From assembly GCA_947172415.1 (NCBI GenBank), contig OX359189.1, forward strand, positions 1,758,501 through 1,822,500: DNA of 64,000 nt. Direction: 5' to 3'. The position numbers and the translations under genes are program-made. Every line of letters begins with the position of its first letter. Positions within the stretch are counted from its first letter, which is position 1. The notes below the pieces were generated by a model. That model was given only the letters and a program-made list of their open reading frames with translations. It had not been told where the DNA came from and did not search any database. Shown piece after piece: positions 1-64,000 of this stretch. The stretch comes from Chondrosia reniformis. Taxonomy: Eukaryota > Porifera > Demospongiae > Chondrillida > Chondrillidae.

Positions 1-2188
1 TTTATAAAAATTTCAAATTCTCAATAGAAATGTTTCATACATGTCTGTGAAAGCTGAAACAACGTTTGAGCTTCATATCTTTCCATTTGACAGAGTTAGA
101 GCACCAAATGTACATTAAAAGACTGGAATACCAAATTAATGTATGGTGAGAGATAGGGCAAATGTAAATATTTATGAAAATTTCAAATTCTCAAGAGAAA
201 TGTTTCATACATGTCTGTGAATGCTGAAACAACGTTTGAGCTTCATATCTTTCCATTTGAAAGAGTTAGAGCACCAAATGTACATTAAAAGACTGGAATA
301 CCAAATTAATGTATAGTGAGAGATAGGGCAAATGTAAATATTTATGAAAATTTCAAATTCTCAATGGAAATGTTTCATACATGTCTGGGAATGCTGACAC
401 CAAGTTTGAGTTTCATATCTTTCCATTTGACAGAGTTAGAGCACCAAATGTACATTAAAAGACTGGTATACCAAATTAATGTATGTTGAGAGATAGGGCA
501 AATGTAAAGATTTATGAAAATTTCAAATTCTCATTGGAAATGTTTCATACATGACTGTGAATGCTGACACCAAGTTTGAGCTTCATATCTTTCCATTTGA
601 CAGAGTTAGAGCACCAAATGTACATTAATAGACTGGAATACCAAATTAATGTATGGTGAGAGATAGGGCAAATGTAAAGATTTATGAAAATTTCAAATTC
701 TCATTGGAAATGTTTCATACATGTCTGTGAATGCTGACACCAAGTTTGAGCTTCATATCTTTCCATTTGACAGAGTTAGAGCACCAAATGTACATTAATA
801 GACTGGTATACTAAATTAATGTATAGTGAGAGATAGGGAAAATGTAAAGATTTATGAAAATTTCAAATTCTCATTAGAAATGCTTCATACATGTCTGTGA
901 ATGCTGACACCAAGTTTGAGCTTCATATCTTTCCATTTGACAGAATTAGAGCACCAAATGTACATTTATATACTGGAATACCAAATTAATGTATAGTGAG
1001 AGATAGGGCAAATGTAAATATTTATGAAAATTTCAAATTCTCAATAGAAATGTTTCATACATGTCTGTGAAAGCTGAAACAACGTTTGAGCTTCATATCT
1101 TTCCATTTGACAGAGTTAGAGCACCAAATGTACATTAAAAGACTGGAATACCAAATTAATGTATGGTGAGAGATAGGGCAAATGTAAATATTTATGAAAA
1201 TTTCAAATTCTCAAGAGAAATGTTTCATACATGTCTGTGAATGCTGAAACAACGTTTGAGCTTCATATCTTTCCATTTGACAGAATTAGAGCACCAAATG
1301 TACATTTATATACTGGTATACTAAATTAATGTATGGTGAGAGATAGGGCAAATGTAAATATTTATGAAAATTTCAAATTCTCATTGGAAATGTTTCATAC
1401 ATGTCTGTGAATGCTGACACCAAGTTTGAGCTTCATATCTTTCCATTTGACAGAGTTAGAGCACCAAATGTACATTAAAAGACTGGAATACCAAATTAAT
1501 GTATGGTGAGAGATATGGCAATTGTAAATATTTATGAAAATTTCAAATTCTCAATGGAAATGTTTCATACATGTCTGGGAATGCTGACACCAAGTTTGAG
1601 TTTCATATCTTTCCATTTGACAGAGTTAGAGCACCAAATGTATATTTATATACTGGTATACCAAATTAATGTATAGTGAGAGATAGGGCAAATGTAAATA
1701 TTTATGAAAATTTCAAATTCTCATTGGAAATGTTTCATACATGTGTGTGAATGCTGACACCAAGTTTGAACTTCATATCTTTCCATTTGACAGAATTAGA
1801 GCACCAAATGTACATTTATATACTGGTATACTAAATTAATGTATAGTGAGAGATAGGGCAAATGTAAAGATTTATGAAAATTTCAAATTCTCATTGGAAA
1901 TGTTTCATACATGTCTGTGAATGCTGACACCAAGTTTGAGCTTCATATCTTTCCATTTGACAGAATTAGAGCACCAAATGTACATTTATATACTGGTATA
2001 CCAAATTAATGTATGGTAAGAGATAGGGCAAATGTAAATATATATTTATGAAAATTTCAAATTCTCAATAGAAATGTTTCATACATGTCTGTGAATGCTG
2101 AAACAACGTTTGAGCTTCATATCTTTCCATTTGACAGAGTTAGAGCACCAAATGTACATTAAAAGACTGGAATACCAAATTAATGTAC
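1..2188 (+). repeat. Satellite subfamily A array 1 (170-bp monomers), right end
   Basis: Tandem head-to-tail monomers of exactly 170 bp: the TTTATGAAAA or TTTATAAAAA start recurs at 1, 171, 341 and 1021. About 12.9 monomers are visible and the array continues off the left edge. Within a monomer the landmarks are GTCTGTGA at about 43-50, CTTCATATCT at 71-80, the palindrome AATGTACATT at 107-116 and TGAGAGATAGGGC at about 147-159. Variants alternate between GAAACAACG and GACACCAAG types. The last monomer has a 4-bp TATA insertion near 2037 and ends at a TACGTA junction with inverted subfamily B. No coding potential is seen. Confidence 0.95.
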
Positions 2189-3026
2189 GTATCTCTCACC
2201 ATACATTAAATTTGTATGCAAGAATCTAATGTACATTTAGTGCTGTAACTCTGTCAATCGGAAAGATGTGAAGCTGAAACTTGCTGTCAACATTCACAGA
2301 CATTCATAAAACATATCCAAAGAGTTTTACAAATTTTGATGTTCACTCATATTTGCCCTATCTCTCACCATACGTACATTAAATTTGTATGCAAGAATCT
2401 AATGTACATTTAGTGCTGTAACTCTGTCAATTGGAAAGATGTGAAGCTGAAACTTGCTGTCAACATTCACAGACATACATAAAACATATCCAAAGAGTTT
2501 TACAAATTTTGATGTTCACTCATATTTGCCCTATCTCTCACCATACGTACATTAAATTTGTATGCAAGAATCTAATGTACATTTAGTGCTGTAACTCTGT
2601 CAATTGGAAAGATGTGAAGCTGAAACTTGCTGTCAACATTCACAGACATCCATAAAACATATCCAAAGAGTTTTACAAATTTTGATGTTCACTCATATTT
2701 GCCCTATCACTCACCATACATTAAATTTGTATAGCAGAATCTAATGTACATTTAGTGCTGTAACTCTGTCAATTAGAAAGATGGGAAGCTGAAACTTCCT
2801 GTCAGCATTCACAGCTATCCTTAAAGCATATCCAAAGAGTTTTGCAAATTTTGATGTTCACTCATATTTGCCTTATCTCTCACCATACATTAAATTTGTA
2901 TACAAGAATCTAATGTACATTTAGTGCTGTAACTCTGTCAATTGGAAAGATATGAAGCTGAAACCTCTTGGCTGTATGCACATATAGCTATACAGTATAT
3001 CCTGCTAGTTTTGTAAAATTTCAAAA
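2189..3026 (-). repeat. Satellite subfamily B block, left of E1
   Basis: About five monomers of 169-173 bp, the reverse-complement orientation of subfamily A. The A/C boxes appear inverted: CTCTCACCATAC for GTATGGTGAGAG, AGCATTCACAGAC-like segments, and AATGTACATT retained. Some monomers carry an extra CGTA (CATACGTACATT) that makes TACGTA. The last monomer, from about 2964, is strongly diverged (CTCTTGGCTGTATGC) and leads into element E1. Confidence 0.9.
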
Positions 3027-3689
3027 AAGGATACCCGAGTTACTGCAGATCCAAAAATACCATATTCTAAAGTATTGAAGATTCGCCAACCACAAGCGTT
3101 TTCATAGGCAATTACTTTATTTAAATAGAAGATAAAACCTTATAATAGTAGGCCTACCTGGACACATCTCTATGGTGGTTGCGGTTCCCATAGAGGTTGG
3201 TAGCGCTTAGACTCTGAAGCTGTCTCCTAATCGGTTGGTGCCATAGAGACGTGCTCACCAATAATCCGGATTTCGGGGGGGTTCCACGTAATGTGGGATT
3301 GGCATCTGATATCTTAGGATTCATATGAGTCGGCCATATCGAGAAGAACTGGTTCTTCTCACGCAAGTGACACCCAAAGCTCAACTCGGCAGAGCGTTAC
3401 CACCGATCCCGGCCTCTGAGCGTCGTGGATGGTAGCGTTCGGTATGGTCCAATTTTTTTCCTTTGGAGTTTCTTTAGCAGTCGATTGGCGATTTTTCACT
3501 TTAGCGACATCCATATATTATAATATGGACAGATACTACTTCAAAACAATCAAGTATTACAGAGTGAATATCCACGTGCATTAAAATCTTTAAAAGCGTT
3601 CTCGTCATTCAAATATACATATAACAGTAACGTATTTTCAATATTCCCTTCTCTAGGTCGGCCATTTATATTATTACGAAACTCCCGTA
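3027..3689 (-). repeat. Complex element E1 (minus), inserted in satellite B
   Basis: A non-satellite sequence of about 663 bp interrupts a B monomer. Its conserved core is 3145-3452, GC-richer than the AT-rich satellite. Core features: complementary ends (TGGAC at 3159-3163 with GTCCA at 3447-3451, extended by CAT/ATG across one bulged A); a perfect dyad with 9-nt arms GAGAAGAAC/GTTCTTCTC at 3341-3360; inverted CTCTATGG/CCATAGAG; and palindrome GTAGGCCTAC. On the minus strand the core ends in CAG|GTAGGC, a splice-donor consensus, and AATAAA follows about 40 nt later. A 51-codon ATG frame lies at 3359-3514 and a longer open frame without a useful ATG at 3154-3384. I do not recognise a protein family. 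The five minus copies are almost identical (two variable sites noticed, near 3632 and 3690). Confidence 0.85.
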
Positions 3690-4709
3690 AATTAAATTTC
3701 TATACAAGAATCTAATGTACATTTAGGGCTGTAACTCTGTCAATTGGAAAGATGTGAAGCTGAAACTTGGTGTTAGCATTCACAGACATCCTTAAAGCAT
3801 ATCCAAAGAGTTTTACAAATTTTGATGTGCACTCATATTTGTCCTATCTCTCACCATACATTAAATTTGTATAGCAGAATCTAATGTACATTTAGTGCTG
3901 TAACTCTGTCAATTGGAGAGATGTGAAGCTGAACCTTGCTGTCAGCATTCACAGACATCCTTAAAGCATATCCAAAGAGTTTTACAAATTTTGATGTGCA
4001 GTCATATTTGTCCTATATATCTCTCACCATACATTAAATTTGTATAGCAGAATCTAATGTACATTTAGTGCTGTAACTCTGTCAATTGGAGAGATGTGAA
4101 GCTGAACCTTGCTGTCAGCATTCACAGACATACATAAAGCATATCCAAAGAGTTTTACAAATTTTGATGTTCACTCATATTTGCCCTATCTCTCACCATA
4201 CGTACATTAAATTTGTATGCAAGAATCTATTGTACATTTAGTTCAATAACTCTGTCAATTGGAAAGATGTGAAGCTGAAACTTGTTGTCAGCATTCACAG
4301 ACATACATAAAGCATATCAAAAGAGTTTTACAAATTTTGATGTTCACTCATATTTGCCCTATCTCTCACCATACGTACATTAAATTTGTATGCAAGAATC
4401 TATTGTACATTTAGTTCAATAACTCTGTCAATTGGAAAGATGTGAAGCTGAAACTTGTTGTCAGCATTCACAGACATACATAAAGCATATCCAAAGAGTT
4501 TTACAAATTTTGATGTTCACTCATTTTTGCCCTATCTCTCACCATACATTAAATTTGTAAAGCAGAATCTAATGTACATTTAGTGCTGTAACTCTGTCAA
4601 TTGGAAAGATGTGAAGCTGAAACTTGTTGTCAGCATTCACAGACATCCATAAAACATATCCAAAGAGTTTTACAAATTTTGATGTTCACTCATATTTGCC
4701 CTATCTCTC
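3690..4709 (-). repeat. Satellite subfamily B block, right of E1
   Basis: About six B monomers, some with the extra CGTA in CATACGTACATT. Variants such as GTTCAATAACTCTG replace the usual GTGCTGTAACTCTG near 4245 and 4420. The block switches to subfamily C at CTATCTCTCGAGTTATAGAG. Confidence 0.9.
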
Positions 4710-6940
4710 GAGTTATAGAGTGACAGCCCTCAATGTACATTAAATTCTGCTATACAAAGTTTATGTATTGTGAGAGATAGGGCAAAATTTAAGTTTCATC
4801 AAAATTTCAAAAACTCATTGAACATGTTTTATAGATGTCTGTGAATGCTTATACAAAGATTTAGCTTCATATCTCTCCATTTGATAAAGTGACAGCCCTC
4901 AATGTACATTAAATTCTGCTATACAAAGTTAATGTATTGTGAGAGATAGGACAAATATTTTAAGTTTCATCAAAATTTCAAAACCTCATTGGACATGCTC
5001 TATACATGTCTGTGAATGCTAACCCAAAGATATAGCTTCATATCTCTCCATTTGATAGAGTGACAGCCCTCAATGTACATTAAATTCTGCTATACAAAGT
5101 TAATGTATTGTGAGAGATAGGACAAATATTTTAAGTTTCATCAAAATTTCAAAAACTCATTGAACATGCTCTATAGATGTCTGTGATTGCTTATACAAAG
5201 ATTTAGCTTCATATCTCTCCATTTGATAGAGTAACAGCCCTCAATGTACATTAAATTCTGCTATACAAAGTTAATGTATTGTGAGAGATAGGACAAATAT
5301 TTTAAGTTTCATCAAAATTTCAAAAACTCATTGGACATGCTCTATAGATGTCTGTGAATGCTAACCCAAAGATTTAGCTTCATATCTCTCCATTTGATAG
5401 AGTGACAGCCCTCAATGTACATTAAATTCTGCTATACAAAGTTAATGTATTGTGAGAGATAGGGTAAATTTTAAGTTTCATCAGAATTTCAAAAACCCAT
5501 TGGACATGTTTTATAGAGGTCTGTGAATGCTTATACAAAGATTTAGCTTCATATCTCTCCATTTGATAGAGTGACAGCCCTCAATGTACATTAAATTCTG
5601 CTATACAAAGTTAATGTATTGTGAGATATAGGACAAATATTTTTTAAGTTTCATCAAAATTTCAAAAACTCATTGGACATGCTCTATAGATGTCTGTGAA
5701 TGCTAACCCAAAGATTTAGCTTCATATCTCTAGCTCCATTTGATAGAGTGACAGCCCTCAATGTACATTAAATTCTGCTATACAAAGTTAATGTATGGTG
5801 AGAGATAAGGCAAATTTTAAGTTTCATCAAAATTTCAAAAACTCATTGGACATGTTTTATAGGTGTCTGTGAATGCTGACACAAAGATTTAGCTTCCTAT
5901 ATATCTCTCCAATTGATGGAGTGACAGCCCTCACTGTAGATTAAATTTTGGTATACAAAGTTAATGTATATTGTGAGAGATAGGGCAAATTTTAAATTTC
6001 ATCAAAATTTCAAAAACCCATTGGACATGCTCTATAGATGTCTGTGAATGCTAACCCAAAGATTAATCTTCATATCTCTCCATTTGATAGAGTGACAGCC
6101 CTCAATGTACATTAAATTCTGCTATACAAAGTTAATGTATTTTGAGAGATAGGACAAATATTTTAAGTTTCATCAAAATTTCAAAAACTCATTGGACATG
6201 CTCTATAGATGTCTGTGAATGCTAACCCAAAGATTTAGCTTCATATCTCTCCATTTGATAGAGTGACAGCCCTCAATGTACATTAAATTCTGCTATACAA
6301 AGTTAATGTATGGTGAGAGATAAGGCAAATTTTAAGTTTCATCAAAATTTCAAAAACCCATTGGACATGTTTTATAGGTGTCTGTGAATGCTGACACAAA
6401 GATTTAGCTTCCTATATATCTCTCCAATTGATGGAGTGACAGCCCTCAATGTAGATTAAATTTTGGTATACAAAGTTAATGTATATTGTGAGAGATAGGG
6501 CAAATTTTAAGTTTCATCAAAATTTCAAAAACCCATTGGACATGCTCTATAGGTGTCTGTGAATGCTAACCCAAAGATTTAGCTTCATATCTCTCCATTT
6601 GATAGAGTGACAGCCCTCAATGTACATTAAATTCTGCTATACAAAGTTAATGTATTGTGAGAGATAGGGCAAAATTTTAGTTTCATCAAAATTTCAAAAA
6701 CCCATTGGACATGTTTTATAGATGTCTGTGAATGCTTATACAAAGATTTAGCTTCATATCTCTCCATTTGATAGAGTGACAGCCCTCAATGTACATTAAA
6801 TTCTGCTATACAAAGTTAATGTATTGTGAGAGATAGGACAAATATTTTAAGTTTCATCAAAATTTCAAAAACCCATTGGACATGCTCTATAGGTGTCTGT
6901 GAATGCTGACACAAAGATTTAGCTTCATATCTCTCCATTT
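4710..6940 (+). repeat. Satellite subfamily C block 1
   Basis: About 13 monomers of about 171 bp in the same orientation as subfamily A. The hallmark is GAGTGACAGCCCTCAATGTACATTAA with CTGCTATACAAAGTTAATGT and CATTGGACATGCTCTATAG. It shares GTCTGTGAATGCT, AGCTTCATATCT, AATGTACATT and GTGAGAGATAGG with A. Small length variants (CTCTAGCTCC, CCTATATATCTC) mark related monomers that recur in the other C blocks. Confidence 0.92.
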
Positions 6941-7097
6941 GCCCTATCTCTCACCATACATTAAATTTGTATAGCAGAATCTAATGTACATTTAGTGCTG
7001 TAACTCTGTCAATTGGAAAGATATGAAGCTGAAACCTCTTGGCTGTATGCACATATAGCTATACAGTATATCCTGCTAGTTTTGTAAAATTTCAAAA
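6941..7097 (-). repeat. Satellite B monomer, left of E2
   Basis: A single inverted B monomer. The C-to-B switch occurs inside CTCTCCATTTG|CCCTATCTC. The monomer decays into the same CTCTTGGCTGTATGC variant that precedes every minus-strand element. Confidence 0.85.
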
Positions 7098-7760
7098 AAG
7101 GATACCCGAGTTACTGCAGATCCAAAAATACCATATTCTAAAGTATTGAAGATTCGCCAACCACAAGCGTTTTCATAGGCAATTACTTTATTTAAATAGA
7201 AGATAAAACCTTATAATAGTAGGCCTACCTGGACACATCTCTATGGTGGTTGCGGTTCCCATAGAGGTTGGTAGCGCTTAGACTCTGAAGCTGTCTCCTA
7301 ATCGGTTGGTGCCATAGAGACGTGCTCACCAATAATCCGGATTTCGGGGGGGTTCCACGTAATGTGGGATTGGCATCTGATATCTTAGGATTCATATGAG
7401 TCGGCCATATCGAGAAGAACTGGTTCTTCTCACGCAAGTGACACCCAAAGCTCAACTCGGCAGAGCGTTACCACCGATCCCGGCCTCTGAGCGTCGTGGA
7501 TGGTAGCGTTCGGTATGGTCCAATTTTTTTCCTTTGGAGTTTCTTTAGCAGTCGATTGGCGATTTTTCACTTTAGCGACATCCATATATTATAATATGGA
7601 CAGATACTACTTCAAAACAATCAAGTATTACAGAGTGAATATCCACGTGCATTAAAATCTTTAAAAGCGTTCTCGTCATTCAAATATACATATAACAGTA
7701 ACATATTTTCAATATTCCCTTCTCTAGGTCGGCCATTTATATTATTACGAAACTCCCGTA
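7098..7760 (-). repeat. Complex element E2 (minus)
   Basis: Near-identical copy of E1, offset +4071, with core 7216-7523. It carries AACATATT and CCCGTACATT at the two variable sites where E1 has AACGTATT and CCCGTAAATT. Dyads, complementary core ends and the donor-like CAG|GTAGGC are all preserved. Confidence 0.85.
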
Positions 7761-7915
7761 CATTAAATTTCTATACAAGAATCTAATGTACATTTAGTGC
7801 TGTAACTCTGTCAATTGGAAAGATGTGAAGCTGAAACTTGGTGTTAGCATTCACAGACATCCTTAAAGCATATCCAAAGAGTTTTACAAATTTTGATGTT
7901 CATTCATATTTGCCC
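7761..7915 (-). repeat. Satellite B monomer, right of E2
   Basis: One B monomer ending in TTTGCCC, where orientation flips into subfamily A through TACGTATGGTGAG. The same flip sequence occurs after E4 near 34061. Confidence 0.85.
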
Positions 7916-10649
7916 TACGTATGGTGAGAGATAGAGAAAATGTAAAGATTTATGGAAATTTCAAATTCTTCTTGGAAATGTTTCATACATGTCTGTGAAT
8001 GCTGACACCAAGTTTGAGCTTCATATCTTTCCATTTGACAGAGTTAGAGCACCAAATGTACATTAAAAGACTGGTATACCAAATTAATGTATGTTGAGAG
8101 ATAGGGCAAATGTAAAGATCTATGAAAATTTCAAATTCTCATTGGAAATGTTTCATACATGACTGTGAATGCTGACACCAAGTTTGAGCTTCATATCTTT
8201 CCATTTGACAGAGTTAGAGCACCAAATGTACATTAATAGACTGGAATACCAAATTAATGTATGTTGAGAGATAGGGCAAATGTAAAGATCTATGAAAATT
8301 TCAAATTCTCATTGGAAATGTTTCATACATGACTGTGAATGCTGACACCAAGTTTGAGCTTCATATCTTTCCATTTGACAGAGTTAGAGCACCAAATGTA
8401 CATTAATAGACTGGAATACCAAATTAATGTATGGTGAGAGATAGGGCAAATGTAAAGATTTATGAAAATTTCAAATTCTCATTGGAAATGTTTCATACAT
8501 GTCTGTGAATGCTGACACCAAGTTTGAGCCTCATATCTTTCCATTTGACAGAATTAGAGCACCAAATGTACATTTATATACTGGTATACCAAATTAATGT
8601 ATGGTGAGAGATAGGGCATATGTAAATATTTATGAAAATTTAAAATTCTCAATGGAAATGTTTCATACATGTCTGTGAATGCTGACACCAAGTTTGAGTT
8701 TCATATCTTTCCATTTGACAGAGTTAGAGCACCAAATGTATATTTATATACTGGTATACCAAATTAATGTATAGTGAGAGATAGGGCAAATGTAAAGATT
8801 TATGAAAATTTCAAATTCCCATTGGAAATGTTTCATACATGTCTGTGAATGCTGACACAAAGTTTGAGCCTCATATCTTTCCATTTGACAGAATTACAGC
8901 ACCAAATGTACATTTATATACTGGTATACTAAATTAATGTATAGTGAGAGATAGGGCAAATGTAAAGATTTATGAAAATTTCAAATTCTCATTGGAAATG
9001 TTTCATACATGTCTGTGAATGCTGACACCAAGTTTGAGCTTCATATCTTTCCATTTGACAGAGTTAGAGCACCAAATGTACATTAATAGACTGGCATACC
9101 AAATTAATGTATAGTGAGAGATAGGGCAAATGTAAAGATTTATGAAAATTTCAAATTCTCATTGGAAATGTTTCATACATGTCTGTGAATGCTGACACAA
9201 AGTTTGAGCCTCATATCTTTCCATTTGACAGAATTAGAGCACCAAATGTACATTTATATACTGGTATACCAAATTAATGTATAGTGAGAGATAGGGCAAA
9301 TGTAAAGATTAATTAAAATTTCAAATTCTCATTGGAAATGTTTCATACATGTCTGTGAATGCTGACACCAAGTTTGAGCTTCATATCTTTCCATTTGACA
9401 GAATTAGAGCACCAAATGTACATTAAAAGACTGGAATACCAAATTAATGTATGGTGAGAGATAGGGAAAATGTAAAGATTTATGAAAATTTCAAATTCTC
9501 ATTAGAAATGCTTCATACATGTCTGTGAATGCTGACACCAAGTTTGAGCTTCATATCTTTCCATTTGACAGAATTAGAGCACCAAATGTACATTTATATA
9601 CTGGAATACCAAATTAATGTATAGTGAGAGATAGGGCAAATGTAAATATTTATAAAAAATTCAAATTCTCAATAGAAATGTTTCATACATGTGTGTGAAT
9701 GCTGAAACAACGTTTGAGCTTCATATCTTTCCATTTGACAGAGTTAGAGCACCAAATGTACATTAAAAGACTGGAATACCAAATTAATGAATGGTGAGAG
9801 ATAGGGCAAATGTAAAGATTTATGAAAATTTCAAATTCTCATTGGAAATGTTTCATACATGGCTGTGAATGCTGACACCAAGTTTGAGCTTCATATCTTT
9901 CCATTTGACAGAATTAGAGCACCAAATGTACATTTATATACTGGTATACTAAATTAATGTATGGTGAGAGATAGGGCAAATGTAAAGATTTATGAAAATT
10001 TCAAATTCTCATTGGAAATGTTTCATACATGTCTGTGAATGCTGACACCAAGTTTGAGCTTCATTTCTTTCCATTTGACAGAGTTAGAGCACCAAATGTA
10101 CATTTATATACTGGTATACCAAATTAATGTATAGTGAGAGATAGGGCAAATGTAAATATTTATGAAAATTTCAAATTCTCATTGGAAATGTTTCATACAT
10201 GTCTGTGAATGCTGACACCAAGTTTGAGCTTCATATCTTTCCATTTGACAGAGTTAGAGCACCAAATGTACATTAAAAGACTGGAATACCAAATTAATGT
10301 ATAGTGAGAGATAGGGCAAATGTAAATATTTATGAAAATTTCAAATTCTCAATAGAAATGTTTCATACATGTCTGTGAATGCTGAAACAACGTTTGAGCT
10401 TCATATCTTTCCATTTGACAGAGTTAGAGCACCAAATGTACATTAAAAGACTGGAATACCAAATTTATGTATGGTGAGAGATAGGGCAAATGTAAAGATT
10501 TACGAAAATTTCACATTCTCATTGGAAATGTTTCATACATGTCTGTGAATGCTGACACCAAGTTTGAGTTTCATATCTTTCCATTTGACAGAGTTAGAGC
10601 ACCAAATGTACATTAATAGACTGGCATACCAAATTAATGTATAGTGAGA

Positions 10650-13600
10650 GAGATTGGGCAAATGTAAAGATTTATGAAAATTTCAAATTCTCATTGGAAA
10701 TGTTTCATACATGACTGTGAATGCTGACACCAAGTTTGAGTTTCATATCTTTCCATTTGACAGAGTTAGAGCACCAAATGTATATTTATATACTGGTATA
10801 CCAAATTAATGTATGGTGAGAGATAGGGCAAATGTAAATATTTATGAAAATTTCAAATTCTCAATAGAAATGTTTCATACATGTCTGTGAATGCTGAAAC
10901 AACGTTTGAGCTTCATATCTTTCCATTTGACAGAGTTAGAGCACCAAATGTACATTAAAAGACTGGAATACCAAATTTATGTATGGTGAGAGATAGGGCA
11001 AATGTAAAGATTTACGAAAATTTCACATTCTCATTGGAAATGTTTCATACATGACTGTGAATGCTGACACCAAGTTTGAGTTTCATATCTTTCCATTTGA
11101 CAGAGTTAGAGCACCAAATGTATATTTATATACTGGTATACCAAATTAATGTATGGTGAGAGATAGGGCAAATGTAAATATTTATGAAAATTTCAAATTC
11201 TCAATAGAAATGTTTCATACATGTCTGTGAATGCTGAAACAACGTTTGAGCTTCATATCTTTCCATTTGACAGAGTTAGAGCACCAAATGTACATTAAAA
11301 GACTGGAATACCAAATTTATGTATGGTGAGAGATAGGGCAAATGTAAAGATTTACGAAAATTTCACATTCTCATTGGAAATGTTTCATACATGTCTGTGA
11401 ATGCTGACACCAAGTTTGAGCTTCATATCTTTCCATTTGACAGAGTTAGAGCACCAAATGTACATTAAAAGACTGGAATACCAAATTAATGTATAGTGAG
11501 AGATAGGGCAAATGTAAATATTTATGAAAATTTCAAATTCTCAATAGAAATGTTTCATACATGTCTGTGAATGCTGAAACAACGTTTGAGCTTCATATCT
11601 TTCCATTTGACAGAGTTAGAGCACCAAATGTATATTTATATACTGGTATACCAAATTAATGTATGGTGAGAGATAGGGCAAATGTAAATATTTATGAAAA
11701 TTTCAAATTCTCAATAGAAATGTTTCATACATGTCTGTGAATGCTGAAACAACGTTTGAGCTTCATATCTTTCCATTTGACAGAGTTAGAGCACCAAATG
11801 TACATTAAAAGACTGTTATACCAAATTTATGTATGGTGAGAGATAGGGCAAATGTAAAGATTTACGAAAATTTCACATTCTCATTGGAAATGTTTCATAC
11901 ATGTCTGTGAATGCTGACACCAAGTTTGAGTTTCATATCTTTCCATTTGACAGAGTTAGAGCACCAAATGTACATTAATAGACTGGCATACCAAATTAAT
12001 GTATAGTGAGAGAGATTGGGCAAATGTAAAGATTTATGAAAATTTCAAATTCTCATTGGAAATGTTTCATACATGACTGTGAATGCTGACACCAAGTTTG
12101 AGTTTCATATCTTTCCATTTGACAGAGTTAGAGCACCAAATGTATATTTATATACTGGTATACCAAATTAATGTATGGTGAGAGATAGGGCAAATGTAAA
12201 TATTTATGAAAATTTCAAATTCTCAATAGAAATGTTTCATACATGTCTGTGAATGCTGAAACAACGTTTGAGCTTCATATCTTTCCATTTGACAGAGTTA
12301 GAGCACCAAATGTACATTAAAAGACTGGAATACCAAATTTATGTATGGTGAGAGATAGGGCAAATGTAAAGATTTACGAAAATTTCACATTCTCATTGGA
12401 AATGTTTCATACATGTCTGTGAATGCTGACACCAAGTTTGAGTTTCATATCTTTCCATTTGACAGAGTTAGAGCACCAAATGTACATTAATAGACTGGCA
12501 TACCAAATTAATGTATAGTGAGAGAGATTGGGCAAATGTAAAGATTTATGAAAATTTCAAATTCTCATTGGAAATGTTTCATACATGACTGTGAATGCTG
12601 ACACCAAGTTTGAGTTTCATATCTTTCCATTTGACAGAGTTAGAGCACCAAATGTATATTTATATACTGGTATACCAAATTAATGTATGGTGAGAGATAG
12701 GGCAAATGTAAATATTTATGAAAATTTCAAATTCTCAATAGAAATGTTTCATACATGTCTGTGAATGCTGAAACAACGTTTGAGCTTCATATCTTTCCAT
12801 TTGACAGAGTTAGAGCACCAAATGTACATTAAAAGACTGGAATACCAAATTTATGTATGGTGAGAGATAGGGCAAATGTAAAGATTTACGAAAATTTCAA
12901 ATTCTCATTGGAAATGTTTCATACATGTCTGTGAATGCTGACACCAAGTTTGAGTTTCATATCTTTCCATTTGACAGAGTTAGAGCACCAAATGTACATT
13001 AATAGACTGGCATACCAAATTAATGTATAGTGAGAGATAGGGCAAATGTAAATATTTATGAAAATTTCAAATTCTCAATAGAAATGTTTCATACATGTCT
13101 GTGAATGCTGAAACAATGTTTGAGCTTCATATCTTTCCATTTGACAGAGTTAGAGCACCAAATGTATATTTATATACTGGTATACCAAATTAATGTATGG
13201 TGAGAGATAGGGCAAATGTAAATATTTATGAAAATTTCAAATTCTCAATAGAAATGTTTCATACATGTCTGTGAATGCTGAAACAACGTTTGAGCTTCAT
13301 ATCTTTCCATTTGACAGAGTTAGAGCACCAAATGTACATTAAAAGACTGTTATACCAAATTTATGTATGGTGAGAGATAGGGCAAATGTAAAGATTTACG
13401 AAAATTTCACATTCTCATTGGAAATGTTTCATACATGTCTGTGAATGCTGACACCAAGTTTGAGTTTCATATCTTTCCATTTGACAGAGTTAGAGCACCA
13501 AATGTACATTAATAGACTGGCATACCAAATTAATGTATAGTGAGAGAGATTGGGCAAATGTAAAGATTTATGAAAATTTCAAATTCTCATTGGAAATGTT

Positions 13601-14560
13601 TCATACATGACTGTGAATGCTGACACCAAGTTTGAGTTTCATATCTTTCCATTTGACAGAGTTAGAGCACCAAATGTATATTTATATACTGGTATACCAA
13701 ATTAATGTATGGTGAGAGATAGGGCAAATGTAAATATTTATGAAAATTTCAAATTCTCAATAGAAATGTTTCATACATGTCTGTGAATGCTGAAACAACG
13801 TTTGAGCTTCATATCTTTCCATTTGACAGAGTTAGAGCACCAAATGTACATTAAAAGACTGGAATACCAAATTTATGTATGGTGAGAGATAGGGCAAATG
13901 TAAAGATTTACGAAAATTTCACATTCTCATTGGAAATGTTTCATACATGTCTGTGAATGCTGACACCAAGTTTGAGTTTCATATCTTTCCATTTGACAGA
14001 GTTAGAGCACCAAATGTACATTAATAGACTGGCATACCAAATTAATGTATAGTGAGAGAGATTGGGCAAATGTAAAGATTTATGAAAATTTCAAATTCTC
14101 ATTGGAAATGTTTCATACATGACTGTGAATGCTGACACCAAGTTTGAGTTTCATATCTTTCCATTTGACAGAGTTAGAGCACCAAATGTATATTTATATA
14201 CTGGTATACCAAATTAATGTATGGTGAGAGATAGGGCAAATGTAAATATTTATGAAAATTTCAAATTCTCAATAGAAATGTTTCATACATGTCTGTGAAT
14301 GCTGAAACAACGTTTGAGCTTCATATCTTTCCATTTGACAGAGTTAGAGCACCAAATGTACATTAAAAGACTGGAATACCAAATTTATGTATGGTGAGAG
14401 ATAGGGCAAATGTAAAGATTTACGAAAATTTCAAATTCTCATTGGAAATGTTTCATACATGTCTGTGAATGCTGACACCAAGTTTGAGTTTCATATCTTT
14501 CCATTTGACAGAGTTAGAGCACCAAATGTACATTAATAGACTGGCATACCAAATTAATGT
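10650..14560 (+). repeat. 512-bp trimeric higher-order repeat
   Basis: A three-monomer unit recurs: a GAAACAACG monomer, a TTTACGAAAATTTC monomer, and an AGAGAGATTGGG monomer with a 2-bp GA insertion that makes the unit 512 rather than 510 bp. The GA-insertion marker occurs near 12,012 and 12,524, and near 13,546 and 14,058, exactly 512 bp apart in each pair. Confidence 0.75.
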
Positions 14561-15670
14561 ATAGTGAGAGATTGGGCAAATGTAAAGATTTATGAAAATT
14601 TCAAATTCTCATTGGAAATGTTTCATACATGACTGTGAATGCTGACACCAAGTTTGAGCTTCATATCTTTCCATTTGACAGAGTTAGAGCACCAAATGTA
14701 CATTTATATACTGGTATACTAAATTAATGTATAGTGAGAGATAGGGCAAATGTAAATATTTATGAAAATTTCAAATTCTCATTGGAAATGTTTCATACAT
14801 GTCTGTGAATGCTGACACCAAGTTTGAGTTTCATATCTTTCCATTTGAAAGAGTTAGAGCACCAAATGTACATTAAAAGACTGGAATACCAAATTAATGT
14901 ATGGTGAGAGATAGGGCAAATGTAAAGATTTATGAAAATTTCAAATTCTCATTGGAAATGTTTCATACATGACTGTGAATGCTGACACCAAGTTTGAGCT
15001 TCATATCTTTCCATTTGACAGAGTTAGAGCACCAAATGTACATTTATATACTGGTATACTAAATTAATGTATAGTGAGAGATAGGGCAAATGTAAATATT
15101 TATGAAAATTTCAAATTCTCATTGGAAATGTTTCATACATGTCTGTGAATGCTGACACCAAGTTTGAGTTTCATATCTTTCCATTTGAAAGAGTTAGAGC
15201 ACCAAATGTACATTAAAAGACTGGAATACCAAGTTAATGTATGGTGAGAGATAGGGCAAATGTAAATATTTATGAAAATTTCAAATTCTCAATAGAAATG
15301 TTTCATACATGTCTGTGAATGCTGAAACAACGTTTGAGCTTCATATCTTTCCATTTGACAGAGTTAGAGCACCAAATGTACATTAAAAGACTGGAATACC
15401 AAATTTATGTATGGTGAGAGATAGGGCAAATGTAAAGATTTATGAAAATTTCAAATTCTCATTGGAAATGTTTCATACATGTCTGTGAATGCTGACACCA
15501 AGTTTGAGTTTCATATCTTTCCATTTGACAGAGTTAGAGCACCAAATGTACATTAATAGACTGGCATACCAAATTAATGTATAGTGAGAGATTGGGCAAA
15601 TGTAAAGATTTATGAAAATTTCAAATTCTCATTGGAAATGTTTCATACATGACTGTGAATGCTGACACCA

Positions 15671-18600
15671 AGTTTGGGCTTCATATCTTTCCATTTGACA
15701 GAGTTAGAGCACCAAATGTACATTAATAGACTGGAATACTAAATTAATGTATGGTGAGAGATAGGGCAAATGTAAAGATTTATGAAAATTTCAAATTCTC
15801 ATTGGAAATGTTTCATACATGTCTGTGAATGCTGACACCAAGTTTGAGCTTCATATCTTTCCATTTGACAGAGTTAGAGCACCAAATGTACATTTATATA
15901 CTGGTATACCAAATTAATGTATAGTGAGAGATAGGGCAAATGTAAATATTTATGAAAATTTCAAATTCTCATTGGAAATGTTTCATACATGTCTGTGAAT
16001 GCTGACACCAAGTTTGAGCTTCATATCTTTCCATTTGACAGAGTTAGAGCACCAAATGTACATTAAAAGACTGGAATACCAAATTAATGTATAGTGAGAG
16101 ATAGGGCAAATGTAAATATTTATGAAAATTTCAAATTCTCAATAGAAATGTTTCATACATGTCTGTGAATGCTGAAACAACGTTTGAGCTTCATATCTTT
16201 CCATTTGACAGAGTTAGAGCACCAAATGTACATTAAAAGACTGGAATACTAAATTTATGTATGGTGAGAGATAGGGCAAATGTAAAGATTTACGAAAATT
16301 TCAAATTCTCATTGGAAATGTTTCATACATGTCTGTGAATGCTGACACCAAGTTTGAGTTTCATATCTTTCCATTTGACAGAGTTAGAGCACCAAATGTA
16401 CATTAATAGACTGGCATACCAAATTAATGTATAGTGAGAGATTGGGCAAATGTAAAGATTTATGAAAATTTCAAATTCTCATTGGAAATGTTTCATACAT
16501 GACTGTGAATGCTGAAACAACGTTTGAGCTTCATATCTTTCCATTTGACAGAGTTAGAGCACCAAATGTACATTAAAAGACTGGAATACTAAATTTATGT
16601 ATGGTGAGAGATAGGGCAAATGTAAAGATTTACGAAAATTTCAAATTCTCATTGGAAATGTTTCATACATGTCTGTGAATGCTGACACCAAGTTTGAGTT
16701 TCATATCTTTCCATTTGACAGAGTTAGAGCACCAAATGTACATTAATAGACTGGCATACCAAATTAATGTATAGTGAGAGATTGGGCAAATGTAAAGATT
16801 TATGAAAATTTCAAATTCTCATTGGAAATGTTTCATACATGACTGTGAATGCTGACACCAAGTTTGAGCTTCATATCTTTCCATTTGACAGAGTTAGAGC
16901 ACCAAATGTACATTAATAGACTGGAATACCAAATTAATGTATGGTGAGAGATAGGGCAAATGTAAAGATTTATGAAAATTTCAAATTCTCATTGGAAATG
17001 TTTCATACATGACTGTGAATGCTGACACCAAGTTGGAGCTTCATATCTTTCCATTTGACATAGTTAGAGCACCAAATGTACATTAATAGACTGGCATACC
17101 AAATTAATGTATAGTGAGAGAGATTGGGCAAATGTAAAGATTTATGAAAATTTCAAATTCTCATTGGAAATGTTTCATACATGACTGTGAATGCTGACAC
17201 CAAGTTTGAGCTTCATATCTTTCCATTTGACAGAGTTAGAGCACCAAATGTACATTAATAGACTGGCACACCAAATTAATGTATAATGAGAGATTGGGCA
17301 AATGTAAAGATTTATGAAAATTTCAAATTCTCATTGGAAATGTTTCATACATGACTGTGAATGCTGACACCAAGTTTGGGCTTCATATCTTTCCATTTGA
17401 CAGAGTTAGAGCACCAAATGTACATTAAAAGACTGGTATACCAAATTAATGTATAGTGAGAGATAGGGCAAATGTAAATATTTATGAAAATTTCAAATTC
17501 TCATTGGAAATGTTTCATACATGTCTGTGAATGCTGACACCAAGTTTGAGCTTCATATCTTTCCATTTGACAGAGTTAGAGCACCAAATGTACATTTATA
17601 TACTGGTATACCAAATTAATGTATAGTGAGAGATAGGGCAAATGTAAATATTTATGAAAATTTCAAATTCTCATTGGAAATGTTTCATACATGTCTGTGA
17701 ATGCTGACACCAAGTTTGAGCTTCATATCTTTCCATTTGACAGAGTTAGAGCACCAAATGTACATTAAAAGACTGGAATACCAAATTAATGTATGGTGAG
17801 AGATAGGGCAAATGTAAATATTTATGAAAATTTCAAATTCTCAATAGAAATGTTTCATACATGTCTGTGAATGCTGAAACAACGTTTGAGCTTCATATCT
17901 TTCCATTTGACAGAGTTAGAGCACCAAATGTACATTAAAAGACTGGAATACCAAATTTATGTATGGTGAGAGATAGGGCAAATGTAAAGATTTACGAAAA
18001 TTTCAAATTCTCATTGGAAATGTTTCATACATGTCTGTGAATGCTGACACCAAGTTTGAGTTTCATATCTTTCCATTTGACAGAGTTAGAGCACCAAATG
18101 TACATTAATAGACTGGCATACCAAATTAATGTATAGTGAGAGATTGGGCAAATGTAAAGATTTATGAAAATTTCAAATTCTCATTGGAAATGTTTCATAC
18201 ATGACTGTGAATGCTGACACCAAGTTTGAGCTTCATATCTTTCCATTTGACAGAGTTAGAGCACCAAATGTACATTAATAGACTGGAATACCAAATTAAT
18301 GTATGGTGAGAGATAGGGCAAATGTAAAGATTTATGAAAATTTCAAATTCTCATTGGAAATGTTTCATACATGACTGTGAATGCTGATACCAAGTTTGAG
18401 CTTCATATCTTTCCATTTGACAGAGTTAGAGCACCAAATGTACATTTATATACTGGTATACTAAATTAATGTATAGTGAGAGATAGGGCAAATGTAAATA
18501 TTTATGAAAATTTCAAATTCTCATTGGAAATGTTTCATACATGTCTGTGAATGCTGACACCAAGTTTGAGTTTCATATCTTTCCATTTGAAAGAGTTAGA

Positions 18601-21600
18601 GCACCAAATGTACATTAAAAGACTGGAATACCAAGTTAATGTATGGTGAGAGATAGGGCAAATGTAAATATTTATGAAAATTTCAAATTCTCAATAGAAA
18701 TGTTTCATACATGTCTGTGAATGCTGAAACAACGTTTGAGCTTCATATCTTTCCATTTGACAGAGTTAGAGCACCAAATGTACATTAAAAGACTGGAATA
18801 CCAAATTTATGTATGGTGAGAGATAGGGCAAATGTAAAGATTTATGAAAATTTCAAATTCTCGTTGGAAATGTTTCATACATGTCTGTGAATGCTGACAC
18901 CAAGTTTGAGTTTCATATCTTTCCATTTGACAGAGTTAGAGCACCAAATGTACATTAATAGACTGGCATACCAAATTAATGTATAGTGAGAGATTGGGCA
19001 AATGTAAAGATTTATGAAAATTTCAAATTCTCATTGGAAATGTTTCATACATGACTGTGAATGCTGACACCAAGTTTGAGCTTCATATCTTTCCATTTGA
19101 CAGAGTTAGAGCACCAAATGTACATTAATAGACTGGCATACCAAATTAATGTATAGTGAGAGATAGGGCAAATGTAAAGATTTACGAAAATTTCAAATTC
19201 TCATTGGAAATGTTTCATACATGTCTGTGAATGCTGACACCAAGTTTGAGTTTCATATCTTTCCATTTGACAGAGTTAGAGCACCAAATGTACATTAATA
19301 GACTGGCATACCAAATTAATGTATAGTGAGAGAGATTGGGCAAATGTAAAGATTTATGAAAATTTCAAATTCTCATTGGAAATGTTTCATACATGACTGT
19401 GAATGCTGACACCAAGTTTGAGCTTCATATCTTTCCATTTGACAGAGTTAGAGCACCAAATGTACATTAATAGACTGGAATACCAAATTAATGTATAGTG
19501 AGAGATAGGGCAAATGTAAAGATTTATGAAAATTTCAAATTCTCATTGGAAATGTTTCATACATGTCTGTGAATGCTGACACCAAGTTTGAGCTTCATAT
19601 CTTTCCATTTGACAGAGTTAGAGCACCAAATGTACATTTATATACTGTTATACCAAATTAATGTATAGTGAGAGATAGGGCAAATGTAAATATTTATGAA
19701 AATTTCAAATTCTCATTGGAAATGTTTCATACATGTCTGTGAATGCTGACACCAAGTTTGAGCTTCATATCTTTCCATTTGACAGAGTTAGAGCACCAAA
19801 TGTACATTAAAAGACTGGAATACCAAATTAATGTATGGTGAGAGATAGGGCAAATGTAAATATTTATGAAAATTTCAAATTCTCAATAGAAATGTTTCAT
19901 ACATGTCTGTGAATGCTGAAACAACGTTTGAGCTTCATATCTTTCCATTTGACAGAGTTAGAGCACCAAATGTACATTAAAAGACTGGAATACCAAATTT
20001 ATGTATGGTGAGAGATAGGGCAAATGTAAAGATTTACGAAAATTTCAAATTCTCATTGGAAATGTTTCATACATGTCTGTGAATGCTGACACCAAGTTTG
20101 AGTTTCATATCTTTCCATTTGACAGAGTTAGAGCACCAAATGTACATTAATAGACTGGCATACCAAATTAATGTATAGTGAGAGATTGGGCAAATGTAAA
20201 GATTTATGAAAATTTCAAATTCTCATTGGAAATGTTTCATACATGACTGTGAATGCTGACACCAAGTTTGAGCTTCATATCTTTCCATTTGACAGAGTTA
20301 GAGCACCAAATGTACATTAATAGACTGGAATACCAAATTAATGTATGGTGAGAGATAGGGCAAATGTAAAGATTTATGAAAATTTCAAATTCTCATTGGA
20401 AATGTTTCATACATGACTGTGAATGCTGACACCAAGTTTGAGCTTCATATCTTTCCATTTGACAGAGTTAGAGCACCAAATGTACATTTATATACTGGTA
20501 TACTAAATTAATGTATAGTGAGAGATAGGGCAAATGTAAATATTTATGAAAATTTCAAATTCTCATTGGAAATGTTTCATACATGTCTGTGAATGCTGAC
20601 ACCAAGTTTGAGTTTCATATCTTTCCATTTGAAAGAGTTAGAGCACCAAATGTACATTTATATACTGGTATACTAAATTAATGTATAGTGAGAGATAGGG
20701 CAAATGTAAATATTTATGAAAATTTCAAATTCTCATTGGAAATGTTTCATACATGTCTGTGAATGCTGACACCAAGTTTGAGTTTCATATCTTTCCATTT
20801 GAAAGAGTTAGAGCACCAAATGTACATTAAAAGACTGGAATACCAAGTTAATGTATGGTGAGAGATAGGGCAAATGTAAATATTTATGAAAATTTCAAAT
20901 TCTCAATAGAAATGTTTCATACATGTCTGTGAATGCTGAAACAACGTTTGAGCTTCATATCTTTCCATTTGACAGAGTTAGAGCACCAAATGTACATTAA
21001 TAGACTGGCATACCAAATTAATGTATAGTGAGAGATTGGGCAAATGTAAAGATTTATGAAAATTTCAAATTCTCATTGGAAATGTTTCATACATGACTGT
21101 GAATGCTGACACCAAGTTTGGGCTTCATATCTTTCCATTTGACAGAGTTAGAGCACCAAATGTACATTAATAGACTGGAATACCAAATTAATGTATGGTG
21201 AGAGATAGGGCAAATGTAAAGATTTATGAAAATTTCAAATTCTCATTGGAAATGTTTCATACATGTCTGTGAATGCTGACACCAAGTTTGGGCTTCATAT
21301 CTTTCCATTTGACAGAGTTAGAGCACCAAATGTACATTTATATACTGGTATACCAAATTAATGTATAGTGAGAGATAGGGCAAATGTAAATATTTATGAA
21401 AATTTCAAATTCTCATTGGAAATGTTTCATACATGTCTGTGAATGCTGACACCAAGTTTGAGCTTCATATCTTTCCATTTGACAGAGTTAGAGCACCAAA
21501 TGTACATTAAAAGACTGGAATACCAAATTAATGTATAGTGAGAGATAGGGCAAATGTAAATATTTATGAAAATTTCAAATTCTCAATAGAAATGTTTCAT

Positions 21601-24600
21601 ACATGTCTGTGAATGCTGAAACAACGTTTGAGCTTCATATCTTTCCATTTGACAGAGTTAGAGCACCAAATGTACATTAAAAGACTGGAATACTAAATTT
21701 ATGTATGGTGAGAGATAGGGCAAATGTAAAGATTTACGAAAATTTCAAATTCTCATTGGAAATGTTTCATACATGTCTGTGAATGCTGACACCAAGTTTG
21801 AGTTTCATATCTTTCCATTTGACAGAGTTAGAGCACCAAATGTACATTAATAGACTGGCATACCAAATTAATGTATAGTGAGAGATTGGGCAAATGTAAA
21901 GATTTATGAAAATTTCAAATTCTCATTGGAAATGTTTCATACATGACTGTGAATGCTGACACCAAGTTTGAGCTTCATATCTTTCCATTTGACAGAGTTA
22001 GAGCACCAAATGTACATTAATAGACTGGAATACCAAATTAATGTATGGTGAGAGATAGGGCAAATGTAAAGATTTATGAAAATTTCAAATTCTCATTGGA
22101 AATGTTTCATACATGACTGTGAATGCTGACACCAAGTTGGAGCTTCATATCTTTCCATTTGACATAGTTAGAGCACCAAATGTACATTAATAGACTGGCA
22201 TACCAAATTAATGTATAGTGAGAGAGATTGGGCAAATGTAAAGATTTATGAAAATTTCAAATTCTCATTGGAAATGTTTCATACATGACTGTGAATGCTG
22301 ACACCAAGTTTGAGCTTCATATCTTTCCATTTGACAGAGTTAGAGCACCAAATGTACATTAATAGACTGGCACACCAAATTAATGTATAATGAGAGATTG
22401 GGCAAATGTAAAGATTTATGAAAATTTCAAATTCTCATTGGAAATGTTTCATACATGACTGTGAATGCTGACACCAAGTTTGGGCTTCATATCTTTCCAT
22501 TTGACAGAGTTAGAGCACCAAATGTACATTAAAAGACTGGTATACCAAATTAATGTATAGTGAGAGATAGGGCAAATGTAAATATTTATGAAAATTTCAA
22601 ATTCTCATTGGAAATGTTTCATACATGTCTGTGAATGCTGACACCAAGTTTGAGCTTCATATCTTTCCATTTGACAGAGTTAGAGCACCAAATGTACATT
22701 TATATACTGGTATACCAAATTAATGTATAGTGAGAGATAGGGCAAATGTAAATATTTATGAAAATTTCAAATTCTCATTGGAAATGTTTCATACATGTCT
22801 GTGAATGCTGACACCAAGTTTGAGCTTCATATCTTTCCATTTGACAGAGTTAGAGCACCAAATGTACATTAAAAGACTGGAATACCAAATTAATGTATAG
22901 TGAGAGATAGGGCAAATGTAAATATTTATGAAAATTTCAAATTCTCAATAGAAATGTTTCATACATGTCTGTGAATGCTGAAACAACGTTTGAGCTTCAT
23001 ATCTTTCCATTTGACAGAGTTAGAGCACCAAATGTACATTAAAAGACTGGAATACCAAATTTATGTATGGTGAGAGATAGGGCAAATGTAAAGATTTACG
23101 AAAATTTCAAATTCTCATTGGAAATGTTTCATACATGTCTGTGAATGCTGACACCAAGTTTGAGTTTCATATCTTTCCATTTGACAGAGTTAGAGCACCA
23201 AATGTACATTAATAGACTGGCATACCAAATTAATGTATAGTGAGAGATTGGGCAAATGTAAAGATTTATGAAAATTTCAAATTCTCATTGGAAATGTTTC
23301 ATACATGACTGTGAATGCTGACACCAAGTTTGAGCTTCATATCTTTCCATTTGACAGAGTTAGAGCACCAAATGTACATTAATAGACTGGAATACCAAAT
23401 TAATGTATGGTGAGAGATAGGGCAAATGTAAAGATTTATGAAAATTTCAAATTCTCATTGGAAATGTTTCATACATGACTGTGAATGCTGACACCAAGTT
23501 TGAGCTTCATATCTTTCCATTTGACAGAGTTAGAGCACCAAATGTACATTTATATACTGGTATACTAAATTAATGTATAGTGAGAGATAGGGCAAATGTA
23601 AATATTTATGAAAATTTCAAATTCTCATTGGAAATGTTTCATACATGTCTGTGAATGCTGACACCAAGTTTGAGTTTCATATCTTTCCATTTGAAAGAGT
23701 TAGAGCACCAAATGTACATTAAAAGACTGGAATACCAAGTTAATGTATGGTGAGAGATAGGGCAAATGTAAATATTTATGAAAATTTCAAATTCTCAATA
23801 GAAATGTTTCATACATGTCTGTGAATGCTGAAACAACGTTTGAGCTTCATATCTTTCCATTTGACAGAGTTAGAGCACCAAATGTACATTAAAAGACTGG
23901 AATACCAAATTTATGTATGGTGAGAGATAGGGCAAATGTAAAGATTTACGAAAATTTCAAATTCTCATTGGAAATGTTTCATACATGTCTGTGAATGCTG
24001 ACACCAAGTTTGAGTTTCATATCTTTCCATTTGACAGAGTTAGAGCACCAAATGTACATTAATAGACTGGCATACCAAATTAATGTATAGTGAGAGAGAT
24101 TGGGCAAATGTAAAGATTTATGAAAATTTCAAATTCTCATTGGAAATGTTTCATACATGACTGTGAATGCTGACACCAAGTTTGAGCTTCATATCTTTCC
24201 ATTTGACAGAGTTAGAGCACCAAATGTACATTAATAGACTGGAATACCAAATTAATGTATGGTGAGAGATAGGGCAAATGTAAAGATTTATGAAAATTTC
24301 AAATTCTCATTGGAAATGTTTCATACATGTCTGTGAATGCTGACACCAAGTTTGAGTTTCATATCTTTCCATTTGAAAGAGTTAGAGCACCAAATGTACA
24401 TTAAAAGACTGGAATACCAAGTTAATGTATGGTGAGAGATAGGGCAAATGTAAATATTTATGAAAATTTCAAATTCTCAATAGAAATGTTTCATACATGT
24501 CTGTGAATGCTGAAACAACGTTTGAGCTTCATATCTTTCCATTTGACAGAGTTAGAGCACCAAATGTACATTAAAAGACTGGAATACCAAATTTATGTAT

Positions 24601-25900
24601 GGTGAGAGATAGGGCAAATGTAAAGATTTATGAAAATTTCAAATTCTCATTGGAAATGTTTCATACATGTCTGTGAATGCTGACACCAAGTTTGAGTTTC
24701 ATATCTTTCCATTTGACAGAGTTAGAGCACCAAATGTACATTAATAGACTGGCATACCAAATTAATGTATAGTGAGAGATTGGGCAAATGTAAAGATGTA
24801 TGAAAATTTCAAATTCTCATTGGAAATGTTTCATACATGACTGTGAATGCTGACACCAAGTTTGGGCTTCATATCTTTCCATTTGACAGAGTTAGAGCAC
24901 CAAATGTACATTAATAGACTGGAATACCAAATTAATGTATGGTGAGAGATAGGGCAAATGTAAAGATTTATGAAAATTTCAAATTCTCATTGGAAATGTT
25001 TCATACATGTCTGTGAATGCTGACACCAAGTTTGAGCTTCATATCTTTCCATTTGACAGAGTTAGAGCACCAAATGTACATTTATATACTGGTATACCAA
25101 ATTAATGTATAGTGAGAGATAGGGCAAATGTAAAAATTTATGAAAATTTCAAATTCTCATTGGAAATGTTTCATACATGTCTGTGAATGCTGACACCAAG
25201 TTTGACCTTCATATCTTTCCATTTGACAGAGTTAGAGCACCAAATGTACATTAAAAGACTGGAATACCAAATTAATGTATAGTGAGAGATAGGGCAAATG
25301 TAAATATTTATGAAAATTTCAAATTCTCAATAGAAATGTTTCATACATGTCTGTGAATGCTGAAACAACGTTTGAGCTTCATATCTTTCCATTTGACAGA
25401 GTTAGAGCACCAAATGTACATTAAAAGACTGGAATACTAAATTTATGTATGGTGAGAGATAGGGCAAATGTAAAGATTTACGAAAATTTCAAATTCTCAT
25501 TGGAAATGTTTCATACATGTCTGTGAATGCTGACACCAAGTTTGAGTTTCATATCTTTCCATTTGACAGAGTTAGAGCACCAAATGTACATTAATAGACT
25601 GGCATACCAAATTAATGTATAGTGAGAGATTGGGCAAATGTAAAGATTTATGAAAATTTCAAATTCTCATTGGAAATGTTTCATACATGACTGTGAATGC
25701 TGACACCAAGTTTGAGCTTCATATCTTTCCATTTGACAGAGTTAGAGCACCAAATGTACATTAATAGACTGGAATACCAAATTAATGTATGGTGAGAGAT
25801 AGGGCAAATGTAAAGATTTATGAAAATTTCAAATTCTCATTGGAAATGTTTCATACATGACTGTGAATGCTGACACCAAGTTTGAGCTTCATATCTTTCC
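15671..25900 (+). repeat. Tandem pair of about 5.1-kb higher-order repeat blocks
   Basis: Rare variants recur at a fixed 5104-bp offset: AGTTGGAGCTT at 17,031 and 22,135; GACTGGCACACC at 17,261 and 22,365; GACATAGTTAG shortly after the first. Left of about 16,250 the offset becomes 5444 bp, so the first block holds one extra 340-bp dimer. The offset of 5104 equals 30 monomers plus 4 bp. The outer limits are approximate. Confidence 0.7.
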
Positions 25901-28856
25901 ATTTGACAGAGTTAGAGCACCAAATGTACATTAATAGACTGGCATACCAAATTAATGTATAGTGAGAGAGATTGGGCAAATGTAAAGATTTATGAAAATT
26001 TCAAATTCTCATTGGAAATGTTTCATACATGACTGTGAATGCTGACACCAAGTTTGAGCTTCATATCTTTCCATTTGACAGAGTTAGAGCACCAAATGTA
26101 CATTAATAGACTGGCATACCAAATTAATGTATAGTGAGAGATTGGGCAAATGTAAAGATTTATGAAAATTTCAAATTCTCATTGGAAATGTTTCATACAT
26201 GACTGTGAATGCTGACACCAAGTTTGGGCTTCATATCTTTCCATTTGACAGAGTTAGAGCACCAAATGTACATTAAAAGACTGGTATACCAAATTAATGT
26301 ATAGTGAGAGATAGGGCAAATGTAAATATTTATGAAAATTTCAAATTCTCATTGGAAATGTTTCATACATGTCTGTGAATGCTGACACCAAGTTTGAGCT
26401 TCATATCTCTCCATTTGACAGAGTTAGAGCACCAAATGTACATTTATATACTGGTATACCAAATTAATGTATAGTGAGAGATAGGGCAAATGTAAATATT
26501 TATGAAAATTTCAAATTCTCATTGGAAATGTTTCATACATGTCTGTGAATGCTGACACCAAGTTTGAGCTTCATATCTTTCCATTTGACAGAGTTAGAGC
26601 ACCAAATGTACATTAAAAGACTGGAATACCAAATTAATGTATAGTGAGAGATAGGGCAAATGTAAATATTTATGAAAATTTCAAATTCTCAATAGAAATG
26701 TTTCATACATGTCTGTGAATGCTGAAACAACGTTTGAGCTTCATATCTTTCCATTTGACAGAGTTAGAGCACCAAATGTACATTAAAAGACTGGAATACC
26801 AAATTTATGTATGGTGAGAGATAGGGCAAATGTAAAGATTTACGAAAATTTCAAATTCTCATTGGAAATGTTTCATACATGTCTGTGAATGCTGACACCA
26901 AGTTTGAGTTTCATATCTTTCCATTTGACAGAGTTAGAGCACCAAATGTACATTAATAGACTGGCATACCAAATTAATGTATAGTGAGAGATTGGGCAAA
27001 TGTAAAGATTTATGAAAATTTCAAATTCTCATTGGAAATGTTTCATACATGACTGTGAATGCTGACACCAAGTTTGAGCTTCATATCTTTCCATTTGACA
27101 GAGTTAGAGCACCAAATGTACATTAATAGACTGGTATACCAAATTAATGTATGGTGAGAGATTGGGCAAATGTAAAGATTTATGAAAATTTCAAATTCTC
27201 ATTGGAAATGTTTCATACATGACTGTGAATGCTGACACCAAGTTTGAGCTTCATATCTTTCCATTTGACAGAGTTAGAGCACCAAATGTACATTTATATA
27301 CTGGTATACTAAATTAATGTATAGTGAGAGATAGGGCAAATGTAAATATTTATGAAAATTTCAAATTCTCATTGGAAATGTTTCATACATGTCTGTGAAT
27401 GCTGACACCAAGTTTGAGTTTCATATCTTTCCATTTGAAAGAGTTAGAGCACCAAATGTACATTAAAAGACTGGAATACCAAGTTAATGTATGGTGAGAG
27501 ATAGGGCAAATGTAAATATTTATGAAAATTTCAAATTCTCAATAGAAATGTTTCATACATGTCTGTGAATGCTGAAACAACGTTTGAGCTTCATATCTTT
27601 CCATTTGACAGAGTTAGAGCACCAAATGTACATTAAAAGACTGGAATACCAAATTTATGTATGGTGAGAGATAGGGCAAATGTAAAGATTTATGAAAATT
27701 TCAAATTCTCATTGGAAATGTTTCATACATGTCTGTGAATGCTGACACCAAGTTTGAGTTTCATATCTTTCCATTTGACAGAGTTAGAGCACCAAATGTA
27801 CATTAATAGACTGGCATACCAAATTAATGTATAGTGAGAGATTGGGCAAATGTAAAGATTTATGAAAATTTCAAATTCTCATTGGAAATGTTTCATACAT
27901 GACTGTGAATGCTGACACCAAGTTTGAGCTTCATATCTTTCCATTTGACAGAGTTAGAGCACCAAATGTACATTAATAGACTGGAATACCAAATTAATGT
28001 ATGGTGAGAGATAGGGCAAATGTAAAGATTTATGAAAATTTCAAATTCTCATTGGAAATGTTTCATACATGTCTGTGAATGCTGACACCAAGTTTGAGCT
28101 TCATATCTTTCCATTTGACAGAGTTAGAGCACCAAATGTACATTTATATACTGGTATACCAAATTAATGTATAGTGAGAGATAGGGCAAATGTAAAGATT
28201 TATGAAAATTTCAAATTCTCAATGGAAATGTTTCATACATGTCTGGGAATGCTGACACCAAGTTTGAGTTTCATATCTTTCCATTTGACAGAGTTAGAGC
28301 TCCAAATGTATATTTATATACTGGTATACTAAATTAATGTATGGTGAGAGATAGGGCAAATGTAAAGATTTACGAAAATTTCTAATTCTCATTGGAAATG
28401 TTTCATACATGTCTGTGAATGCTGACACCAAGTTTGAGCTTCATATCTTTCCATTTGACAGAATTAGAGCACCAAATGTACATTTATATACTGGTATACT
28501 AAATTAATGTATAGTGAGAGATAGGGCAAATGTAAAGATTTATGAAAATTTCAAATTCTCATTGGAAATGTTTCATACATATCTGTGAATGCTGACACCA
28601 AGTTTGAGCTTCATATCTTTCCATTTGACAGAATTAGAGCACCAAATGTACATTTATATACTGGTATACCAAATTAATGTATGGTGAGAGATAGGGCAAA
28701 TGTAAATATATATTTATGAAAATTTCAAATTCTCAATAGAAATGTTTCATACATGTCTGTGAATGCTGAAACAACGTTTGAGCTTCATATCTTTCCATTT
28801 GACAGAGTTAGAGCACCAAATGTACATTAAAAGACTGGAATACCAAATTAATGTAC

Positions 28857-29686
28857 GTATCTCTCACCATACATTAAATTTGTATGCAAGAATCTAATGT
28901 ACATTTAGTGCTGTAACTCTGTCAATTGGAAAGATGTGAAGCTGAAACTTGCTGTCAACATTCACAGACATACATAAAACATATCCAAAGAGTTTTACAA
29001 ATTTTGATGTTCACTCATATTTGCCCTATCTCTCACCATACATTAAATTTGTATACAAGAATCTAATGTACATTTAGTGCTGTAACTCTGTCAATTGGAA
29101 AGATGTGAAGCTGAAACTTGCTGTCAACATTCACAGACATACATAAAACATATCCAACGAGTTTTACAAATTTTGATGTTCACTCATATTTGCCCTATCT
29201 CTCACCATACATTAAATTTGTATACAAGAATCTAATGTACATTTAGTGCTGTAGCTCTGTCAATTGGAAAGATGTGAAGCTGAAACTTGCTGTCAACATT
29301 CACAGACATCCATAAAACATATCCAAAGAGTTTTACAAATTTTGATGTTCACTCATATTTGCCCTATCTCTCACCATACATTAAATTTGTATACAAGAAT
29401 CTAATGTACATTTAGTGCTGTAACTCTGTCAATTAGAAATATGGGAAGCTGAAACTTGGTGTTAGCATTCACAGACATACATAAAGCATATCCAAAGAGT
29501 TTTACAAATTTTGATGTTCACTCATATTTGCCCTATCTATCACCATACATTAAATTTGTATAGCAGAATCTAATGTACATTTAGTGCTGTAACTCTGTCA
29601 ATTGGAAAGATATGAAGCTGAAACCTCTTGGCTGTATGCACATATAGCTATACAGTATATCCTGCTAGTTTTGTAAAATTTCAAAA
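28857..29686 (-). repeat. Satellite subfamily B block, left of E3
   Basis: About five B monomers beginning at the A-to-B TACGTA junction. The junction and flanking monomers match those at 2189 and 44273, so this is a paralogous copy of the same boundary. Confidence 0.9.
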
Positions 29687-30349
29687 AAGGATACCCGAGT
29701 TACTGCAGATCCAAAAATACCATATTCTAAAGTATTGAAGATTCGCCAACCACAAGCGTTTTCATAGGCAATTACTTTATTTAAATAGAAGATAAAACCT
29801 TATAATAGTAGGCCTACCTGGACACATCTCTATGGTGGTTGCGGTTCCCATAGAGGTTGGTAGCGCTTAGACTCTGAAGCTGTCTCCTAATCGGTTGGTG
29901 CCATAGAGACGTGCTCACCAATAATCCGGATTTCGGGGGGGTTCCACGTAATGTGGGATTGGCATCTGATATCTTAGGATTCATATGAGTCGGCCATATC
30001 GAGAAGAACTGGTTCTTCTCACGCAAGTGACACCCAAAGCTCAACTCGGCAGAGCGTTACCACCGATCCCGGCCTCTGAGCGTCGTGGATGGTAGCGTTC
30101 GGTATGGTCCAATTTTTTTCCTTTGGAGTTTCTTTAGCAGTCGATTGGCGATTTTTCACTTTAGCGACATCCATATATTATAATATGGACAGATACTACT
30201 TCAAAACAATCAAGTATTACAGAGTGAATATCCACGTGCATTAAAATCTTTAAAAGCGTTCTCGTCATTCAAATATACATATAACAGTAACATATTTTCA
30301 ATATTCCCTTCTCTAGGTCGGCCATTTATATTATTACGAAACTCCCGTA
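29687..30349 (-). repeat. Complex element E3 (minus)
   Basis: Copy of E1 at offset +26,660, with core 29805-30112. It matches E2 at both variable sites (AACATATT, CCCGTACATT). All inverted repeats and the CAG|GTAGGC end are intact. Confidence 0.85.
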
Positions 30350-31024
30350 CATTAAATTTCTATACAAGAATCTAATGTACATTTAGTGCTGTAACTCTGT
30401 CAATTGGAAAGATGTGAAGCTGAAACTTGGTGTTAGCATTCACAGACATCCTTAAAGCATATCCAAAGAGTTTTACAAATTTTGATGTGCACTCATATTT
30501 GTCCCATCTCTCACCATACATTAAATTTGTATAGCAGAATCTAATGTACATTTAGTGCTGTAACTCTGTCAATTGGAGAGATGTGAAGCTGAACCTTGCT
30601 GTCAGCATTCACAGACATACATAAAGCATATCCAAAGAGTTTTACAAATTTTGATGTTCACTCATATTTGCCCTATCTCTCACCATACATACATTAAATT
30701 TGTATGCAAGAATCTATTGTACATTTAGTTCAATAACTCTGTCAATTGGAAAGATGTGAAGCTGAAACTTGTTGTCAGCATTCACAGACATACATAAAGC
30801 ATATCCAAAGAGTTTTACAAATTTTGATGTTCACTCATTTTTGCCCTATCTCTCACCATACATTAAATTTGTAAAGCAGAATCTAATGTACATTTAGTGC
30901 TGTAACTCTGTCAATTGGAAAGATGTGAAGCTGAAACTTGTTGTCAGCATTCACAGACATCCATAAAACATATCCAAAGAGTTTTACAAATTTTGATGTT
31001 CACTCATATTTGCCCTATCTCTCG
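30350..31024 (-). repeat. Satellite subfamily B block, right of E3
   Basis: About four B monomers paralogous to the block right of E1 but with fewer monomers. It ends at the same CTATCTCTCGAGTTATAGAG switch to subfamily C. Confidence 0.9.
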
Positions 31025-33085
31025 AGTTATAGAGTGACAGCCCTCAATGTACATTAAATTCTGCTATACAAAGTTTATGTATTGTGAGAGATAGGGCAAA
31101 ATTTAAGTTTCATCAAAATTTCAAAAACTCATTGAACATGTTTTTTAGATGTCTGTGAATGCTTATACAAAGATTTAGCTTCATATCTCTCCATTTGATA
31201 AAGTGACAGCCCTCAATGTACATTAAATTCTGCTATACAAAGTTAATGTATTGTGAGAGATAGGACAAATATTTTAAGTTTCATCAAAATTTCAAAAACT
31301 CATTGGACATGCTCTATAGATGTCTGTGATTGCTTATACAAAGATTTAGCTTCATATCTCTCCATTTGATAGAGTAACAGCCCTCAATGTACATTAAATT
31401 CTGCTATACAAAGTTAATGTATTGTGAGAGATAGGACAAATATTTTAAGTTTCATCAAAATTTCAAAAACTCATTGGACATGTTCTATAGATGTCTGTGA
31501 ATGCTAACCCAAAGATTTAGCTTCATATCTCTCCATTTGATAGAGTGACAGCCCTCAATGTACATTAAATTCTGCTATACAAAGTTAATGTATTGTGAGA
31601 GATAGGGTAAATTTTAAGTTTCATCAGAATTTCAAAAACCCATTGGACATGTTTTATAGAGGTCTGTGAATGCTTATACAAAGATTTAGCTTCATATCTC
31701 TCCATTTGATAGAGTGACAGCCCTCAATGTACATTAAATTCTGCTATACAAAGTTAATGTATTGTGAGATATAGGACAAATATTTTTTAAGTTTCATCAA
31801 AATTTCAAAAACTCATTGGACATGCTCTATAGATGTCTGTGAATGCTAACCCAAAGATTTAGCTTCATATCTCTAGCTCCATTTGATAGAGTGACAGCCC
31901 TCAATGTACATTAAATTCTGCTATACAAAGTTAATGTATGGTGAGAGATAAGGCAAATTTTAAGTTTCATCAAAATTTCAAAAACTCATTGGACATGTTT
32001 TATAGGTGTCTGTGAATGCTGACACAAAGATTTAGCTTCCTATATATCTCTCCAATTGATGGAGTGACAGCCCTCACTGTAGATTAAATTTTGGTATACA
32101 AAGTTAATGTATATTGTGAGAGATAGGACAAATATTTTAAGTTTCATCAAAATTTCAAAAACCCATTGGACATGCTCTATAGATGTCTGTGAATGCTAAC
32201 CCAAAGATTTAGCTTCATATCTCTCCATTTGATAGAGTGACAGCCCTCAATGTACATTAAATTCTGCTATACAAAGTTAATGTATTGTGAGAGATAAGGC
32301 AAATTTTAAGTTTCATCAAAATTTCAAAAACCCATTGGACATGTTTTATAGGTGTCTGTGAATGCTGACACAAAGATTTAGCTTCCTATATATCTCTCCA
32401 ATTGATGGAGTGACAGCCCTCAATGTAGATTATATTCTGGTATACAAAGTTAATGTATTGTGAGAGATAGGACAAATATTTTAAGTTTCATCAAAATTTC
32501 AAAAACTCATTGGACATGCTCTATAGATGTCTGTGAATGCTAACCCAAAGATTTAGCTTCATATCTCTCCATTTGATAGAGTGACAGCCCTCAATGTACA
32601 TTATATTCTGGTATACAAAGTTAATGTATTGTGAGAGATAGGACAAATATTTTAAGTTTCATCAAAATTTCAAAAACTCATTGGACATGCTCTATAGATG
32701 TCTGTGAATGCTAACCCAAAGATTTAGCTTCATATCTCTCCATTTGATAGAGTGACAGCCCTCAATGTACATTAAATTCTGCTATACAAAGTTAATGTAT
32801 TGTGAGAGATAGGGCAAAATTTTAGTTTCATCAAAATTTCAAAAACCCATTGGACATGTTTTATAGATGTCTGTGAATGCTTATACAAAGATTTAGCTTC
32901 ATATCTCTCCATTTGATAGAGTGACAGCCCTCAATGTACATTAAATTCTGCTATACAAAGTTAATGTATTGTGAGAGATAGGACAAATATTTTAAGTTTC
33001 ATCAAAATTTCAAAAACCCATTGGACATGCTCTATAGGTGTCTGTGAATGCTGACACAAAGATTTAGCTTCATATCTCTCCATTT
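31025..33085 (+). repeat. Satellite subfamily C block 2
   Basis: About 12 monomers of about 171 bp, in the same order of variants as C block 1 but shorter. The CTCTAGCTCC and CCTATATATCTC length variants recur in the same sequence, showing that the whole B-E-B-C-B-E-B cassette was duplicated. Confidence 0.92.
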
Positions 33086-33242
33086 GCCCTATCTCTCACC
33101 ATACATTAAATTTGTATACAAGAATCTAATGTACATTTAGTGCTGTAACTCTGTCAATTGGAAAGATATGAAGCTGAAACCTCTTGGCTGTATGCACATA
33201 TAGCTATACAGTATATCCTGCTAGTTTTGTAAAATTTCAAAA
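33086..33242 (-). repeat. Satellite B monomer, left of E4
   Basis: A single inverted B monomer entered at CCATTTG|CCCTATCTC, as at 6941. Confidence 0.85.
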
Positions 33243-33905
33243 AAGGATACCCGAGTTACTGCAGATCCAAAAATACCATATTCTAAAGTATTGAAGATTC
33301 GCCAACCACAAGCGTTTTCATAGGCAATTACTTTATTTAAATAGAAGATAAAACCTTATAATAGTAGGCCTACCTGGACACATCTCTATGGTGGTTGCGG
33401 TTCCCATAGAGGTTGGTAGCGCTTAGACTCTGAAGCTGTCTCCTAATCGGTTGGTGCCATAGAGACGTGCTCACCAATAATCCGGATTTCGGGGGGGTTC
33501 CACGTAATGTGGGATTGGCATCTGATATCTTAGGATTCATATGAGTCGGCCATATCGAGAAGAACTGGTTCTTCTCACGCAAGTGACACCCAAAGCTCAA
33601 CTCGGCAGAGCGTTACCACCGATCCCGGCCTCTGAGCGTCGTGGATGGTAGCGTTCGGTATGGTCCAATTTTTTTCCTTTGGAGTTTCTTTAGCAGTCGA
33701 TTGGCGATTTTTCACTTTAGCGACATCCATATATTATAATATGGACAGATACTACTTCAAAACAATCAAGTATTACAGAGTGAATATCCACGTGCATTAA
33801 AATCTTTAAAAGCGTTCTCGTCATTCAAATATACATATAACAGTAACATATTTTCAATATTCCCTTCTCTAGGTCGGCCATTTATATTATTACGAAACTC
33901 CCGTA
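33243..33905 (-). repeat. Complex element E4 (minus)
   Basis: Copy of E1 at offset +30,216, with core 33361-33668. It combines AACATATT (as E2/E3) with CCCGTAAATT (as E1), a recombinant-looking pairing of the two variable sites. Confidence 0.85.
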
Positions 33906-34061
33906 AATTAAATTTCTATACAAGAATCTAATGTACATTTAGTGCTGTAACTCTGTCAATTGGAAAGATGTGAAGCTGAAACTTGGTGTTAGCATTCACA
34001 GACATCCTTAAAGCATATCCAAAGAGTTTTACAAATTTTGATGTTCATTCATATTTGCCCT
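33906..34061 (-). repeat. Satellite B monomer, right of E4
   Basis: One B monomer ending at the B-to-A flip TTTGCCCTACGTATGGTGAG, identical in form to the flip at 7916. Confidence 0.85.
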
Positions 34062-37000
34062 ACGTATGGTGAGAGATAAGGAAAATGTAAAGATTTATGG
34101 AAATTTCAAATTCTTCTTGGAAATGTTTCATACATGACTGTGAATGCTGACACCAAGTTTGAGCTTCATATCTTTCCATTTGACAGAGTTAGAGCACCAA
34201 ATGTACATTAAAAGACTGGTATACCAAATTAATGTATGTTGAGAGATAGGGAAAATGTAAAGATTTATGAAAATTTCAAATTCTCATTGGAAATGTTTCA
34301 TACATGTCTGTGAATGCTGACACCAAGTTTGAGCTTCATATCTTTCCATTTGACAGAATTAGAGCACCAAATGTACATTTATATACTGGTATACTAAATT
34401 AATGTATGGTGAGAGATAGGGCAAATGTAAAGATTTATGAAAATTTCAAATTCTCATTGGAAATGTTTCATACATGTCTGTGAATGCTGACACCAAGTTT
34501 GAGCTTCATATCTTTCCATTTGACAGAGTTAGAGCACCAAATGTACAATAAAAGACTGGAATACCAAATTAATGTATGGTGAGAGATAGGGAAAATGTAA
34601 AGATTTATGAAAATTTCAAATTCTCATTGGAAATGCTTCATACATGTCTGTGAATACTGACACCAAGTTTGAGCTTCATATCTTTCCATTTGACAGAATT
34701 AGAGCACCAAATGTACATTTATATACTGGTATACTAAATTAATGTATAGTGAGAGATAGGGCAAATGTAAAGATTTATGAAAATTTCAAATTCTCATTAG
34801 AAATGCTTCATACATGTCTGTGAATGCTGACACCAAGATTGAGCTTCATATCTTTCCATTTGACAGAATTAGAACACCAAATGTACATTTATATACTGGT
34901 ATACTAAATTAATGTATAGTGAGAGATAGGGCAAATGTAAAGATTTATGAAAATTTCAAATTCTCATTAGAAATGCTTCATACATGTCTGTGAATGCTGA
35001 CACCAAGTTTGAGCTTCATATCTTTCCATTTGGCAGAATTAGAACACCAAATGTACATTTATATACTGGTATACTAAATTAATGTATAGTGAGAGATAGG
35101 GCAAATGTAAATATTTATAAAAATTTCAAATTCTCAATAGAAATGTTTCATACATGTCTGTGAATGCTGAAACAACGTTTGAGCTTCATATCTTTCCATT
35201 TGACAGAGTTAGAGCACCAAATGTACATTAAAAGACTGGAATACCAAATTAATGTAGGGTGAGAGATAGGGCAAATGTAAAGATTTATGAAAATTTCAAA
35301 TTCTCATTAGAAATGCTTCATACATGTCTGTGAATGCTGACACCAAGTTTGAGCTTCATATCTTTCCATTTGACAGAGTTAGAGCACCAAATGTACATTT
35401 ATATACTGGTATACTAAATTAATGTATGTTGAGAGATAGGGCAAATGTAAATATTTATAAAAATTTCAAATTCTCAATAGAAATGTTTCATACATGTCTG
35501 TGAATGCTGAAACAACGTTTGAGCTTCATATCTTTCCATTTGACAGAGTTAGAGCACCAAATGTACATTAAAAGACTGGAATACCAAATTAATGTATGGT
35601 GAGAGATAGGGCAAATGTAAATATTTATGAAAATTTCAAATTCTCAATAGAAATGTTTCATACATGTCTGTGAATGCTGAAACAACGTTTGAGCTTCATA
35701 TCTTTCCATTTGACAGAATTAGAGCACCAAATGTACATTAAAAGACTGGAATACCAAATTTATGTATGGTGAGAGATAGGGCAAATGTAAAGATTTATGA
35801 AAATTTCAAATTCTCATTGGAAATGTTTCATACATGTCTGTGAATGCTGACACCAAGATTGAGCTTCATATCTTTCCATTTGACAGAGTTAGAGCACCAA
35901 ATGTACATTTATATACTGGTATACCAAATTAATGTATAGTGAGAGATAGGGCAAATGTAAATATTTATAAAAATTTCAAATTCTCAATAGAAATGTTTCA
36001 TACATGTCTGTGAATGCTGAAACAACGTTTGAGCTTCATATCTTTCCATTTGACAGAGTTAGAGCACCAAATGTACATTAAAAGACTGGAATACCAAATT
36101 AATGTATAGTGAGAGATAGGGCAAATGTAAAGATTTATGAAAATTTCAAATTCTCATTGGAAATGCTTCATACATGTCTGTGAATGCTGACACCAAGTTT
36201 GAGCTTCATATCTTTCCATTTGACAGAGTTAGAGCACCAAATGTACATTTATATACTGGTATACTAAATTAATGTATGTTGAGAGATAGGGCAAATGTAA
36301 ATATTTATAAAAATTTCAAATTATCAATAGAAATGTTTCATACATGTCTGTGAATGCTGAAACAACGTTTGAGCTTCATATCTTTCCATTTGACAGAGTT
36401 AGAGCACCAAATGTACATTAAAAGACTGGAATACCAAATTAATGTATGGTGAGAGATAGGGCAAATGTAAATATTTATGAAAATTTCAAATTCTCAATAG
36501 AAATGTTTCATACATGTCTGTGAATGCTGAAACAACGTTTGAGCTTCATATCTTTCCATTTGACAGAATTAGAGCACCAAATGTACATTAAAAGACTGGA
36601 ATACCAAATTTATGTATGGTGAGAGATAGGGCAAATGTAAAGATTTATGAAAATTTCAAATTCTCAATGGAAATGTTTCATACATGTCTGGGAATGCTGA
36701 CACCAAGTTTGAGCTTCATATCTTTCCATTTGACAGAATTACAGCACCAAATGTACATTTATATACTGGTATACTAAATTAATGTATGGTGAGAGATAGG
36801 GCAAATGTAAAGATTTATGAAAATTTCAAATTCTCATTGGAAATGTTTCATACATGTCTGTGAATGCTGACACCAAGTTTGAGCTTCATATCTTTCCATT
36901 TGACAGAGTTAGAGCACCAAATGTACATTAATAGACTGGAATACCAAATTAATGTATGTTGAGAGATTGGGCAAATGTAAATATTTATGAAAATTTCAAA

Positions 37001-40000
37001 TTCTCATTGGAAATGTTTCATACATGACTGTGAATGCTGACACCAAGTTTGAGCTTCATATCTTTCCATTTGGCAGAATTAGAACACCAAATGTACATTT
37101 ATATACTGGTATACTAAATTAATGTATGGTGAGAGATAGGGCAAATGTAAATATTTATGAAAATTTCAAATTCTCAATAGAAATGTTTCATACATGTCTG
37201 TGAATGCTGAAACAACGTTTGAGCTTCATATCTTTCCATTTGACAGAATTAGAGCACCAAATGTACATTAAAAGACTGGAATACCAAATTTATGTATGGT
37301 GAGAGATAGGGCAAATGTAAAGATTTATGAAAATTTCAAATTCTCAATGGAAATGTTTCATACATGTCTGGGAATGCTGACACCAAGTTTGAGCTTCATA
37401 TCTTTCCATTTGACAGAATTACAGCACCAAATGTACATTTATATACTGGTATACTAAATTAATGTATGGTGAGAGATAGGGCAAATGTAAAGATTTATGA
37501 AAATTTCAAATTCTCATTGGAAATGTTTCATACATGTCTGTGAATGCTGACACCAAGTTTGAGCTTCATATCTTTCCATTTGACAGAGTTAGAGCACCAA
37601 ATGTACATTAATAGACTGGAATACCAAATTAATGTATGTTGAGAGATTGGGCAAATGTAAATATTTATGAAAATTTCAAATTCTCATTGGAAATGTTTCA
37701 TACATGACTGTGAATGCTGACACCAAGTTTGAGCTTCATATCTTTCCATTTGACAGAGTTAGAGCACCAAATGTACATTAATAGACTGGAATACCAAATT
37801 ATTGTATGGTGAGAGATAGGGCAAATGTAAAGATTTATGAAAATTTCAAATTCTCATTAGAAATGCTTCATACATGTCTGTGAATGCTGACACCAAGTTT
37901 GAGCTTCATATCTTTCCATTTGACAGAATTAGAGCACCAAATGTACATTTATATACTGGTATACTAAATTAATGTATGGTGAGAGATAGGGCAAATGTAA
38001 ATATTTATAAAAATTTCAAATTCTCAATAGAAATGTTTCATACATGTCTGGGAATGCTGACACCAAGTTTGAGCTTCATATCTTTCCATTTGACAGAGTT
38101 AGAGCACCAAATGTACATTAAAAGACTGGAATACCAAATTAATGTATGGTGAGAGATAGGGCAAATGTAAATATTTATGAAAATTTCAAATTCTCAATAG
38201 AAATGTTTCATACATGTCTGTGAATGCTGAAACAACGTTTGAGCTTCATATCTTTCCATTTGACAGAGTTAGAGCACCAAATGTACATTAAAAGACTGGA
38301 ATACCAAATTTATGTATGGTGAGAGATAGGGCAAATGTAAAGATTTATGAAAATTTCAAATTCTCAATGGAAATGTTTCATACATGTCTGGGAATGCTGA
38401 CACCAAGTTTGAGCTTCATATCTTTCCATTTGACAGAGTTAGAGCACCAAATGTACATTAAAAGACTGGAATACCAAATTAATGTATGTTGAGAGATTGG
38501 GCAAATGTAAATATTTATGATAATTTCAAATTCTCATTGGAAATGTTTCATACATGACTGTGAATGCTGAAACAACGTTTGAGCTTCATATCTTTCCATT
38601 TGACAGAGTTAGAGCACCAAATGTACATTAAAAGACTGGAATACCAAATTTATGTATGGTGAGAGATAGGGCAAATGTAAAGATTTATGAAAATTTCAAA
38701 TTCTCAATGGAAATGTTTCATACATGTCTGGGAATGCTGACACCAAGTTTGAGCTTCATATCTTTCCATTTGACAGAGTTAGAGCACCAAATGTACATTA
38801 AAAGACTGGAATACCAAATTAATGTATGTTGAGAGATTGGGCAAATGTAAATATTTATGAAAATTTCAAATTCTCATTGGAAATGTTTCATACATGACTG
38901 TGAATGCTGAAACAACGTTTGAGCTTCATATCTTTCCATTTGACAGAGTTAGAGCACCAAATGTACATTAAAAGACTGGAATACCAAATTTATGTATGGT
39001 GAGAGATAGGGCAAATGTAAAGATTTATGAAAATTTCAAATTCTCATTGGAAATGTTTCATACATGTCTGTGAATGCTGACACCAAGTTTGAGCTTCATA
39101 TCTTTCCATTTGACAGAGTTAGAGCACCAAATGTACATTAAAAGACTGGCATACCAAATTAATGTATGGTGAGAGATTGGGCAAATGTAAAGATTTATGA
39201 AAATTTCAAATTCTCATTGGAAATGTTTCATACATGACTGTGAATGCTGACATCAAGTTTGGGCTTCATATCTTTCCATTTGACAGAGTTAGAGCACCAA
39301 ATGTACATTAATAGACTGGAATACCAAATTAATGTATGGTGAGAGATAGGGCAAATGTAAAGATTTATGAAAATTTCAAATTCTCATTGGAAATGTTTCA
39401 TACATGTCTGTGAATGCTGACACCAAGTTTGAGCTTCATATCTTTCCATTTGACAGAGTTAGAGCACCAAATGTACATTTATATACTGGTATACCAAATT
39501 AATGTATATTGAGAGATAGGGCAAATGTAAATATTTATGAAAATTTCAAATTCTCATTGGAAATGTTTCATACATGTCTGGGAATGCTGACACCAAGTTT
39601 GAGTTTCATATCTTTCCATTTGACAGAGTTAGAGCACCAAATGTATATTTATATACTGGTATACCAAATTAATGTATAGTGAGAGATAGGGCAAATGTAA
39701 ATATTTATGAAAATTTCAAATTCTCATTGGCAATGTTTCATACATGTCTGGGAATGCTGACACCAAGTTTGAGCTTCATATCTTTCCATTTGACAGAATT
39801 AGAGCACCAAATGTACATTTATATACTGGTATACTAAATTAATGTATAGTGAGAGATAGGGCAAATGTAAATATTTATGAAAATTTCAAATTCTCATTGG
39901 AAATGTTTCATACATGTCTGTGAATGCTGACACCAAGTTTGAGCTTCATATCTTTCCATTTGACAGAATTAGAGCACCAAATGTACATTTATATACTGGT

Positions 40001-43000
40001 ATACCAAATTAATGTATGGTAAGAGATAGGGCAAATGTAAAGATTTATGAAAATTTCAAATTCTCATTGGAAATGTTTCATACATGTCTGTGAATGCTGA
40101 CACCAAGTTTGAGCTTCATATCTTTCCATTTGACAGAATTAGAGCACCAAATGTACATTTATATACTGGTATACTAAATTAATGTATAGTGAGAGATAGG
40201 GCAAATGTAAATATTTATGAAAATTTCAAATTCTCATTGGAAATGTTTCATACATGTCTGTGAATGCTGACACCAAGTTTGAGCTTCATATCTTTCCATT
40301 TGACAGAATTAGAGCACCAAATGTACATTTATATACTGGTATACTAAATTAATGTATAGTGAGAGATAGGGCAAATGTAAAGATTTATGAAAATTTCAAA
40401 TTCTCATTGGAAATGTTTCATACATGTCTGTGAATGCTGACACCAAGTTTGAGCTTCATATCTTTCCATTTGACAGAATTAGAGCACCAAATGTACATTT
40501 ATATACTGGTATACTAAATTAATGTATAGTGAGAGATAGGGCAAATGTAAATATTTATGAAAATTTCAAATTCTCATTGGAAATGTTTCATACATGTCTG
40601 TGAATGCTGACACCAAGTTTGAGCTTCATATCTTTCCATTTGACAGAATTAGAGCACCAAATGTACATTTATATACTGGTATACCAAATTAATGTATGGT
40701 AAGAGATAGGGCAAATGTAAAGATTTATGAAAATTTCAAATTCTCATTGGAAATGTTTCATACATGTCTGTGAATGCTGACACCAAGTTTGAGCTTCATA
40801 TCTTTCCATTTGACAGAATTAGAGCACCAAATGTACATTTATATACTGGTATACTAAATTAATGTATAGTGAGAGATAGGGCAAATGTAAATATTTATGA
40901 AAATTTCAAATTCTCATTGGAAATGTTTCATACATGTCTGTGAATGCTGACACCAAGTTTGAGCTTCATATCTTTCCATTTGACAGAATTAGAGCACCAA
41001 ATGTACATTTATATACTGGTATACCAAATTAATGTATGGTAAGAGATAGGGCAAATGTAAAGATTTATGAAAATTTCAAATTCTCATTGGAAATGTTTCA
41101 TACATGTCTGTGAATGCTGACACCAAGTTTGAGCTTCATATCTTTCCATTTGACAGAATTAGAGCACCAAATGTACATTTATATACTGGTATACTAAATT
41201 AATGTATAGTGAGAGATAGGGCAAATGTAAATATTTATGAAAATTTCAAATTCTCATTGGAAATGTTTCATACATGTCTGTGAATGCTGACACCAAGTTT
41301 GAGCTTCATATCTTTCCATTTGACAGAATTAGAGCACCAAATGTACATTTATATACTGGTATACCAAATTAATGTATGGTAAGAGATAGGGCAAATGTAA
41401 AGATTTATGAAAATTTCAAATTCTCATTGGAAATGTTTCATACATGTCTGTGAATGCTGACACCAAGTTTGAGCTTCATATCTTTCCATTTGACAGAATT
41501 AGAGCACCAAATGTACATTTATATACTGGTATACTAAATTAATGTATAGTGAGAGATAGGGCAAATGTAAAGATTTATGAAAATTTCAAATTCTCATTGG
41601 AAATGTTTCATACATGTCTGTGAATGCTGACACCAAGTTTGAGCTTCATATCTTTCCATTTGACAGAATTAGAGCACCAAATGTACATTTATATACTGGT
41701 ATACTAAATTAATGTATAGTGAGAGATAGGGCAAATGTAAATATTTATGAAAATTTCAAATTCTCATTGGAAATGTTTCATACATGTCTGTGAATGCTGA
41801 CACCAAGTTTGAGCTTCATATCTTTCCATTTGACAGAATTACAGCACCAAATGTACATTTATATACTGGTATACCAAATTAATGTATGGTAAGAGATAGG
41901 GCAAATGTAAAGATTTATGAAAATTTCAAATTCTCATTGGAAATGTTTCATACATGTCTGTGAATGCTGACACCAAGTTTGAGCTTCATATCTTTCCATT
42001 TGACAGAATTAGAGCACCAAATGTACATTTATATACTGGTATACTAAATTAATGTATAGTGAGAGATAGGGCAAATGTAAAGATTTATGAAAATTTCAAA
42101 TTCTCATTGGAAATGTTTCATACATGTCTGTGAATGCTGACACCAAGTTTGAGCTTCATATCTTTCCATTTGACAGAATTAGAGCACCAAATGTACATTT
42201 ATATACTGGTATACTAAATTAATGTATAGTGAGAGATAGGGCAAATGTAAATATTTATGAAAATTTCAAATTCTCATTGGAAATGTTTCATACATGTCTG
42301 TGAATGCTGACACCAAGTTTGAGCTTCATATCTTTCCATTTGACAGAATTAGAGCACCAAATGTACATTTATATACTGGTATACCAAATTAATGTATGGT
42401 AAGAGATAGGGCAAATGTAAAGATTTATGAAAATTTCAAATTCTCATTGGAAATGTTTCATACATGTCTGTGAATGCTGACACCAAGTTTGAGCTTCATA
42501 TCTTTCCATTTGACAGAATTAGAGCACCAAATGTACATTTATATACTGGTATACTAAATTAATGTATAGTGAGAGATAGGGCAAATGTAAATATTTATGA
42601 AAATTTCAAATTCTCATTGGAAATGTTTCATACATGTCTGTGAATGCTGACACCAAGTTTGAGCTTCATATCTTTCCATTTGACAGAATTAGAGCACCAA
42701 ATGTACATTTATATACTGGTATACCAAATTAATGTATGGTAAGAGATAGGGCAAATGTAAAGATTTATGAAAATTTCAAATTCTCATTGGAAATGTTTCA
42801 TACATGTCTGTGAATGCTGACACCAAGTTTGAGCTTCATATCTTTCCATTTGACAGAATTAGAGCACCAAATGTACATTTATATACTGGTATACTAAATT
42901 AATGTATAGTGAGAGATAGGGCAAATGTAAATATTTATGAAAATTTCAAATTCTCATTGGAAATGTTTCATACATGTCTGTGAATGCTGACACCAAGTTT

Positions 43001-44272
43001 GAGCTTCATATCTTTCCATTTGACAGAATTAGAGCACCAAATGTACATTTATATACTGGTATACCAAATTAATGTATGGTAAGAGATAGGGCAAATGTAA
43101 AGATTTATGAAAATTTCAAATTCTCATTGGAAATGTTTCATACATGTCTGTGAATGCTGACACCAAGTTTGAGCTTCATATCTTTCCATTTGACAGAATT
43201 AGAGCACCAAATGTACATTTATATACTGGTATACTAAATTAATGTATAGTGAGAGATAGGGCAAATGTAAAGATTTATGAAAATTTCAAATTCTCATTGG
43301 AAATGTTTCATACATGTCTGTGAATGCTGACACCAAGTTTGAGCTTCATATCTTTCCATTTGACAGAATTAGAGCACCAAATGTACATTTATATACTGGT
43401 ATACTAAATTAATGTATAGTGAGAGATAGGGCAAATGTAAATATTTATGAAAATTTCAAATTCTCATTGGAAATGTTTCATACATGTCTGTGAATGCTGA
43501 CACCAAGTTTGAGCTTCATATCTTTCCATTTGACAGAATTAGAGCACCAAATGTACATTTATATACTGGTATACCAAATTAATGTATGGTAAGAGATAGG
43601 GCAAATGTAAAGATTTATGAAAATTTCAAATTCTCATTGGAAATGTTTCATACATGTCTGTGAATGCTGACACCAAGTTTGAGCTTCATATCTTTCCATT
43701 TGACAGAATTAGAGCACCAAATGTACATTTATATACTGGTATACTAAATTAATGTATAGTGAGAGATAGGGCAAATGTAAATATTTATGAAAATTTCAAA
43801 TTCTCATTGGAAATGTTTCATACATGTCTGTGAATGCTGACACCAAGTTTGAGCTTCATATCTTTCCATTTGACAGAATTAGAGCACCAAATGTACATTT
43901 ATATACTGGTATACTAAATTAATGTATAGTGAGAGATAGGGCAAATGTAAATATTTATGAAAATTTCAAATTCTCATTGGAAATGTTTCATACATGTCTG
44001 TGAATGCTGACACCAAGTTTGAGCTTCATATCTTTCCATTTGACAGAATTAGAGCACCAAATGTACATTTATATACTGGTATACCAAATTAATGTATGGT
44101 GAGAGATAGGGCAAATGTAAATATATATTTATGAAAATTTCAAATTCTCAATAGAAATGTTTCATACATGTCTGTGAATGCTGAAACAACGTTTGAGCTT
44201 CATATCTTTCAATTTCACAGAGTTAGAGCACCAAATGTACATTAAAAGACTGGAATACCAAATTAATGTACG
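34062..44272 (+). repeat. Satellite subfamily A array 3 (about 60 monomers)
   Basis: About 10.2 kb of 170-bp monomers. It starts with the same boundary monomer as array 2 (TTATGGAAATTTC, TTCTTCTTGG) and ends with the TATA-insertion monomer. The left half is heterogeneous. The right part (39,780-44,100) is highly homogeneous and built of dimers and trimers. Confidence 0.95.
39780..44100 (+). repeat. Homogeneous dimer/trimer higher-order repeat in array 3
   Basis: Two monomer types alternate: one with ACTAAATTAATGTATAGTGAG and one with ACCAAATTAATGTATGGTAAG. The GGTAAGAGAT marker falls at 40,021, 40,701, 41,041, 41,381, 41,891, 42,401, 42,741, 43,081 and 43,591, spacings of 680, 340, 340, 510, 510, 340, 340 and 510 bp. 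All are exact multiples of 170, and few other differences are visible, which suggests recent amplification. Confidence 0.85.
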
Positions 44273-45439
44273 TATCTCTCACCATACATTAAATTTGTAT
44301 GCAAGAATCTAATGTACATTTAGTGCTGTAACTCTGTCAATTGGAAAGATGTGAAGCTGAAACTTGCTGTCAACATTCACAGACATACATAAAACATATC
44401 CAAAGAGTTTTACAAATTTTGATGTTCACTCATATTTGCCCTATCTCTCACCATACATTAAATTTGTATACAAGAATCTAATGTACATTTAGTGCTGTAA
44501 CTCTGTCAATTGGAAAGATGTGAAGCTGAAACTTGCTGTCAACATTCACAGACATCCATAAAACATATCCAAAGAGTTTTACAAATTTTGATGTTCACTC
44601 ATATTTGCCCTATCTCTCACCATACATTAAATTTGTATACAAGAATCTAATGTACATTTAGTGCTGTAGCTCTGTCAATTGGAAAGATGTGAAGCTGAAA
44701 CTTGCTGTCAACATTCACAGACATCCATAAAACATATCCAAAGAGTTTTACAAATTTTGATGTTCACTCATATTTGCCCTATCTCTCACCATACATTAAA
44801 TTTGTATACAAGAATCTAATGTACATTTAGTGCTGTAGCTCTGTCAATTGGAAAGATGTGAAGCTGAAACTTGCTGTCAACATTCACAGACATCCATAAA
44901 ACATATCCAAAGAGTTTTACAAATTTTGATGTTCACTCATATTTGCCCTATCTCTCACCATACATTAAATTTGTATACAAGAATCTAATGTACATTTAGT
45001 GCTGTAACTCTGTCAATTAGAAAGATGTGAAGCTGAAACTTCCTGTCAGCATTCACAGCTATCCTTAAAGCATATCCAAAGAGTTTTACAAATTTTGATG
45101 TTCACTCATATTTGCCCTATCACTCACCATACATTAAATTTGTATAGCAGAATCTAATATACATTTAGTGCTGTAACTCTGTCAATTAGAAATATGGGAA
45201 GCTGAAACTTGGTGTTAGCATTCACAGACATACATAAAGCATATCCAAAGAGTTTTACAAATTTTGATGTTCACTCATATTTGCCCTATCTCTCACCATA
45301 CATTAAATTTGTATAGCAGAATCTAATGTACATTTAGTGCTGTAACTCTGTCAATTGGAAAGATATGAAGCTGAAACCTCTTGGCTGTATGCACATATAG
45401 CTATACAGTATATCCTGCTAGTTTTGTAAAATTTCAAAA
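44273..45439 (-). repeat. Satellite subfamily B block, left of E5
   Basis: About seven B monomers following the third A-to-B TACGTA junction. Several consecutive monomers share GCTGTAGCTCTG, a local amplification. It ends in the diverged CTCTTGGCTGTATGC monomer. Confidence 0.9.
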
Positions 45440-46102
45440 AAGGATACCCGAGTTACTGCAGATCCAAAAATACCATATTCTAAAGTATTGAAGATTCGCC
45501 AACCACAAGCGTTTTCATAGGCAATTACTTTATTTAAATAGAAGATAAAACCTTATAATAGTAGGCCTACCTGGACACATCTCTATGGTGGTTGCGGTTC
45601 CCATAGAGGTTGGTAGCGCTTAGACTCTGAAGCTGTCTCCTAATCGGTTGGTGCCATAGAGACGTGCTCACCAATAATCCGGATTTCGGGGGGGTTCCAC
45701 GTAATGTGGGATTGGCATCTGATATCTTAGGATTCATATGAGTCGGCCATATCGAGAAGAACTGGTTCTTCTCACGCAAGTGACACCCAAAGCTCAACTC
45801 GGCAGAGCGTTACCACCGATCCCGGCCTCTGAGCGTCGTGGATGGTAGCGTTCGGTATGGTCCAATTTTTTTCCTTTGGAGTTTCTTTAGCAGTCGATTG
45901 GCGATTTTTCACTTTAGCGACATCCATATATTATAATATGGACAGATACTACTTCAAAACAATCAAGTATTACAGAGTGAATATCCACGTGCATTAAAAT
46001 CTTTAAAAGCGTTCTCGTCATTCAAATATACATATAACAGTAACGTATTTTCAATATTCCCTTCTCTAGGTCGGCCATTTATATTATTACGAAACTCCCG
46101 TA
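45440..46102 (-). repeat. Complex element E5 (minus)
   Basis: Copy of E1 at offset +42,413, with core 45558-45865. It combines AACGTATT with CCCGTACATT, the fourth combination of the two variable sites. Confidence 0.85.
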
Positions 46103-46779
46103 CATTAAATTTCTATACAAGAATCTAATGTACATTTAGTGCTGTAACTCTGTCAATTGGAAAGATGTGAAGCTGAAACTTGGTGTTAGCATTCACAGAC
46201 ATCCTTAAAGCATATCCAAAGAGTTTTACAAATTTTGATGTGCACTCATATTTGTCCTATCTCTCACCATACATTAAATTTGTATAGCAGAATCTAATGT
46301 ACATTTAGTGCTGTAACTCTGTCAATTGGAGAGATGTGAAGCTGAACCTTGCTGTCAGCATTCACAGACATCCTTAAAGCATATCCAAAGAGTTTTACAA
46401 ATTTTGATGTTCACTCATATTTGCCCTATCTCTTCACCATACGTACATTAAATTTGTATGCAAGAATCTATTGTACATTTAGTTCAATAACTCTGTCAAT
46501 TGGAAAGATGTGAAGCTGAAACTTGTTGTCAGAATTCACAGACATACATAAAGCATATCCAAAGAGTTTTACAAATTTTGATGTTCACTCATTTTTGCCC
46601 TATCTCTCACCATACATTAAATTTGTAAAGCAGAATCTAATGTACATTTAGTGCTGTAACTCTGTCAATTGGAAAGATGTGAAGCTGAAACTTGCTGTCA
46701 GCATTCACAGACATCCATAAAACATATCCAAAGAGTTTTACAAATTTTGATGTTCACTCATATTTGCCTTATCTCTCGA
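46103..46779 (-). repeat. Satellite subfamily B block, right of E5
   Basis: About four B monomers that end at a slightly altered switch (ATCTCTCGAATTATAGAG) to subfamily C. Confidence 0.9.
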
Positions 46780-48323
46780 ATTATAGAGTGACAGCCCTCA
46801 ATGTACATTAAATTCTGCTATACAAAGTTTATGTATTGTGAGAGATAGGGCAAAATTTAAGTTTCATCAAAATTTCAAAAACCCATTGAACATGTTTTAT
46901 AGATGTCTGTGAATGCTTATACAAAGATTTAGCTTCATATCTCTCCATTTGATAGAGTGACAGCCCTCAATGTACATTAAATTCTGCTATACAAAGTTAA
47001 TGTATTGTGAGAGATAGGGTAAATTTTAAGTTTCATCAAAATTTTTAAAAGGTGTCTGTGATTGCTTATACAAAGATTTAGCTTCATATCTTAGAGTAAC
47101 AGCCCTCAATGTACATTAAATTCTGCTATACAAAGTTAATGTATTGTGAGAGATAGGACAAATATTTTAAGTTTCATCAAAATTTCAAAAACTCATTGGA
47201 CATGCTCTATAGATGTCTGTGAATGCTAACCCAAAGATTTAGCTTCATATCTCTAGCTCCATTTGATAGAGTGACAGCCCTCAATGTACATTAAATTCTG
47301 CTATACAAAGTTAATGTATTGTGAGAGATAAGGCAAATATTTTAAGTTTCATGAAAATTTCAAAACTCATTGGACATGCTCTATAGATGTCTGTGAATGC
47401 TAACCCAAAGATTTAGCTTCATATCTCTCCATTTGATAGAGTGACAGCCCTCAATGTACATTAAATTCTGCTATACAAAGTTAATGTATTGTGAGAGATA
47501 GGGCAAATTTTAAGTTTCATCAAAATTTCAAAAACCCATTGGACATGCTTTATAGGTGTCTGTGAATGCTGACACAAAGATTTAGCTTCCTATATATCTC
47601 TCCAATTGATGGAGTGACAGCCCTCAATGTAGATTAAATTTTGGTATACAAAGTTAATGTATTGTGAGAGATAGGACAAATATTTTAAGTTTCATCAAAA
47701 TTTCAAAAACCCATTGGACATGTTTTATAGATGTCTGTGAATGCTGATACAAAGATTTAGCTTCATATCTCTCCACTTGATGGAGTGAAAGCCCTCAATG
47801 TACATAAAATTTTGGAATACAAAGTTAATGTATGTATGGTGAGAGATAGGGCAAATATGAACAAAAATTGAAACTTCTAAAACTCTTTGTAAATGTTTCA
47901 TACATGTCTGTGAATGCTGACATCAAGTATTAGCTTCACATCTAGGTGTTTGTTGGAGTTACGATCCTTAATGTACATTAAAATCTGCCATACAAAGTTA
48001 ATGTACGTAGGATGAGAGATAGGGCAAATTTCAAGTTTCATAAAATCACAAAAACTCATTGGACATGCTCTATAGATGTCTGTGAATGCTAACCCAAAGA
48101 TTTAGCTTCATATCTCTCCATTTGATAGAGTGACAGCCCTTAATGAACATTAAATTCTGCTATACAAAGTTAATGTATGGTGAGAGATAGGGCAAATTTT
48201 AAGTTTCTTCAAAATTTCAAAAACCCCATGGGCCATGTTCTATAGATGTCTGTGAATGCTTGCAGAAAGGTTTAGCTTCATATCTCTCCATTTGATAGAG
48301 TTACAGAAGTACAGTTAATGTAC
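46780..48323 (+). repeat. Satellite subfamily C block 3, left part
   Basis: About nine C monomers. One near 47,040 has an internal deletion (AAATTTTTAAAAGGTGTCTG). Another at about 47,826-48,010 is a mosaic with A-like and B-like segments. It merges into element E6 after GTACAGTTAATGTAC. Confidence 0.88.
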
Positions 48324-49349
48324 TCTTTTGTTAAAGAAAATTGCGTAATACTATATATGGCCGACCGTTAGAAGGTATAATATTATAATAAAGACAGAAA
48401 TTCCATACTATATCTGAAAATCTAGAATACTTTCCAATTTTTTATACATATGGATGTGCACTCTGTAGTACTTGATTGTTATTGAAGTACTATCTATCCA
48501 TAAATTTTATATGGATCTCGTTAAAGTGAAATTTCGTCAATCGACAGCCAACGAAACTCCAAAGAAAAAAAGTTGGACCATACGCTACCATCCACGACGC
48601 TCATAGGCCGGGATCGGTGGTAACGCTCTGCCGAGTTGAGCTTTGGGTGTCACTTGCGTGAGAAGAACCAGTTCTTCTCGATATGGCCGACTCATATGAA
48701 TCCTTAAAGATATCAGATGCCAATCCCACATTACGTGGAACCCCCCCGAAATCCGGATTATTGGTGAGCACGTCTCTATGGCACCAACCGATTAGGAGAC
48801 AGCTTCAGAGTCTAAGCGCTACCAACCTCTATGGGAACCGCAACCACCATAGAGATGTGTCCAGGTAGGCCTACTATATAAGGTTTTTCGCTTCTATTTA
48901 TATGAAGTTTTGTCCAAAGAAAACGGTTGTGGTTGGGACCTTTTTTAATATATTTCTCGTTATTTCCAGATCAGTGAATTGTTTCAAGCAAGTTTAAAGA
49001 CATAGGCAGTATTAGTGGTTCACCTGAAAACTGGGAAAAGCGAAAAAATCCTGTAAGTGTCTTGATGGGCCGAGGAGAACGACTTTTCTGATCCCAATTA
49101 TTTTCGAGAAATCGTCAATTTATTCCACTTTAATTCCTGACCAGTGAATCGTTCCAAGCAATTTTACACACATACGCAGTATTTCCAATACATCTCAAAA
49201 CTGTGGCAAATGGATAAAAGCCTGTATGTGTCTTGGTGGAGGGAGGAGAGCGACTTTTCATGATACAGAAAACTAGAGATAGTGAGAGGGTCCTATATTT
49301 ATCGCCTGTACGATATTAATGTCTATGATCGATATTTCAACTAGGCCGC
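48324..49349 (+). repeat. Complex element E6 (plus, long subfamily)
   Basis: A plus-strand relative of E1-E5, about 1.03 kb. The core at 48573-48877 is almost identical to the minus-strand copies apart from CAT for CAG, a 2-bp insertion (CCTTAAAGAT) and a 5-bp deletion in ACCATACGCTACC. Flanks on both sides are clearly more diverged. CAG|GTAGGC at 48862-48870 is followed by TTATTTCCAG|ATCAG at 48969, so a 105-bp GT-AG intron is possible. Two GACCAGTGAATC/GATCAGTGAATT repeats lie downstream, each followed by TCCAAGCAA- or TTCAAGCAA-type sequence. An ATG frame of 61 codons covers 48683-48868. No known domain is recognised. Confidence 0.82.
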
Positions 49350-49777
49350 TTTTATTAGATGTCTGTGAATGCTGACACAAAGATTTAGCTTCATATCTCT
49401 CCATTTGATAGAGTAACAGTCCTCAATGTACATTAAATTCTGCTATACAAAGTTAATGTATTGTGAGAGATAAGGCAAATATTTTAAGTTTCATCAAAAT
49501 TTCAAAAACTCATTGGACATGCTCTATAGATGTCTGTGAATGCTAACCCAAAGATTTAGCTTCATATCTCTCCATTTGATAGAGTGACAGCCCTTAATGA
49601 ACATTAAATTCTGCTATACAAAGTTAATGTATTGTGAGAGATAGGGCAAATTTTAAGTTTCTTCAAAATTTCAAAAACCCCATGGGCCATGTTCTATAGA
49701 TGTCTGTGAATGCTTGCAGAAAGGTTTAGCTTCATATCTCTCCATTTGATAGAGTTACAGAAGTACAGTTAATGTAC
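49350..49777 (+). repeat. Satellite C monomers between E6 and E7
   Basis: About 2.5 C monomers, including the CTTAATGAACATT variant and a degenerate monomer (CCCCATGGGCCATG, CTTGCAGAAAGG) that always precedes the plus-strand elements. Confidence 0.88.
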
Positions 49778-50803
49778 TCTTTTGTTAAAGAAAATTGCGT
49801 AATACTATATATGGCCGACCGTTAGAAGGTATAATATTATAATAAAGACAGAAATTCCATACTATATCTGAAAATCTAGAATACTTTCCAATTTTTTATA
49901 CATATGGATGTGCACTCTGTAGTACTTGATTGTTATTGAAGTACTATCTATCCATAAATTTTATATGGATCTCGTTAAAGTGAAATTTCGTCAATCGACA
50001 GCCAACGAAACTCCAAAGAAAAAAAGTTGGACCATACGCTACCATCCACGACGCTCATAGGCCGGGATCGGTGGTAACGCTCTGCCGAGTTGAGCTTTGG
50101 GTGTCACTTGCGTGAGAAGAACCAGTTCTTCTCGATATGGCCGACTCATATGAATCCTTAAAGATATCAGATGCCAATCCCACATTACGTGGAACCCCCC
50201 CGAAATCCGGATTATTGGTGAGCACGTCTCTATGGCACCAACCGATTAGGAGACAGCTTCAGAGTCTAAGCGCTACCAACCTCTATGGGAACCGCAACCA
50301 CCATAGAGATGTGTCCAGGTAGGCCTACTATATAAGGTTTTTCGCTTCTATTTATATGAAGTTTTGTCCAAAGAAAACGGTTGTGGTTGGGACCTTTTTT
50401 AATATATTTCTCGTTATTTCCAGATCAGTGAATTGTTTCAAGCAAGTTTAAAGACATAGGCAGTATTAGTGGTTCACCTGAAAACTGGGAAAAGCGAAAA
50501 AATCCTGTAAGTGTCTTGATGGGCCGAGGAGAACGACTTTTCTGATCCCAATTATTTTCGAGAAATCGTCAATTTATTCCACTTTAATTCCTGACCAGTG
50601 AATCGTTCCAAGCAATTTTACACACATACGCAGTATTTCCAATACATCTCAAAACTGTGGCAAATGGATAAAAGCCTGTATGTGTCTTGGTGGAGGGAGG
50701 AGAGCGACTTTTCATGATACAGAAAACTAGAGATAGTGAGAGGGTCCTATATTTATCGCCTGTACGATATTAATGTCTATGATCGATATTTCAACTAGGC
50801 CGC
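49778..50803 (+). repeat. Complex element E7 (plus)
   Basis: Tandem copy of E6 at offset +1454, with core 50027-50331. It shares the 5-bp core deletion of E6. The candidate GT-AG intron is at 50319-50423. Confidence 0.82.
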
Positions 50804-52244
50804 TTTTATTAGATGTCTGTGAATGCTGACACAAAGATTTAGCTTCATATCTCTCCATTTGATAGAGTAACAGTCCTCAATGTACATTAAATTCTGCTAT
50901 ACAAAGTTAATGTATTGTGAGAGATAAGGCAAATATTTTAAGTTTCATCAAAATTTCAAAAACTCATTGGACATGCTCTATAGATGTCTGTGAATGCTAA
51001 CCCAAAGATTTAGCTTCATATCTCTCCATTTGATAGAGTGACAGCCCTCAATGTACATTAAATTCTGCTATACAAAGTTAATGTATTGTGAGAGATAGGG
51101 CAAAATTTAAGTTTCATCAAAATTTCAAAAACCCATTGAACATGTTTTATAGATGTCTGTGAATGCTTATACAAAGATTTAGCTTCATATCTCTCCATTT
51201 GATAAAGTGACAGCCCTCAATGTACATTAAATTCTGCTATACAAAGTTAATGTATTGCGAGAGATAGGACAAATATTTTAAGTTTCATCAAAATTTCAAA
51301 ACCTCATTGGACATGCTCTATAGATGTCTGTGAATGCTAACCCAAAGATTTAGCTTCATATCTCTCCATTTGATAGAGTGACAGCCCTCAATGTACATTA
51401 AATTCTGCTATACAAAGTTAATGTATTGTGAGAGATAGGGCAAATTTAAGTTTCATCAAAATTTCAAAAACCCATTGAACATGTTTTATAGATGTCTGTG
51501 AATGCTAACCCAAAGATTTAGCTTCATATCTCTCCATTTGATAGAGTGACAGCCCTCAATGTACATTAAATTCTGCTATACAAAGTTAATGTATTGTGAG
51601 AGATAGGGCAAATTTAAGTTTCATCAAAATTTCAAAAACCCATTGGACATGCTCTATAGATGTCTGTGAATGCTAACCCAAAGATTTAGCTTCATATCTC
51701 TCCATTTGATAGAGTGACAGCCCTCAATGTACATTAAATTCTGCTATACAAAGTTAATGTATTGTGAGAGATAGGGCAAAATTTAAGTTTCATCAAAATT
51801 TCAAAAACCCATTGAACATGCTCTATAGATGTCTGTGAATGCTAACCCAAAGATTTAGCTTCATATCTCTCCATTTGATAGAGTGACAGCCCTCAATGTA
51901 CATTAAATTCTGCTATACAAAGTTAATGTATTGTGAGAGATAGGGCAAATTTAAGTTTCATCAAAATTTCAAAAACCCATTGAACATGTTTTATAGATGT
52001 CTGTGAATGCTTATACAAAGATTTAGCTTCATATCTCTCCATTTGATAAAGTGACAGCCCTCAATGTACATTAAATTCTGCTATACAAAGTTAATGTATT
52101 GTGAGAGATAGGGCAAATTTTAAGTTTCTTCAAAATTTCAAAAACCCCATGGGCCATGTTCTATAGATGTCTGTGAATGCTTGCAGAAAGGTTTAGCTTC
52201 ATATCTCTCCATTTGATAGAGTTACAGAAGTACAGTTAATGTAC
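50804..52244 (+). repeat. Satellite subfamily C block between E7 and E8
   Basis: About eight C monomers, many very similar (CAAATTTAAGTTTC and CATTGAACATG types alternate). It ends in the CCCCATGGGCCATG monomer next to E8. Confidence 0.9.
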
Positions 52245-53275
52245 TCTTTTGTTAAAGAAAATTGCGTAATACTATATATGGCCGACCGTTAGAAGGTATA
52301 ATATTATAATAAAGACAGAAATTCCATACTATATCTGAAAATCTAGAATACTTTCCAATTTTTTATACATATGGATGTGCACTCTGTAGTACTTGATTGT
52401 TATTGAAGTACTATCTATCCATAAATTTTATATGGATCTCGTTAAAGTGAAATTTCGTCAATCGACAGCCAACGAAACTCCAAAGAAAAAAAGTTGGACC
52501 ATACCGAACGCTACCATCCACGACGCTCATAGGCCGGGATCGGTGGTAACGCTCTGCCGAGTTGAGCTTTGGGTGTCACTTGCGTGAGAAGAACCAGTTC
52601 TTCTCGATATGGCCGACTCATATGAATCCTTAAAGATATCAGATGCCAATCCCACATTACGTGGAACCCCCCCGAAATCCGGATTATTGGTGAGCACGTC
52701 TCTATGGCACCAACCGATTAGGAGACAGCTTCAGAGTCTAAGCGCTACCAACCTCTATGGGAACCGCAACCACCATAGAGATGTGTCCAGGTAGGCCTAC
52801 TATATAAGGTTTTTCGCTTCTATTTATATGAAGTTTTGTCCAAAGAAAACGGTTGTGGTTGGGACCTTTTTTAATATATTTCTCGTTATTTCCAGATCAG
52901 TGAATTGTTTCAAGCAAGTTTAAAGACATAGGCAGTATTAGTGGTTCACCTGAAAACTGGGAAAAGCGAAAAAATCCTGTAAGTGTCTTGATGGGCCGAG
53001 GAGAACGACTTTTCTGATCCCAATTATTTTCGAGAAATCGTCAATTTATTCCACTTTAATTCCTGACCAGTGAATCGTTCCAAGCAATTTTACACACATA
53101 CGCAGTATTTCCAATACATCTCAAAACTGTGGCAAATGGATAAAAGCCTGTATGTGTCTTGGTGGAGGGAGGAGAGCGACTTTTCATGATACAGAAAACT
53201 AGAGATAGTGAGAGGGTCCTATATTTATCGCCTGTACGATATTAATGTCTATGATCGATATTTCAACTAGGCCGC
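52245..53275 (+). repeat. Complex element E8 (plus), core without the 5-bp deletion
   Basis: Plus-strand copy with core 52494-52803. Unlike E6/E7 it keeps ACCATACCGAACGC, matching the minus copies, so it is closer to the ancestral state. The 51-codon ATG frame homologous to that in E1-E5 is open at 52432-52587. A candidate intron lies at 52791-52895. Flanking C monomers equal those right of E6 and E7. Confidence 0.83.
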
Positions 53276-55917
53276 TTTTATTAGATGTCTGTGAATGCTG
53301 ACACAAAGATTTAGCTTCATATCTCTCCATTTGATAGAGTAACAGTCCTCAATGTACATTAAATTCTGCTATACAAAGTTAATGTATTGTGAGAGATAAG
53401 GCAAATATTTTAAGTTTCATCAAAATTTCAAAAACTCATTGGACATGCTCTATAGATGTCTGTGAATGCTAACCCAAAGATTTAGCTTCATATCTCTCCA
53501 TTTGATAGAGTGACAGCCCTCAATGTACATTAAATTCTGCTATACAAAGTTAATGTATTGTGAGAGATAGGGCAAAATTTAAGTTTCATCAAAATTTCAA
53601 AAACCCATTGAACATGTTTTATAGATGTCTGTGAATGCTTATACAAAGATTTAGCTTCATATCTCTCCATTTGATAGAGTGACAGCCCTCAATGTACATT
53701 AAATTCTGCTATACAAAGTTAATGTATTGTGAGAGATAGGACAAATTTTAAGTTTCATCAAAATTTCAAAAACCCATTGGACATGTTTTATAGGTGTCTG
53801 TGATTGCTTATACAAAGATTTAGCTTCATATCTCTCCATTTGATAGAGTAACAGCCCTCAATGTACATTAAATTCTGCTATACAAAGTTAATGTATTGTG
53901 AGAGATAGGACAAATATTTTAAGTTTCATCAAAATTTCAAAAACTCATTGGACATGCTCTATAGATGTCTGTGAATGCTAACCCAAAGATTTAGCTTCAT
54001 ATCTCTAGCTCCATTTGATAGAGTGACAGCCCTCAATGTACATTAAATTCTGCTATACAAAGTTAATGTATTGTGAGAGATAAGGCAAATATTTTAAGTT
54101 TCATGAAAATTTCAAAACTCATTGGACATGCTCTATAGATGTCTGTGAATGCTAACCCAAAGATTTAGCTTCATATCTCTCCATTTGATAGAGTGACAGC
54201 CCTCAATGTACATTAAATTCTGCTATACAAAGTTAATGTATTGTGAGAGATAGGGCAAAATTTAAGTTTCATCAAAATTTCAAAAACCCATTGAACATGT
54301 TTTATAGATGTCTGTGAATGCTTATACAAAGATTTAGCTTCATATCTCTCCATTTGATAGAGTGACAGCCCTCAATGTACATTAAATTCTGCTATACAAA
54401 GTTAATGTATTGTGAGAGATAGGACAAATTTTAAGTTTCATCAAAATTTCAAAAACCCATTGGACATGTTTTATAGGTGTCTGTGATTGCTTATACAAAG
54501 ATTTAGCTTCATATCTCTCCATTTGATAGAGTAACAGCCCTCAATGTACATTAAATTCTGCTATACAAAGTTAATGTATTGTGAGAGATAGGACAAATAT
54601 TTTAAGTTTCATCAAAATTTCAAAAACTCATTGGACATGCTCTATAGATGTCTGTGAATGCTAACCCAAAGATTTAGCTTCATATCTCTAGCTCCATTTG
54701 ATAGAGTGACAGCCCTCAATGTACATTAAATTCTGCTATACAAAGTTAATGTATTGTGAGAGATAGGGCAAATTTTAAGTTTAATCAAAATTTCAAAAAC
54801 TCATTGGACATGCTCTATAGATGTCTGTGAATGCTAACCCAAAGATTTAGCTTCATATCTCTCCATTTGATAGAGTGACAGCCCTCAATGTACATTAAAT
54901 TCTGCTATACAAAGTTAATGTATTGTGAGAGATAAGGCAAATATTTTAACTTTCATGAAAATTTCAAAAACTCATTGGACATGCTCTATAGATGTCTGTG
55001 AATGCTAACCCAAAGATTTAGCTTCATATCTCTCCATTTGATAGAGTGACAGCCCTCAATGTACATTAAATTCTGCTATACAAAGTTAATGTATTGTGAG
55101 AGATAGGACAAATATTTTAAGTTTCATCAAAATTTCAAAAACCCATTAAACATGTTTTATAGATGTCTGTGAATGCTTATACAAAGATTTAGCTTCATAT
55201 CTCTCCATTTGATAGAGTGACAGCCCTCAATGTACATTAAATTCTGCTATACAAAGTTAATGTATTGTGAGAGATAAGGCAAATATTTTAAGTTTCATGA
55301 AAATTTCAAAAACTCATTGGACATGCTCTATAGATGTCTGTGAATGCTAACCCAAAGATTTAGCTTCATATCTCTCCATTTGATAGAGTGACAGCCCTCA
55401 ATGTACATTAAATTCTGCTATACAAAGTTAATGTATTGTGAGAGATAGGACAAATTTTAAGTTTCATCAAAATTTCAAAAACCCATTGGACATGTTTTAT
55501 AGGTGTCTGTGATTGCTTATACAAAGATTTAGCTTCATATCTCTCCATTTGATAGAGTAACAGCCCTCAATGTACATTAAATTCTGCTATACAAAGTTAA
55601 TGTATTGTGAGAGATAGGACAAATATTTTAAGTTTCATCAAAATTTCAAAAACTCATTGGACATGCTCTATAGATGTCTGTGAATGCTAACCCAAAGATT
55701 TAGCTTCATATCTCTAGCTCCATTTGATAGAGTGACAGCCCTCAATGTACATTAAATTCTGCTATACAAAGTTAATGTATTGTGAGAGATAGGACAAATA
55801 TTTTAAGTTTCATCAAAATTTCAAAAACCCATTGAACATGTTTTATAGATGTCTGTGAATGCTTATACAAAGATTTAGCTTCATATCTCTCCATTTTATA
55901 GAGTGACAGCCCTCAAT
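53276..55917 (+). repeat. Satellite subfamily C block, right end of the satellite
   Basis: About 15 C monomers with a 683-bp (four-monomer) higher-order repeat: CTCTAGCTCC at about 54,006 and 54,689, and ACAAATTTTAAG at 53,741 and 54,424. The array stops abruptly at CCCTCAAT, where it joins a truncated gene copy with only 2-3 nt of microhomology. Confidence 0.92.
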
Positions 55918-56300
55918 AGAAGCAGCGTCAAGTCTACCAGTTATCAAAGTGGAAAGATGGCATCCCATTCTAGTTCACTACTCAAACTCAGCACTTCATT
56001 GGTTGCTACGGTGTCTATCTTGCCTTTCCTCCATCTCCCACTAATTACTAGGACTTGGTTCATCACTTTTGTCAGTGTAAAAGATATCATCCTCTCTTGG
56101 CCATCATAGAGGGAAATTCTACCCCATACACCAAATTCTAAGCTAAAGCATGTCAGGGAAGTTGAATACTTGCCTCCACGACTTCCTACAAAGATTTTCC
56201 TATTGAGGTATGTAGCAGTTGGGTAGGTAATTCCTTTTAGCATGTCCGGCTCCCTAGACCAAGCTGCGGAGGACAGCTGCAGCTTCTGTTGCTGATATTT

Positions 56301-56470
56301 CTGTGACATCAAAATAAGTATAAATATTGCAAGTAAATATTGTCTGTCTGTCTATCTATATACATATTTTTCTTTTTACTTTGTTTCTTGTACAGTGCAA
56401 CACGGGGCAAGTAGTCCTACTGTGATGTATGCTCACTATAAATTCGTAGTGAAATGTTTAGTGCATTTAC
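56301..56470 (-). other. Intron 2 of copy 1, with TCTG/TCTA microsatellite
   Basis: Predicted GT-AG intron of 170 bp from GTAAAT to GATGTCACAG. It holds a short TCTG/TCTA-type microsatellite at about 56339-56364. The matching intron of copy 2 (59000-59199) is about 30 bp longer. Confidence 0.55.
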
Positions 56471-56973
56471 ATTGTGTTTCTCTAAAGCTGTTACCACGTC
56501 ATCATGTTTCATGTGTCTTGCCAAATCAAGAGCATTCGGATGAAAAACAGACACACAACTTTCAGGGTCACTAAGATTAACTGTTTTTCTGGGATCTGCT
56601 CCATATCTTAAGAGGGCTTCCACCATTTCCACTTTCCCGATAGCTGCTGAAAGTTGTAGGGGAGTGAAGAAAGGTTGCATATGGGCTCTCACGTCCACTT
56701 CAGCTTTACCCTTTTCAATGAGTAGAGGAACAATTTCAGCACAATCATCCAGTAATGCTGCTAGATGAAGAGGACTATGGTTTATACCATATTTCTCCTT
56801 ATAGTCCTTTGGAGTATTCACAGAGGCTCCTTCATTAAGTGCACTTTGGACCCATAGTGGCTCTTTCCACCCCACAAACAGACCAAGGTAGCGGTGTTTT
56901 GTCACTTCTGGTGGCTGGTACGCCTCAGAATTAGTTGGAATACTGAAAACTGGACCTAATGGTTCACCTAAAC
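56471..56973 (-). CDS. Exon 2 of copy 1: ankyrin-repeat domain, intact
   Basis: This exon encodes residues 6-173 of the predicted protein. Ankyrin repeats are seen at about 44-60 (weak), 71-100 (SPLHLAALLDD...LLIEKG), 107-136 (FTPLQLSAAIG...LLRYGADP) and 150-173 (NALDLARHMKHDD). They match the TPLHLAA...LL..GAD signature of the family, a protein-protein interaction scaffold. The donor is CACAAT|GTAAAT, phase 0. The frame is open throughout, unlike the same exon of copy 2. The binding partner is unknown. Confidence 0.75.
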
Positions 56974-57303
56974 CTATAAAACGATATTGTATAAGTATTA
57001 AGAATCACAAGAAGACAAAGATTCCTGTGAAACAGCTGTCTGGCCCAGTGAGAGAAGAAGAAACTCTTCTATCCTCATCCAATGCTCTAACTAGTAGGTT
57101 TAGTCTCCTATATATAGGTATTTACTCAAAAGTAGATGTCAAGGTAGATGTAGCTTGTAAGAAAGACAAATAACAGTACGTATCAATAAATACACTGTAT
57201 TGTGCAACCATTTGTATACAGTACGTGTATTACGTATGTTCCCATATTAAATTTCCAGTCTATGGGGGTTTGTTAGCAAAGTACTTATAGCCATTGAACT
57301 CAC

Positions 57304-57319
57304 CTTTCGCTCTGGCCAT
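57304..57319 (-). CDS. Exon 1 (start exon) of ankyrin-kelch copy 1
   Basis: AACAATGGCC gives a strong start context. The 16-nt coding part (MARAK plus one base) ends at AAAG|GTGAGT, a canonical donor. It joins in phase 1 to TTTATAG|GTTTAGG of exon 2. The arrangement is identical in copy 2 with one residue changed (MAREK). Confidence 0.65.
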
Positions 57320-57330
57320 TGTTCACAATC

Positions 57331-58012
57331 CTGGTGACAATCTTCGATCTTCAGTGACTCCCAAAGTCGAAAGATGACCCTTTCCAAAAATAAGTTCGAT
57401 GCAGTTAGAAGAAATCCTTATTCTATTATTTACCTCATTGTCAAGATATATATATAATTGACCTGATTAATTAAATATGAAGTCCACAAAGTATATGCCC
57501 AAATACTCAATACTATTTGTCTGATCTTTCTTTCATGTGATGAGTGGTACTGTATAGGTGTAATATGGTTCCTTTGACCTGTATTTTGTTTGATAACAAT
57601 TTGGGTGTAGGTCTGGTCCAATTTGCCTCCATTTTTATGAACAAGTATTGGTGTTGCCAAGAGAAAGGGAAGACCCTGATTCAAGTCTTCACTCGGAAGC
57701 TGCTTATAATCTAGCTCAAATTTACAGGAACAGTGGAAATTTACCTTTAGCAAGACACATGTTACGTATATATTGCTCTGTTTGATTTGTGAATTCCTTG
57801 CTTGTAGCATTGAATTAAATTTTAAAATCTATTCTTATACGTAGTTTATGTCTGTTTGCATTATTCTTTGGTCCTAATATTTCAGTATCCTATTACACAC
57901 TGTATATTTTGTAGCTTAATTAATTGCAAAGCACTACAAAAACAAACAAGAAAGTATACAAATAAAAACAGACTAATTTGAAGTATTGTATGTACAGTAA
58001 CATGAGTATTTG
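57331..58012. other. Spacer between the two gene copies
   Basis: Copy 1/copy 2 homology ends at TTCACAATC (57330). Beyond it lie the 5' side of copy 1 and the 3' side of copy 2. A minus-strand open frame of 126 codons at 57430-57810 is GC-richer in its middle and ends one segment at ACAG|GTCAAAG, so it might include an unrecognised or decayed exon. It has no domain I can name, and nothing else is supported. Confidence 0.3.
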
Positions 58013-58999
58013 TTAAAATTCACAGCTTTCAACAGTTTTGAGTGGTTCATGGGAATTCCTACATCCACCAATGACAAACATCTGCTGTCTATGGCCGCAA
58101 TGCACTGTTACAACAGAAGGTTTCCACCTTGCCTCAGTTATATTACCAACGTGAGTCCAGTGATGGGCATAGTGGTCAAAGAGGTACACGTCAGTCTTCT
58201 CTGCTTCACTATCATCACAACCTCCCACGGCAACAATGGAGTCATTTGCAAACACCAATCCACTTTGCTTTAGTGGTGTCTTGGGAAATGGATTCCAAAT
58301 TGATTTCAACTTTGGATCTTGTTCTGATTCCTGATTCACACCCTGGCTGCTTACAATTGAACGAATGTCTGATAACTTTGCTGCATATAATGTTTTCTCC
58401 ACATCCAGATCTGAAGCTTCAATTCCTTCACAAAGTCCTAATACAAGTAGTTCATTTGTAACTGTGCACTTCATGTACCAAGACTTGAGGGGAAACGGGC
58501 AAATTTCAAACCAGGAGGAAAATGGATTGGAGGCCTTTAGTACTTCAACAGATGCCAAAAGTCTTAGATTTTTATCTGTTCCTCCCGCGACAACAACGTA
58601 ATCTTCAAAGCTAATAGAAGCAGCGTCAAGTCTACCAGTTATCAAAGGTGGAAAGATGATATCCCATTCTAGTTCACTACTCAAACTCAGCACTTCATTG
58701 GTTGCTACGGTGTCTATCTTGCCTTTCCTCCATCTCCCACTAATTACTAGGACTTGGTTCATCACTGTTGTCAGTGTAAAAGATGTCATCCTCTCTCGGC
58801 CATCATAGAGGGAAATTCTACCCCACACACCAAATTCTAAGCTAAAGCATGCCAGAGAAGTTGAATACTTGCCGCCACGACTTCCTACAAAGATTTTCCC
58901 ATTGAGGTATGTAGCAGTCGGGTAGGTAATTCCTTTTAGCATGTCCGGCTCCCTAGACCAAGCTGCGGAGGACAGCTGCAGCTTCTGTTGCTGATATTT
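58013..58999 (-). CDS. Exon 3 of copy 2: kelch-repeat domain, intact (328 aa)
   Basis: One open frame of 329 codons including stop, entered at GATGTCACAG|AAATATCAG in phase 0. Kelch-type blades are visible: ITYPTATYLNGKIFVGSRGG near the start, VVVAGG, and near the C terminus SIVAVGGCDD...DVYLFDHYAHHWTHVG and MFVIGG...VESCEF. The Gly-Gly doublets followed by Tyr and Trp at kelch spacing suggest a beta-propeller of about five to six blades, normally a protein-binding surface. No BTB or F-box domain is visible, and the N-terminal partner is an ankyrin block. The minus-strand frame remains open upstream into the intron, to 59113, but that extension has no kelch or ankyrin character. Confidence 0.8.
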   Translation of the reverse strand, partial: KYQQQKLQLSSAAWSREPDMLKGITYPTATYLNGKIFVGSRGGKYSTSLACFSLEFGVWGRISLYDGRERMTSFTLTTVMNQVLVISGRWRKGKIDTVATNEVLSLSSELEWDIIFPPLITGRLDAASISFEDYVVVAGGTDKNLRLLASVEVLKASNPFSSWFEICPFPLKSWYMKCTVTNELLVLGLCEGIEASDLDVEKTLYAAKLSDIRSIVSSQGVNQESEQDPKLKSIWNPFPKTPLKQSGLVFANDSIVAVGGCDDSEAEKTDVYLFDHYAHHWTHVGNITEARWKPSVVTVHCGHRQQMFVIGGCRNSHEPLKTVESCEF

Positions 59000-59199
59000 C
59001 TGTGACATCAAAATAAGTATACATATTGCAAGTAAATATTGTCTGTCTGTCTGTCTATCTATGTACATATTTTTCTTTTTACTTTGTTTCTTGTACAGTG
59101 TAACACAGGGCAAGTAGTCCTACTGTGATGTATGCTCACTATACATTCAACATAATGATAATAATGGTTACTATATAGTGAAATGTTTAGTGCATTTAC

Positions 59200-59704
59200 A
59201 TTGTGTTTCTCTAAAGCTGCTACCACATCATCATGTTTCATGTGTCTTGCCAAATCAAGAGCATTCGGATGAAAAACAGACACACAACTTTCAGGGTCAC
59301 TAAGATTAACTGTTTTTCTGGGATCTGCTCCATATCTTAAGAGAGCTTCCACCATTTCCACTTTCCCGATAGCTGCTGAAAGTTGTAGGGGAGTGAAGAA
59401 AGGTTGCATATGGGCTCTCACATCCACTTCAGCTTTACCCTTTTCAATGAGTAGAGGAACAATTTCAGCACAATCATCCAGTAATGCTGCTAGATGAAGA
59501 GGACTATGGTTTATACCATATATTTCTCCTTATAGTCCTTTGGAGTATTCACAGAGGCTCCTTCATTAAGTGCACTTTGGACCCATAGTGGCTCTTTCCA
59601 CCCCACAAACAGACCAAGGTAGCGGTGTTTTGTCACTTCTGGTGGCTGGTACGCCTCAGAATTAGTTGGAATACTGAAAACTGGACCTAATGGTTCACCT
59701 AAAC
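59200..59704 (-). pseudogene. Exon 2 of copy 2: ankyrin domain with 2-bp frameshift
   Basis: Same boundaries and splice sites as exon 2 of copy 1 and very similar sequence. The 2-bp gain at about 59520 destroys the frame before the first strong ankyrin repeat. After the lesion the ankyrin frame continues to 59200, with only conservative changes such as VVTAL to VVAAL, so the break looks young. Confidence 0.7.
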
Positions 59705-60002
59705 CTATAAAACGATATTGTACAAGTATTAAGAATCACAAGAAGACAAAGATTCCTGTGAAACAGCTGTCTGTCCCAGTGGGAGAAGGAGAAACTCTTC
59801 TATCCTCATCCAATGCTCTAACTAGTAGGTTTAGTCTCCTATATATAGGTATTTACTCAAAAGTAGATGTCAAGGTAGATGTAGCACGTAAGAAAGACAC
59901 TGTATTGCGCAACCATTTGTATACAGTACGGGTATTACGTATGTTCCCATTTATTAGTCTATGGGGGTTCGTTAGCAAAGTACTTATAGCCATTGAACTC
60001 AC

Positions 60003-60018
60003 CTTTCTCTCTGGCCAT
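60003..60018 (-). CDS. Exon 1 (start exon) of ankyrin-kelch copy 2
   Basis: AACAATGGCC start, MAREK plus one base, then AAAG|GTGAGT. The intron to 59705 ends TTTTATAG|GTTTAGG. Upstream sequence differs from copy 1 beyond TTCACAATC, so the two copies have different promoters. Confidence 0.6.
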
Positions 60019-60312
60019 TGTTCACAATCATATTCAGTTTCAACTCAAACGTTTATCAGACAGATTCCCTTAATAGTTTTTTTTTCCGAAAACAGAAATG
60101 TAGAAACTCCCACATCGCGTCCAAGTACTGTAATTCTATTAATATATAATGCGTGGTATTTAATCAGAGCTAGAGCATGTTTCAATGTAGAACTACATGT
60201 ATATTATGATTTAGCCCTACATGATGATGTGACAGTAGTAGACGTTTGTAACCATGAGTAATTTAAGTATAATTAAAAGTACAAAAAAATCGGTTAATAT
60301 ACATATATATCA

Positions 60313-60540
60313 CTATGAGTCCAGTGCTGGGTATAGTTGTCAAAAAGTTACACTCCAGTCTTCTCTACTTCACTATCAACATAGCAACAATGGAGTCATT
60401 TGCAATCCACTTTGCTTTGGGAAATGGATTCCAAACTGATTTCAATTTTGGATCTTGTTTTGATTCCTGATTCACACCCTGGCTGCTTACTATTATAACT
60501 ATAACTTTGCTGTATATAAAGTTTTCTCAACATGAACCAG
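60313..60540 (-). pseudogene. Relic of a third kelch exon
   Basis: Decayed copy of the segment 58147-58400 of exon 3. Shared blocks include GAGTCCAGTG, CAACAATGGAGTCATTTGCA, GGGAAATGGATTCCAAA, TCCTGATTCACACCCTGG and ACTTTGCTG. Internal deletions (around CACCAATCC and AGTGGTGTC) and substitutions break the frame. It lies just upstream of copy 2 and suggests an older round of tandem duplication. Confidence 0.75.
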
Positions 60541-61163
60541 ACATGCATGCATGGCTTCTATGTGGAAACATTTTGTGGATATTAATCTTCATAATTGCCA
60601 TATGGACTGTATCATAACAAGGAACACCCTTTTTTGTCAATTCTATTGAGGGAATAATGATTTTGAATGGTGAAAGTTCATTTTGATAAAGCACTTTAAT
60701 GGTTTGACCAGTCCTGGGTTGGGTCATAGACAGGGATTATGGTCATAAGCAGGGTGCTAGTTCAAAAACAATTGTTGTCACCTGACACTATAAGTATTCC
60801 TATTAGACAAGAAGACTCCCAAGTGAATATGTCTATATGACATATATATATTTGGTAAGCTCCATTTAAGGTTTAACTATGCTGTATATATCTTTGTATA
60901 TAAACCAACTATACACACATATAGAGCAATTATCGCAAGTCTTTCTCTCTCTCTCTTTCTGGGTCGCTAAAGTTGTCAGTTTAACAAATTGATCAAGACA
61001 AATATTAAAACGAAACATGAAAATTTTCAGTGAACCTAGAGGAACCAGTATCACGCTTTTCCTTTCAATTGTTCTGCAGTCAAGTAATATACATACATAC
61101 ATATACTCTACTTTTAACTAATATATCTATATATGTATACATTGTATTTCTAAATATTTATAG
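60541..61163. other. Spacer between the gene clusters; no gene recognised
   Basis: AT-rich DNA with a CT-rich tract near 60,940-60,962 (TTTCTCTCTCTCTC) and TATA/CATA runs near 61,090-61,140. Short open frames show no domain. It may hold part of the intron or an upstream exon of the Ig/FN3 gene, but I cannot place one. Confidence 0.4.
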
Positions 61164-61478
61164 CATACTTTCCTGGGATTTTTGCTGACTCTGGTTTCAA
61201 GGTCATTATTGATGGATACGTAGCAGACAAACCAATTGATAGCATGGATCATATACCACTAGGGTCCACTGCCATTCTAATTTGTAGGGTTGTTGGGGTA
61301 CCCTATGATATTGAGCTCTCTTTTGAATGGAGCTGTAGATCAAGTCACTGTGTTGCCCAGGGACACCATTTGAAAATCTCTGCAACCACGAGTGCAGAAA
61401 ATGAATATAGATGTACAGTATCTGCCGGAGGCTTGACTAATAGCACCTCATTCTACCTGTTCACTGAACAGAAATCAG
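61164..61478 (+). CDS. Ig/FN3 gene: exon with first Ig-like domain
   Basis: Acceptor AATATTTATAG|CATACTTTC, donor AAATCAG|GTTTGT, both phase 1. The translation has the Ig pattern: STAILICRVVG (strand B Cys), FEWSC (strand C Trp), EYRCTVSAGG (strand F Cys), with an N-S/T site near NSTSF. Earlier exons, including the signal peptide, are not identified, so this is an interior exon. Role by family: extracellular adhesion or recognition. It cannot be assigned to a named gene. Confidence 0.75.
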
Positions 61479-61596
61479 GTTTGTTGGTATTCGTATATGC
61501 CTATATATACGTACCTGCATACTGTGCAGTATAATATATATGCATATACAAATTATATAAAAAATAGTAAGCTGCATGTATGTAATGTACATATAT

Positions 61597-61820
61597 AAGA
61601 TACCATTTTCCTACATGCTATGCCTATTCTGTAAAAGAGCCTATATGGGAACTAAACCTGAAGAGAGCTTTAGATGAAGATACAGGAGTCTTTTCTTCCT
61701 TCTTTTCCCTTCTTTCGTCATCTTCTTCTCCACTGGGAAAGACAGCCATTTCTGGAAATTCCACCCTTCATCAGTGATTATGTCTTTTTCTTTATCTTGA
61801 TCTTCTGTGAATCCCTGGCT
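61597..61820 (+). repeat. Intronic direct repeat, copy 1
   Basis: About 224 bp starting AAGATACCATTTTCCTACATG and containing a pyrimidine-rich stretch (CTTTTCTTCCTTCTTTTCCC), ending CTTCTGTGAATCCCTGGC. A copy of similar length, about 90% identical by eye, sits in the next intron at 62577. No terminal inverted repeats or coding frame are seen. Confidence 0.8.
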
Positions 61821-61884
61821 CTGCATGCATGTGCACGTGTGTCTTCAATATTTGTATACATATATGTACATACTATTTAAAGAG

Positions 61885-62080
61885 TATCTATATGGCAAAT
61901 ATATGAGTAAATATCAAAAATTTGCAAAACTCTTTGGATATGTTTTATGGATGTCTGTGAATGCTAACACCAAATGCAAGTTTCAGCTTCATATATATAT
62001 CTGTCCATTTGACAGAGTTGCAGCATTAAATGTACATTAGATTCTAGATCTGGTATACAAACTTATATGGTGAGATACAT
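61885..62080 (+). repeat. Lone satellite monomer (B-related) in an intron
   Basis: One monomer reads as the reverse complement of subfamily B: TTTGCAAAACTCTTTGGATATGTTTTATG, ATGTCTGTGAATGCT, TTTCAGCTTCATAT, CCATTTGACAGAGTTGCAGC, AATGTACATTAGATTC, GGTATACAA and TGGTGAGAT follow in satellite order. It is about 195 bp with small AT insertions. It stands alone, about 6 kb from the array edge, inside an intron. Confidence 0.85.
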
Positions 62081-62117
62081 ACCTTTATAATATATACATA
62101 TACAATATATGCTGTAG

Positions 62118-62438
62118 GATATATATTGAGCAGCCAGAATCATTATCTTGATGATGAAACAGTAGTCACTAATGTTCAGGAAATAGTTGACCCAGATACT
62201 GGTAGAGGAGTCATTCAGTGTGTGTCCTTTGATCCAGAAGTCCAGCCCACATGGCAACGGAGCAGAGGAGGTGGTATTCCTCAACATCCTCCGACTGACA
62301 CTAACGACTATGTGTATCAGACGATGGACAATTATCTGGCTATACTTAATGTTGGACGTGATTATGATGAAAATTATGACTTTTACTGCATTATGGGAAA
62401 GAAAAGGCATTACATGAACTTGTACTTATCGAAGAGCT
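62118..62438 (+). CDS. Ig/FN3 gene: exon with second Ig-like domain
   Basis: Acceptor TATGCTGTAG|GATATATATTG gives the phase 1 entry required by the previous donor. The donor is AAGAGCT|GTGAGT, phase 1. Ig features: GVIQCVSF, PTWQRS and LAILNVGRDYDENYDFYC, the last being the L.I..V...D...Y.C motif of strands E-F. It diverges strongly from the first Ig domain. AG sites at 62130 and 62133 were not chosen because they would enter in phase 2. Confidence 0.75.
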
Positions 62439-62576
62439 GTGAGTATACACTTGCCACTATGTATAAGTATATGTATATACACTTCCTGTACATATGTATG
62501 TACATGTAATATGAACACCCAACTGTGATTGACAAATTACATATGATATATATGCATGAAAAATCTAAGATACCAT

Positions 62577-62800
62577 TTTCCTACATGCTATATGCCTATT
62601 CTGTAAAAAGAGCCTATAGGGGAACTAAACCTAAAGAGAGCTTTAGATGAAGATACAGGAGTCTTTTCTTCCTTCTTTTCCCTTCTTTCATCTTCTTCTC
62701 CACTGGGTCAGACAGCCGTTTCTGGGAATTCCACCCTTCATCAGTGATCCTGGGAGTCTTTGTCTTTTTCTTTATCTTGATCTTCTGTGAATCCTTGGCA
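62577..62800 (+). repeat. Intronic direct repeat, copy 2
   Basis: Second copy of the 61597-61820 repeat, in the intron after the second Ig exon. Differences include an extra AT in ATGCTATATGCC, loss of CG in CTTTC(GT)CATC, and an extra GGGAGTCTTTG segment. Similar placement in consecutive introns suggests an exon-intron duplication, gene conversion or a short mobile repeat. Confidence 0.8.
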
Positions 62801-62901
62801 TGTACACATTAATACAATTACTATAATGATCAAAATGCCTATTTGTATATCTGTATATGTACGTACATGTGTATATATTCATGTATATACATATTATATA
62901 G

Positions 62902-63180
62902 ACAATATGAAAACTCCAGAAATATCTGAAATCTTTGTCAGTGAGAATAGCATATATATGCAAGTTGAAAACACTGACACTAGAAAAAAGAACTTGAAAC
63001 TTGTTACAAGATTTGAGAGACTTGACCTCGGAATACCATTTGTTGTCAACTACACTCTTAAAAAATCTATGCATCAGCCAGTGGTGGCAGGTGGAATATA
63101 TGCAGTTACGATATGGGCCATCAGTGAGGAGTACATCAGTTTGGCACCAAGAGTGGCTATCTATAGAGTTCCCGCTAAAA
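62902..63180 (+). CDS. Ig/FN3 gene: exon with first FN3-like domain
   Basis: Acceptor TATTATATAG|ACAATATG, donor GCTAAAA|GTGAGC, both phase 1. The translation (TPEISEIFVSENSIYMQVEN ... GGIYAVTIWAISEEYISLAP) resembles a divergent fibronectin type III domain: an N-terminal Pro strand, a Y.V.IWAIS segment like the FN3 Y.V.V.A.N core, then Ser. One N-glycosylation sequon (NYT) is present. The usual strand B Trp is not evident, so the domain call is moderate. Confidence 0.7.
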
Positions 63181-63423
63181 GTGAGCCATGTATATATGTA
63201 TATATAACTTTATGATAATATGCCCATTCTGTTGCTAGGTCCTTTCTTGGAGCCATATGAATTATTTATATTATTTATATATATTATATTAGTATATTGT
63301 AACTTGTATATACTGTATATATGAATGAAGGAGTAGGAGGTGTGGCAGTAGGTGTAGGGCTACCATATTAGGTCATAGACATTTTCTGCGAGATTGAGCT
63401 TATATATACATGTATACCTTTAG
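63181..63423. other. Intron between the FN3 exons
   Basis: About 243 bp, very AT-rich with TATT/TATA runs and a purine stretch (GAAGGAGTAGGAGG). It ends at a pyrimidine-poor but clear TACCTTTAG acceptor. Nothing else seen. Confidence 0.6.
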
Positions 63424-63723
63424 CTCCTACACCTCCGAGACATTTAATGGTCACCAAAGTGCTGCAAGACGGAGTGGAATTAAACTGGTTGCCTCCACGG
63501 GAGCCCAATGGCAATATCACATTTAGGATTACTTACAAGGATGTTTTGCAGGACCAACTGTTTCTACCTACTGGCACAACCACAGGCTCTGATTTGCACT
63601 TTAACCTTACGGGCTTGAGAAATGGCTCAATATATGACATAAATGTACAGGCAATAGCTGAATTTAATATAGCTTCCAGTGAGACCACCTCATATGAGTA
63701 CCACCACTTGATACCAGAACAAG
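63424..63723 (+). CDS. Ig/FN3 gene: exon with second FN3 domain
   Basis: Acceptor TATACCTTTAG|CTCCTACACC, donor AGAACAAG|GTTGGT, phase 1 both sides. It is a clear FN3 domain: PTPPRHLMVTKVLQDGVELN, then W in WLPPREPNG, ITFRITYKDV, FNLTGLRNGSIYDINVQAIA and ending FNIASSETTS, matching the W.PP...NG...Y.V...L..L..Y.I.V.A....G.S pattern. Sequons NIT, NLT and NGS suggest a glycosylated extracellular region. Confidence 0.82.
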
Positions 63724-63810
63724 GTTGGTTGCTTTGAATTGGCTCTAAATGAACGTTAAGTATACCTCATGTTAGTAGTTATATACGTACTGTACTATAT
63801 ATGTGCGTAG

Positions 63811-63918
63811 CACCTAATGATCGTGAAACACCTAACAATGGAATGAGGAATCTTGAGACTCCTCCAATGAACGGATCAAACCAAACAATACTCATAGAAA
63901 ATGGCAACATATCTAATA
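63811..63918 (+). CDS. Ig/FN3 gene: Asn/Pro-rich linker exon
   Basis: 108 nt, acceptor ATGTGCGTAG|CACCTAATG and donor TCTAATA|GTATGT, phase 1 to 1. It encodes a polar linker with NGS, NQT and NIS sequons and no domain, likely a stalk. Later exons (transmembrane or catalytic part, if any) lie outside the window. If the donor is not used the frame runs on through a hydrophobic Ile/Phe-rich stretch to the window end, which is probably intron. Confidence 0.55.
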
Positions 63919-64000
63919 GTATGTCACATGAATTTTTAAACAGTGCTTTCACGATAATGATTATTAATTACACATTTATAATAGTCTTTATAATATATAC

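Follow-up and report, generated by a model that had tools for sequence, protein, structure and literature searches.

A near-invariant core of about 305 bp, carried by eight elements in the 64-kb window of Chondrosia reniformis DNA analyzed here, is probably a multi-copy gene for a structured non-coding RNA of the same length, transcribed by RNA polymerase III (Pol III) from a type 3 (U6-like) upstream promoter. We infer transcription of the core, the polymerase used and a function for the RNA from the sequence of the copies and their surroundings.

A first-pass annotation had described a GC-richer core of about 305 bp in eight satellite-embedded elements, and the copies were recovered exactly where it placed them. 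When 3145-3452 was used as a BLASTN query against the window, eight matches were returned, five of them (E1 to E5) identical to the query at 308 of 308 positions; E8 is 99.0% identical and E6 and E7 97.4%. From BLASTN and alignment, the candidate RNA of E1 occupies 3148-3452 on the plus strand, 305 nt from GTAGGCC to GGTCCAA. Its plus-strand counterparts lie at 7219-7523 (E2), 29808-30112 (E3), 33364-33668 (E4) and 45561-45865 (E5), and those on the minus strand at 48573-48874 (E6), 50027-50328 (E7) and 52494-52800 (E8, 307 nt), with E6 and E7 sharing a 5-nt deletion near the 3' end. The higher GC content of the core also held up (52% against 30-37% in the surroundings), with a G+C fraction of 0.523 in E1 and 0.516 in E8 and of 0.296 to 0.372 in the flanks. 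By their sequences, E1-E5 and E6-E8 are each recent duplicates. One site varies among E1-E5 over 723 positions that take in the core with 180 bp on its left and 235 bp on its right; E6 and E7 match throughout 1,040 positions, the 5 nt being all that sets E8 apart from them. Because each group is near-identical, flanks included, the eight copies count as only two independent sequences.

Between these two lineages the core has barely changed. A gapped alignment of E1 with E8 gives 304 identities against a single substitution and one 2-nt indel, and 5 nt are additionally missing from the E6 and E7 cores; these are the very differences listed in the first-pass annotation. The drift that it reported in the flanks, length changes included, is seen downstream (3460-3690 in E1), where E1 and E8 are homologous and agree in about 79% of ungapped columns, and the alignment holds 173 identities, 47 substitutions and 25 gap columns. 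The flank is far more diverged, with 47 substitutions in 220 aligned positions compared to 1 in 305 in the core (Fisher p 2.3e-18). Identity is 0.90-1.00 in the 15 windows of 20 columns that cover 3150-3447. The edges are less uniformly sharp than had been claimed, since the upstream fall is more gradual (0.25-0.80 in 7 windows over 3010-3149) and the downstream one is ragged, with some flank windows remaining high (0.45-0.95 in 12 windows over 3448-3681).

The satellites that carry the elements supply a yardstick for this divergence. The window is AT-rich (67%), and most of it is taken up by satellite arrays, of three related types whose periods are about 168-173 bp. Satellite B, with a period of 173 bp here, lies to the left of E1 (2190-2964), and satellite C, with a period of 171 bp, to the right of E8 (53282-55917); C is about 79-81% identical to B and runs on the opposite strand. 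E1-E5 and E6-E8 are in opposite orientation to one another, as are their carriers, and the flank identity of about 79% matches that between the two satellite families. Elements and satellites therefore seem, from their shared orientation and divergence, to have descended together. By eye only, the junction between element and satellite falls at the same monomer phase in both subfamilies. The observed/expected ratio of CpG is 0.09 in the main satellite array (7919-28800) and 0.87-1.67 in the cores and flanks of the embedded elements. Upstream of E6, and hence also of E7 and E8, a stretch occurs twice at a spacing of 170-171 bp, which is the satellite period (48947-49048 with 49117-49218, 73% alike, and 49034-49088 with 49205-49259, 80% alike). 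The two repeats were not recognizable as satellite in 12 comparisons (z -0.9 to 2.1).

Both lineages carry candidate promoter elements upstream of the core at matching positions. An 18-bp block extends from -62 to -45, counted from the same G at the core start, and 17 of its 18 positions in E1 (3086-3103, plus strand) are common to E8; we call it PSE-like on position and conservation, as distinct from a motif match or protein binding. Its pattern occurs eight times in the window, every time at one of these elements: besides E1, at 7157-7174 (E2), 29746-29763 (E3), 33302-33319 (E4), 45499-45516 (E5), 48919-48936 (E6), 50373-50390 (E7) and 52845-52862 (E8). Over the first 65 bp upstream of the core (E1, plus sense), E1 and E8 share 50 identities, with 14 substitutions and 2 gap columns. 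Upstream homology is significant from 3086 on, exactly where the PSE-like block begins: BLAST aligns 3086-3144 at 80% (E 3e-11), and the piece ranked next has E 0.09. To the left of the block, E1 resembles diverged satellite (z 5.0 against satellite C, 2.9 against B).

A TATA box stands at -28 in both lineages, reading TTTAAATA in E1 (3120-3127, plus strand) and TATAAATA in the other; it falls at 48895-48902 in E6 and, placed by the -28 offset, at 52821-52828 in E8. The stretch from the TATA box to the start is itself largely conserved between E1 and E8, and two 1-nt gaps in its alignment cancel out. In the published description of SNAPc promoters (PMC9652321), the PSE lies about 40-70 bp upstream of snRNA start sites and Pol III is directed by a TATA box located below the PSE; the positions of the PSE-like block and TATA box agree with that description. 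Rfam identified no snRNA gene in the window.

At the other end, a run of seven T, a candidate Pol III terminator, directly follows the core in E1 (3453-3459, plus strand) and follows one C in E8. In E6 the run lies one base past the core, at 48565-48571 on the minus strand (A on the plus strand). Because the TATA box is at -28 and the T7 run starts no more than one base after the core end, the edges of the conserved core match the predicted ends of the transcript. A TATA match at -24 to -35 combined with T6 no more than 20 nt from the end arose in 0.06% of 20,000 simulated flanks, or 0.1% when either strand was allowed; these figures are post hoc, the motifs having been picked after inspection, and serve as a guide and not as a test. 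The core contains no TTTT on either strand, a weak point, as TTTT is also missing from 55% of the 305-bp stretches sampled in the window. The opposite strand was considered as the transcript and rejected: it folds as well as the sense strand or better but lacks a TATA match over the 77-78 bp that precede it in E1 and in E8. The antisense core is followed by T4 (E1) or T5 (E8) at 10-11 nt.

In the sense direction, the core folds at -109.5 kcal/mol, a modest stability relative to shuffled sequences (z about -1.9, compared to -2.2 to -2.6 for the antisense core). One predicted sense fold, with 30% of positions unpaired, is common to E1 and E8, and the lineage differences fall in its unpaired parts, the 2-nt indel and the substitution occupying a bulge and a triloop. 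In the antisense fold the indel is likewise unpaired, and the substitution lies within a helix of E1. This comparison rests on two independent sequences and offers no countable covariation. The 5-nt deletion of E6 and E7 removes helix bases of the predicted fold at a cost of about 8 kcal/mol; given this, some copies may be nonfunctional. A terminal stem formed by pairing of the core ends (TGGACACAT/ATGGTCCA) was rejected, as its predicted pair probability is 0.0 in E1 and E8 and at most 0.06 in E6. The motifs GGTTGGTAGCG and GGATGGTAGCG, 91% alike, stand near the two ends of the core (3195-3205 and 3427-3437), and the 11-mer ATATGGCCGAC occurs once in an element flank (48355-48365) and once in a core (48681-48691).

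Rfam returned no match at gathering level over the whole window, one match by E-value (limit 5) over 2940-3700, to a bacterial sRNA (E 4.7) in the upstream flank outside the core, and none by E-value (limit 10) over 52480-52830. ARAGORN detected no tRNA in the window. With consensus sequences for the A and B boxes, each strand had a best ordered score of 16 of 22, a value that 298 of 300 shuffles attained in the sense and 282 of 300 in the antisense direction; a relaxed B consensus is matched at 8 of 9 positions once inside the core. Exact core patterns had no match in viral and prokaryote contig collections, which says little given what those collections hold. Among the titles and abstract openings listed, in a search with most subscription journals outside it, we found no paper describing this element.

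Placed beside known systems, the locus most nearly takes after the SNAPc-dependent type 3 Pol III genes, U6, 7SK and RPPH1 (PMC9652321), which likewise have a PSE between -70 and -40, a TATA box near -28 and a 3' T-run; internal A and B boxes here are no better than chance. Unlike those genes, the core has no Rfam family, its copies sit in satellite arrays and its promoter is one that we infer. Animal telomerase RNA, described for sponges as well (PMC8480181), is comparable as a fast-evolving non-coding RNA but differs in having a template: neither core strand contains CTAACC or CCCTAA, a search that assumes TTAGGG telomeres.

The closest alternative is itself a special case of the RNA gene: the core could belong, unrecognized, to a known and fast-evolving class of RNA, 7SK or RNase MRP for example, and have diverged too far for Rfam, in which case its family would not be new. 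We consider this rather unlikely, yet treat it as a serious rival. 7SK is about 300 nt long, and RNase P and RNase MRP RNAs are of a length comparable to the core, so the size of about 305 nt, the type-3-like promoter and the T-run would suit 7SK and MRP alike; the core shares length and predicted promoter class with all of these RNAs, and the 3' T-run with 7SK. MRP and 7SK are, moreover, described as often undetectable in invertebrate genomes (PMC2770079). Against such an identity, there is no Rfam match up to an E-value of 10 over 52480-52830, and the hallmarks that were looked for are missing. A repeated GAUC is given as the hallmark of 7SK stem-loop SL1 (PMC10083321), whereas the core has a single GATC, at position 258 of 305. 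The RNase MRP motif GAAAGTC is absent from both core strands.

The first-pass annotation had left the choice between selection on nucleotides and a conversion tract limited to the core. Of the two, and with two independent sequences to judge from, nucleotide-level constraint on a non-coding unit fits best, because the 2-nt indel lies inside the longest open reading frame of the core and the core edges match the predicted start and stop. We regard as unlikely the other option, that gene conversion or a recent exchange homogenized a neutral core between the subfamilies and left the flanks diverged. The eight copies do lie within 64 kb, E1-E5 and E6-E8 being recent duplicates, and a single event would yield the same pattern of identity. 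Against conversion, the core edges coincide with the start predicted 28 bp from the TATA box and with the T7 stop, an agreement reached, post hoc, by 0.1% of simulated flanks, and conservation extends beyond the core to the PSE-like block, which keeps 17 of 18 positions and a fixed spacing. A random tract is hard to square with edges that agree with the predicted ends of the transcript, but an RNA-templated tract would account for these edges as well as for the uniform core.

It is improbable that the core is a SINE, a MITE or another mobile element inserted into satellite-borne sequence. Like the tRNA- and 5S-derived SINEs, it is short, multi-copy and possibly transcribed by Pol III; it is also GC-richer than its surroundings, and in E1 it lies between the arms of two inverted pairs, both imperfect (79% and 86%) and away from its edges. 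Unlike those SINEs, it matches no tRNA or 5S RNA (ARAGORN, Rfam) and its ordered A and B boxes are at chance level. The core edges themselves bear no inverted pair, and none of the six pairs listed for E6 corresponds to those of E1. Because both flanks are homologous between the subfamilies, the elements represent one inherited locus and not independent insertions. Least probable of all are a conserved exon and a DNA-level function, for instance as an origin, an insulator or a centromere-protein site: the core does sit within a satellite array and conservation alone is no proof of transcription, but a DNA element gives no reason for edges at a TATA box and a T-run, and the longest of the nine open reading frames of at least 25 aa that overlap 2950-3700 is a 76-aa antisense frame with a TTG start, which would shift because the 2-nt lineage indel falls inside it.

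The right end of the window is gene-like. Of five open frames scanned there with Pfam, three gave a domain, namely kelch, ankyrin and fibronectin III in one frame each, and two gave none; the introns appear by eye to be short. Judged by these genes and introns alone, the DNA would be taken for that of an animal, possibly a sponge. One of the introns apparently holds a lone, diverged satellite monomer (61917-62045, 74% identical to the satellite part of the query). At its end the satellite array runs into an apparent partial duplicate of the neighboring kelch/ankyrin gene (55917-57400 and 58615-60000). By eye, this duplicate starts with AATAGAAGCAGCGTCAAGTCTACCAG, as does a stretch inside the longer copy, and the reading frames match.

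Returning to the Pol III gene that we favor, its expression and spread could have proceeded as follows. The RNA would be read from the plus strand in E1-E5 and from the minus strand in E6-E8. Through the TATA box at -28 and the PSE-like element at -62, SNAPc and Brf2-TFIIIB would be brought to the promoter, and transcription by Pol III would begin at about GTAGGCC and end in the T7 run next to GGTCCAA. Once lodged in the 170-bp satellite, the gene would have been copied along with it. As satellite and flanks drifted to about 79% identity, selection would have held the RNA nearly fixed, with gene conversion possibly helping. As to its cellular role, we can only guess at an RNA that is part of a nuclear RNP, comparable to 7SK or RNase MRP.

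A wider reading, which we put forward tentatively and hold to be less probable than the RNA gene as such, is that the core represents a new family of U6-promoter-type Pol III RNAs of about 305 nt that is amplified along with the satellite arrays in which it resides. Satellite turnover would supply the gene copies, and selection or RNA-templated homogenization would keep the transcribed part alone constant. If the core is transcribed, it would constitute an unannotated family of structured RNA genes within satellite DNA, a part of the genome that is usually masked, and would show how a Pol III gene can multiply through satellite expansion. For invertebrates, whose RNA annotations often lack 7SK and MRP, it could then also fill a gap.
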